Below, one piece after another: positions 1 through 64,000 of a DNA stretch of 64,000 nucleotides. This DNA is from Plicaturopsis crispa FD-325 SS-3. Lineage: Eukaryota; Basidiomycota; Agaricomycetes; Amylocorticiales; Amylocorticiaceae. Below the pieces are notes generated by a model. That model made no database searches and had not been told where the DNA came from. It was given only the letters and a program-made list of their open reading frames with translations. The stretch lies in contig KN832574.1 of NCBI GenBank assembly GCA_000827205.1, positions 233,491-297,490 on the forward strand, given 5' to 3'. Position 1 is the first letter of the stretch; each line of letters begins with the position of its first letter. The translations under genes and the position numbers were made by a program.

Positions 1-450
1 GGAGACGTACCGAATATACGCCTTGTGCAAGACTGCCGACCCTTGAGATGAAGTTTCGAAAACAAACTTTTCGCGAGTCCCATGTCTTCCTAGCATGTTC
101 AGGCATGTTGCTGAGTTGTTCCGAGGCTCGGAAATACGCTGTGGAAACGCCGAAAAATGCATGTACGGTGACGCTTGCTGTGTGCGGCTGGCGATGAATT
201 CGTGGATTTTGTCCACAAAACAAAGACGTAGGGGTCGTCGTAATGGGTATACGAGCACGCCGCCGAGATTTTAAAGCCAGAGAGTAGATGCAGAGCAAGA
301 TGTAGAGAAGAAAATAAACGAGGAGGAGAGCGACGCGCCGCGAAATCCTGAGACGCAGCTATCTATGTAAGTGGTTGGTGGTATCCCAGACTCTGTAGAC
401 AAGGGGCCCAGAATGGGAAGGTCTAGAGAGTCTGGTGATACGAGACTAGT

Positions 451-530
451 TGGAGGAGAACAGTAGGTGCAATGGGAAATGGAAAGCAAGTTGAAGAAAG
501 CCGCGTGAACGTTGACAATGAAGTTATAAC
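451..530 (-). repeat. Diverged copy of the kinase-like gene's 5' flank
   Basis: Read on the minus strand, these 80 bases match 27095-27174 (plus), the stretch immediately upstream of the kinase-like gene at 27188, with only a few mismatches and a small indel. The shared core includes AACGTTCACGC and, further on, GCTTTCTTCAACTTGCTTTC. Weaker similarity continues upstream across a gap. Similarity stops near the point where the start codon would follow, and no kinase coding sequence adjoins this copy. It looks like the orphaned promoter/5' UTR of a lost family member. Confidence 0.75.
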
Positions 531-974
531 TTCGAGACAAACGACGCGCCGAATGCACACCACGTGATCCAAACGTGGCATACCCGTTTGGGAAGGTTGT
601 AATGAGCATTACTAGCACTAGCACTCCCTTTATTCGAGGACCCAAATTGTTAGGACGGAAGATAATGTGTTGTTGGGCTCAAGTATGAGCTTGCGAATAC
701 GTATAAGCACAACTTGTGCTTTCTATTCTGAGTGAAATGAGTCGATCCTCGAGAGTCGAGGAATGTTCGCGGGAACATTCCGCGACGCGCCCAGGTATTC
801 ACAGCGGAGCACGAATATGTGCCCGCGTCCCTTGTCTTTTCCCCCTCCGGAAACGACACTCTCAGAATCTTTTCTCACCCGCCCACCATCCCCTCTCACA
901 AGTGTCGAGCATTTGGGTATAGTCTCACTTCCAAGTCGGAAGGGTCTTCGGCTATATTCACTTGCCTTACGCTC

Positions 975-1095
975 AAAGGATTGGTTTCCGAATCGGCAAG
1001 CGCTGCTTTCTCCGGTTTCGAATCCGGACAGCGTTTTTCGAGAGACGCGTCGCCGACGCGTTTTCGGTCACGCGCTATCGGAAACCGATTCCTTT
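975..1095. repeat. Inverted repeat, possible foldback or MITE remnant
   Basis: The arm at 975-991 (AAAGGATTGGTTTCCGA) recurs inverted at 1078-1095 (read on minus as AAAGGAATCGGTTTCCGA). Between the arms is a second palindrome, TCCGGTTTCGAATCCGGA, at about 1011-1028. No clear target duplication was found, so origin by transposition is only a possibility. Confidence 0.4.
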
Positions 1096-1823
1096 CCCCC
1101 AAAACCTGGAAAACAAATGGATTAATTGTGCACTCAATTTTCCTCAGTTTTCCTTGTAGCAGTGCATTTGTTTTCCCTGCCATCGACGGTCTATTCACGA
1201 CCTTAGAAAGCGGCCTGTATTCCTTCTTGAATGATGCATGACTCCGGCTTGTGGCTTGAGGAGAGGGAGGTTCCCCGGGTCCAGACAAAATTCATTGTCC
1301 GCCAATGATATTCCATGGAGTTCCATGGTATGTAGAACAACTACAGATTCGTCGTTATTGAAACACTGGAGGGTAAGAGCCAAGTATGAACACTGACTCT
1401 TGTCTCTACCCTCGAATCCTTCGAGGGACCGCATGCTCCGGGACCACTTCAAAAAATAATGCCCGCGGTGGAGACATGGACGAGGATCACTCGCAGGAGT
1501 AAGTCGACTCCGTCATGGAAGCCATGGGCATATACGATGGTTATGACTCCATGACGATTCAGACCATCCTACCTGGGACACGTTCTTGGGTCGCAAGACA
1601 AAGGCCGCCCTTCTCAGGGCGCGGGTCCAAAACGGAGTAGACGACATGGCATGGACGAGGAAGCGGAAGAAGAGACTCGGTAGAGCTACGTTGTGAGCAC
1701 CGTCATGGCTGTCAAAGAACATAGGAGCAAAATTTGTACCGCCACTCAGTGAGCCATCCAACTCCAAGGTCGACTAGTACAAGATACCATTACAGTAAGC
1801 ATTTGATCTTTCGTACGCATGGG

Positions 1824-3135
1824 CTATACAAAATATGGCATGCTCCCCTGGGAAAAAAAAGGCACGCCATGAGCACGCTGGTCCACGATATTGAAGCTAA
1901 GGTGAAACTGACCATCTTCCGTGTCTGCATCCCTTTATCCCGCTCATTCTCCGCCGCTGCGTCGTACACCGCAAAGGACTTCTCCCCATTATCATGTATT
2001 GTCAATATCGACGCCATGTTCCCGCACCGGTAACAGTAGTTGGGTGCTGACCACACGGTCACAAGCTGCTCGTCAAACATATACTTGTACCCCTCCTGCA
2101 CGAGTTGATGGGCCCGTGCTATTAGCCTTAGGTTGTTGACGTGATTGAACTGCGGCGTCCATTGGCGTGAATATGTAGCTCAGAAATTGGGAGAGCGATT
2201 CTCACGCACTTCTCGTGTTACACTGCCGCCGAATAACCACCCTGCGCCGCGAGGACTAACGGCCCAATTGTCTACGTCCTCCGGATCTGACCACATAAGA
2301 TCTGAGGCAACTCGTGAGTAGGTGACTCACAAAATCGACTACTTGGACGGCATTACCGCAGAATGCTCCTTCATGTGGAATCTCCTGCGCGCGCGAAAGC
2401 ACCCGTATTTGATCCAGTGACCGAATGTCTGGGGAAAGACCGCCATGCACGCATAGGGTTTCCCCATCTATGATCTATGCTCTCGTCAATGAACGATTCA
2501 ACGCCAACGCGCAACACGGCAGACATACTGCAGCTAGATTTAGGTAGTCGAAAACATTGCAGCAGGCTTTCCAAACTGTTGCGCTTCCATATTTCTGTTG
2601 ACACTCATCTGTTCGTCTTCAGCCTGGTTTCGGTATCGGTATTCGCAAGCGACATACCGTAGAACCCATAAACCTGAGTGATTTGTCTACTCTCGTGGTT
2701 GCCTCGCAATAGCGTGACTTTGTCTGGGTATCTAGTGCGAGGTGGTCAGCTGTATCGATAATATTGCGCAATCATAGAGGCCTACCTGGCTTTCATTGCC
2801 AGTAATAACGACACCGTCTCGAGACTGTAATGCCCTCTATCCACGAAGTCGCCCTGTATAGAGTTAAGCTATCACCAACAGATAAATCTCAACCAACACC
2901 TACGTGCCATAAAGATGTAGCTCGTCTCAGGAACCTCACCTCCTTTCCGTAGGAGCTCTAGCAAGTCCCAGAACTGCCCGTGGATATCGCCGCATATTGT
3001 CACTGGACTCGAAACGGGCTGTATGTTTGATTCTTCCATGAGGATCGATCGTACGCGGTCGCAGAGGAACTTCATATCGGGTTCGGGAAGATGTTGACAG
3101 TTCTTAAGTTGGTCTATCCATTTGTCGGGATTCAT
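1824..3135 (-). CDS. PP2A-family Ser/Thr phosphatase, PP6/Sit4-like catalytic subunit
   Basis: Metal-dependent protein phosphatase of the PPP family. The spliced protein is about 310 residues, the usual size. Visible motifs in order: GDIHGQ (about residues 49-54), [32 protein letters not shown] and NYCYRCGN, covering the metal ligands and catalytic histidine. The N-terminus ([19 protein letters not shown]) and [19 protein letters not shown] resemble PP6/Sit4 more than PP2A, PP4 or Ppg1. The last exon (1824-1847) encodes GSMPYFV, a variant of the YFL tail that is methylated in this family. About seven exons with short introns. The start at 3135 gives the family-typical N-terminus [10 protein letters not shown]. 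It is divergent from EMC1, 305 bases away. Subfamily assignment is less certain than the family. Confidence 0.88.
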
Positions 3136-3440
3136 TTTGAGAGTAAAGATACTGCGACGTTGGACGTCGCCGAAGAGCAGTTGTATAGAGCTCGGGAAGA
3201 TACGAAGTTGCTTTGAGAGAAGTGCAAACGGACTAGATATGCAGTGAATGCAGAAGCGTGCAGATGAGCGTTTGAAGCAAGCGGGGTCTGTGCCGGCGCC
3301 GCGTCCGATAGCGTCAACGCGTCTTCGTCTTTCCTGCCACATCCTCTAGCACCATCTTGTTTCGGTTCTGCTGTCTTCACGTCTAGGGCTATCCGAGGAG
3401 TTGGAGATACGGCTCGACGTCTTGGTCATAGGCATAGCAA

Positions 3441-6400
3441 ATGCGCGTCCAAGCCCTACTAGCAGCACTATGCTTCTCGTCATCATGGGCCCTACACCAG
3501 TCTGAAGTTGGCGTCGTGGACTGGCATAAATCTCTAGTCGGAATCCCAAATATTGGCTCGTTAGCGACGGCACCCACATTCCATAGGGTTGGGAACGAGA
3601 ATTTCACGCAAAGCGTTGTCCTTACTGCGACTACAAGCAATGTACTAGCTGCTCTGGATCCCGGAAATGGTTCGGTCGGTGAGTAGCAACATCCTTGGAC
3701 AGAAAGTACATACCTAAGCAGCTTGGTTTAGTCTGGAGACATGGCTTTGATCCAAAAGACCACTTGACGTCGTTTCAAAAGCATAATGACGGTTAGTTTT
3801 GTCTATTCGTATATACTCTGCGCTCATGTTATTTCTCGCAGTCGTTGCCGCACTATCTGGACCGGGTGGTGCAACACTACGAACGTTTGACTCTTTAACG
3901 GGAGATCTACTCCTGGAACAACGTCTTCATAGCATTGAATCTGGTTTATTGATGGAACCCGCCGACCTCGGCACTGCCGTAGCCTTTGCTACCGAAGGAT
4001 CGTCGACGTTCATCTTCGTTTTGACAAATGGACACACGCTACGCAAGGTCGACGCCGTGACCGGTGAATTGAAATGGAGCTGGTCAGCCTCGGACGACAT
4101 GTACGTTCTTTTTTCCTTTCCCTTTTGTATGAGTTTTGTCAATGTCATTCTTCCAGCTCCCTAGTCGTGCATTCCAAGATTGTGGTTACATCCTCTGCGA
4201 TATACCTCATTGGTTTGGCGAAATCTTTAAAATCCTACACCCTTCATGCCACCGCCCTGTCCACCTCGACGGGAGAAGTACTTTCCTCGGCGAATGTCCC
4301 TTCCAGCATCGACAATGGTCTCACAGATTTCATCACAGTCAGCCGTGGAGACCACGCAGATATCGTCTGGATTGAAAAGGACACAGTCAGATTCATTCCT
4401 CTACTCCCAGAGCTCAAGACAAAGGCAACGTACTACCTGAAAGCTGCATCATACAAGCAAATCATCGATCTAGGCCTCGCCGGACATGGGCAATTTGTGG
4501 CTATCAAAGCTGACGGCAGCAGTCGCGTAGTGGGACTCGACTCTGAGGGCACTGCTCTCTCAGTACTTTGGGATTTCCCTGACTCCGTAAGCTGTTCGTG
4601 TGCATAGACGACTCCCCGCTTATTCGCATGTCTACTAGGTGACTTCGGATAGATACACAGATTCGCAATATGCGGGTGGACTCGACAAAGAGGGGTGGCC
4701 ATACGTTACCCGGCTTTACTGGTCGCACGTCTACAAGGTACTTCGATCTGCTTTTGCTTGTTCATGTTCATGCCAACATTCACCATTAGAGAGCTGCAGT
4801 CCAAGTATTTGCCGCACATTTAGCGGACGGGAAAGGACTTTTGACTGGATTTACCTTCCCATTCGACACAAATACGCATGGTATCATAAGCTATGCAAGT
4901 GCATTCCTGTCTCATCTCTCAGTGTACCTCCCACTTACGCTTACGCAGATCGCTGCCGACGCGGCGAATCCGAGTGACCTGACTGTCCTGTCGCGACTGG
5001 TCATCACGACGACAACGGGAGCCGTTCAGCTATGGCATAAAGACGAACTACAGTGGACCCGCGAGGAGTCTTTAGCTTCTATCAGCGCTGCTGAGTTTGT
5101 AGAACTGCCAGAAAGGAAGCTCATGGCATCTCACACTGGAGACGAGACCTTCGCACAGCGTCTGTCGCGACAATTCTCAGACGCCCAGGTAAATCTGAAT
5201 CTCCCTGCAAGGCCTTGGTATGATATTGACAGGGGCTCGCAGAATTTCCCGGAATACGCGGTCAACTTTGTGAAGCGGTTTGCGACTGGATCGTACGCAT
5301 CCGTCTCGTCGGCACCTGTGCTTCCGTCCGACGCAGACTCTCTGTCTCGGGATGCATTCGGGTTCAAGCAAATAATCGTAGCGGCTACCCCGCATGGCAA
5401 AGTATTCGGTCTAGACTCTAGCACCGGGGATGTGCTATGGAGCCGCGTGTTTGGGCTGGGATGGGCTAGTGAGATCGGTGGTCAGGTCATACCGGTTAAA
5501 CTATATGTTACACGCACTGTGAGCGACGGCGAGACGCCACAAGTCGTTGTCGTGACTCAACGGCGTGCCTCCAATGTGTGTTGTCTCGAGCTTCTAATGT
5601 GGATTGGCACTGATATGCAGGGTTACAGACTCTCGTCGACACTGTCCTATTCCACTTGGATGCCCTTACCGGGGAAGATGCTCTCAAGAAATCACCCTCC
5701 GGAGGTATCCTCCAAGGCACCGACGTCATATCTGGGCCATTGGTAGAAGCGTTTTTGTTGCAGAACGAGACCAAGACGGTCGTACTTCTCGACGAGTTCC
5801 TCCAGGTATGTGCAAGACTTTGAGCTCCTCCTGAGACATCACTCATTGTTTCCTGGTAGGTATATCTCTACCCCGACTCGTCTGCGTCGGAAGATGCATT
5901 CCAAAAGATGGCACCACTGCTTCACTTCCCGCTCCGGACTGGCGAGCCGGGACGTCGGCGGCTCATGGGGCACAAAGTCACTCTCAACACCGCGCTCACG
6001 CGCAGATACGTGGGATACCCGACCTGGACTGCCTCGCTCGCGCCTACGGAGGACATCGTCTCCGTGCACCATCCGCGCCGAGGGCCCGTCGCCTCCATTG
6101 GCAAGGTTCTCGGGAACCGCAGCACGCTATACAAGTACCTCAACCCTCATCTCACTGCAGTCGTCACAGCTTCAGCTGCTACGTCTCCGCCCGCGTGCAC
6201 TGTTTATCTGCTCGACGGTGCCAAGGGCAGTATCGTCTACCGAGCGACACTTCCCTCCAAGGCCGGGCTGTGTGATGTCAAAATCTCCCTGACGGACAAT
6301 TGGTTGACGTACCACTATTACGACCCGGAATACAACGGATATGGTTCTAGCAAAGGCTACAGGATTGTGTCCGTCGAACTGTACGAAGGCGCCGCACCGG

Positions 6401-7118
6401 ACGACAAAATTAAAAGGTGTGTCAGTATTCGATCTTGAACCAGAGTGCTGCAGCATAACCGTCTATGCCAGCTCGGACATCTCCTCTTACTCCAACAAGA
6501 GCATCGAAGTAACTGCGTATGAGCAGTCCTTTGTGTATCCCCACGATATATCGGCGATCACGACCACGACGACGAAATTCGGCGTCACATCAAAAGACAT
6601 CATAGGTACGGACATTCTCTCTCCGCTGCTATACCGTCGGTCCGACCCAACATACTTTGTAGTTGCCAACCTCAACAATAAGATACATAGCATACCCCGG
6701 CGACTGCTGGATCCCCGCAGGCCCAAGCGTAAAGTGACAGCAGAGGAGCAGGAAGAATTCCTCATTCAGTACGAACCCGTCCTCCCTGAGGACCCGCGCC
6801 GTACACTGTCGCACGACTATCAGGTACGGAGGGATGCCCACCATCATAGTCCGCGCATGCGACTAACCCCTCCCACAGGTGTCGAACGTCCGGCACATCG
6901 TCACGTCGCCCGCCCTGCTCGAGTCGACGTCACTCGTATTCGCGTACGGCCTGGACCTCTTCCTGACCCGCGTCGCGCCCTCGGGCACGTTCGACGTGCT
7001 CAGCGAGAACTTCAACAAGGTGCAGCTGGTGCTAACGATCAGCGCGCTCGCCGTCGCGATCATGGTCACCAAGCCTATGGTCCACCGGAAACGCTTGCGG
7101 GAGAAGTGGTATCAATAG
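3441..7118 (+). CDS. EMC1: ER membrane protein complex subunit 1
   Basis: Large subunit of the EMC, which inserts and stabilises transmembrane proteins in the ER. The start at 3441 yields a signal peptide (MRVQALLAALCFSSSWA) followed by the lumenal PQQ-like beta-propeller, seen in repeats such as AALDPGNGSV, RTFDSLTGDLL, VDAVTGELKW and GLDSSTGDVLWSR. The C-terminal DUF1620 region includes RPKRKVTAEEQEEF, VSNVRHIVTSPALLESTSLV and AYGLDLF. It ends in one transmembrane helix (VLTISALAVAIMVTKPMV) and a short basic tail, KRLREKWYQ. Roughly 1,000 residues from many short exons, matching the family. It is a conserved housekeeping gene, divergent from the phosphatase. Confidence 0.9.
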
Positions 7119-7372
7119 ACGCGCTCGCATGTGAACTTACTTATTTGAATCGCTTAAGTTTCTATTCGGCATTGTTGAGAGAAGGAGAGGATATCAGTTG
7201 TGCACCGGAGACTGGACCGGCCTTGCCCTGGAGGCTCGTCATTTACTAAACGCTGAACACTGGCACAGAGCAGACATCCCGCGTTCGTCCAGCGAGCACA
7301 CGAGCAACCATGTCTATTGAACGAGCGCAAGCATGTATACACATCCAGGGGAATAAATCCGTCAGACAACTG

Positions 7373-8368
7373 TTAGACAAGTTTCTTCGGGGGCTCCTTC
7401 GCCTCGGACTCGTGTCGTGTTTCCTCGACCTTGTTTTCGAGCTTGTCAACGGCGCCCTCGACTTCATGAGCTGCGTTGGTAGCCTTTGCTTTGACCGCCG
7501 CTAGCACACTGCCCGCCTCTCCCTCCGCCTCCTTCAGCTTTGTCTGACCCCACCCCAGCGCTTCCCGGACTTTGAGACCTGACAGATCCTGGAATTTATC
7601 CACACCCCGCTCGACGGCGCCACCGAGCCATTCCCTCGAGCCCCTCGCACGGTCCTTCGCCATCTCGACCGCCATTGCAGTGTGCGCATTCGCGACCGCG
7701 TGCTTCTGGGCCAGTGTAGGGAAGAAGCGCTCCTCGAGCTCCCCGCCGTATGCAGAGATATTCGATGCGGTCTTGGGGAGGAACTGCTGCAGAGACAGCA
7801 CCAGGAGCGTAGGTGGAAGTGCGATGCGCAGCGGTAGTGCGCGCGAACGTGCGAGGATGGATCCAGTGAGTGTGGCGATACCGACGTAGAGTACCCCAGG
7901 TGTGAGCGGCTCTGTCGGGTCTATCAGGGACTTTACCCGACCTAAGCCGTGTTGTCAGATTCTGTGCATTAGAGGGATAGCGCTATGACGCGTACTCTCA
8001 ACGGCATGCTCGACACCAATCCAACGATCTACGACGCCGTGCACGCGCGTGGTAGCATCGGCTACAGTTGCTTGTATGGCACGGCGAGCGGTGCCGATGT
8101 GGAGCTCAAGAGCAGATGGTGTCTCGACGAGGGTAATTATTGGGTCTGGTGCAGGGTAGATGGACGGCTTTATGATAAAAGTTGCATCCGAGCTCGTTAG
8201 AGCACGGTTTGGCCCGACGATGTACTCGGAGAGCGCACCTTTTCGTGCAGGGTAATCGCTGCAGCCGCCGCAGCGAGTATTGTCCGTCGAGGCTATGGTC
8301 CCCAGTCAGTTCAGCATACGCAAGGACTACAGAAAAGCAGAGAAACATACGAGCCGTGCGCGCAACAT
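7373..8368 (-). CDS. MICOS complex subunit, apolipoprotein O-like (Mic26/27 type)
   Basis: Mitochondrial inner-membrane protein of the MICOS complex, which shapes cristae junctions. Spliced N-terminus: MLRARLPRRTILAAAAAITL, a basic presequence-like stretch, then PSIYPAPDP and ITLVETPSALE, the conserved N-terminal block of this family. Next are ATVADATTRVHGVVDRWIG, then SLIDPTEPLTPGVLYVG and the hydrophobic glycine-bearing segment GVLYVGIATLTGSIL. The C-terminal part is a charged amphipathic helix region rich in A, E and K ending EPPKKLV. Three short introns. The start at 8368 is the only ATG that gives the presequence. It is 123 bases from the divergent bL31m gene. Confidence 0.82.
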
Positions 8369-8491
8369 GGAGAAATATGACGGTCAGTTATACGAGCTCG
8401 GGATGCAAATTCGCGGCGCCGTTCGTCTTTCCACGTGGCCAGTCAACCCAATTTTTGGTCGCGTATACTATCCTCTCTGTTCTCGTCCACC
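8369..8491. promoter_or_regulatory. Shared bidirectional promoter of two mitochondrial genes
   Basis: Only 123 bases separate the start codons of the divergent MICOS-subunit and bL31m genes, so regulatory sites must be shared. No TATA box is evident. Co-expression of the two mitochondrial proteins is an inference from the arrangement. Confidence 0.5.
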
Positions 8492-8929
8492 ATGTCCTCG
8501 CCTTCGCTGTTCACAAAATCTCTGCGGCAGCTGCAAAAATGCCATAAAACACACGTACGAGAGATATCGTCTTCTCCGTACGGCCGCACACACGTCTGGA
8601 AGCGGCGCCTACCGACGCTTCCCCCTCCAATCGTCCCCCAGTTCCCGCAACTCGTCGTACGCTCGGACGGGAGCACCTTCACACATTGGACGACCTCGCC
8701 GCGGTCCGTGCTGCGTTTGACGCGCGATGTCACGAACAACCCCGTGTGGAACATGAGCGCGTGGAGAGCGGAGGAGGCAGAGGATGAGGATGCCGCTACT
8801 GGTCGTCTGGGTCGGTTCACGCGGCGGTTTGGTGGGAGCTCTGGAAAGGGTGATGTGGATTGGATGGAGGGTCTCAACCAGGTGCTGGAAACTGAGAGCG
8901 AGGAGGGCGTCGCAGCCAAGAGCGAGTAG
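8492..8929 (+). CDS. Mitochondrial large-subunit ribosomal protein bL31m (MRPL36-like)
   Basis: Single-exon gene, 145 residues. The start at 8492 lies in a good context (CCACCATGT) and begins MSSPSLFTKSLRQLQ, a basic, hydroxylated presequence. The family core is PQFPQLVVRSDGSTFTHWTT followed by RSVLRLTRDVTNNPVWN, matching the bL31m motif in which a V-x-x-SDGST stretch is followed by R-x-T-x-D-x-x-NNPxWN. The rest is an acidic, low-complexity C-terminal extension (RAEEAEDEDAATGRLGRF) common in fungal mitoribosomal proteins. Acts in the mitochondrial 54S subunit. Confidence 0.85.
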   Translation: MSSPSLFTKSLRQLQKCHKTHVREISSSPYGRTHVWKRRLPTLPPPIVPQFPQLVVRSDGSTFTHWTTSPRSVLRLTRDVTNNPVWNMSAWRAEEAEDEDAATGRLGRFTRRFGGSSGKGDVDWMEGLNQVLETESEEGVAAKSE

Positions 8930-9262
8930 GAGCAGCCATCTGCGAACCGTCTCCCTAAAGCAGTGAGTTCTGGTCATCGTCGTCCTGGCTGCCTTGACAT
9001 TGACAATGGCACGTCGAATAGCACTCCTACGCGGTCCTCACGCAACTGCACCCCGTCTGCTAGCACATGCTCGCGCGGTAATATACTGATATTATATGGT
9101 ACCGCATTGGCAGCGCCTTCACATAATTCCTAGTGCTCAGTCTGCCAAGGACCTCCGCTGCGACCATGAACATTATGTGGCTATATATCACGTTAATCTA
9201 TCGTCTACACTACGCCCGGTGAAATCAAAGCGAAATACAAAATAAATGAGGGCAACCTAAAA
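8930..9262. other. Convergent intergenic region
   Basis: 3' flanks of bL31m and the SNF2 ATPase gene. Nothing recognisable apart from AT-rich stretches that could serve as polyadenylation signals. Confidence 0.4.
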
Positions 9263-12880
<3,618 letters not shown>

Positions 12881-13094
12881 TTTCTTCGCAACGAAGTGCT
12901 AGGACTTTAGGAGTTGAATAGAGATTTTAGGGCCGGCAAATGCGCGTCAACGGACGCGTGCGTTTCAAAGTTCAGACCGTTCCAACTTCCAATGATCATA
13001 ACATTTATTGTAGTACATTCTATCTGAAGTACACACAAGTGTCAAATGCCCAATACATACCCTACGTTAGTCATAAAAATGCGTCCCTTTTTGC

Positions 13095-15664
13095 TTAGCA
13101 GCCATCGGGGACGGTACTGTCGTCGACATGGTTCTTCGCGTTCTGCCCCAATCCGCGCGAGGCAAACGCGTTCCACAGCGTGCAGCTGTTGGCACCTCCA
13201 TAGCCTACATATAATTGCATTCAGTAAGACGCCGGCTCTCAAAGTTGATTGTCTACGCACGGTTCACATCGGCCTGGATCCAAGCATCTCTGGCGGTGGG
13301 GACTGCACACGAAAGGCTTAGTTCTGGGGCAAGGGCAAGGTGTATGTAGGCAACGGTACTCACGAGTGGGGTTGCAAGGTTGCAGCGGGAGGGCGTCGAT
13401 GAAGAGGTGCAAGTAGACCGCGTTACCGGCCGTCGAGCTTGGGGTGGTGGGCGCATCGGCGTCGAATCCCGAGGCCGCGACAAGCGCGGCATAAACATTG
13501 TGCAGAATGTTGGCCCACACTTCGCCGATATCTGACATTTAACGTGAGATTCTGCCAACAGCACTCGCTCGGGGAGATGCAAGACTCGTACCGTGGACCT
13601 CGTTGAGAGTGGCAATACTGGCGTATGTGAGCGGGTTGGTCGTTCTGCGTGGAAATGCGATGAGCAATCGTTACAACGCTCGTGGGTGTATGCCCACACT
13701 CACTTGGACGTCGAGTATGGGTGCGTGCGGATGCCGGCGGGGTCGTTGATCACATACTGGCCCATCACGTAGTCGGGAACGGTGTTGTCGCTGTGTTCAG
13801 TCCATTCAGCGAACGCGTCTGACCTGGAAGGACGACAGGAGAGGGTCAGCAACAATATTGTGGAGGGATAACAGCGATAGAGATCTCACCAGCCCTCGCC
13901 CATTCCTCCGGCTTCAGTGGTCTGCAAGCAGCGGCCTGTTCCACCGCCTTGAAACAGGGTTAGTTGCAGCATGTATGAATTCTCATGGGAGATACACACC
14001 TGTCATCCTGTTCGTGACGCCGTGGGTGTTCTCGTGAACAACTACATCGGGGACTTGGTAAGATAATATTGCGCTGAAAGACGTAGAAAGCAGAAGCATA
14101 CCAATGTCATTTTCGAGTGCACCGTCCCGTTCCGGCTATTCACCGTGTTACATCAGTCTCCGCGAATAAATATCCAGATCACTCAAAACCTACCGAAGTC
14201 TCATCCCAGAGGAACATCCTCATGTGTCCACTCTGGCCGTCTGCAGGAGTCGAGAAATCCGCATTGTCCGTGCCCGCCGAATCCTGCACCGAAACCGTCA
14301 CCCGGTCCCCGTCCGCACCGCCGTTGCCGAAGTTGTCGTTCTGGAAGTTAAACGCCGCCTCGGTGAACCCGTAGCGGTACGTGATGTCGTGCACGCTGTT
14401 CACGATGTAGAAGTTGTTCGTGACCGCGGCGTTCTTGTTCGCGGACGTCGTCGGCGCCGCGCTCGGGTTCTGCGTGTACTCGAAAACGAGCCCGGAGGCG
14501 GACTCCGACGTGGTCGTGCTGCCGATGGAGGAGATGACGTTGTTGCCGGAGGTGTCGGTGCTGGCGGTGCCGTCGTTGTGCCATCCGTTCGGGGATGCTG
14601 TGGTGTCCTGCGGGTCGGTCACGACTTCAAAACCTTGCGTGAGGATTTCCTTCTGGATGGGAAGGACGCGGTACTGTATGGATAGTTCGTTTCAGCAGGA
14701 GTGAAGCCATGGAACAAAATCCCTCCTTACAGATGCCTTGGCCACGAAATCGGTGACGGACACAAGGTCACCGGAGTGCGCATCAACAAAGGCCTCATAC
14801 CTATCATGACCTTTTGTCAGATCAAGTACTATCTCAACTGGCAAAAAAACACGAACCAGGTCCCAGCACCCTCGTTGCGAATCTGCACGACATGCGTAAG
14901 AGCTACAGAACCATCCTCCTTGGCAAGGTATTCGATAGTGGCCGGGAATTGGTTGTACGTTCCCGACAGCGCCTTCTCGGCAGTAGAGATAGCGCTTTCG
15001 ACCGAGATGGAAGGCTTCGAGTCGGGGATACTGCCTAATTCAACAATTATTATGGATAAACAAGTGTGCGGCGTCAGTATAATGTGGTTGCTTACTGGGT
15101 GTCACGAAGGAGGACCCGAACGCCACGACCTTGTTGTCGTGGTTGAAGGCGACGTTTGCTACCGCATTAGCGAACGGGACGCCATCCTGTGATGAGAGGA
15201 CCCATCAATACAGTAGATAACAGATAGCCTTCTGCATAATGGATAAGGCTTACGTGGAACTGCTTGACGTAGGCATACTTCGCCGATTCCGCGGAGTATC
15301 CTGCCTTGAAGTTGATCTTCGAATGGTCTATACCAAGCTTGGATCCGACAAATGCCACCGTCGAATCCTCAAGGCTGGGATTGTCGCGCTTCGAGAGCGG
15401 GTGGTCAATACCAGCACCGAAAGTCTGGAATATAGACCCTCTCATCAGCCACCGTATACAAACATTTTATGTCCAGGTAAACAGAGATCGGGCACCTACC
15501 TCGTAGGTCGACTCCGGGTGGAAGGTCTCGATCTGCAGGTCGCGGCTGATGTGCCGCGTGCGGTGCGTCGCATGCTTCGAGCTGACCGGCCACGGCGCGG
15601 CCAGCGTCGTCGACGCGTACACGACGGCGAGAAACACGGACGCGAAGAACTTGTTGAAGATCAT
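13095..15664 (-). CDS. Extracellular metalloproteinase, fungalysin (peptidase family M36)
   Basis: Secreted zinc protease for extracellular protein breakdown. The N-terminus MIFNKFFASVFLAVVYAS is a signal peptide ending near AAPWPV. A propeptide of the FTP type follows (KALSGTYNQFPATIEYLA, VLDLTKGHDRYEAFVDAHSG). The catalytic domain contains NNFYIVNSVHDITYRYGFTE and the zinc site HENTHGVTNRMTGGG (HExxH), then the glutamate ligand segment GGMGEGWSDAFAEW. It ends with NAFASRGLG and a cysteine pair (NSCTLWNA and PDGC at the stop). All catalytic residues are visible, so it looks active. About ten short introns. Asparagine in place of the more usual tyrosine in HEYTH is a small deviation. A TATA-like GCATAAATGC lies about 145 bases upstream. 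Confidence 0.9.
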
Positions 15665-16904
15665 GGTGGATAGAGATTCTGGAGAGACAAGGAGTTGACA
15701 GTGTGCCGTCCGGAATCTGATATGCAACAGGAGATCTGTTCTGCAACAGGGAGAACACCAAGTCGAGCGACGAGATTCCCTGGCAGGACTCGAGCGCGCA
15801 CTCGCGCATTTATGCAAAATACGTCGTCCGGGCGTGGGTACGCAGAAGCGTCGATAACTGAATTACCCCGCGCCCGGGCGAAGATACGACAGTAGGCCCG
15901 CATGGCGGAAATGCCTTGGCAAAACTGGCTTGCGCGCAGTGGGGAACGGGAAGAAGCTGGTCCATGGGGGAGTTGTCCAGGTGTCGTATGGCAGGGCAAG
16001 ATCTAGGAGCACGACGCGAATGCTGCCAAAGTTGGTTCTGGTTTCAGCGGTGCGTCAAGGCCGGGTTCAGAATAGATGGGTCATAGTGCGTCTGCAGAGG
16101 AGGGCTACTCGGGCCGCGAGAACCCCCCGGACGCGGACGGGGCAGAAAGTACCGTGGAAGCGGAGACATGTGCAGTGCATAGAGCGCCGGACCCAGAATG
16201 AGCGAGGTTTCTGACCGTATATCGGAACTGCCATCGAGAAGGATGGCCTATCACACCGTGGATGGCCACGGGTTCGACGACAGCGTACCGAATACCATGA
16301 CCTCGTAAGATCAGAACGTTACTAACCTCAAAGCTAACAAGTTAGCAGTAGGCATCACAAACGGATTACAGCACAAAACCTAGAAGCAAGAGTCTAGCAT
16401 GCAGCTTGTAGGAGAGTGTTAACCAGCTCGAATTCGAATGTCAGTCTCCAGTATCGATCAGGGGGAAGTCAAACGCCAGCATCTGAGCACATATAGTACG
16501 AGGGGGCTCCAACCGGGTCAAGAACGCCTCAGCATGACAGGAATGACAGAGAAAGATGGTCGACGCACATTGCACAGTGTACAGAGATAACTAAGAAGCA
16601 CAGAAGCAGCGCCAAGAGAAGTTCGTGAGACAAAAAGTACAGGTCAGAGCGCGGGACGTACAAGTCGTATGTACAGCACCGCGCGCGCCAGCTCACTTGC
16701 CATGATGCAGAGTCTAAGAATGCAACTCACTGATATCGATATCCAGTACAGCCTTGTATGGGGTCATCGGAGAGCAGTATGTAGGCATTGTGGATGTCTC
16801 GGGTGAAACAGCTATGGAAGATGTAAATCTCAATCCTGTTGTGTAAGCAGGCATGACCCGTCAGACGAATTGAATACGCTGAGCTGATATTGACTCATCT
16901 TTGC
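15665..16904. other. Intergenic region between fungalysin and DML1
   Basis: About 1.2 kb. It holds the fungalysin promoter at one end and the 3' flank of DML1 at the other. No coding region, repeat or RNA gene was recognised in the middle. Confidence 0.4.
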
Positions 16905-19066
16905 CTACTCCTCGTCCTCCCCAACATCATCCTCACCCGCTTCCCACATCTGAGCGTCATCCGCGAAGCCGTCGTGTATGGTCCATAAATCATTGCCCAG
17001 CTCTTTCAGATCATCTAAATCAAACCCTGCGTCTGGTCTGCGCCGTCGAACGCAGTCCTCGGCCAGTGTCGCATACGCAGAGAAGAGGCTCCGGGTGCCA
17101 GATGCGCCAATGGAGAGCGATGATAGCGCTTTGACTGTTGGAAATTCGGCGGCGTGGATGCCCCGACGAGGAGGAGGGGGCGATTTGAAGAAGCGCGGGT
17201 ACGACGTCGGGAGGGCGTACGCGGGTGCATGTTTTCTAGATCCAAGTGGTCAGATGTGGCGCCCGGGAAGGGACAGGTGAGCACATACGCTGACAAGTAC
17301 GGATTATTGGACGACGCCCCGTTCCTCCAGGTGTCGTAGGCCTGAATGTCCGCGGCGGTGAAGCCTCTTGAGACGTCCGTGTAGGCAGACCATTTCTCCG
17401 CGCTGTTCTGCTGTCGCGCGGGATGTGGCGTCAGTATAGACAGAGATGCGGTTGAATGAAACGCAACAACCTTCACGGATGACAGGTTAGAGAAGTCGTA
17501 TACCCGAGCGTCGAATGTCTCTTCCAGTTGTGACGCGGAATCGAAAGGAAAGACGCCGCTCAGATGGGAGAAACGGGTAGTGCCTTGCCAATTTAATTGT
17601 GCGCATAGACTAGAGAGGTCTTCCCCTGAGCCTTTCATGCTGAGGTACTGCGTTAGCTAGAATATTCAGATGCAGTATCTCGGCCGTACCGTAGAGGTAA
17701 TGTTGCGCTCTCGATATGAGCTGACAGCACTGCCGATGTGTGGTACAAACTTTGTAGCTGATGATTTCAATTTGAGCTACGGTCAAGTGAACAAAACCGA
17801 GGAAGGAATCACATACATTTAGGTCCAATTCAGCATCCCATGAGCCGTCAGTCCAGGTCGAGGGAGATTGTATGGGAGCGTTCATCGACGAGAGCTCGTT
17901 GAGATTTCGTAGGCACATCGCATCGTTGAGGGCTTTCCGAACTCCTCGCACCTGCAAAAAAGATGGCGGTCAGCTAGGTGTATATGCGAGGGTACAATCC
18001 ACGTACGTCGTCCGCGTCAATTTCGCCTGGGATCGCGTCCGAGAGGAGAGGGAACGAGAGCGACGACAATTTGGTGTACTCGTCACGAAATGCGGTCAGG
18101 AATGCATCGGTGAAAGAGCCGAAGGTAGAGATGTCGTGCATGACTTGGATTCCCTGTCATTGACCCAGTCAGATTCTGCCGTGTCTCCTGGCGAAAAACA
18201 GGAAATTTGCAAATACTGTACCTGGAGGGAGTCACATTCTTCCACGAATGGCCGCAGCGACTCATCCATGAGCTCCGTATCCTTGACGCATGCGCGTATG
18301 TCAGACTTCGTGCCCGAAGATCGCATGAAAGTACCAACCTACCTCGTCATATCGCTGGAAGATTTCTTGGCCATGGGCCCAGTTACCCTCTACATCCTCC
18401 CATTCGGGGACATCCGCCAGCCGTTGGACTGTCCGTGGTATATAATACACGCGATTGAAATCAGACCAAAAGCGAATATCGGGATCCGCATCGTCAGCTT
18501 CAGTGTTTTCAGAGTCGCCTGCCCCTTCGTCGTCCATACGATCCTGGTATTTGCTTTTGGGAACAGGGTCCTGTCGGTATTCGACAACATCACCATTCCT
18601 GATGCCAGATGAATGTGATGAGCAAAATACGCGCGTAGGGAAAGCATACCACGGAGAGGTTATCTCTGCGTCATCGGGCTTGTCGATGGTCTCAAACAGA
18701 GCCGTGTTCTTGGCAAGAGTACCAAAATTTGCTGCACGTCGTAATTACATTATCAGCAGTAAGTCATTTAATGACGCAGGGAAACGACGCGTACTTTTTC
18801 TGTCGAAAACAAGTAGACGAGGGCATAGAATAGGCTCCCTCTAAGTCAAAAATGACGACTCCGTCGCGTCAAGTTCGGTTAAATCAAACGCGAGAAGTGA
18901 TACCACAACATACCTTGTCTGTCAGACCTTCTCGAAATGAGATGTCATGTGAGACGATTGGGTCTTCGTCGTCGCCGTATGTGAAATAACTTTCCTGTGT
19001 ATTCCAGAAATGGGTTCCGACGTAGTTCGCGAGAGATCCTGCTTGGATGTAAAGTATTTCCTTCAT
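16905..19066 (-). CDS. DML1: Misato/DML1 family protein (mitochondrial inheritance, tubulin-like)
   Basis: The N-terminus MKEILYIQAGSLANYVGTHF followed by WNTQESYFTY is the signature of the Misato segment II tubulin-like family, needed in yeast for mitochondrial DNA inheritance and morphology. Further blocks are FREGLTDK, the region DIRFWSDFNRVYYIPRTVQR, EWEDVEGNWAHGQEIFQRYD and the DML1-type tubulin domain continuing through ASQLEETFDARVYDFSNLSS. The C-terminus is strongly acidic (MWEAGEDDVGEDEE) and directly precedes the stop at 16905. About ten exons, total length in the 480-520 residue range expected. The start at 19066 is fixed by the conserved first residues. Confidence 0.85.
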
Positions 19067-19678
19067 GCCGATGTGTCAACGAGGTTTGGGGTAGAGCCCC
19101 GATAGATTCGTTCAGCGCACGAGCCCCTCGTCTCTATAGGACAGCTATAAGATGTCGGTGCTCGTACGTTCGTCGTTCAGTGCTAAGACTTGAACGACAG
19201 CTGAGATCTGAGATCAAGAGGAAAAGTTCGCGACTTGGCGACAAAGTACAAAGATTTTGCCACGTGCGCCCGACGTCGCCGACGCTTCGTCTGATATTGC
19301 GGCGCACCGAGCAGTGCTGCACGGCTTTCTCAGTTCTTTCTCTTTTACCAAGTCCTGCTTTCCTTGCTTTCGGCTTGATTTCTTCAGTCCGACTGGCAGT
19401 AGTCTGTATCGACCGAAATATCAGTTCTCGCTGTCGATACGGATGTTATCGGGGCGACTCTAAAGATATACAAACCGACGTAACCGTACCCTACATTCCC
19501 ATCGCGCATCGACTGCGCAACGGCAGGAAATCCCACCCCCCGCTTGTAAACATCGCCATTGGCATCTGTGGCGCTTAGGCTGTGAGGATCCTGCAAATTT
19601 GTAGGCTATTCCCTGTAACCGTCTGCCCGAGAAACTTCCCGGCTCACACCGTTGATAACAGCACAAGCGGCACACGAC
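19067..19678. other. Divergent intergenic region
   Basis: About 0.6 kb between DML1 and the divergent membrane-protein gene, holding both promoters. No further gene or repeat is recognised. Confidence 0.4.
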
Positions 19679-20511
19679 ATGTCTTCGTCGACCACCAACC
19701 CCAGCTCGTCCAGCACGACAGCCAGCCCCTCTACATCGATGTCGTTCACACCCCCTTCCCAGGCCCCCAGCTTGACCAGTAGCGCCAGCGCTTCCTCAAC
19801 ATCGGCTGCTGCAGACATAAACCCACCGTCCTCAAATGGGTCCTTATATCGTGCGTATCCCACTTCTCACAGCCCTGTACTGCAGTGCATGACGGGTACA
19901 TCGCACAGTGTACACCTTCTTGGCAACGCTTGTGCTGCTGCTCGCCATATCCTCTACCATCGTCGCGCGCTCGCTCGTCCTCCGCAGACGCCACAGGCGC
20001 CTTATCGAGGAAGCGATCCGCAACGGCACATGGGTGCCGCCACCGCAGGGCTCGCGCTCACGGCGCGATATCGGGGAAAAGCCAGTCATGTGGGATGCGT
20101 GGGTCGTCGGGGCGGACAAGACCGGGGACGAGGATCTCACGGTGCGTCTAGCAAATTGCTTACTCCAATGCCCGCACATACTGATATGCAAATTTCCAGC
20201 CGCTAGCGGCGCGCTACATCAAGGATGATGCGCCACCACCCTCAGACACGAAGGCTACCCCTCCAACACAGGACGCGTCGGTCCCACGCCGTGCGGCCAT
20301 ACTGCCCTGGCGGCGCCGACCCGAGACCCCCACCCCTGCGGCTTCGGCTCCCGTCCCCGAAGAGACAGACGCATCCCCGCAGCAGATCCGGGTGTCGGTC
20401 CTGATCGCGATGCCGACGCCGACGCCACTGCCTGCGGCCAGCGAACACGCGGAGGAGAGGGAGATCCCGGTGCTGGAGTTCGGCGTGTGTGAGCTTGGCC
20501 TGCGGAATTAG
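19679..20511 (+). CDS. Single-pass membrane protein, serine/threonine-rich ectodomain, unknown function
   Basis: Three exons fit well: 19679-19850, 19909-20141 and 20200-20511. The N-terminal exon is almost entirely S, T, A and P (MSSSTTNPSSSSTTASPSTS), likely O-mannosylated and outside. One transmembrane helix follows (TFLATLVLLLAISSTIVA), then a stop-transfer RSLVLRRRHRRLIEEA and a tail with NGTWVPPP, PVMWDAWV and a conserved-looking end, EIPVLEFGVCELGLRN. No clear signal peptide, so the helix probably acts as a signal anchor. Similar architectures are common among uncharacterised basidiomycete proteins. I know no function. Confidence 0.7.
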
Positions 20512-21207
20512 CGGTTGATCTGCGGAAATGCATATTGGACGCCTTGTACGCTTTTACGCTTTCTCACGTACTTTTGGGTTGGGGCTGTCTGATATGTTTT
20601 GCAATAGACTACATACACAAATTATTTGCCCTGTACCCTTTGCGTTGTACTCATGTATACACGATTCTACCCGACCACTTTTATGCAGCAACGACGGACG
20701 TCACGTCACGGACCTAAACGCGTCAGACCTGCTTTAATGCTTATGGCCCGCGGGTCTTCGCGCTACAGCGTTCCGGGATTGGCCATCGTACATAAGTACA
20801 TATCGGACGATCAGTTCGTCGTCCTGCTCTGCTCCTGCGGGTGCCATCGCATCGATTGCGTTCGAAGGAGCACCGACGCCTAGGAGGAACCTTGGAGGAA
20901 CTTCTGTGGCAGCAATCGATGCCGCTGTTATTCCGGGCGCGAACGTGCTTCAACAGGCTTCAGAAAGATCATACCTTGCCTCAATCGACGACATGATAGA
21001 GCAAACGACCAGGAGATTTCTCGATAGGAACTCTGCACTTCAAGAAACGAAAGCCCCTGACCGAACATGACCGCGAAATTGCTAGTTGTGACGTCGATCG
21101 ATATCACATTTCCTTGGATTTCCTTGCTATAACTTTCTGCTTCCTACTTCCATGTCGCCTTCAAGCCTCTTTGTATAACTGTACTTGTTCTGTGTATATC
21201 GCTCGCG
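20512..21207. other. Intergenic region
   Basis: About 0.7 kb between two genes on the same strand. Nothing recognised beyond the presumed promoter of the trehalose-complex gene. Confidence 0.35.
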
Positions 21208-24200
21208 ATGAGCTCGAATTCGCTGCGAAACCACCGCGTCATCGTCGCCTCGCTTTTCCTACCCAAAACCGCTGTGCTGGGCGAATCGCCGCCCCCCACA
21301 CCACCCACTCACAATGAGCGCGAGACGTTGACGCCGCCCATTTCCCTGCCCGAGGCAACGTTCAGGAACGAGGGCAAGCCGCCGGTGCGCCCGAGTACGA
21401 AGCATATGAACACCGCGACCGTCAACGTTCCGCTGAGGAGCATCATCGACGATCTCAAGGACAAGGTGCGTACGACGCAAATTGCAACGTACCTAGGCTT
21501 ACCGCAGAGCAGACTCGTGCGCAGTCGAAATCGCAGTCCGCGTCGGGGACGCCCTCGATTGGCAGTCCCGGCTCAGACAAGATCAATTTCCCGTTTCTGC
21601 TCGACCGCGTCAACTCCACCCTAAACGCCATCTCGGAGGCCCCGCCCGCGCGCCCGTTCCCGACCTCGCGCAAGGCCCACATGACCCACACGGAGCACAT
21701 CCCCTCGCGCGTCCAGCGCAAGCACTCGCGCTCCTCCTCCCGCCGCGGCGAGAAGGACATCTCGCAGTCCGCACCCTTCAACCAGCCCTGGCACTTCGAG
21801 CCGAACCCGCACTGCAACGGTGGCCTCAAGAACGCCGTCCAGAGCGCCGGCGACAAGCTGCGCAGGAAGCTCTGGGTCGGCGCGCTCGGCACAGAGACGG
21901 ACTCGTTTAGCGACGGCCTCAGGAGCAACATCGACCGCCGCATGCTCCAGCAGTGCGACAGCCTGCCCGTGTGGATCCCCGACGCAGAGTTCGAGAGCTG
22001 CTACGACGAGTTCTGCCATCAGGTGCGCCTTGCTTTTTCTTCTCTCCTGCTCTGCGCGTAGGAGACGAGCGAGCGCCAGGTGCTGTGGCCGTGTCTCCAT
22101 TACGCGATCCCGGACGCGCCCAAGACGAAGCTCTTTTACGAGTCCGCGTCGTACAAGCAATACGTCGCGGTCAACCGGCGCTTTGCAGACGTCATCATCG
22201 CAAACTACCAAGAGGGCGACATAGGTGCGTCCCCCTTCGAATACCCTCGTTGCCCCCGGCTGATCAACCTTGCAGTCTGGGTCAACGACTACCACCTGAT
22301 GCTGCTTCCGCAGATGCTGCGCAGCTCGCCCGACTTCCCGCAGAACGCGCCCATCGGCTTCTTCATGCACGTCGCGTTCCCATCGTCGGAGATCTTCCGC
22401 TGCCTCTCCGTGCGCGAGTCCCTCCTCCGCGGGCTCCTCGACGCGGACCTCGTCGGCTTCCAGACCGCGAGCTACGCGCGCCACTTCCGGCAGACGGTCA
22501 GCCGTATTCTGTCCCTCGAGGCGCTTCCGAAAGGTATCCAGGTCGAGGGAGGCGGGAACAACCGCTTCGTCGACGTTGGCGTGTTCCCTATGGGCATCGA
22601 TGTCGCGGCTCTGACCGAACGCAAGTACGTGACCCGTCTTCCACAGTAGGCTATTCCTCATGTACTAATGAATGCCACAGGCGCGAGCCGGAAGTCCTGG
22701 ACTGGGTGCAGAGTCTCAAGCAGCGCTACGCGGGGATGAAGATCGTCGTCGGTCGCGACAAGCTCGACGAGATCCAGGGCGTGAAGTACAAGATCAAGGC
22801 GTTTGAGGCGTTCCTCGACAAGTACAAGGAGTTCCAAGGGAAGGTCGTGCTCATCCAGGTTGCACTGCAGACGACCGAGTCGAATGAGCTTGCGGGAGAT
22901 GTTGCTGACACCGTGTCGCACATCAATTCGCGCTTCTCGACCCTGACGTATCAGCCCGTCGTTTTCCTGCACACGCAGGACCTGACGTTTGCGCAATATC
23001 TTGCCCTGCTGACCGTGGCAGATGCGTTCTTAGTTACAAGCTTACGAGAGGGCATGGCTTTGAGGTATACACTTTATCATCCTCCGGGGGACCCAGACGC
23101 TCAACGCTTGGCTTCAACAGAACGCATGAATTCGTAGAATGCCAAGAAGACCGCCATCGGCCTCTTATTCTGAGCGAGGTGCGCTTGCATGGAACATCTG
23201 TTCTCAAAATTGCTAACGGCTACTGCAGTTTACGGGATCATACAGCTACAGCGGCTTCAGGTCGTGCATCGCCATCAATCCTTGGGATATTCGCGGCACA
23301 GCCAAGGCCATACATCAGGCCTTGACGATGAGTGACGATGAAGCGACGTCCCGCTGGGAGGTGCGTGCTCGTCATTTTCATGTTCCTCTATAAGCTAAAC
23401 GAGGGCATTAGGATCTTCACAATCACGTTGTGACCCAAACCGCACAAGCCTTCGTCAGCTCGTTCCTGACTCGTTGTCTCCGCGCCAGCACCGAACACCT
23501 GCAGGCGGATCTTTCCGCCGTCCCTCGCCTTGACATTGCTCGTCTATTGCCAAAGTACCGCCACTCGCGCAAGCGGCTCCTGCTCATTGACCTCGAGAGC
23601 ACGATCTGGAAGCGCGACCTCACGCGCGAGGGACTGCTCAAGCCGTTCTCGCCCCCAGACGATGTTATAGCCTTGCTCAATAAACTGGCCAGCGACCCGA
23701 AGAACCAGGTATGGCTACTGAGTGGGCTCCCCGTCAAGGGGAAGCTGGATACGATCGCGGAGAAGGTGCCCAAGATCGGGATTGTGTGCGTGTCTTTCAT
23801 TGCAAGTTACTTGTAGTCCGTGCTGACGGCGTTGATAGCGCGGAGAACGGATGTTTCCTGAAGACAGCGCCTACCCGCCACGCTCCCTCTACGTGGATCA
23901 ACATGGTATCGAATTTCAACCTAACCTGGAAATCTGCCTGTGTCGAGATCCTCAATTATGTGCGTAGCTCTTCCATGATATACATTGTCTATTGATTTAA
24001 CATCACTGATGTATATCTTTAGTTTACGGAACGCACTCCAGGCTCCTTCGTCGAGGACCGCGAGGCCTCCATCGTCTGGCGCTTCTGGACGGATCCGGAA
24101 GACGCTGCAGCCGACAACCACGACTTCCAGTGGGCGCGGCGCCAGGCCGCGGAGGCGCAGAACCACATCTTCGACTCGCTCGGCGAGCGCTACGGGCTGC

Positions 24201-24535
24201 GCATCATCCCGGGCAAGAACAGCTTCCTCGTGCTCCCGAACAACATCTCGCGCTCCACCGCCGTCGGCGCGATCCTCCACCCCGGCGGGCCCGCGCACTC
24301 GCCCCTCACGGGCCGCGCGGCGTGGATGACGGCGGACAACGCGGACCTGGATAGCGTGACGGGTGATATCGACCTGGTGTTCGCGATTGGAACGGACGAG
24401 AAGCTGCTGAGGAGGCTGAACGATATCGATAATGCGGAGACGTGCTCGGTGAGCGAGAAGGGCACGGATGCGAAGTGGAAACTTGAGGCGAAGGACGCGG
24501 CTAAGATCTTGTGGCAGCTTGCAGGTGCTGTTTGA
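21208..24535 (+). CDS. Trehalose synthase complex subunit, Tps3/Tsl1-like (GT20 plus degenerate phosphatase domain)
   Basis: Bifunctional-architecture protein of trehalose synthesis. A long S/P-rich N-terminal extension carries basic phospho-type motifs (VQRKHSRSSSRRGEKD). The GT20 domain shows LWVGALGTETDSF, VLWPCLHYAIPD, YKQYVAVNRRFADVI, VWVNDYHLMLLPQMLR, GFFMHVAFPSSEIFRCL, LVGFQTASYARHF and LVTSLREGMALR. The C-terminal HAD-type phosphatase domain lacks its active-site motif: LLIDLESTIW replaces the catalytic DxDGT, and late motifs are also altered (FAIGTDEKLL). That pattern fits the regulatory subunits Tps3/Tsl1 rather than the active phosphatase Tps2. It is inferred to bind the Tps1/Tps2 complex in the cytosol. 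About ten exons. Starting at 21208 avoids an otherwise truncated N-terminus. Confidence 0.85.
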
Positions 24536-24874
24536 ATTATTAGGGATCGATATGCTAGACTGCTAAGGGCCAATTTTGTAGACCAAGATGTATGTATAAA
24601 CTGCTTGTTTTTTGGGCGGCCAACCTGTGTTAGCTGTCAGCGCAACGACTCTTGCAAAAATCTTCCTCTTATCCTCGCCCGACGCCGGAGCCGCGCATTG
24701 AGCAGTGTTGCCTACCCTACGCCCAATGATGTGCAAAGCAGGATCAGCGATTTATTCGCTGCTGCACTGGCATGCCCTTCAGCGCATTGTCATTTGGCGA
24801 CTAAACATAATAGAATTTCCATATACCCTAATCGTGCATGATCGCATGTACATACCCTACCGCGTCCAGCTTCT
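24536..24874. other. Convergent intergenic region
   Basis: 3' flanks of the trehalose-complex gene and of the nuclease-like gene. No feature recognised. Confidence 0.35.
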
Positions 24875-26593
24875 TCAAACCCTCGTACTCCTGCTTGGAC
24901 CAGCCGCCGACGGTCCACCACCGTCACCATCATCATCTCCATCCCTATCAGCCCGCCTAGTAAATCTCTGAAGAGCAGATCCATCCTCCAGTCTCATTCG
25001 CTTGGACACCTTCGCCTTCGGAGTTCGGCTAGGCCCCGCTTTCGATGGACTATCGTCGGTGTCAGTGTGGTCTCCGGAAGCGGTGCGACTACGTTTGTTC
25101 GAAGTTCCCCTCGAAAGCCTGCTGGGACCAGCCTTGGACGGCGTATCATCTCTGTCGGTCTGAGATCGTGTCCTGGCGCCCGTTTGGGTGGTCTGCCGTC
25201 GGGGTCTAGGTGTGGCCTCGTTGGAGGTATCCTGGGGGGCGTTATCCGGGGGGGCGTTATTCTGAGGGGCGTTATTCTGGGGGGCGTTATTCTGGGGGCC
25301 GTCGACAACACTGAAGGGTTAGAATCAAGGTCAGCACACAAGGCATATGCTTATAACCGACACCGCGAGTGCTTACTCAGTACGTGCGCCTGGTTTATTC
25401 CCAGGGTGCACCCGCCCAATTATGTGTCTCATATCGGGGTCTGGTGTCTTAAAATCAGAGTCCGGAATGGCGCCCATGGCTTGGGCCATCCAAGCAAACA
25501 CATGCGCTGGCGTTATATGCTCGGAGTCGTAGGTTTCCGACATATACAGAATGTTTTTGTCGTTGACCCGCTTCAGGAAGAAGAAGATGGTTGAAATGTA
25601 GGAGGAAAGGATGGCATATTGGACGTTGTAGCTAATCATTTGCGAAAAGACCTGGTCAAAATATGCAAAATCAGGTTTGTGACCGATGACCGAGACAACT
25701 TGGATAGAAGAAGAGGCTAACTTGTACAAGAATCCTCGTATCCTTCGGCACATGGCTTCCGTCGTTGACTGGCCAGTCGAAAGGCACAGCCAGCGGTCGC
25801 CGAGGATCATCAGGGTTGTTGCGCACCGTTTGAAGAGATTGAAATGTGTTAGCTGGGCAAGAATTGTCCGTCTTCAATTCTTCGGTCAGGGTCATAACCA
25901 CACCATCCCAGAGCCCAAAATCAGGAGTCGGAAACCCCTTCTTTCCGTGGCACGAGGATATCCCAAGGTTCGCATTGAAGGGGTTCGACTCCTCGGTGAG
26001 TCGATTGGCGATACGCGCACGGAGAGCGTGGAGGGCTGGTTTATTGAGAATATCATCGAACCATTTTGAGCTGTCGGGCTCGCCGTGGATGATCTTGGGC
26101 ATCCCCAAGTGGGTGCCCTTTGGAGAGACTTTGTAAAACCACCACGCATGCCGTTTCGATTTGTCGTCGACTTCAAGGTGATTGACCCATAAACGGGCCT
26201 TAGGGAGGAGCTGTTCGACAAGACTGCTCTGAAAAACGACGCCGTCCAACTTTTGCTTGGAGGTGTAGGCGTATTCGAAGCCGGCGACATCGCGGGTGCT
26301 GCTAGCGGTCTTGGAGCTATACATGGGGGGTCGAGGGAATGGCGGAGTCGCATATAGAAGGTCGAAGAGTTTGGTTTTCATGGCGTCGACGAATAGAGTG
26401 GGGCGAGTATGGTGCAAGGCTGCGATGAGGAAAATCCTAAGGCATCTAATCGCTATTTAATGGTGACATGGAAATACAACACACCGGAAAGCACTGCAGA
26501 CATTACAATAAAGAATGTGATACCTTCGGATAAGCGGTCGAGTTGCCACAAAATAGCGTCCCCCAAGATGGCGAGTCCGCGGGGGAGAACCAT
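24875..26593 (-). CDS. Basidiomycete accessory protein with PD-(D/E)XK nuclease-like pattern
   Basis: Four exons join in frame. The start at 26593 (MVLPRGLAILGDAILWQLDR) is a best guess; an upstream exon is possible. The central region has FPTPDFGLWDGVVMTLTEEL followed by KTD, an aspartate then ExK spaced as in PD-(D/E)XK folds, and after the intron QMISYNVQYAILSSYISTIF followed by FFLKR, the helix-plus-strand pattern common after that motif. This is pattern reading, not a proven domain. The tail is low complexity and basic with a nuclear-targeting look: QNNAP repeats, two copies of SPSKAGPSR-like sequence (TPSKAGPSR and SPSKAGPSR), and KAKVSKRMRLEDG. Such tails are typical of large accessory families in mushroom genomes. 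It is divergent from the kinase-like gene, 594 bases away. Function unknown. Confidence 0.6.
25231..25300. repeat. 15-base tandem repeat encoding QNNAP units
   Basis: About five copies of a 15-base unit (minus strand CAGAATAACGCCCCC and variants) within the tail exon of the nuclease-like gene. In the reading frame of that gene it gives QNNAP, QNNAP, QNNAP, PDNAP, QDTSN. As an in-frame coding minisatellite, it should vary in copy number between strains. Confidence 0.8.
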
Positions 26594-27094
26594 CCTGCGC
26601 AGCGAAGGATCAAACGACGACACAGGCGGTAGGTAGGGCCATGATGGATGTTCCTGGCCCCTGGGGCTAAACAAAATGGGAAACAGATAAACAAAAAACA
26701 AGAAAATACGAGAGAAGACTTGCCTAGACTAGAACGGGATAGACGAGAAAACAAAAGACTGAGTCCACAGGCGCCCATAGGCGCCCATAAGGACCTACGA
26801 CCACCTGATTTTCTGTTGTTAGAGATAAGTACCGTCTCGGTGGTATGCAACAACATGCGAGGCTGAGAGCTATGCAAGAATGATGCGTAGTCAAGCAAAC
26901 CTACAATCTCTGTTCTCACGAACGTCTAACAAAGGATTGACCAGCAAAATGAGGACGAGCCCAAGTTGAAGAACAAGAGTCCAAGTCAGACTCGGAGGAG
27001 AGAATATTATGTAATAGCTCCGATTCTGAATCGATGCTCTTTCGGTGTCACGCGATTGCATGTTCAGGCGCCAAAGTTTAGAAACGTCGCTTGT

Positions 27095-27174
27095 CTTATA
27101 ACTTGATTGTGAACGTTCACGCAGCTTTCTTCAACTTGCTTTCCATTTCCCATTGCACCTACTAGTCTCCTCCA
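27095..27174 (+). repeat. 5' flank of kinase-like gene, copied at 451-530
   Basis: This stretch ends 14 bases before the start codon of the kinase-like gene and is the match of the inverted copy at the left end of the window. It probably contains the core promoter and 5' UTR. Confidence 0.75.
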
Positions 27175-27187
27175 TCACTCAATCCTT

Positions 27188-28321
27188 ATGTCTACTCGCG
27201 AATACTCAAAGCTCGAGTTCACGGACCCCCAAACCGGAAAGTTTTATTCTCTCTCGAATTCACGACATCGCGCCACTCGTGCGACGACCACCGGTCCATC
27301 TGCGACAGCTACCATCATCCGCACCATCCACGACACCAGACATTCCATCGTATATCGGGCCTCTGTGAATGGTCGCGAGGTCATACTCAAGTGCTCAGTG
27401 TACAGTCCACTAAGGGACTGCTCTTATACGGACCTCGAACGCGAGGCTGAGACATATCGAAACGCATTAGCGAAGCTGCAGGGGAAGGTCGTTCCTCGCT
27501 CATATGGTTTCTATCGGTCTCCCGACGATGCTGAGGAAGCAATCTGCTGCCTCGTGCTGGAAGACTGTGGTGACATGGTTTACTGCTTCTACGACTTGCC
27601 GGCCGATGACCAGTGCGTATCATGTTTATGTTAATCATACCAGATCCCTGACATGCCGCACAGACTCGAGATCATGCTACATGTCAAAGCGCTGCATGAC
27701 AAGGGTCTTGCGTTGCGAGATTTCGCCGAGAGGAACGTCGTCTGTCGAAATGGCGACTACCGCCTCATCGACTTCCACGACACGGACAATCACACCTGCG
27801 AGTGGAATGGTGACTTGCATGTGGGCAAAGGGACGCCAGTGGGTCTAATATGTCGGTACATGCTTGATTGTGGTCTTGACATGCATTTTTGGCCGCCCCG
27901 TGAGTCTACTGCCTTCATTCCGCGCCCCGGTACACTCACGACTGACACATCGCTTCATCGACAGAGCTACCGCCTTCCGTCTACATAGGCAAGACACGCG
28001 TCCCGGCAAAGTGGTACCCGTCCCAAACAAAAATCAACGAGCTCTTGCAGGATCTTGACGAAGAACTCATCGGGAGCAACTTCGACTTCGTGCAGGAACA
28101 TCTGCTGTGCTATCAAGAGGACGTAGTCGCAGGTCGGAAGCCTGTTAGTGTGAAGGAGTTTAGACGGCGTGTATCTCAGCTCCCGTTCAAGATGAAGAAG
28201 GGACGTTTCGTGCTTGGTGAGTTCAATCATCAGTGATCACGGTGCTGAGGAGTCGATGCTGACCGTCCTTGATACTTTAGGTGACACCAATAACACGATT
28301 TATTATGCGACGGCGTATTAA
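27188..28321 (+). CDS. Atypical protein kinase-like protein, basidiomycete-expanded type
   Basis: Four exons join in frame and give about 290 residues, little more than a minimal kinase fold. N-lobe: SIVYRASVNGREVILKC with the candidate ATP lysine at about residue 68, then an acidic helix, LEREAETYRNALAKL. The catalytic loop is LHDKGLALRDFAERNVV, with leucine in place of the histidine of HRD and arginine two residues before the asparagine. The metal motif is LIDFHD rather than DFG. The C-terminal part holds YIGKTRVPAKWYPSQ and ends NNTIYYATAY after a last short exon. It may have altered or no catalytic activity. I recognise the general type from large mushroom kinase-like families but cannot name a substrate. 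Confidence 0.7.
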
Positions 28322-28739
28322 ATCGGGTGGCCTGCTGTATATATCCTGCTTTCGACGTGCTATTGTCTCTGCTTTCATATGCTGTCCTGTGCTATCTGAC
28401 TTTCTCTATACCCGGAATGTACACTATTGACTCGGACGGGTTCACTCGCGTTGTAAGGAAACGGCATACTCATACCGTAGCCTGAAGCCCGAACAATTTA
28501 TGTGTACTGGAGTCAGTCGAACGCAAGCTACGCGCCACTACCGTCTACGCCGTGTCAACTGAGTCTCAAGCGTACAAGCACCCTTTCCATCAGCTCGACT
28601 CTCCAGCGCTCGCAAATCTGGATCCCCATTCTTCTATCGTGTGTGTAATTGTGTACTGAACGTTGGAGCAATCTTGTATATAAACAACGCCGCGTTGACG
28701 GTTTCCCTCATATGCAAGCTATCTTTCATATTCGCCACA
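28322..28739. other. Intergenic region
   Basis: About 0.4 kb between the kinase-like and HNH-like genes. A TATATAAAC stretch near 28676 sits about 65 bases before the next start codon and may be its TATA box. Confidence 0.4.
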
Positions 28740-30022
28740 ATGCCCATCTATGGTCCGCAACACCTACTGTCTCAAAAATCTCGACGCCAGCAGCGTAACG
28801 TATTTGTATGGTCCACAGCTCCAGATGTATCTGTGAGATTCGGCATGTAGTCTGTCTATTACACCTGCCTGTACTAATCATGTGCCTCAGGTTTCCGAAT
28901 GGACGACGAATTGAAAATCACCATTGCGACTTTTCTGCGCTGGATCCGTATCGCGTCTGATGCGCCAGAGCTACAATATGTTGTGCGGCCTGTAGACATC
29001 ATTGAGTGGAGCGAATTCCCCTTCATGTACCGTGCGGTACCGAAAGGTCCTCTTATGCGGGATGATTCTACCGAGCTACTCGCCCCGGGGGATTATGCTA
29101 TATTCAGATACCCTAGTGAGCATGATTTCCCCGCGTTACCATGCTATGGTTAATATGTCAACTCAAAAACGAGACGGAGAACGATCTACAACCTTCGATA
29201 TCGACACAGTGTGATCACGGTCTTTTACAGAGACGGAAGCTCTCAGGAGCACAAGTGGCGCATACTGTGTCGTGCGTTTTGTGCTACGCTGCATAGACAT
29301 TCCAACAACTTCTGCTACCCCCTTCAGTCCACTGTACCAGTCGGGATGGAGGATACTCTGCGAACGCGCCGCAATCAGTGCTTTATCACTGGAGTCTGGC
29401 GCCACGGAGCCCCCAGCAGAGCTGGCTGCCACGTGGATATTTCCTCCCAACCTCTCTCAGACAGTGCGCTATTTGCTTACCAAATGCCTACATGTAACGT
29501 TGCTGATACGACGTCTCCATATCTCAAGGTGACCCTGGGCCCGGGATACCAAGATTGGCCCCCCGACAACCGAGACTTTGCCTTTTATTCGAGCGGGCAG
29601 AATTATCTCTTACTGCGCAAAGAGCTCGTCGACTTGTTCCAAGGAAACAAGTTTGGGATCGATGTCGATGTGCGCCTTCCCCCCCTACACATTGGTATCC
29701 TCCTGACAAAACCTCCTGTACTGACCAGGACGGCTACCGGATTGTGGCGTTCGAACCTTTGGATGGCTTACGACTTCCGAGCCATCTTTCACTGCCCGCC
29801 GATACATCTGCTCGCCCCAGCGAGCGCTTACTCCGCGATCATTTTTACAGGTGTCTCTACCACAATCTCCGTGGTGGAAACATATCCGATAACTACCCCC
29901 CGGAGGATGTACAGGAGTATATGGAGTCATTAGGTGTTTTTGATGATGAGATGGATATGAACGACCCGAGATGGCAGACGGAATTGGGCAAGGCTATATG
30001 GGCGGCGTTGATGAGGGGATGA
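28740..30022 (+). CDS. HNH-nuclease-like protein (HNH_2 type), basidiomycete accessory family
   Basis: Exons run MPIYGPQHLLSQKSRR, then MDDELKITIATFLRWIR, then a segment with RTRRNQCFITGVWRHG, SRAGCHVDI and NYLLLRKELVDLFQGNKFGI, and finally DGYRIVAFEPLDGLRLP through ALMRG. The CxxTG element, a later AxCHxxI and the block with LLLRKELxxLF, in which HNH_2 proteins read LLLRxDLHxLFD, suggest that fold, although the usual histidine of LHxLFD is replaced here by valine. The 58-base intron before DGYRIV is clear (29694-29751). The junction near 29229 is uncertain because the usual acceptor there does not keep the frame. Possibly catalytically dead or partly decayed. It is the third gene of an accessory island with the nuclease-like and kinase-like genes. 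Confidence 0.55.
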
Positions 30023-30284
30023 TTCGAACAGGAGGCCGCTTGAAAATGACGCAGGCAGCCTCGCTCTATGTATATAATTGTTGAGGAGGGACAGATCGGT
30101 ATGAATATTATGTGATTGTTGATTTTGTCTGTCCTTCATGCGCCGCTGCAAGCATTTCTGGAGTGAAATCACATCTATGTGGCCCGTCAGCGGGTCAGCC
30201 CCGTTCAATCGCATGTTATTCGATAACTCACCAACCAGGCCCAGAATGTCTCCAATACGTTTCTCGGAGGGGGCTCCTCATAGC

Positions 30285-32712
30285 TACATGGTACACACCA
30301 TGAGATCATCGCTGGAGTAAGGCACGCGGAAGGGACCTACCTTTCGGCCTCGACCTCCGCAAGCCCGCCAACAAAGTCCATCTCACTGGGCCGCTTCAAC
30401 GGTGTCTTCATATAGTACTGCGCAGCGCAGTAAAGAATAGGGAAGGATACGAGGGGAAGGTATGTGGTCACAAAGGCCGCAGTGTCCCACTGGTCCTTGA
30501 GGAACACCTGCCACCCGGAGAGCTATTGCCGGCGCGTCAGCCTAAGAAAGAAGGGCGGAGAGACGCAGGCCCACTGCCACTGACTAAGCAAATGACCGGG
30601 CACGAAATCAGGGCCCACCAAGCAGCATATGGCTGTAGGGGAGACGTGAATGGGAGCGAACGCCTATCTAGGCCCTGCACACGGAAGCCCTCGCGGAAGC
30701 GGAGATATGTGAAGGCGATACCGGACCACGATAGCAAGCCGCAAACGGAGGTCTCGATACCAAATAAATTAGCAGCGTATATCAGCACAAAGGCTTGCGT
30801 ACCATATTCGCGAACCATCCGAACACAGTTCCGGATCCCTCGTTGATGCCCATATAGGCAAGAGAAGAGAACAGTGCGCAGAAGATAATGGCGACATAAG
30901 GAAGGCCCTTGCGCGAGGTCCTCAGAAAGATGCGAGGGGCGTTGCCACTGAGTGCGAGACCGTCTACGATAAAACGCGTGAATAAGGATTGCAGAGACAT
31001 TCGCGGCCACTCACACAGGGCTCTACTCGACGTATACAGATCACCAGACGCAGTCGACCACGCCGACGTCAATATGCATGCGTTAATCACCTATATATGC
31101 AAAAGGTGTTGAGTGTACACTTTAGACCAAGGCATCAAGGGGAGAACTTACAGACGGAAGTCCCTTGATACCAGCGTTGCTAATTGCGATAACAAAGGGT
31201 GATTTGGCGGCGGTGTTCACCTTCAGGTTCAGGCTCGGGTCATTCGAAGGCACGAGAAGACCGATGACGAAAGCGCCTCCGATGTAGAACAGCAAGATGC
31301 GGACATACACCCGCCGAATGGCCTTGGGGAGATTGTGCCGGGGGTTCTTGGCTTCGCCGGCGGCGATCTATCTTTCGAGAACGCAGTGAGTGAATGGGCG
31401 AGTGAGCGGAAACATGAAAACGCACGGCAACTACCTCGGTTCCGACGAAGCTGAAGGCCGCTTGGTTCATCACTGCCCAGAATCCGAGGAAACGCCCTTT
31501 TACACCGGCTATACCAGCAAATTGGACGAAGGGGCCAGGATTTATCCAGTAACGAAACCTAGCATAGGAGTGAGGATGTAAGAATGCTGACCATGGATAC
31601 AGAGAAAAGCTTTAGAATTTACCCGATACGATCTTGCTCAAGGGATGAACATCGCTAATCCAAGTGCAGGAACCTGAAGCCAATGGGCGACTCACCATGG
31701 TTAGGTCCGCCCCCTAGGTCGAGGATAATTCCTAAAATGATGAGACCCGTGATTGAGACGATCTTGATCGACCTACGGAGTGGTGATTTCAGCGCGGAGC
31801 ACACACGGCGAGAAGAACCACAACACCGACGCAAAGATGAATTCAGCTTCCCCGTAAACACCGGCGCCAAACCTAGGAGCAGTGAGCACCGCGAAACTCG
31901 GAGCAGAGAAAAAATCGGACGCACATATTAATCCCGACAACGACGACTAGGCAAATAGTTATCCACACCGCGTCATTCACTCCAGAGACGTTCCAGTAGT
32001 TGACCAGGACGGCGACGGCGCTCAGCTCGGCGGGCATGATGATTGTCCAGCTGTACAGGTAGTTGTAACCCAGCACGAAGGAAAACGCCGGATTGACAAA
32101 GCGTTCGGCCATTTTAATGTGTCCTTCCGAATCCGACGGGGTTAGGAGACCAGTGTAAACGCGACGGCTTCACAAGGGCTCACCTCCTGGGATTGGTAGG
32201 AAGGAGACCATTTCACCAAGGGATATCTAGGGATACAAAGTCTAGCTCCCATGGCCAACGAAATGCTGGAAATCATACCATGACACTGTAACAAATCTGG
32301 TACGGCAGCTAGAGATTAACGGTGGGCTATCGAGGAAGGTGCTTGCGGCTCACAGTACCCGTAATCGCGTATCCAAGAAGAAATCCTACAGGACCGCCAT
32401 TTGCCAAAGCTGTAGCCGTCCCAAGGAATAATCCCGTTCCGATGACGCCTGGAGTGCATGGGTTAAGCAGAATATATATGCGCGCACGCGACACACACCT
32501 CCAAGGCTGAGAAATTGGTGCGTCATTGATGCTATTTCACCCGGAAAAACATAGAGGTCTTACCTGAGCATGGATATATGCCTATTTTTCAGCTGTCGGA
32601 CCAGTGGGTGCTCGGTGTTCCCTAGCTCTTTGACGGGGCATTCTGAGTAGGAGGAGGTCTCGACGACTTTGTTGTCATCCGTGGATTCCACATCATCTCT
32701 GTGGGTAGCCAT
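30285..32712 (-). CDS. Amino-acid permease (AAT/YAT family of the APC superfamily)
   Basis: Twelve-TM plasma-membrane amino-acid/proton symporter. The cytosolic N-terminus (MATHRDDVESTDDNKVVET) is followed by LKNRHISMLR and the family signature GGVIGTGLFLGTATALANGG. Further blocks: ISLGEMVSFLPIPGG, FVNPAFSFVLGYNYLYSWTI with PAELSA, GLPYVAIIFCALFSSLAYMG with INEGSGTVFGWFANM, matching the conserved late helices of fungal general permeases. The C-terminus (YYMKTPLKRPSEMDFVGG) continues across a last small intron to DDLMVCTM. More than ten short introns. The start at 32712 gives an acidic N-terminal tail as expected. Substrate specificity cannot be read from the sequence. Confidence 0.88.
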
Positions 32713-33244
32713 GATGTGAAGGGAGGGAGGGGGACTAGGGCGGCTTGGCAAGCATTATTATAACAGTCCGGCGTTAAAGCTTGTCATGACCTGGATTGAG
32801 CGGTGGTGATCACCCGCCTAATCCTGCTTGTCTTAGCAGGTACAGCTCGAGATTAGTTGTCATGATTGGGTGTCAAATATAGCGGAAACTCGCACACACC
32901 TGCGCCGACAACCTTTGATATTGGCCCGAACCCGAACCCATTTTTAACTGGGCTGAAACCACTCTGTGATCGCAAATCGTCAATAGAATCTCACCAATAC
33001 CGCACACCGCCATGCACGGTACGCGATCCGATGGTACCGAGGCGAATGGAAGGAGGATCTTTGCGGCCCTATTCCAGAACGTGCCTCACCTAACACAATG
33101 CACCGCCCCGAATAGAATGCGTGTTTATTTCGAAGACGAAAGGAATGGCTACAGCTACATGAAAGCAAAAAAACAACAACAAGTTAGACCGGTGTGTAAA
33201 GGTAACGGATGCAGGAGACTCAAGGGGAAAAGGAGAGTAATCAA
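32713..33244. other. Intergenic region
   Basis: Holds the permease promoter. A short GGCCCGAACCCGAACCC stretch near 32922 resembles units of the inverted-repeat element at 53.5-54.2 kb and may be a small relic of the same repeat. Confidence 0.4.
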
Positions 33245-34175
33245 TCAGCGTGTCGACGGTGGATCGCTAGCAGAATGGCGGACATGTTCTGAGGTAAAGC
33301 TCAGAGAGTCGTCCAACCCATGTTCATCGCGCATGGAGTATGATGGCACGACGTCTGTGATTCCGTCACCGGCTTGGAGAGACGAGTGCATCGAAGGGCC
33401 CTCGACTGTCGAGGGCGTCGGAGCACCTGCTGCACGCCGCTGCAGCCTCGCAGGCATGTCGAGCTCGATATACGTCGGCGGACCCCCCACGTTATCGTAT
33501 GCAGGGAGCATATCCTTGTCGTCCGCGTATGGGTCATCCGGGTCACGTGTACCCGCACGCCGGCCACCCGCGTCTGTGTCTGCCGCACGCGTCGAGCGTC
33601 GATGCTGTCGCGGAACGGGCAGGGAGAGAAGAGATGGGTAGAGGAACGAGGGGGGTAGAACGACGGAGGCGGGGCGTGAGGGGGGCTGCACGAGCGGGAG
33701 GCCGGTCGTGCGCGGGAAGAGGCGGCGGGTGGGAGTGCTTGTTACAGGCAGCTCGGAGGAGTATGAGCGCACGAAGAACAGGCGGAGAGAACGGTTGTTT
33801 CGCCGTAGATAGCAAAGTCTGTGACCATCAAAACCGATCAGCGACTGTGTGAGCGCAATTGTGGGTACAGGGGCGTGTACGCACCTCCATGTGACTATGA
33901 ATGCGAGCAGGACAATCGCAACGATAGAGAACAGGACGATTAGTATGTTCTGGCATTCAAAAATCAAATTTTGCGTTGTCGAGATTACATGCTGCACCTC
34001 GTACCTTCGAGACTGCCTCTCGCCTGGACGCGCCGTCTGATACAGAAGTGGCTGTCGGAAAGTACGGCGAGTCGCTTGTGGAACTCACCACAGCGACAAC
34101 GCCTGTCGACGTAGGGCGCTCGGAGGATACACGACTGCTAGTTTCTGTCTGAAGTGCTCGAGCACGGACGCTCAT
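33245..34175 (-). CDS. Single-pass membrane protein of unknown function
   Basis: Three exons. The N-terminal part (MSVRARALQTETSSRVSSER) is S/T-rich with SSTSDSPYFPTATSVS and has no signal peptide in this model. The transmembrane helix is NILIVLFSIVAIVLLAFIVT, followed by WRLCYLRRNNRSLRLFFVR as a basic stop-transfer. The proline-rich cytosolic tail contains DKDMLPAYDNVGGPPTYIEL, with PPxY-like and LPAY motifs, a form common in basidiomycete membrane proteins and often bound by WW or arrestin-type adaptors. The start may lie further upstream. The gene is divergent from the uS19m gene, 184 bases away. Confidence 0.65.
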
Positions 34176-34359
34176 GGCGGTCTGAGAGCAAGAGACGGTG
34201 GGAGGCCCCTCATTTTCCTGCGACTGCCCAAAATCGGCGGCTCGCGCGCGAATAGAAACGTCATGGTAGTTTGTTACGTAAAATTCAAAAAATATAGGCG
34301 GCTCGCTGCTGTCGTGGACCACATTTCTGCTTTGCTTCAGGTTTGCTGGACTCTTTCCG

Positions 34360-34810
34360 ATGCATCCTTCGCTCGTCGTGCGCGGTGGTCGGTCGGCCTG
34401 GAAAGGTCGGTGCCGCTCGCAGTGCTTGACGTTTGTGAACCTGCTGAGCTTCCTTGACGTTTACAGGGCCATTTTTCGTACAGTTTCCTAACCTCCGGCA
34501 GGCGCTCGAGGATGGTGTCGCCATTACCACCCAGGCGCGAGACTGCACCATCCTTCCCAACTACGTCGGGTTCGCCGCGCTCTATCTTTACGTGTGCTCT
34601 CGTATACTCACAGGACGATGACAGGCTGCGGTTCAATGTCCATGATGGAAAGAGCTATGTGCCCGTGACAGTGTCGCAGGATATGGTGGGCCATAAATTG
34701 GGCGAGTTTGCGCATACGAAGAAACGGTTTACTTACAAGTGAGTGGCCTGCAGCTCCCGTGTAAGGCAACTGATTGACGACTGTTGTGCAGAATGTCTAA
34801 AAACAAGTAA
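34360..34810 (+). CDS. RSM19: Mitochondrial small-subunit ribosomal protein uS19m (RSM19-like)
   Basis: Four small exons give about 95 residues: [19 protein letters not shown], then [74 protein letters not shown]. The S19 signature TILPxxVGxxxxVHxGK and [11 protein letters not shown] are intact. The second intron must use the acceptor GATGACAG (ending 34630) rather than the CACAG twelve bases earlier to produce VGLRF. The last exon adds only MSKNK. Function: 37S mitoribosome head, decoding-side protein. Confidence 0.88.
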
Positions 34811-36300
34811 TAATGGATGGCTATACATATACCGCATATATTTTCTGCCTTGCATGTGCCAACAAGAGGCTGTCCTCGATGCATTTTGAGGCAGTCGTCC
34901 TCTACCTATGGGCTTGAAGCTCAACCATGTTCCGGTACGCACATCATGACGACGCTGAAGCTATCAGCCCACCGCAGCCCACCTCTACCTCGACACTTTG
35001 CGAGCTACTGAACGCTACTCCTGGCCGAAGGGCGAGGCGCTGACGCTCAGGTACCTGTCTGTTGCGGAAGAAGTTACTCCCTTCAACTCAATCTCCTTGT
35101 TCCTGACATGTCCCTGTGAATTTCACCTCTATGAAGATTCCTCTTCTCTCGCGAAGTCTAGCTTTCGATGCTGAACCATTTCAATTTGCAGGTTTTCATT
35201 GCACTGTTTGTCGTATGCTACCCTTGTGCCATCCACCAACGAAAATTTGAGCAGCACAATGATTCTTCGGCGACCAGTCACTACTGTGCTTGGATCACGC
35301 GAGTGGCGGCGTCCGTCCGCTAATGTTCACCATCGAAGGACATGCATTGTTCAGCGGTGTGAAAAATCGCAGTGAACACGGCGCCTGTCGGCACTAAGGT
35401 GAGTCTTGGGTCTCCATTTTACGTGCACTGGAGCTGCCTTCTTCACACCAAGACAGGTCTCGCACAGTGACATTGCGTGGAAGGTCGGTTGCCACGTATG
35501 TCCGGTATACGGCGTTTTCGCGGTCAAGTGCTCGTTACAGAGCCTTCGCCTCAAGCTATGCGGCGCCAATGTGCCTTAGTCCTAAAAGCCTGTATGGTGC
35601 GTGCGCCTTGTCTGTTCATTGAATTGATTAGGTTGACGAGCTACTTTCTGGGGTAAGTGCGTGTGGCACAGTACTGATCGCCTCGAGCTCTTCACATACC
35701 CCATGTACAACGGGTTTTCTTCAGGTCCCCCGCTTCGAGACTCCCCATCGGAAACACTGTGGTACTTCCGAGGTTCATTCAAGCCGAGGTTTATCGATAT
35801 CGACGGATCGATATTTTGCATGGCGCAGGCGAATGCAACTTGAGCCGCCGATTGAAACGTGTGTGTACCGATAGTGGCAGTGAAACTAGTACTCTGCTAC
35901 CCTGTTTTACCTGTATGCGATGTCTCCTGGATGTCAAAGAAATTGCTCTGTCCCATGGCGAGGCTGTTACCAGCTGTTACCGTGGCGATGAGAGAGCTGA
36001 TCGAGGATCCGAAGAGCGATAGTTGAGCCGGTGGCGTGCCAGACAAAGCCCACCCACATCAGACCGTTCAATCTACTCACCGTGTCTGTCCCCGCTGTGC
36101 TCGCCGTCGTCGCTGTCGGTCTCGCCGTTCGCTCCTTGGACACGACCACGACCACGCACGAAACGACCTCGACGCCCCGCTGGTCGCTGTAATTTGTCCT
36201 CGCTGCTCTTCGCGTCCTGCGATTCTGGTTCCGTCCGACACCGCTTCTGCCATCTGCTTACTATTAGTCGTGCTTAGGGCCCAACGTTTCCGTCTACTTT
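34811..36300. other. Intergenic region upstream of the PAK kinase gene
   Basis: About 1.5 kb. The last 280 bases are pyrimidine-rich and likely the 5' UTR of the kinase gene. No coding sequence with family resemblance was seen in the rest. Confidence 0.4.
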
Positions 36301-39206
36301 ATGTCTTACCAGGTCACTGCGTCGTCCTTGACTCCTTCTCGTCCTGCACCACAAGCACCGCAGAGACGGGCTACGGACAGCCCCATGTACGCCAATAATA
36401 ACGCACTCGCCTCATCGGGCTACAACACCTCTTTTACGCCTGCGTCCCCTGCGGGATCCTCATATGCCGCATCGTACACCGGCATCGGAGGCTCCCCGAA
36501 TCGTACGTCGGAGGCGGCGTTCAACAGCCAGGTCGTCCGCGCGGGAACAGTCAACGTCAAGGAGGACGGGTTCGCTAGCTGGCTCTGGAGGCCGAAATGG
36601 CTCGTGCTGAAGGAGCAGACTCTCTCGATACACAAAAACGAGGTGAGTATCTAGTCTCAAGATCACTGCGCTTATAGTGTGGCGTACTGGCTTCGAGTCC
36701 GCGCTTCAAGGAGGATGCATGTGTCGATGAACAACTGATCGTGCAGATGCATCGACATGATTGTCTCCACGCTGGTCGTATATGGGATACGCAGATACTA
36801 ATCCGTTTCTCTCCAGAGCGCCCCGCAACAGAGCGTGATTTACTTGCGCGATATTGCGAATATCGAACGAATAGACCTGAAGCCGTACTGCCTTTTGCTG
36901 GAGACGAAGGACAAGCGGTATCACCTTGCACTGAAGAGCGACGAAGAGCTTTACGGATGGCAAGACGACGTCTACTCGCGTAGCCCACTTATGGGCGTCA
37001 GCAACCCCACGAATTTCGTCCACAAAGTCCATGTTGGCTTTGACCCTCAATCTGGCGCCTTCACTGTAAGAGCCCCGTGCTCCTCATCGAGAATGATTTG
37101 ATTGACAACCTTTCAACGCGTAGGGAATGCCCGACCAATGGAGCAAACTGCTCACAAAGTCAGCGATCACCCGTGAAGATTACGCCAAAGACCCTCAAGC
37201 CGTCCTGGATGTTCTCGAGTTCTACACCGACCATCAAAAGCGGGAAATGGAGGAGATGATGGCTATGTCTGGCCGCTCCGGAGGCTCCTCTAGCGGTGGC
37301 CAGTCTACTCTGTCTCCGTACTCGAGTGATTCCACGGGCGCCCCCGCCCGGTTCAACGCAGGTACCGGCCTTGCAGGCATGAGCAAAGTATCTCCCCTCG
37401 GCGGCGCCGATTCCCGTCCGAGCGGCGAGAACGGCAACATGTCATCTACTGCTATGGCCGCTGCTCGTGCAGCAGAGCTTGTCAACTCCCAAGTACGTGC
37501 TGCATCTCGCCTACCTGCCTTGTGCTGACCCAATTCGTCTACAGTCCTTACAGGCTACCAGACCTGCCCCTCCTCGGCCTCTCCTCACCGCTAACCGTCC
37601 TGCCCCTGCTGCTCCCCGCAGCGACCCGTCGAAACCGGCTCTGCCGGACCATACCCCCTCTTCGGCCGATCTCCGCGCCCGAGCGAAGGCGCACGGTCCG
37701 CCCGAACAGCCCGGAAGACCCTCTGGCGAGAAGGCGCTTCCCCCGCGGAAGGACTCGCTCGCCACCGACCGAGAGCAGGAGCGCGACCGTTCCCGGGACC
37801 GGGATCGCGACCGCGAACGTGAGCGTGAAAGGGAGCGCGAACGTGATCGGGAGCGGGACAGGCAGCAGCAGCAACGGCCCAACCTGCCTCCGGCGAAATC
37901 GTCGCCCGCGACGTCGCAGCCTGCGACCCACCCCGCGCCCGGGCCCGCTGGCGCCACTGCCGGCCCGCCGCCTGTGAAGCCCCTGCAGCCGAACAAGAAA
38001 ACCGCGCCCGCCGTTACGATCCAGGCGCCCCATGATAATGAGGAAAAGGGCAGCGTGGCTGCGGCCGCGGCCGCGCTGGAGAAGCCGAAGGAGAAGGAGA
38101 AGCGGATCAGCACGATGACGGAGGTGCAGATTATGGAGAAGCTGCGGAATATCGTCAGCGACGATGACCCCAAGACGTTGTACAGCAAGATTAAGAAGGT
38201 CGGGCAGGGGTGAGTGCCTATGGAGGTTGTGTATGCCGCTTTGCTGATGGCTGCCGACAGTGCCTCGGGACATGTCTATGTTGCGAAGACGCTCGCGACT
38301 GGCAAGAAAGTCGCCATCAAGGAGATGGACCTTTCGCACCAGCCGCGGAAGGAGCTCATCGTTAACGAAATTATAGTTATGAAGGAGTCCCAGCACCCTA
38401 ACATCGTCAACTTCTTGGAGTCGTATCTCGTCAAGAACAACGAGCTCTGGGTCGTCATGGAGTACATGGAGGGTGGTGCCCTGACCGATGTCATTGAAAA
38501 TAACACATTAGAGGAGGATCAAATCTCCAGTATATGCTTTGAGGTGCGTAATTTGTTTTCTCTACACTTTCATAGCTTACGCCAATCGTGGCATAGACTT
38601 GCAAGGGCTTGGGACATCTGCACAGCCAGAGTATCATCCACCGAGACATCAAGTCCGACAACGTCTTACTGGACGCGCAAGGCAGGGTGAAAATCAGTGC
38701 GTTCATTCCACCGCGCACTTGCTTTCTTCGATACTCACACCCCGATAGCCGATTTCGGTTTCTGCGCCAAGTTGACTGACCAGAAATCCAAACGCGCGAC
38801 CATGGTTGGCACGCCGTACTGGATGGCGCCCGAAGTCGTGAAGCAGAAGGAATACGGCGCGAAGGTCGACATCTGGTCGCTCGGCATCATGGCCATCGAG
38901 ATGATCGAGAACGAGCCCCCATATCTGGACGAAGAGCCGCTAAAGGCGCTGTACCTCATCGCGACGAACGGCACCCCCACGCTGAAGAAGCCGGAGGCGC
39001 TTAGCAAGGAGCTGAAGAACTTCCTCAGCGTGTGCTTGTGTGTCGACGTGCGGAGCCGGGCGACTGCGAATGAGCTGTTGGAGGTGCGTTTTTAATCTAG
39101 TACGGTGGGGCATGTACTGACTGTGCTACAGCACGAGTTCTTGAAGAAGGCGTGCGCATCGTCTGGGCTTGCACCCCTCCTCCGGTTCAAGAACAAGCCC
39201 TCGTAA
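36301..39206 (+). CDS. CLA4: p21-activated kinase, CLA4 type (PH, CRIB, kinase)
   Basis: Effector kinase of Cdc42/Rac acting in polarity, septation and cytokinesis. Order: S/P-rich N-terminus; PH domain from [20 protein letters not shown] to [20 protein letters not shown] motif [16 protein letters not shown] followed by [14 protein letters not shown]; a long linker with a striking Arg/Asp/Glu repeat (about 37770-37860); kinase domain with [44 protein letters not shown] and [13 protein letters not shown]. The end is [17 protein letters not shown] and FKNKPS. All catalytic residues are present, and the PH domain marks CLA4 rather than STE20. About seven introns. It lies 3.1 kb from a pheromone precursor gene, meaningful because PAK kinases are mating-type linked in several basidiomycetes. 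Confidence 0.93.
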
Positions 39207-39804
39207 ACTCGCTCACCCGAATCCTCGCGCCAAGATGTTATTGGACTCCAGTTTGCATCCACGTTCTTTCCTGCTTCTGTTCTGTAACTATCGCATTCCT
39301 CCCTCCTTCCTTCCGGCCTCAACGTTTTGTTCGGTCCATCTATCTTGTATCACCTCTCCAGTACCCGCTACACTTCCCTTATCTCGGTCTCTTCTTCTTT
39401 ATTGATCCCCCCGTCCACCGTTCCTTGATGATGAGTGCTTGCAATTTTCCGGGAACGCGGGCTACGGGCATGTTTATAACTCGATTTGCTAAAAGCGTTT
39501 TGGATAGTCTACACATCCGAATTTAATGCAAAGCATGTGGAATTGAAGAACGTCGACGTTGTTCACCGTGCTCGAATATTTGTGGAAAGTATCTAAGTAT
39601 AACGTACTGTCCGCCGTGGGTGTAGGTAGGATGGAGTGGAAATGTAACAGTGAGGATCCGGGTGAGAGAGATACAAGATATAAGTTTTACAGCATACGCG
39701 ATTTTTCTGTGTTAGCATAGTGAATGAGCGTGAAAGGCAAAGGCATGGATCATATGAGGAGGGAGCGCTGGCGAGTGCGGATGTGGGCACCTTGGGTACG
39801 CGTG
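39207..39804. other. Convergent intergenic region
   Basis: 3' flanks of CLA4 and CNOT11, including a pyrimidine-rich stretch after the kinase stop. No separate feature recognised. Confidence 0.35.
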
Positions 39805-41326
39805 TCAGAATTTCCCTTGAGCGAATATCCGGTAGAGCGCGTTGGCCTCTTCGAACCGAGCGTTCCGAAGACTGAAGTGGGCCATCTCGGCGGAGTCCGC
39901 ATCGGAGGTAGGGTCGACGATGGACAGCTTGATCAGCGACGTGTAGAAGCGGCACAGCTGCAAGTTGTCCGTCGTCAGGATCGACTTGAAGAGAAATGAA
40001 AGGAGAACTACACACGTTCTGCACACCCTTGGGGAACCGATCGTCGCTGATCAGGCCCTCCATCTCCTCCCGCTCAGCGTTGTCGAGCCAGTTGATTGCT
40101 TCGTGTATAAAGCGTCCGAGTACTTCGATGCGGATGAGATCGGCAACAGTGGTCCGCCCACCTGTGGCGAAGTCGTTGACGGGGGTGGGGTCGCGGAGCA
40201 TACGCCCGAGGAGATCGAACGAAGAGAGCGTCGGCGGGAGGTGCTTCAGGACCTCGAGGCAGGTGGAGAGGCCTTGAGCGTTATTCTTAAAATGCGGGGA
40301 CTTCAGTATGGAGATAAATAGCGGTTGGACCAGGGCTGGATTATTTGAAATTAGAGGTAAAAGGTCGAGAGACGTGATCATCGGAGGAGAGGTCAGCTGC
40401 GGGATCATTGGTGCCAGGGTCTGAGACCACACATCAGACACATTGTACACGGAAGACAATAAGAGCGTGCGTACTCGTTGCTCGGAAAGGGTGAGGACTC
40501 GTTCGCGCGCAGCGAGAAGAAGCTTCATGGCCTGTGCGATGTTTTCGTTCCTTTCATCTTCCTCCGATATGGTGCTGGTGTCCGGAGTGCTATGAGAAAT
40601 TGGAGACGGATGGAACTCGCCGGATGAATCGCTTGTGTCCGATGTTGATTCGTAAGGGCTGCAGGATAAATGAGTACCAATTCGCAATTCGCACAATCCA
40701 ACTTACGAAGTGATGGTCCTTTCATCGTCCAGGGTGAGATTCGCCGCCCTAAGCTTCGTTGGAAGCGGCGAGCGGGTCAAAGTGTTGGGCGAATATGGGC
40801 CAATCTAGTCATCGGTCGGTAACAATACTTAAAGCTTGAGGAGAACAATAAGCTCACGTCGTTGCCGTCTCCCCTCAGAATCTTCCATAGCACCCAGACC
40901 AACTGTTCATTCTCGCTCACGCCGCCACTGCCACCGAAACGGATGGCATGGTCTCTTTCTCTAACAAATGCAGCGTGGAGGACGGATCTGAACGGATTGA
41001 TGGCTATCGGATGGCCTGCGTATAATGAGTACAGTATAAATGAAACAAGGATGCGCGGTGCAAACTGTGCGGGTCCGTGCGTCAGCGGCGTACAACCCTA
41101 AGCGATCGGAACGACGTACTTCTTGACTGTCCAGAAGGGGCAACAGCGCGTCGAGAGCCAGCTGAAAGCGCGAAGTCGGCGGGACAAGCTGCGAGAATGC
41201 TTGCGCTGCGGTCAAGCAGGGCAAATCATACGCCCGAGAAAAGAGATGCCCGACAGAGGCGCGCAGAGGCTCGATCGACATCGGCTGCTGCACGAAACTC
41301 TTGGGCAGGAACGAAGCGGTTTGCAT
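39805..41326 (-). CDS. CNOT11: CCR4-NOT complex subunit 11 homologue
   Basis: N-terminal part: MQTASFLPKSFVQQPMSIEP, then HPIAINPFRSVLHAAFVRE and NEQLVWVLWKILRGDGND. The C-terminal DUF2363-type domain follows: LTSPPMITSLDLLPLISNNP, ALVQPLFISILKSPHF, CLEVLKHLPPTLSSFDLLGR, EVLGRFIHEAINWLDNAE, QLCRFYTSLIKLSIVD and ARFEEANALYRIF. These align in order with the CNOT11 pattern (NNPLVAIEMLLKLM, LRSMELVNRL, VRLVCVFLQSLI, REAAGLFRLLK). Function: part of the deadenylation complex, joining the CNOT1 N-terminal module. About 400 residues. The first intron needs donor GTCGTT after EV to stay in frame. Confidence 0.8.
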
Positions 41327-42286
41327 GGTTAGTGCGAAGGTATAATGAGCCAGCAGAAGTTAGAATAGAGCTGGCTCTTGAAGTGCAAAACAACGGCGCT
41401 CGTCGTCGTCGTCGTCGTGGTCGTCGTGGTCAACGATTGAGCCGCAACTTTGTCCATCGCATGAGTCCAAACGCCCAACGTGCGCCACTGCCGGCTCGGA
41501 AATCGGAATCTTTACCAAGCGATCTGAAGCGACCTCGCACACTGAACGTTCGCCTACAAATCGCACTTGAAGTCATAAACGACCCTTCGTCCTGCCAAAG
41601 CGCGATGCATGCGCTATGTTCTCTGCAATAAAAACATATGTGCGTGGGCATGTATAACAAAGCGGGTGACGATGGCTTGAGGCGACACCCGACTCCGAGG
41701 TTTATGCAGATTCTCTCGTTATTCTGATGCGATAAGTTTATGGCATTCTGTCACAATCGCACACCTTTCACGATGTCCAGAGCAACAGGTATATTGGGTA
41801 TGGTATCCGATTCACTCAGCACCCATGGGCAGCCGCAGTTGTCCGCACGGTGACTTGCGCCCACCTTTTTGTCTTTGCTATTATAGGGACCGACCTGGCT
41901 GTGATGCTACTGGACCTTCGCTAGGGCGGATCTATCCTTGAAGGCCGAACTCGACTTTGCAGTCCAAACTGGGTGCGCACACAATAAACTATGCAATCTT
42001 GTCCCGCCCGCGGGTGACTCCGGACAATGATAAATGACACTACGCGCAGTTACGGCGCTTACAATTGTCCTGCCAAAGCACACGCATCCGATGCGCGGGC
42101 CAGTAATTGTGTGCGCTTTGGTGTTCAGAACTGGATAAATAGCGGGCATCGCAGGAGGAGTCTGCTTCACCCAACAGCTATACTTCGAAGTCGCCCTTCA
42201 GCATTCAACGCATTTTCAGACGCATCTTTTCGCTTTCAGCTCAACCAGCTCCCACTTCACGCTATCCCAAATACCCGATCGCAGAG
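41327..42286. other. Intergenic region with pheromone gene promoter
   Basis: About 1 kb between CNOT11 and the first pheromone gene. Contains a short CGT trinucleotide run (about 41399-41430) and, at its right end, the pheromone gene promoter. No other gene seen. Confidence 0.4.
42135..42141 (+). promoter_or_regulatory. TATA-like box of pheromone precursor gene 1
   Basis: ATAAATA within CTGGATAAATAGCGGG, about 150 bases upstream of the pheromone start codon. The other two pheromone genes carry a TATA-like box at a similar distance (about 130 and 165 bases). Confidence 0.45.
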
Positions 42287-42409
42287 ATGGATGCATTCAA
42301 CACGATAGCTACGCTCATCGCACAGGCCGCCTCTGAGGAGGTACCCCCTCCGTCGGACGAGGAGCATAACTCATTTGCCACCGGCAATTCATTTTGCGTC
42401 GTTGCATAA
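42287..42409 (+). CDS. Mating pheromone precursor 1 (CaaX lipopeptide, ends CVVA)
   Basis: An intronless 40-codon gene. It starts MDAFNTIATLIAQAASEE, has an acidic centre (PPPSDEEHN) and ends TGNSFCVVA directly before the stop. The start MDxF, the 40-55 residue length, the acidic middle and the terminal cysteine-aliphatic-aliphatic-alanine box are the known hallmarks of agaricomycete pheromone precursors. The cysteine is predicted to be farnesylated, VVA removed and the end carboxymethylated. N-terminal cleavage is likely near EEHN, where many precursors are cut at ER, EH or similar pairs, leaving a lipopeptide of roughly 11 residues. It would be a ligand for a STE3-type receptor. A TATA-like box lies 150 bases upstream. 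It is too short for most gene finders. Confidence 0.88.
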   Translation: MDAFNTIATLIAQAASEEVPPPSDEEHNSFATGNSFCVVA

Positions 42410-43259
42410 CGCGACTGCGTCGTAGCACAACGTGCATGCATAACCTGTATGTCGTTCTGTCGCTTTGATAGCTGAATGTCTCTGACCGTGGTGATTTTGA
42501 CCCCCCTAGCATTACCCTAAGCCACCCTTATTGTGCCAAACTGTATCCATATACATCTCCATCTGTTCTGCCCATCCATACTGGATATGCACCTTCATTG
42601 CATTGCATCCACCATCCAATCACCAGCATGCATTTGGGCCCCTGTATTGCGTGCGTAGTCCGACTCTAGCTTCAAAACGAACCGGCTGACAGTACGGTTA
42701 CCTTTAGCCCCGTCATCGTGTATCAGTAAAGTCGCCAGTTCGACATATCTGTATCCATAAATCTTCTGCCCACACTCAATTCGCACTTGCTGAATATCCA
42801 CCTTCATTTCTCATTCTCTGCCTACATTTCACCGATACCCAGCTATCATTATTTACCACTGGATGGACTACAGACATTATATTTGGACACTTTCATGACT
42901 TGATACCTAGTAGATTATTTAGATTAGGACTGGGGGATGGACATTGATAATACACGATTCTCCTAAACACGGTTCTGCCATAAGTGCACGCGGATAGATC
43001 CACACCATGCGAATTAGGGAACCGCGGATAGGACGTCGATGATGCTGCACAAACGTTTAAACAGGGGCGTCATCTGAGCCTCAGCGGATAGATGAGCGGA
43101 TACTAAATCCTCGCGTTAGGGGTCTCCGCACCCATGGTACTTAAGCCTTACGGTGGTTTCGGTGGAGCGTCCCCCGCATCCTCCTCAGACATAACCTCGC
43201 GTGCTTGTCAAGACGTGTCGACGTCAGGAAAACACCAGGGTTCATAAAGGAGCAACGAC
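42410..43259. other. Intergenic region
   Basis: About 0.85 kb after pheromone gene 1, holding its 3' UTR and the promoter of the small membrane protein. No further CaaX-ending small gene was found here. Confidence 0.4.
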
Positions 43260-43969
43260 ATGCACAGCTCACCCCGCGCCGCTGCACCGTTCGCGCCTGG
43301 CGCCACTGCCGGGTCGACGAGCACTCAGAACGAAGCTGCTCCAGAGGTGAGCCCCTCTCCATTTCAACTGCATAACGTGAATAACAACCGTATATCATCG
43401 ACGGGGTACAGGGTTCAATGTGGCCCTTCTTTCTCCTCCTCCTCGTCGCGGTCACTATAATTCTGTATTTGAGGTGAGCCTGTTTCGAAATCATTACAGA
43501 ATGCAGCCACTGACCCCTGTGGATAAGATATAACAGACTGGTCGACAAACGGGGCCGTTTTGCCCGGCCAGGCCTTTTAAGGAGGCGCAGCTCCAACAAG
43601 ACACCCTCCCTATCTACCGAGAGCCGGGGATACTCTCAAAGGTCCCACCGCCCGCCTACTCTGCCCACAAACACATCACCACGCCGCCACCTGTTCGCAT
43701 CCTCGTACATGTATCCATTCCTGCTAAACGTGTTCCCGTCGATGATTCCCGCGTCCCTGCGCCGGGAAAGCGAAGCCAGATGGGGATCTGCATCTCAGTA
43801 CGGTGGTACCTCTGCGCAATACCCTGTGGAGGATGATATGTCTGTAGCAGGGTTGCGTCCGCCCGCTGCGCGCCCGCGGGCTATGACGGTCGAGGAGAAC
43901 ACCATGGGGCAATACGAGCTTCGGTTGGGTAGTGGTCTGTCCACCCACCGTGGACGGAGAGTCGACTAG
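43260..43969 (+). CDS. Small single-pass membrane protein, unknown function
   Basis: Exon 1 encodes MHSSPRAAAPFAPGATAGST and NEAAPE. After a short intron (43348-43410) comes the transmembrane helix SMWPFFLLLLVAVTIILYLR. The tail is uncertain: one frame gives the basic LVDKRGRFARPGLLRRR and runs unbroken to the stop at 43969; another gives DTLPIYREPGILSKVPPPAY, which looks more like a basidiomycete cytosolic tail but needs an extra intron. Both share the C-terminal exon with PVEDDMSVAGLRPP and ENTMGQYELRLGSG. It lies between a pheromone gene and DUG3. I know no function. Confidence 0.55.
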
Positions 43970-44268
43970 GCGGACCTGCGTTCAGCGCATAGCAGATATA
44001 TAGAGCCTCGGGATGAGACACAGTCGTTTAATTGGGACCATCTTTCTAGGACTCCGGAGGGCTGCTTCGGAACGATACTGGTTTTTGTAACGTAATCACC
44101 CGAATAGGCAGGCTGTATTTAAGCATGCAACCCACCCTATCTTTCAACCTCTTTCATTAGATTCTCAACGGTTGTAGAAGGGCTTCGCATTTTCAATGTT
44201 ACCCGTAGTCATTGCTTTAAATGATCGCTTTTTGTATCTCGAGATGAACCTTACCAGCCAGATTCCCA

Positions 44269-45786
44269 CTAGACCTTCAACGCCATCACCTGAATGTTCA
44301 TATCTTTGTCGATCATGATGATATCGTTCTTGTCGAGCAATTTCCATGAGTCGACGTCGAACGCTTACCGCGATGCGTATTGTCAGAATCACCACAAACC
44401 ACCATCGAAGGTGAGAGACTCACTTGTCGGCTCCGAAGCCACGATGACATGTAGACCGTGATCGTTCGGCTCATGCTCGAGCTCTCGCGCCGAACCAACG
44501 TTGTCCGTGAACTGCTGCGGGGTCACATTGTTGTCGTTTTCCACATTGACGAACTTGCGGTTGAGCACGACGCCGGCGCGGGTTGACACGTATAGGCTTG
44601 GCGGCTGCTCTGTCGCGTGGTTGCGGTAGCGTACTGCGACCATCTGTTCGCCATCGGCTATGCGGTACGCGTTAGCAATTATCTAGTTCTAGAATTTTGG
44701 ACACGCACTAGTGCACAAGTTCAAGGAGTTTGCAGACTTCTGCAGCTCTTCGGGAGAGAGAATCTCCGCCTGGGCATCTGCGACGTCCTTGATAGCGCTG
44801 GCTAGCGCATCACGCATTTCCTCCACCGTGTATGTCTTGTTCGTATCCCCCAGGTGAGTGAAGTACAGTGCAGCGACATGCTCAGTGTCGCTGTTCCCTT
44901 TGATGAGGGCGAAATTTTCCGCGCTGATTTTGCGACTGATCGCTAAACGCTATAACACGGCAGTTAGTGCGTAGAAAGACACAGGCTCTAGCGCGGTAGG
45001 AGTCATTGACCACCAACACGTACTATCTTTCCGAAATTGGCTACCGAGCCGTTGTGCATGAAGCTGTGGCGGCCCCATATGAACGGGTGATTGTTGGTCT
45101 CCACGATCGGGGGAGCACTCGCAGCGCGGACGTGTGCCAAGATGGTGCGCGAGTCGGTGTTTCCGCAGATGTAGGTGAACGTCGGGTCAGTAAGTCTAGC
45201 ATCGTGTCGAGTCAAGTCAGCGATCCTGAAGCCATCGCATCCACCCGTTCTGGGTCATGCTCACGCTGGTACAACACTCTTGTACATCGCCGGGCGTGGG
45301 CCGGATGTGAAGTCCGGCTCGTACTTGGCGCGCGTGTCCGTGTACCACGCTACGCCGAATCCATCGATGTTAAGAAGTCTGTTCCCTTGATGAATCGGAT
45401 TAGCAGGGATCCGATACACTACGATGGTAGACTCCATACGAAGTGCTACTTCTGCCTCCTCAGCCTCGACTTTGTCGCGTGGCTGCGTGGGGTCGTGATG
45501 CACGAGGCCAGGCAGATAATGGTCATGAACCCTGCCACAAGAGGGTTGTTAAAAACGCGAAAAAGCCTTTATGGCTATGCGTACTGTCTGTATCGAAAGA
45601 AAAGATAAGTCAGAATGGTATCGATCGTGAATGCGTGATGGAGTACTTGCTTTGTTATAGCATGCTTAGGATCTATCAGGACATCCTCGAGGAGGACGGG
45701 CTCGCTGAAAGCCAGTATATCAGACTTTCTGCAAGATCAGGCAAAACGAAGGCTTACTGCGAGATAAATGCAAACCAGCGACACAT
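44269..45786 (-). CDS. DUG3: Class II glutamine amidotransferase, DUG3-like (glutathione degradation)
   Basis: Part of the Dug2-Dug3 glutathione-cleaving complex in the cytosol. The start MCRWFAFIS places the catalytic cysteine at residue 2 after Met removal. Conserved blocks: EPVLLEDVLIDPKHAITKQ, HYLPGLVHHDPTQPRD, LLNIDGFGVAWYTDTRAKY, RTILAHVRAASAPPIVETNN with HPF, GRHSFMHNGSVANFGKI, IKGNSDTEHVAALYF and the end MNIQVMALKV. About eight exons. The junction from the second to the third exon (KQ to HDHYLPGL) is out by one base in my reading: the donor after CAA and the acceptor ending GGCAG leave an extra G. That is either a sequence error, an unusual splice site or a real defect. The rest is intact. 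Confidence 0.82.
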
Positions 45787-47593
45787 GTTAAATCGATGAG
45801 CGCGTATACCGGAGGGTGTGTACAGACTCGGTGAGTTGCTAAACCCTCTTTATATATGCTTTACAGGTGGAAGAGCCTGCCTGTTAGCGCCCATACGTCA
45901 GTCGACGATCTGTGGGGCTTCGGCTATTTTGAGCGTACCTCGATTTGAAGGCTGGCCTAGAGTGGGCTATATTGGTTTTGGCGCTCACGTTGAAGTCAAA
46001 ATCGTGGTAGGGGCGTGGCTGACTCGAGGCACAAACGCATAATTCACGCCTTCGATACCCTGCTCACGAAATACTGAGGAATTTGCCGTAGGATCCTGGA
46101 CTTGAGAGAATGGTCCAGGTCAAGTCCAGGTGACCTACTAGGTCCATATCAAACCGACTTGAGGCTAGTAAAATCGACTTTACAGCTGGGTTTCGAGATG
46201 GGGCAGACAGGTCTTCTTCGGGCAGTAGTGAGAATGCGGTTGCATACCACAAAACATTGTCGAGACTGCTAAAATTGCCAGCGACATGCGAATAATGAGA
46301 GAAGGTGAAAGCTTGAGACAGACGAGGCGGCCCGACTCGGCTCATTCCGCCGAAGCAAAGGGCGCCCGGGTCCGGGTCGGGAGCCGGAAGAAGGTTTGCT
46401 ACCGCTCCTCATGGCGAACACGAGGCTCGCATACCATCAACTGTGCTTTTTCATGTCTTGCCAAAACCTGCTTTGACGAAATCCGAGACGGACACGAAAG
46501 GCGCTTTGCTCTTGTTCTACAGGCAAGGAAATGATACCGTAAGTTCAAAGGGCTGGGTTTGGCATGGATCATTCTTTCGTGATCCCAAACCTCCCACCAT
46601 CCAAAAAGTTCAACGATTCACAAAGTGCTTGATTTTCCTTTATGATGGGGCGCGCTAGCACGAGCTAGCTAACCAATGGTCAAGACGGAGCCAATGAGAA
46701 CACCGAGCGTTGCAAAGCGGTCGAATAGTCCGGTTTTGTCGCTTAACATACTTTATGTGAGAGAGGCAACATCATCCGTAGCATGCACTACTGACTATGC
46801 AACAATATTTTATACGAGCTCAGCACCTGTTATTCAGTAATGGTTCTACTTATCTACACGCGGAAATCATTCCTACCCTCTAGTATCGCGGCACCACATG
46901 TACAGGTTTGCCACTTCCTCTCTGCCTTTCCAGCACCTTCTCACTCTTTAATACGAGTTAGGCCCTTTGCTTTATCGCCGGTCCAGCGTGCCCTTGTAAC
47001 TCTTACAAATGAGGAAATAAGACATAAAGCCTGCATGGGAAATGGGGGAATGCCCGCTTGATGGCAATCTACCCCCTCATCACCGTGGGCACCATCCGTT
47101 CCCCGTATGCATGTAAGTGTAAGAGCATTATACAATCTTATGCGAGAATATGCAACTCAAATATACGCTTACAGGTCGTCAGGGTCGGAGCTCGGGCCAG
47201 TTGGAAAAAATGTGGACAAATCAGGGTCCACATTCCAAAGCGGGGATCTCATCCGTCCATTGTTCGACAATGCACAGTGGTCTGGCATCTAAGCGAGCAA
47301 GCGAACCGTGGGTCACTATAAAGGCTGGTGGACGATTCTATTCCAGCTCCCCTCCTCCGACCTCGCACATTGAATCCTGACATCGTCCGTTCAGTGTTCT
47401 GTCTGCTTTTCCCCAGCCCTCAAAGGCTAAAGTAAGTCCAGTCCCCTTCCTCCCATAATATACTACAAATTGTGTACTGATCTACCGCGCCCGCTATGCA
47501 GTTATTGGATTATCTCTGCTGTCTCTCAGCCGCTCACCCTCGTAACTACCACTCCCTTGCTCAAATCGCGACACCTCACCCGTACCCGCCGAC
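45787..47593. other. Gene-poor stretch
   Basis: About 1.8 kb without a recognisable gene. Open frames are short and composition is not gene-like. The right end carries the promoter and a probable 5' UTR intron (47431-47502) of the next gene. Confidence 0.4.
47317..47323 (+). promoter_or_regulatory. TATA-like box of the tail-anchored protein gene
   Basis: TATAAAG within CACTATAAAGGC, about 275 bases before the start codon at 47594. The distance is reasonable if the intron at 47431-47502 is removed from the 5' UTR. Confidence 0.4.
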
Positions 47594-49049
47594 ATGCCGT
47601 CTTCCTCCTCTACCTGCGACACCCCACCCCGCCCTCGGATCAGCGAGTACACGGGGAAGATGACGATCGAGAAATTCCTCGAGTTTGCGCAGCTGCCGGA
47701 GGACCGCCGCCGTACGGTCGTGAAAGGCCCGCCCCCGAAGGACTACACGTTGAGGCGCGCGAAGCATGACCCTGCAGTCAGTGAGTACATCTCTATCCAT
47801 CCTCCGTCGGCGCTGCAGGACCGTGCTGATTTGATTCTACGAAACAGATAGGATTGACTATCTTCACTCCCCGGCTTCCCGCGCCAGTCACCGCGCTCTA
47901 TTCGGGGACCTGCAGCAGCTCGCGGAGGCGTATACGCGCGCGCAGGTAGTATGGGCGGCGAACCCGGTGCGTCTTTTGTATCTCCCCCACCTTGCGGTCC
48001 CGCAATACTGACTACCCTTACGGACTCCAGACGCTCAAGCCCAATGCCGCGCAGAAGGGTGTGAGAGGGCATTTGCTCGGGGTCAGGCATCACCCCGCCC
48101 TGCCTGTCGAGGCAAAAGTGCGTTCACTATCTACTCTATATCCGTCTCTGGCACTAACGCCCGTCGCAGCCCGCGCCCGAGGCAGAACCGATGCCGCGCA
48201 AGAAACCCTGGCTCCGCTACATTCCCAAAATCCCCCGCCCCATCAAAATCTACACCCTCCACTCCCTCGCCAAATTCATCTACAGCCAGAAGAAACTCGC
48301 GATGCCGAAATTCGCTTCGAAAGCGCTGCGCCGGTCTTCCACGGTTAGCAGCTCCAAGACGGCCGTCTCGGTGAAGAGCAAAGACACCGATGCGACGGCA
48401 GTCGAGCCTCCTGGGCGTCGGCCTAGCATCACCCGGAGTGCGCGCGCGAGACTGGAGACGGTCGCGGAGGAAGCTGAACCCGCTGCTGTACGTGCACATC
48501 GTCTCGTCTCCCCTTGCCTCCAACAAAACTGACGCACATCCTCCCTAGCCCTCCATCGGCTGGGTCCCCTCGCAGATGCGCCCGCGCCGCCACTCCGACG
48601 GCAGCGTGAAGCCGCGCAAGACATTCAACACTCTGCCGTTCAAACTCGACGGGCACTTGGAACGCGTCCCGCCTCTGCGGAAATACGATACTCCGTACGA
48701 CCGGTACAGGGCGTCTGCCGCGTGTCGCGCCTTCATGCTTTCGCCGCAACGCGCTCTCCTCCTGGAACCAGTGCCCTCGTATAGACGGGGGCCTCTCATC
48801 TTCGACGTCGACACTGCCGAGGACGACGACAGTGTCTCCGCCGACCCTCCCAAAATCGAAGACGACGAATCTGACTACGAACGGCAAGGTTTTGTTGGAA
48901 GGTTGTGTTCCCGAATCAAATCAGATCTTATTGTGCTCACTCTTTTTCTTGGTATCTGCTTCTTAGGAGCGACCATCATGGCCGCTCTGCTCGTTTTCAT
49001 CATTCTCGCCGCCGTTGCGAATTTATTCTTGGGCAAGTCGGAACGTTAG
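47594..49049 (+). CDS. Tail-anchored membrane protein of unknown function
   Basis: Five exons in frame. N-terminus MPSSSSTCDTPPRPRISEYT, then KMTIEKFLEFAQLPEDRRRT, a small conserved-looking block, and YLHSPASRASHRALFGDLQQ. A basic middle region follows (MPRKKPWLRYIPKIPRPIKI, then YTLHSLAKFIYSQKKLAMPK), a low-complexity linker, RKYDTPYDRYRASAACRAFM and an acidic patch with DTAEDDDSVSADPP. The C-terminus is a hydrophobic pair of stretches, IVLTLFLGICFLGATIMAAL with LVFIILAAVANLFLG, ending KSER. That points to an ER or other endomembrane anchor. No known domain recognised. Confidence 0.68.
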
Positions 49050-49411
49050 GTGCCCGTCTTTCTTCTTCCAGTACTTTGTTCGACGTTAGGTCGACCTTGG
49101 TGCATTTTGATTATTTACATGTAACGTCGAAAATATCAAAAAATCAAGGAAAAAATGATTATTCTTCATTATGATCGCGTTGCGATTTTGTTATGACTCG
49201 GGCCCTCATCCTGTCAGATTTTCGTGTCTTCCTCGGCTGAGGCGACGCGTCGTCATCACGTGAACATTTTCTGTGAGAGTGTGACCGGCTGAGGTCTCGC
49301 AAGTCGCAACGGCGCCGCGGCATCCGACTCAAACTAATTTCTCTCCTGGTTATATCTCTCGAGGACGCCGTGGCATTACTATCTACATACCATCGCTCGC
49401 ATAACTAGACT
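49050..49411. other. Intergenic region
   Basis: About 0.36 kb between two plus-strand genes. Nothing recognised beyond the presumed promoter of the RG-rich protein gene. Confidence 0.35.
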
Positions 49412-50298
49412 ATGTCAAGCGAGCCGTCTGAAACCGCCGCAAGTACTTCTCGTGGGAGGGGTCGCGGCCGTGGCAAATCCCGTGGTGGTCTCGGGAAATA
49501 TCTGCGTGCCAGAGGACGCGGACGCGGTCTTGGTCGTCCTGCAGAGTTTGGGAAGCGCCTTGTACTCGAAGACGAGGAAGAGGACGAACTAGACCCAGAA
49601 TCCGAGGAAGCCAAAGAATTTGGGGCGAAATATTCGAGGAGGCAGCTGGGAACGAATGCAGATCGATACAAGGAGCCAGAGCCAGAGCTGAACTCGGACG
49701 GTACGAGCGCCTGCATTATTCCTTGGTAAACGAAACTGAACGCATAGCAACTGCAGGTGAAGTGGAACAGGAACCCGAGGTTGATCTGTCGTCTTTCCTC
49801 GAACGACAGCGATTGTCACCCGGACCGTCTACCAGCCCACCACCGCTAGATGACGACGACATCGATACTAGTCTTGCACATTTGGCAACCCGTACAAATC
49901 CTGCATTCAAATCCGAGAGTCGGAAGGGTCGGGTTACGCAGATCGAATGGGACGAGGAGCTGGAGAAGCTCAGTCGTGAAAAGGCAGCGGCAGATGCCAC
50001 GCGAGGTAATCATGATCCCTTCGCACTGTGGATTTTCTTCATCTGATATCTATGGCATGACTAGATTTGAAAACGCGATTTCGCGCAAAGAGCGAGAAAA
50101 TTCGCAACAAACCGCTCGTCCAAGGCCAAGGAAGCGACCGCGATCGAAAAACTGGCAAGTACTTGATGAACAAATGAAGCTTAGACAGTTTTAACGTTCT
50201 CTGCAGGGTGTGTGGAGGCACCTCCATTACCAAACTCGGCGCCCCAGAAAGAACCGAAGGACGAGCTGCAAGATTTTCTCGACGATTTGCTCAATTAA
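49412..50298 (+). CDS. RG-rich, acidic nuclear-type protein of unknown function
   Basis: Four exons. The N-terminus is an Arg-Gly box (STSRGRGRGRGKSRGG, YLRARGRGRGLGRP), then an acidic run (VLEDEEEDELDPESEEAKEF), a proline-rich linker (RLSPGPSTSPPPLDDDDI), a helix WDEELEKLSREKAAADATRD, then LKTRFRAKSEKIRNKP, and a C-terminal motif, KDELQDFLDDLLN. RG boxes usually mean RNA binding and nuclear or nucleolar location. The last intron begins GCAAGT and ends CTGCAG, a GC-AG intron, and only that choice gives TGCVEAPPLP and the conserved-looking end. I do not recognise a named family. Confidence 0.7.
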
Positions 50299-50515
50299 TC
50301 CGTGTTGCGACACAGCTCGCGCCGCCACCAACTACTGGGAGAATCATCGCCGAAAAACCCTCTGCTCGAGGTCACCCGCTGTCAACTTTGGCCAAAACAG
50401 TTTCATGCGTTTCCGTCCTCGATGTCTCTTACCTGGCTCCCACCGACGACCGGACGTCTCGCACGAGCTATCTCCAGTAAGGTACATTCTCATAAATAAC
50501 AATGCGCACACGGAT

Positions 50516-50571
50516 ATACAACAACATGAAAAAGGCCATACAACAACATGAAAAAGGCCATACAACAACAG
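50516..50571. repeat. 22-base direct repeat, 2.5 copies
   Basis: Two perfect copies of a 22-base unit (ATACAACAACATG then AAAAAGGCC) at 50516-50537 and 50538-50559, then a partial third. It lies just beyond the 3' end of the hydrolase gene, probably in its 3' UTR. Confidence 0.85.
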
Positions 50572-50575
50572 CAAC

Positions 50576-51893
50576 TTACAGCGTTTTCGCCCACTCGCCC
50601 ACTTTCTTCCACGCCCGCGTCCTCTCCGGCTCGAACGGCAGACCCACGAAATCATGCGTTCCCCCAAACTCCTCAATCCAGGTCACATTACCCTCCCCGA
50701 TATCCGCCACAATACGCTCGCGCAGCGTCTGAAACGCATCCATCATAATCTCCCCCTCGCCCACCACAACGCACGTCCTCGGGAACTTCTCGTATATCCC
50801 GTCCGGCTTGCTGATCCGCAGCGACGACGGCGATATCCACGCGTTCGTATACACATCGTCCGGCGGGAGCTTCCCAAGCAGCCCCCGCGCCGAATACCCC
50901 CTGAAGAACGGCTCCACGTAGTCGCTCTTCTGATTCCGCACCCACGACGAGTCCGGGCCGTCGCCGTGCGTCAGCAGCCACTCGCCCGCGGGGGACACGA
51001 GCAGGGCCGCGCCCGGCGTGGGCAGCGCGGGAGAGGTGGACGCGACGAGGTACCGCGTGAGCGCGATGGTGAGGTTGGCGCCGGCGGAGTCGCCGCCGAT
51101 GATGATGTTGGCGGGCTCGAAGCCGAGCGTGTTGAGGAGGTAGCGGTACCCGGCGAGCGCGTCGATGAGCTGCGCGGGGAAGGCGTTGGCGGGCTGGAAG
51201 GGCTCGGCGGACGTCAGGCGGTAGTCGACCGCGAAGACGCGCTTGATGAGGGAGTCTGAATTGTCTATGATCCCGTTACACATGAGCGGGCACATCTTGT
51301 CTGTGGGTCTCGCGGAAAGCAGCTGCGGACACGTTGTTAGTGGTAATGTTCCCCCATTTCTGGACTGCAGAACGTAGAACTTACGACGTATCCCCCGCCT
51401 GTGTACGTTACATTTACGATTAGCAGGACAAATGCGGGTGCACGGACGACATACCGTGGAGCCACAGCACGACCTTCTCACCAGGGTTCGCCTTCTGGCC
51501 GACCGCACCCTTCTCGCCTCGCGCACCATACCAATACCCAGATATCCTTGCGGGCACGACCTCGTTCAGTTTCGCGATATCGCGCACCTCGCCCCAGAGA
51601 AGCTCGTCCGGGATGGGCTCGAGCCACACGAACCCCGTCTTGTCCGCCGTGGCTGCGGCTTTTTCATTGTCCTCGGGCACGGGCAGCGCCGTCTGGTGCA
51701 GCGCGTCGATGACCGTGTATATGATGCGCACGCGGATGTGGCGGACGATCCCCCACGTGGGGCGCGGCCGCCACGAGGGGCGCAGTGCTGTAATCGCCCA
51801 ATACGGGATACGCACGACGAGAGAAAGCCCGGTGTAGAGGAGGAATATGACACGCAGGGGCCAGGGGCGGTAGGTGAATGTCGTCGCCGTCAT
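50576..51893 (-). CDS. Alpha/beta hydrolase, HSL-type esterase/lipase
   Basis: An N-terminal hydrophobic segment (LRVIFLLYTGLSLVVRIPYW) suggests membrane association. The oxyanion motif HGGGYV is formed across an intron (about 51396-51455). Then come VFAVDYRL, PAQLIDALAGYRYLLNTLGF, the nucleophile elbow IIIGGDSAGANLTIAL, a candidate acid region (CVVVGEGEIMMDAFQTLRER) and the histidine in EFGGTHDFVGLPF. The HGGG plus GDSAG pattern defines the hormone-sensitive-lipase-like group, acting on acyl or acetyl esters of hydrophobic alcohols; substrate unknown. About 400 residues, the usual size. Start at 51893. Very GC-rich relative to its flanks. Confidence 0.83.
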
Positions 51894-53471
51894 TTTTTGG
51901 GGGTGGGGGGTATAATACAAGCGGCGGCGGGGTGTGCTGCTAGCTATGGAAAGGTGTGTATCATATACTCTTGCGGGCGTTACTCAGACTCATGGTTCGA
52001 TCCTCCGTCTAGAAGACATCCGTGGGATGTGATCTTTGGGGTGAGATGGGCACCACGAGAAGCACCCTGCTATTTTGTGGCACCGGGCGCTACACTCGTA
52101 CCACATCTGTTCGACAGGCAGAAGTCCTGCCCATGGGAAGAAGTTGGTTGGTGCTGTTTGAAGGGTATGATCATTTGTTTGGATGCCTGAGCAGAAATCG
52201 ATGGATTGAGCAAGGCGGTTCCGAGGTCGCGTTAATCGGGGCGAGGCACTTGATTTGTCTTCCGATAAGAAGGTGGGCGTTCAAGTACTCGCTTATGCCC
52301 ACTCGCAGGCGTTTGTTTACGCGCTCGTAAGACTTACACTGAGAGTAGGGGCATCTGGACGGATGCCCATCCTCCGCTGATGTGATGTGATGCCGGGAAG
52401 ATTTCATTATGATTTGTATGGGGCATAACCGTCGACAGACAGCTCACATCCCGCGGGCCATAGTGAAGCTAGTGGACGCTAGCCAACCATTCAATATATA
52501 ACATGCTCGTAAGATACACGTAGCGCACCATGAGGCAAATGCCTCGCTGCGAAGCTCCCTTGCACCTCATAAGTACATCTTCGGTATAGCTCATAGTCAG
52601 ACGACCCACGTAGTCCCCCGCTCACAGCGGGCCGTGAGAAGGATGCACCAATAATACGACTGCGTGTTTGTCGAGGCCAGCGAGAGAATGATTGATGATT
52701 CCCTCCATCTGAATCTGACGCAAAGCGAACAGAATCTGGAACGATGCCGACTTACAGGAGGCCGAGTGTACCCGAGGGTGGGTAGATTGGCAGCCTGAGT
52801 ACCCCCCGCCCTCGATCAATGTTCGGAATGGTCTGGATTCCCGACGTTACTCCCGGTCCCTCGGCGAGCGTGTCAGAGGCCGACCATGTGTGAGTCCTCA
52901 GTCAGCGCGCTGAACGATCGGCTTGTGGGATATTGCCGGTTGAGCATAGCAGATGGGAGTGAATGAAGACAGAGGAGACACTCACAGCGAGTGGGATGCG
53001 CCCCTGCTGAACATGCACAAGCGCACATGGCTGAAACAGAGTGGCTTTTGGGAAAAGGGCCCCAATTTTCTGTTTTATCTGAAAAAACAACGACGAGCGT
53101 GTATCCTGTATCCTGGACACTGGATAACGAAATAGATATTGAGCACGCCGCCGGCACGTTCGAATGCTACATAGTATGATTGCAAAGACTCACCGAACAA
53201 TCCGAGTAGTGATTATGTTGAGCTTGAAGAGTGGCACCGGGAGCCAAATAGATGGCAGAGACGGTAGCTGGTGGTCAATATGTTCGGGCTCCGAGGGGCA
53301 GTACCGGCGTCAGAGTGGCAAGCGTGCACACGGTTGTAAGCGCACTCAGTACAGTATATCGGGGCGCTAAGGCGTCATCCAATATGATAGCTCGTGGGTA
53401 GGCGCGTCGAATCTCGCAGTGTAGGCTTCACCCGCAATCCAAGGGCGCTCACTGTTGGATATGCTGGTGCA
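51894..53471. other. Gene-poor stretch
   Basis: About 1.6 kb with no recognisable coding sequence. Composition and short frames look like decayed intergenic DNA. Confidence 0.4.
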
Positions 53472-54161
53472 AGCCAGAATAAAGTTGCCGTTGTTCGGTT
53501 CTGAACCCAGTGAACCGGGTTCGGACCCCGAACTGGACTTGGGTCCGGTCCACCGTGGTTAGGTCCGCGCAAGGTTCAGTGGCGGTTAGGTTCGAGTTCA
53601 GCAGCCTGAAGCCATATCCGAACCGCCGTTGAACCTGTTCGGACCTGGACCGAACCGTGAACCGTAGAGGGATATATGTGTAATACCCAGGCAAAAAATC
53701 TGACCAGTTGAGGACTGCCTTGTATATTTTTCGTAGTGGTGAACTTATGTTATCAGAAAAAGCATTGTTTGGGCAAACTTTCGAGCTGAAATTGTTGGTG
53801 GCGCCAGATGTGGCGCACATCTCGCACATTCGGACCTTTTATAGTCGCTTTTCCTGCCTATTCTGTGGCCTAAATGCAAGAACAATATTTTCAACATGAT
53901 TTCAGCAAACATTTAGTGCCTTGGGTGCTCTACAATCTTCGTCGTGAAAGTAGGTGCAATAATCAGATTTTTGGGCCCATTTCCGGTTCGAACCCAGTCC
54001 GGACCTGGACCGGACCACTTTGGACCGGACCACCACCGAACCTTGGGTCAGGTTCGGGTCCACACCAAAGGCGAAATTTTTCATCGGTTCGGGTCCGAGT
54101 TCACTGGAAAAGTGCCCGAACCGGACCTGAACCGGACAACGGCAACTTTAAGCCAGAATAT
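53472..54161. mobile_element. Candidate non-autonomous inverted-repeat element with GGTTCGGACC-type units
   Basis: The left end (GCCAGAATAAAGTTGCCGTT, then GTTCGGTTC) reappears inverted at the right end (minus strand CTTAAAGTTGCCGTTGTCCG, then GTTCAGG). Inside each end lies a block (about 53490-53665 and 53980-54140) crowded with variants of GGTTCGGACC, GGACCGGACC and their complements, so each arm is also self-complementary. A central AT-rich 300 bases separates the arms. No transposase is seen. Similar short units occur near 32922. Terminal-repeat DNA-transposon derivative is the likeliest class; a secondary-structure-forming satellite is the alternative. Confidence 0.5.
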
Positions 54162-54867
54162 TCTGGTGTACGCTCGGTATTACCGTATTAGGAAGGTGCT
54201 GAGTAAGCAGGAGCGCCGGACTATTGGAGAGGATTCTAGATAATTTTCGTTGTAGTATATATACAGCTTGTACAGTACGAGAGCGCCTTATGCGCTTGCC
54301 CTCCGAAGGCCTAACAGCCAATATACAACAACTTAATTCCCATACTCACGTCACTGCGGAAAGAGCTACACGGGGATAATGGCCCTTTCATGGTAAACAC
54401 CGTCTTGAAGAGGACAAATGACACGGTGTATCTGTAGGACGTTATTTAGACAAAATCGAGGGATAGCCGAAGAGAGTACATAACGCACGCTCAAGGACCA
54501 GGCTCGAATATCCTCGCCTGACATGTCGAAGGAGTTGTTTCGCAGGCTGCTAAACAAGGCTAGCTCAACGAGGGAATCACAGCAGTGGATTCGAGATACT
54601 ATCGCCTCTCATGTAGCCCGGTATATCTTGGGGGAAGCCTCGGTATTGATTTCAAACATAGAAGACTGAGTACATGCATTAGAGTTTGATACTGGGCAAA
54701 CGCATGTAGATCAGTGGGGGTGTTTCAGCCTGAGCTCTGGGACTTGATAGACGTACCACGGTACATTAATGCTGACCAGCGATGTTATGATAGAACGAAC
54801 AGCAAAACATGGGGGGAGGTCGAAGGTGTTATATTCTTACAGAAACTGTAAGAGCGAGAAACAATAA
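54162..54867. other. Intergenic DNA between two mobile-element-like repeats
   Basis: About 0.7 kb, no gene recognised. The target-site copy TAA of the MITE ends at 54867. Confidence 0.35.
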
Positions 54868-55037
54868 GGCCCCTTTCGGATGCATGGTTAGATTGGCCGG
54901 GTTTGTCAAAAAGTCGGGTTTGCCTGCCAAAAAAGTGGCATATTTTAAACCCGGGCTCCGGATTCCTCATATTTCTGGCGGGGCAAACCCGACTTTTACG
55001 CAAACCAGGGCATCGCCCCATGCATCCGAAAGGGGCC
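54868..55037. mobile_element. Tourist/Harbinger-like MITE, 170 bases
   Basis: The terminal inverted repeats are perfect over 20 bases (GGCCCCTTTCGGATGCATGG). A second inner inverted pair contains AAAAGTCGGGTTTGCC. The element is flanked by TAA on both sides (54865-54867 and 55038-55040), the three-base TWA duplication typical of PIF/Harbinger elements. It is too short to encode a transposase. The near-perfect ends suggest a recent insertion. It sits 36 bases beyond the stop codon of the first seven-TM gene. Confidence 0.88.
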
Positions 55038-55072
55038 TAAATATAACGCAACGCGAAGATTCTAGCCGCGAT

Positions 55073-56550
55073 TCAGACGTCCGAGTGGCTGGACATCTTG
55101 CGGCCGGGCTTGAGGTCGTTAAGAGAATAGCCATCCTCCCCGCCGTCTGTGACGATGTCGTGTATGACGTTCACCTCGACGCCGCGAGAGGACGCTACAT
55201 TGATCGCCGGGCGGTAGTCGCTGTTATCCATGCGTGCGGTCTTTCCACCCCCCGCCTGCCTAGGCAGCCCATGCGTGAGCCCGAGTCCCACTCGGACGAC
55301 GATCAGCAGCGGCGTCGTTGCCTAAGTATCACACTATCAGCCTCGAGTCCAAGCACAAGCACACAAGGAAAACATCGCGCACCGCCAACTGAGTCGCGAC
55401 GTCGATGAACGACAACGCCACAGCCGTGTCGCTGCAATACAGCACCAGTATCACGATCGTCGCCGTCGTGAACAGCGCGCCCGACTCGATGACGGTGAAT
55501 ATCGCTGAATCGTACTTATTCGGCGGTCGAGGCAGGTGCGAGGACATGGCGCGCGCGACGCTGCGGCCCATGTACCACAGCCGCCCGGCGATGGCGAGGG
55601 TGATGCCGACGTTGATGGCGAGGTCGAGGCTCCAGCCCGCGAAGGCGGAGCTGCGCACGGCGGTGGAGGTGATGTCCGCGCCGGGCCGGGAGAGCTGGAA
55701 GGCGGAGAAGAGGGCGGATCCTAGATGGGTGTGTGTGAGATGTGGGTGGGGGAGGGAAGAGGGGGGCGGTACCTATTTGGGCGTTTACGATGACTAGCTG
55801 GATGTTGTTCTGTTCAGTGTTGCGGACAGTTTTGAGCTAGTCATGGCACGAACCGGTAGAAGACACAGTTTCCAGTTCCTCCCATATACCACGTACATAC
55901 GCCAGGTCTATATACCGACTCGTGTAAGGAACGTCGCTTCAAAGCGGAAGAAGACGCACAAGAATACAATCTTGGATCCAGCCCTTTTAGACGCGGGATC
56001 AGGCATTGCCAGTCAACATAAAAGCAAGACGTTCAACTCACAATGATCACGTATATATATGTTTTCGTCACTTCCGCAGGATTGGTGTTAACCGTCCAGT
56101 ACAAGATGGATCCTTGCGGCTCGCCAAGCTTGGGGATATCGACGAAGGCTTCGACTAGTTGTTTTAGGGAGATGCTGATATGGGCTGTGGCGAGGACCAG
56201 CAGGAGGGTGGATGTTGCGCCGAGTACCCTGTGTATATAATGTTTGTTGAGAAATGTAGGTGTATGATTATAGCGATCGAGAATGTACCATGAAGAGCGA
56301 TGAGCTCTGCCTCGCTTCAAGACGAATAGACATACACTGTATAGTACAAGGCTGGATATCAAACAGGTCTCAGCGGTGAGTGCATGGACCAGGTCATAGT
56401 AGCCCATACTTTATTCCTGTGGAGAGTCCACTTATCAACATCCATGGCGGTGAAGTTTTAGGACGACTTACCGAACAACACGGTTCCCGTCCAAATAGAA
56501 ATAATATTTATCTTGTCCAACGGCGGCAAGGTAGCGGGACTCGACGCCAT
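55073..56550 (-). CDS. Seven-TM protein, basidiomycete-specific family, paralogue 1
   Basis: Starts MASSPATLPPLDKINIISIW then TGTVLFG. A 7-base micro-exon (GAATAAA, about 56417-56423) reads on to give FGIN before LVLYSVCLFVLKRGRAHRSS. Helix 3: VLGATSTLLLVLATAHISIS followed by LKQLVEAFVDIPKL. Then TKTYIYVIIV, GWIQDCIL and TWRMYVVYGRNWKLCLLP, a conserved block of this uncharacterised family. Later: AGWSLDLAINVGITLAIAGR with LWYMGRSV, IFTVIESGALFTTATIVILV and LGLTHGLP. The cytosolic tail ends YSLNDLKPGRK and HSDV. Lacks the LPWHLQAWN-type motif of STE3. Function unknown; a receptor-like role is speculation. Tandem paralogue at 58.0-59.6 kb. Confidence 0.75.
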
Positions 56551-58039
56551 CGAGGGATATGCAGGCCTACGAGCGGAAGGATGGATCGGCTAAGTATCCG
56601 GATTCTAATCGATCCCTGTAGCACCATAAGTATGTCACAGCACACGAGCGTCAAAAAAAACTATCGCACCTACATTGAGGAGGAGCAGGCCAGTACAGGG
56701 GACCGCGTATGAATCAGGGTTCTCAGACTCCGACTTCTGCGGCAGGGCATGAAAGGGCGTGGGGTGTGAGATTTCGGAAGTGGGCGTAAGAGGGTGGGTG
56801 AACTCTATTTCTGAGCTGCTCCTGGACAGCAGAAGAAGAAGAAGGGTGACATGTGTTGGCAGAATGAGATGGGGTACGCTCTTCTTTGCGCCACATAACA
56901 CGGATATGATTGACAGAGGCGAAGGAGACTGGAGATATCGATCATTCATTAGTGCAGTTTCGGACATAGGAGTCCACGCTTGGGCGTTAGAGCGATGAGG
57001 GGCTACTCACTACCGTTCCTCGTGTAAGTATCGGGTCCCGAAATGTAAAAAGGCAACAGGAATTGGAGAAGCCACGTACTCAGATGTGAGAGAGTGAGGG
57101 GTCTATAGCTGCAGACTTGGAGCTTGGCAGTCTGGGGTACACCGATTGAAGGTTGGTGCGTCTTATGTGCGATGCACGACATTTAGTAGCGCCTTCAGCC
57201 ATCTCAGTTCGTCGTATCGCGGCGATTGGTGGCACGCAGTGTACGGCAAGTCTAGTATTGAATGATTCAGCGATCAGTAGTCATTTTAATCCAGAGAACC
57301 CAGGAGCTGTACCAATATCTCAGTGAGCCAGTCACCGTCCAAACTTCCAGTAATAAAACGAGGACGTCTCAGGAGTCGGGCGCGGTGACCGGTGACCGGT
57401 GACCCGCGTTTCTTTCCATTCGTGAGATAAATCGTGAAGTGCACGACCAACTTAGGACCAACTGGTCTGCTGACCACTGTGTATCCGCCATTCTTCGATA
57501 CATGCCTAGGTGTAAAATTACATGCTATATCTGGCCATGCTGCTACCGTGCTGACCTTCAGAACATGCGCTGTGACAAAAGTGGGACGAGCGTACCGTTC
57601 TTCTCTGCGCGCTTTTGATCAAGCACCTCCCGACATATTCACCGATATTCTGAAGCCACAGTATGCTTGGGTACTAGGTATAGTGGTAGTAGTACTACTA
57701 GGAGTATTAGGGGAAACGGCGGCAACACGAAAGCAAACGAGACGGCACCACGTGAATACTATAGAAAGGCGCGTGCACCGAGACGCGTACATATAATTGA
57801 ACGATTCACGCGCACCTTGGTTCCAGACCTGAGTATACGTAGGAAGTTGTGATTGAGCAAACCAAATGCACCGCCTTGCGTGCACCATGAAATGCTGGCC
57901 CGGTATGGCAGGGTTCTCATAACAATAAATATATGCGAAAAACGATACATGCACCTCCCTCCTCCCCTCGCACTGTAAACCGTACATGATTACCAATACA
58001 GGCCACTACATCGAGTCATCCGATGTCTAGAACGCCTCC
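56551..58039. other. Spacer between the seven-TM paralogues
   Basis: About 1.5 kb. No gene recognised. Contains a small GTGACCG repeat (about 57386-57403). Confidence 0.4.
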
Positions 58040-59586
58040 TCAGACAGCCGAAGGATGTGCCTTTAGATCGTTCAGAGAGTAAGTCTCTTCTCCGGAGATC
58101 ATGGTGTCGGGCATGGTATCAATCTTGACACTGTGCGACGGCCTCGCGGCATACTTGCCAAACGACTGAGGAAGCGGACCTGCACTCATCCTGGGCCCGT
58201 ACTCGCAATCATCCGATCGAGCGCTCTTCCCGGCCACGCGATGCGGCAGACCGTGCGTGAGCCCCAATCCGACGCGGAAGACGATTAGCAAGGGCGTAGT
58301 TGCCTGTCGAAACGTACACACGTCGGTAAGTAATGGTCAGACGCGAAGTATGGTGGGACGTACGGCCAATTGCGTCGCGACGTCAATCCACGCCAGCGCG
58401 ACGATGCTCCCGCTGAGATACAGCACCACCATCACAATCGTCGCAGAAGTGAACAGCGCACCGGACTCCACAACCGTGAAGATCGTCGACAGGTACCTAT
58501 TCGGCGATGTCAACCCGTGCACCGGCCCCGCCGTAGTGTACATCGACCCCGGCGTAGTGTGCATCGCCCCCGCCGTGGTGTGCATTGACCCCGCCGTGGT
58601 GTGAGACCCCGACGCGGTATAAGACACTTTGCGGCACATGTACCACAGCCTGCCCGCGATGGCGAGCGTCACGCCTACGTTTATGATCAAGTCGAGGCTC
58701 CACCCTGCCATCGACCAGTTCCGCACGGTGTGCCCGGTGCGCAGGGCTCCCGGCTGTGAGAGCATGTAGGCGGCTACGATGGCGCAGCCTGTCGTCGTGC
58801 ACCTTGTCAGCATTTCGGTGAGGGGGTATGGGATGTTGATGGGGGACGCACTGATTTGGGCGTGTTCGATGAGGAGCTGTGTGATGCGTTGTTAGTTTGC
58901 GTTGGATGTTAGATTGGAGGGAGGGGTGTACCGGGACGATGATGATTTTCCAGTTTCGGTCGTATATGATGTACATACGCCAGGTCTGCGGATTCGTTTT
59001 AGCGGGAAGCGTTTGTGGGCCTCTGAGAGGTACACGTACGAGTACAAGGTCTTGGATCCAGCCCTGTAATCATACGGTCAGACAAATAAAACGCGGGAAA
59101 TAATTTTGGGAGCTCGCTGACAATGATAACATATACGTAGGTCTTCGTGACGTGGTATATCAAGCTTGGGGGTGTCGACGAATGCTTCAATGAGCTGCCG
59201 CAAAGAAATGCCGATGTGCACAGTTGCAAGAAGCAGCAGAAGTGTCGACGCGGCGGCGAGCGGCCTGTCGTGGATGTGTGTAAGTGTGCCCGCCGGATGG
59301 TGAGCGATAGGGTTGGGGGGCGTACCAGGGAAAGCGATGGCCGCGGCCTCGTTTCAAGACGAACAAGCATACGACATAGAGAATGATACTGGACCGCGGA
59401 CGCGTGCCGTTGAGAAATTGCAGCATACGACGAGTGGTGGAACATACTTTATTCCTGTGTACCAAAACGATCAGGAATGGGGCGAATGCTAGCGGGAAAT
59501 GACCTACCGAATAAAACAGTCCCCGTCCAGATAGATATAAGATTAATCTTGTCTAGCGGCGGCAGCGTAGGGGAGGAAGAGGACAT
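58040..59586 (-). CDS. Seven-TM protein, paralogue 2, probably frameshifted
   Basis: Collinear with paralogue 1: MSSSSPTLPPLDKINLISIW, the same 7-base micro-exon (GAATAAA, about 59452-59458), IILYVVCLFVLKRGRGHRFP, ASTLLLLLATVHIGISLRQL, GWIQDLVL, TWRMYIIYDRNWKIIIVP, AGWSLDLIINVGVTLAIAGR, IFTVVESGALFTSATIVMVV, LGLTHGLP and YSLNDLKAHPSAV. After FVDTPKL, about 44 bases present in paralogue 1 are missing, which is not a multiple of three, so VTKTYVYVIIV falls in another frame. No intron choice I tried repairs this, so the gene is probably a recent pseudogene unless the assembly is wrong. An in-frame 24-base minisatellite adds HTTAGSM-like units to a loop absent in paralogue 1. Confidence 0.65.
58526..58613. 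repeat. 24-base coding minisatellite
   Basis: Nearly four copies of a 24-base unit (plus strand CCCCGCCGTGGTGTGCAT with variants) encode HTTAGSM, HTTAGAM, HTTPGSM and YTTAGPV on the minus strand inside the seven-TM paralogue 2 loop. The other paralogue lacks it, so it arose after duplication. Confidence 0.8.
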
Positions 59587-61872
59587 TATGTACGACCACA
59601 AGTAGGTTTCCGATATTACCTGAGGAGGATTCGACCGAGTACATACAGTCGTGATTATAAGTTTGCGGCACGAGCGTCAAACGGAATGAACTTCGCGTTC
59701 AAACGGAATGAGCTTCGCGTTCGCGATGAAACACCTCGGTACCGCCATCCATGTCTGACAACTGAGGATATCGTCTGAACTTGGCGTCAGGCAATTGCTG
59801 AACTGAGAGGAAGAAGAATAGAAGAAGGTATAGCTTTTCGGTATGTTACTTAGCGGAGGCGTTTCAGTTTCATTATGCACGGGATCACAGTCCGAGGAAC
59901 CACGTCCGAATAGGCCTAGTTTTATGGAAGCTGCGTCTTCAGCTGTCTTGAGTGATCTCAAGCCGTACGAAGGAAGAGGGGTTGCGGAGCCGGCGAGCGA
60001 TGGAACACGAATGCGTACAGCCTGCGTCAGTTCCATCGAAGAAGCGAAAGAATACGCACGCATGGTATGGTGTCTTTCGTGCCACCACGGAGCCCGCACC
60101 TCAGGGATCAGGAGGCGTAGAAGTCCGAGTTATCGATGAAGGTTTGATAGTGTGCGACTGCTGGGCGTCAAAACGCAGAAAGACTCACGGGTCCCCGTGA
60201 GGGCCCTTCCTGGCCCTTCTTGTGATATCTATGATAACGGGACGGGAGTGGCCAAATGAAGCAACGGCCATACCACGCGTCGGAAGAAGGCAAGTCGTAT
60301 GCATGCCCTATACGAAGAATCATTGGAATTGGGGTGGCGTCGAGGGGCGTATCCCTGATAGCCTGAGCAATAACACTGCCTGGATCTATTGTGTTAGATG
60401 GGTTAATAGATGGAATAACAAAAGAGGAGACATGGGCTCACTTCATATAGTGATCCTCCAGATGTGCGGATATAGAGTTTTCAGCGAGCACTATCACTGA
60501 GGTGGACAGGCCAAGCTGAGTCCGGTCAGTGCTCCAGTACTCCCTGTTCATGCACTGGACGCGCTTAATCCATGAAACGGCACTGCGAGGTGGGGTTTGC
60601 AAAACGAGTTCCCTTCGTATTTCCGAGTCATCCGAAGCTTCGAGTGCCTCCAGCATATAGTGTAAGGGTGCGAGAACGCTGCGAGGTGCAAATCGAAGTG
60701 CAAGAGTCGCGTCGGAGGCCCGGGAGTGTTCCATCGGATATCGGATGTCAACGCGCCGCGCGCGCCATACCCTCTCCGCTACCCAAACAAAATACAAAAA
60801 TCCGTTGATGTCCCTCCTGGCGATCGACCGCAAGATCTTCCCCTCGGGGTGACATACGAAAAACATTTGGAACGATACAGAGAAGTATATATCTCTACGT
60901 TCATGAATTTTTTGGTATGTCAGCCCCCTGAAGGGCCAAGGCGCGACTACTACTTACCCTTTTGGGAAATTTACCCCTGAATTGCCGCCGTTCACCTCGT
61001 CACGGTCGCGATAAATCATTTCATCCACCGAATCCGTGGATGAATTTTGTTAAGTGGATGTGCAATGTGCATGGCCCCTGCACAAGGATGACACGCTTTC
61101 CCGGAGTGGTATCTCTACGGAGATCAATATTTATTTTGCCATTTTCCAGCGAGTAGGCACGACGCCCACAGTAATCAGTTCATTGAGCAACGTTACTGTG
61201 GTCTGCGTAGTATAATTTTGGTACAGCTCGGTGCAATTCAGTGTACAGTATCGTTGAGCCGGTGGAGGGCAGTGTTGGAGTTAACATCATTGTTCTCAAT
61301 ATCGCGCGGCCGACGTTAACTCTGCATAGTACACTCAAGATCTTGAAGAGTCGCGCCTTCAGAGACAATTCAAAGGGCATCGTTATAGTCACTATTATGT
61401 GGAGAGAAAGAAGTCTAGCATAATAATCGCGGAGGGTAATAATGATAACACGACGAGGAAGGAACGAGGGAGGCAGCTACGGCCATGAGAGACAGATACT
61501 GGGACAGTGATACAAACGATGAGGATACGGAGAGGAGCTAGGGATATAGGTGAAGTAGCAGGACTGGTTCCAAGAGAAAGAAGACGGCGTCCACAGACGG
61601 GGATAATCCAGGTGTACACCGCCGCGAGTCTATGCGGTAGCGGACCTGCTGCGAGGGTGTTGCAGTGAAGTCGCTCAGGCCTAAGCACATGGTAATCCAT
61701 GTACCAGGAAGTGTGTATGAGTGTGTCGAAGGCGATGGGTGGGGTCGATGGCTAGGAACGGGCCAGCCGTTGCATAGCGTGCGGGTAGATATGAGTGCCT
61801 GCATGTCCTGGAAATTGAGCGACCAAGAGAAGATAGGATGCAGATACAGAACATACGATGGTTCCGATACGT
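59587..61872. other. Gene-poor stretch before the pheromone pair
   Basis: About 2.3 kb. A minus-strand open frame near 60438-60866 is unusually long for intergenic DNA (includes LALRFAPRSVLAPLHYML), but I recognise no family. No STE3-like receptor segment is present. Otherwise featureless. Confidence 0.4.
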
Positions 61873-61995
61873 TTATGCGACGACGCAGTACGTTCCAAGG
61901 CGCCATTGGCTGTCCTCGTCGACTAGAAGAGAGGCATCGCCGTCATCTTCGTGTGCGCCGGACGAGATGTCGAGGATGGAGGTAAATTCGTCCAT
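61873..61995 (-). CDS. Mating pheromone precursor 2 (CaaX lipopeptide, ends CVVA)
   Basis: An intronless 40-codon gene. It starts MDEFTSILDISSGAHEDDGD and ends VDEDSQWRLGTYCVVA at the stop. It shares the GTYC plus aliphatic-aliphatic-alanine end with precursor 3 about 1 kb away, so the two are recent relatives, while their N-terminal parts have diverged. The predicted mature lipopeptide runs from about the DEDS region to the farnesylated cysteine and carries a tryptophan, as several agaricomycete pheromones do. A TATAAAAC box lies about 165 bases upstream (62159-62166). Confidence 0.88.
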   Translation of the reverse strand: MDEFTSILDISSGAHEDDGDASLLVDEDSQWRLGTYCVVA

Positions 61996-62890
61996 GGGAG
62001 ATGATACGGTGATGATTGGGTCGCAAAGAACGACGGTGCTAGAGTATATGGTAGCGCGATGGGTGCAGCGAGGACGTCTATGCTGTTCGAGTCTCTACAG
62101 ACTGTACAGATGCTCTAAGTGGGTCAATTGGGGGAATTTGAGGAGAATGTGGAGCCTGGTTTTATAGGGAACCGCAATCGCATTGTCCGCATTTCGTAAG
62201 TACTTTTTCCGGGCGCCATTGTCGTGCCTCGAGCCATCACGGTGTAGAAATTGCAGTAGGCGAGTTTGGTAACGAGCGTCGAGAGCAAAAGGCAGAAAGG
62301 GCATTGTTCGCTAGAAATGGACAATAGTCACAAGTCGCGTGACGTGACACCTCGCGACTCCTTGGCGCGAGTTTCCACTGCGCTCGAAATTCGCACTCAA
62401 GGGAACGAGCAAAGTCGTCGTAGAAAATAATTCGAGACAAGGCGCTCCGATACAAAAAAAGTAGGTATAAGACTACATACTGATACAGCGATGATTCTAT
62501 ATCGTGCGGGCAAGCACATTGGAAACCCCCGATAATGAGCCTGAGATAGAAACTGAGAAACGGCACTACTGCGCGAATCAAAGCCCCCCAACTCCGAAAT
62601 GGAACCCCTTTGGGCCCACCCCCCACGGGTATAATGCGCCCCCCGTGTGCCTTGTGTTGCGAGGGAATGAATAATCGGTGCAGGGCGATGTCGGATGTCG
62701 AGCGAGGAGAAATAATGGGACTGATGGAGAGATGCGAAGGCGAATTGATAATGATAAATATGCTCGTAGCAATGCTGGACGCTGTGTGGAGAGGGATTAG
62801 CTCGCAGGACTGAGATGGGACAGAAAGCGCAATGACACGAACCTGGTTAGACGACCGCACACGAATAATAATGCAGACACGGGTCTGGAA
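61996..62890. other. Spacer between pheromone genes 2 and 3
   Basis: About 0.9 kb holding the promoter of precursor 2 and the 3' flank of precursor 3. No third small CaaX gene was found in it. Confidence 0.45.
62159..62166 (-). promoter_or_regulatory. TATA box of pheromone precursor gene 2
   Basis: On the minus strand CCTATAAAACCAGG, about 165 bases before the start codon at 61995. This is the clearest TATA box of the three pheromone genes. Confidence 0.55.
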
Positions 62891-63058
62891 TCATGCGATG
62901 ACGCAGTACGTCCCGCTGTGCGATGGGCTGTCGGAATCGACAAGAGGACGGCTGGGATCTAGATCGAGCTCGTCGTCGAAGGCAGCGTCGGCGGGCGCTG
63001 AGGGTGGTGGTGCGGTGAGAGCCGCGGACGCGAGGTCCAGGATAGCGTATGCGTCCAT
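62891..63058 (-). CDS. Mating pheromone precursor 3 (CaaX lipopeptide, ends CVIA)
   Basis: An intronless 55-codon gene. It starts MDAYAILDLASAALTAPPPS, has an acidic centre with DDELDLDPSRPL and ends DSDSPSHSGTYCVIA at the stop. CVIA is a very common CaaX box among mushroom pheromones. The predicted mature peptide is short, within SDSPSHSGTYC, with the terminal cysteine farnesylated and methylated. The start at 63058 is the only ATG giving the MDAY opening. It is transcribed in the same direction as precursor 2. Confidence 0.88.
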   Translation of the reverse strand: MDAYAILDLASAALTAPPPSAPADAAFDDELDLDPSRPLVDSDSPSHSGTYCVIA

Positions 63059-64000
63059 TGCGTGTGAGTGTGTGTGACGAGAGACGATGCGAGTGTAGTT
63101 GTAATTGCGCGGCTATGTGATATCGCACGAAGGGGGGCCTTTTGCGTAGAGAAATAATTGGCGTACGCACTTGCGCAGCTGCTCAGCTTATAATGGCCCT
63201 CGCTACGCGGACGCGTGGGAGGCGACATTGTTCTTGAATATTGGATATTCGGTCCGGTGGATCAGTCGGGTAGCCCTTTGTCGAAATTTTCGCCCATTGT
63301 TCGACCTCCGGGTGAGACAGAGGACAATGGCGGGCGGAGCGCTCCGGGGGTAATGGCAGGGGCGCTCAAATATATCGCTTGACCTCGTGGACTGCGTCTA
63401 TATCGATGGCGCGGTGGGCGCGATCATGGCGCAGTCCAGCGGTCGATCGTGCGCCCTGCAGCTCGTCACGGTGGAAGGAAAATACTGTAAACATCATGAG
63501 TTTCTCGCCGAAGTAGCATGAGATTTCATACCGAACTTTTGTCGAGGAGGGCGCCTCTCGATATGTTCCGCTTCCTCAATCGAGGGATGGTGGAAGGCGG
63601 CGGGCAGCGTGAGCGCATCCGACCAGCGTCCGACGCGAACCTCGAGGCGCGACCACGTGCAATTTCGGCAGGCTCAGGCTCAGCGCTCAGTTTCAGAGAG
63701 AAATTCATTCATTCGCGCATTCGTGGGCCATTTTTCTACAGCAAAAATACAAGTAGAGTTGAAATATAGGATAGAGAACGCGTAGAGTAATAACGTCGAG
63801 GAAAGCAATGAAGGGAGCGTGGGCCGAGCGGCATATTCGTAGTGCTACAGTTCTAAACGCAAGAGACACAGTGAAAGCAGAGGAATACATAAGTACGGGA
63901 CATAACCGGTGAATCGTCCGTCTTGCGGCGACAAGCCCGCGTGTTTTTTCGGTGATAAATAGGTAGTGGGCGTGCGTTCAGTTCAGACCACGTCGAGTGG
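63059..64000. other. Right flank without a recognisable gene
   Basis: About 0.9 kb. The left part is the promoter of precursor 3. The rest shows no coding resemblance. The B-locus receptor, if linked, would lie beyond this edge or on the other side. Confidence 0.4.
63187..63192 (-). promoter_or_regulatory. TATA-like box of pheromone precursor gene 3
   Basis: On the minus strand CCATTATAAGC, about 130 bases upstream of the start codon at 63058. Confidence 0.45.

Follow-up and report, generated by a model that had tools for sequence, protein, structure and literature searches.

Very probable pheromone precursor genes P1 and P2 at the edge of the B mating-type locus of Plicaturopsis crispa

Can two open reading frames of only 40 and 55 codons be told apart from chance and, if they are genes, do they encode the ligands of a B (pheromone/receptor) mating-type locus? 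This question is raised by a pair of frames near the end of the stretch of P. crispa DNA studied here (64,000 nucleotides, C21:233491-297490, hereafter the window), which comes from a genome of 33.2 Mb in 49 contigs. Protein matches point to strain FD-325 SS-3 of this wood-rotting mushroom, also called Plicatura crispa and classified in the Amylocorticiales (Agaricomycetes). The evidence leaves little doubt that both frames, P1 and P2, are lipopeptide mating-pheromone precursor genes located at the edge of the P. crispa B locus. As regards the assembly, a run of N occupies C21:230860-233490, immediately before the window, and the database entries for these genes give 420,200 bases, compared with the 414,072 of C21 used here (for C18 the length is 636,974 in both).

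The two frames and their family

The features on which the argument is built are the following (window coordinates, with scaffold coordinates in brackets):

61873-61995 (C21:295363-295485), minus strand: pheromone precursor gene P1 (very probable), 40 aa, ending GTYCVVA at the stop codon, MDEFTSILDISSGAHEDDGDASLLVDEDSQWRLGTYCVVA
62891-63058 (C21:296381-296548), minus strand: pheromone precursor gene P2 (very probable), 55 aa, ending GTYCVIA at the stop codon, MDAYAILDLASAALTAPPPSAPADAAFDDELDLDPSRPLVDSDSPSHSGTYCVIA
42287-42409 (C21:275777), plus strand: third precursor-like gene, 40 codons, MDAF...GNSFCVVA and stop codon

P1 and P2 are open from ATG to stop on the same strand, with a CaaX box (CVVA and CVIA, respectively) flush with the stop codon; the ORF listing thus agrees with the initial annotation, which had described same-strand frames of 40 and 55 codons with the CaaX exactly at the stop. 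The third frame, absent from that annotation, was found by scanning for a Cys four residues before a stop, and lies 19.5 kb from the pair; the last kinase match ends 3.2 kb before it. Two minus-strand membrane-protein genes that look alike by eye (55.3-56.4 and 58.3-59.4 kb; 55332-59448) adjoin the pair, the second of them containing an MHTTAG-type repetitive stretch, and three of their ORFs have no Pfam family.

When compared with the Pfam pheromone family PF08015 (cut-off 22 bits), P2 scores above the cut-off (23.0 bits, E=1.7e-4), and P1 (12.2 bits, E=0.41) and the 42287-42409 frame (16.3 bits, E=0.022) score below it. This cut-off is nonetheless poor ground for exclusion, because the published Flammulina precursors FvPP1-3 score weakly too, with Pfam E-values of 0.0013, 0.45 and 0.035 in the part of the source at hand (PMC3140503). 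An alignment of ten P. crispa precursors is more telling: all of them begin MD-F/Y, contain an acidic site and end in CaaA, and, in P2 numbering, D2, D41, C52 and A55 are invariant and M1 and F4 nearly so (Y4 in P2). In place of a charged maturation pair (ER, EH or DR, 10-15 residues before the C-terminus), the acidic site reads DED in P1 and DSD in P2; ER and EH, known in the precursors of other species (PMC3140503, as far as the accessible text goes), occur in neither.

How are the two frames related to each other? Their last 56 nt are 75% identical (E=1.4e-6) and 9 of their last 15 residues agree, so that the part of the initial proposal that invoked a duplication is favoured by related 3' ends, and a duplication is likely judging from this similarity, even though the full-length normalised score of P1 to P2 (0.32) is almost matched by that of P1 to the C21:300787 precursor (0.31). 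Counted over the last 57 nt with the stop codon, P1 and P2 differ at three first, seven second and five third codon positions (3/7/5); in this tiny sample, the lack of a third-position excess points to change in the mature peptide or to relaxed constraint rather than to strict purifying selection. Pheromone specificity resides in the C-terminal mature peptide and not in the N-terminus, which the initial annotation had emphasized, and the change of specificity that it placed after the duplication is hypothetical.

The receptor cluster and its flanks

The initial annotation had assigned the pair to an agaricomycete B locus, and this assignment is backed by four STE3 receptor genes and five further precursor frames beyond the window end, as well as by a PAK/CLA4-type kinase and an SNF2-related domain within the window and by shared promoter motifs. 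The corresponding features are:

C21:298104-299204, minus strand: STE3 receptor R1, nearest the pair (homology match)
C21:301474-302546, plus strand: STE3 receptor (homology match)
C21:306420-307503, plus strand: STE3 receptor (homology match)
C21:310330-311359, minus strand: STE3 receptor (homology match)
C21:299611, 300787, 304206, 305162 and 308706: five more precursor frames among the C21 receptors
C18:307902-308090 and C18:311340-311537: two precursor frames on another scaffold
37124-39092 of the window, plus strand: PAK/CLA4-type kinase gene, one PBD part and two kinase-part ORFs, presumably a single gene
11333-12154 of the window, minus strand: ORF with an SNF2-related domain (PF00176, E=6.6e-17)

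The four receptor genes and the five precursor frames among them fill 14 kb of the scaffold past the window end, and altogether seven precursor frames lie within C21:295-309 kb, plus one at 275.8 kb. The nearest receptor, R1, has its stop at C21:297927, only 0.4 kb past the window end and 1.4 kb from P2. Two further STE3 genes (S1 and S2) are found on C19, which brings the genome total to six, and no STE3 match occurs on C18, the scaffold bearing the two precursors at 307902 and 311340. Splice-aware alignment yielded an open spliced model for six of the six receptor genes, with an independent annotation compared for R1 only, whose model is 100% identical to PLICRDRAFT_119070 of strain FD-325 SS-3 across its 358 residues. 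Ten ORFs beyond the receptors gave no Pfam family (0/10).

One of the C18 precursors has two pheromone-like units (NSYCVVSK...NSYCVVA), and in this resembles P0007 and P0009, two proteins from metagenomes. For rhodotorucine A, the available part of PMC3068285 describes tandem units with spacers that are CAAX-like; for double-unit mushroom precursors, none was found in the open-access literature, whose matches, as far as their accessible text shows, concern rusts or ascomycetes.

The receptors were also placed in a tree that comprises the six P. crispa models and 46 hand-chosen references, the latter drawn from the homologues of R4 (best 120 of 288) and of R1 (best 120 of 849). In it, R4 groups with the Rcb2/BBR1 class (80/85, with the fork drawn open), R1, R2, R3 and the C19 gene S2 group with the Bbr2/B-alpha-2 class (100/100), and S1 forms a long branch of unsure placement. 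The homeodomain mating genes (A locus) are located at C2:2636082-2644288, i.e., on a scaffold other than C21, bearing in mind that scaffolds are not chromosomes.

Towards the other side of the pair, the kinase gene shows its PBD part in 37124-37525 (E=2.4e-8) and its Pkinase parts in 38214-38687 (E=2.8e-18) and 38691-39092 (E=5.2e-29), and a Tubulin_3 domain of the DML1 type is also present in the window. The Tubulin_3 domain comes from a Pfam survey of the whole window that took in 105 of the 139 stop-to-stop ORFs measuring 120 aa or more; among shorter ORFs, the three precursors were scanned. Ten ORFs at 41-54 kb have no Pfam family (0/10), and scanning the window for tRNAs and Rfam families brought no matches.

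Promoter motifs, introns and annotation gaps

Upstream of both genes, the following minus-strand elements can be recognized:

62160-62166, minus strand: TATAAAA, a TATA-like box 171 nt before the ATG of P1
62181-62186 and 62217-62222, minus strand: two ACAATG sites upstream of P1
63187-63192, minus strand: TATAAG, a TATA-like box 134 nt before the ATG of P2
63226-63231, 63276-63281 and 63295-63300, minus strand: three ACAA[AT]G sites upstream of P2

ACAAAG and ACAATG are the core of HMG-box sites, and it was from such sites that the form ACAA[AT]G and the length of 250 nt were set before counting. The ten 250-nt regions upstream of the precursors contain 16 of these motifs (two for P1 and three for P2), and none lies within 250 nt upstream of the 42287 and C21:300787 frames (2/10). 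Random stretches of the contigs examined average 3.0 and have at most 11, with 0/5000 draws reaching 16, in a comparison that was made after the counts had been seen and whose stretches take in coding DNA as well as the cluster and are unmatched to the promoters of other genes. First-order resampled promoters average 2.4 and do not exceed 9 (0/2000 reach 16). Along 104 kb of C21, of which 2.6 kb are N, [AG]ACAATG occurs 57 times, and 30 of these sites fall between 295 and 312 kb, that is, in the pheromone/receptor cluster. A putative HMG-box pheromone-response factor probably drives the expression of the precursors via the ACAATG/ACAAAG sites. In smut fungi, the pheromone response element is ACAAAGGGA, according to the accessible part of PMC3248468; the ACAATG motif was not found in the open-access literature on the term, among the matches listed.

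Are genes of this size recorded at all? Nine proteins came back from a profile search of the protein database, and six of them are P. crispa precursors that match frames on C21 and C18 (PLICRDRAFT_47011, 47009, 47006, 95786, 362547 and 362560), although PLICRDRAFT_362560 is modelled with a different N-terminus and 47006 with one additional C-terminal residue. Four of the ten precursor frames (P1, P2, C21:275777 and C21:300787) were not returned, in a search that a longer or wrongly modelled protein over a frame could escape. P1 and P2 are therefore apparently unannotated, and the earlier remark that such genes are easily missed holds for both of them, six other P. crispa precursors having been returned by the same search.

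A further reason for incomplete models may lie in the stop codons. The precursor at C21:299611-299828 (MDTF...SRSFCVIA) has its stop split by a candidate 50-nt intron (C21:299777-299826) that reads T/GTGAG...CTAAC...CTCTAG/AA, with CTAAC as a branch-like site, and PLICRDRAFT_47006, which corresponds to this precursor, is marked partial and ends CVIAC. A loss of the stop was considered and rejected for this gene, given that the candidate intron would restore the stop T/AA. In 7/10 precursor genes (C21:299611, 300787, 308706, 275777 and 296381; C18:307902 and 311340), a stretch resembling an intron is found at the stop or soon after it, compared with 13% of random stretches; P1 has none and P2 (C21:296381) has one weak candidate. 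Since the search expression was written with examples already in view, the idea that pheromone genes generally have an intron in the 3'UTR was not retained as a result and is only a lead. The open-access literature matching introns in pheromone genes concerns, in its accessible parts, rusts or ascomycetes.

These observations allow a tentative extrapolation, which we consider possible but doubtful: the annotations of agaricomycete B loci may undercount pheromones, because frames of 40-55 codons are skipped and intron-split stops hide the CaaX. The 'CaaXW' of Flammulina FvPp1 could be the same split-stop artefact, as TG/GTRAGT reads as W and then stop. If the extrapolation were true, a scan joining MD.F...CaaX frames, split stops and ACAATG-rich promoters would uncover extra pheromones in many species.

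Alternative readings, function and comparison with known loci

Could P1 and P2 be mere open frames whose CaaX-like ends arose by chance? When CaaX is defined loosely, the window contains 5 such frames, a number reached in 37/300 dinucleotide-preserving shuffles of the whole window, so CaaX alone is worthless and it is the shared start and end that carry weight. Frames of 30-80 aa ending in [FYW]C[VILTA][VILTA]A at a stop number 3 in the window, as opposed to a mean of 0.007 and a maximum of 1 in the shuffles, and when an MD.[FY] start is added the window retains 3 and 0/300 shuffles have any. At the genome scale, the DNA pattern [FY]C[VIM][VIM]A-TRR has 11 matches in 33.2 Mb (3 in a backwards-read control), 2/11 of which end in TGG, which TRR also allows, and 9/11 in a true stop. 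Precursor frames account for six of these nine, and five of the six, including P1 and P2, are on C21 at 275.9-308.9 kb; of the remaining three frames, two are 42 residues long and lack a methionine, and one has 17 residues. The pattern misses CTIA and CLIA ends, so the 11 matches are not a census. With 0/300 shuffles producing the specific form, with the genome-wide matches clustered and with P1 and P2 sitting among homologous precursors beside STE3 receptors, the chance reading has a minimal probability and is rejected for practical purposes.

A different matter is whether P1 and P2, being real, are 'extra' pheromones near receptor-like genes with no role in B specificity. Specificity-neutral receptor-like genes are common beside B loci, according to the available parts of PMC8161036 and PMC3140503, the six P. 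crispa receptor genes equal the number in S. commune, in which 4/6 receptor genes per genome are receptor-like brl genes (PMC8161036, same restriction), and P1 and P2 occupy the cluster's outer edge. Nevertheless, R1 is near Serpula lineages whose S7.9 and S7.3 copies are only 64% identical, as mating-type alleles would be, an argument limited by possible paralogy and by the weak support of the R1 group (92/67). On balance, a pair without mating-type specificity is unlikely. Still less probable is that one of the two, more likely P1, is a decaying duplicate no longer made or recognised: P1 is shorter, scores below the Pfam cut-off and takes part in the 3/7/5 codon-position pattern, which is also compatible with relaxed constraint, but it is open from MDEF to an exact CVVA-stop and is preceded by two ACAATG sites and, at -171, by a TATA-like box, at least one of which features decay would usually break.

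The preferred reading is that both frames are pheromone precursor genes at the edge of the B locus. The frames, their kinship, the adjoining receptor cluster, the flanks and the motif enrichment are what the analysis itself gives; the chain that would connect them with mating is drawn from the known biology of such peptides. Expression would proceed through the ACAATG/ACAAAG sites by means of a putative HMG-box factor, and the precursor would be translated as 40 or 55 residues. The Cys of the CVVA/CVIA box would then be prenylated and the last three residues lost, and a cut at the acidic site ahead of the tail would release a predicted mature peptide of about 9-11 residues ending in GTYC. Once secreted, this peptide may activate the STE3-type receptor of a mate of different B type, which would lead to nuclear migration and clamp fusion, and no response would be expected from the receptors of the own strain.

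P1 and P2 are most likely real and useful additions to a well-known kind of pheromone. They extend the ligand list of the B locus of P. crispa (Amylocorticiales), for whose mating genes, or those of its order, no paper was found in the open-access literature, outside which most subscription journals lie, and the pair, the receptors and the promoter motif together are direct targets for matching peptide to receptor.

With respect to known agaricomycete precursors of PF08015, as described in the accessible parts of the sources on Flammulina (FvPP1-3) and Trichaptum (Phe3.2/Phe3.4), P1 and P2 are alike in being short, in the MD start and the CaaX at the stop, in the acidic region ahead of the tail, in the closeness of STE3 genes and in their weak Pfam E-values. 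Unlike them, P1 and P2 carry DED/DSD and no ER or EH. As for the flanks, CLA4 is linked to the B locus in other mushrooms and not in Flammulina (PMC3140503, available part), so this flank is not universal. The closest parallel in architecture is offered by the MATB of Trichaptum, which, according to the accessible part of PMC8970355, is flanked by PAK, RSM19, DML1, RIC1 and SNF2 and has four putative receptors, with two pheromone genes within a 30.3-kb region. In a comparison that covers PAK, SNF2 and DML1, P. crispa likewise shows four clustered STE3 genes and, in the same stretch of DNA, PAK, SNF2 and a domain of the DML1 type, with the PAK at about 23 kb and the SNF2 at about 50 kb from the pair. 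Unlike the two pheromone genes known from the available description of Trichaptum, P. crispa has seven precursor frames in C21:295-309 kb plus one at 275.8 kb, and, in relation to known precursors, P1 and P2 stand as a tandem of two at the outer edge of a four-receptor cluster.
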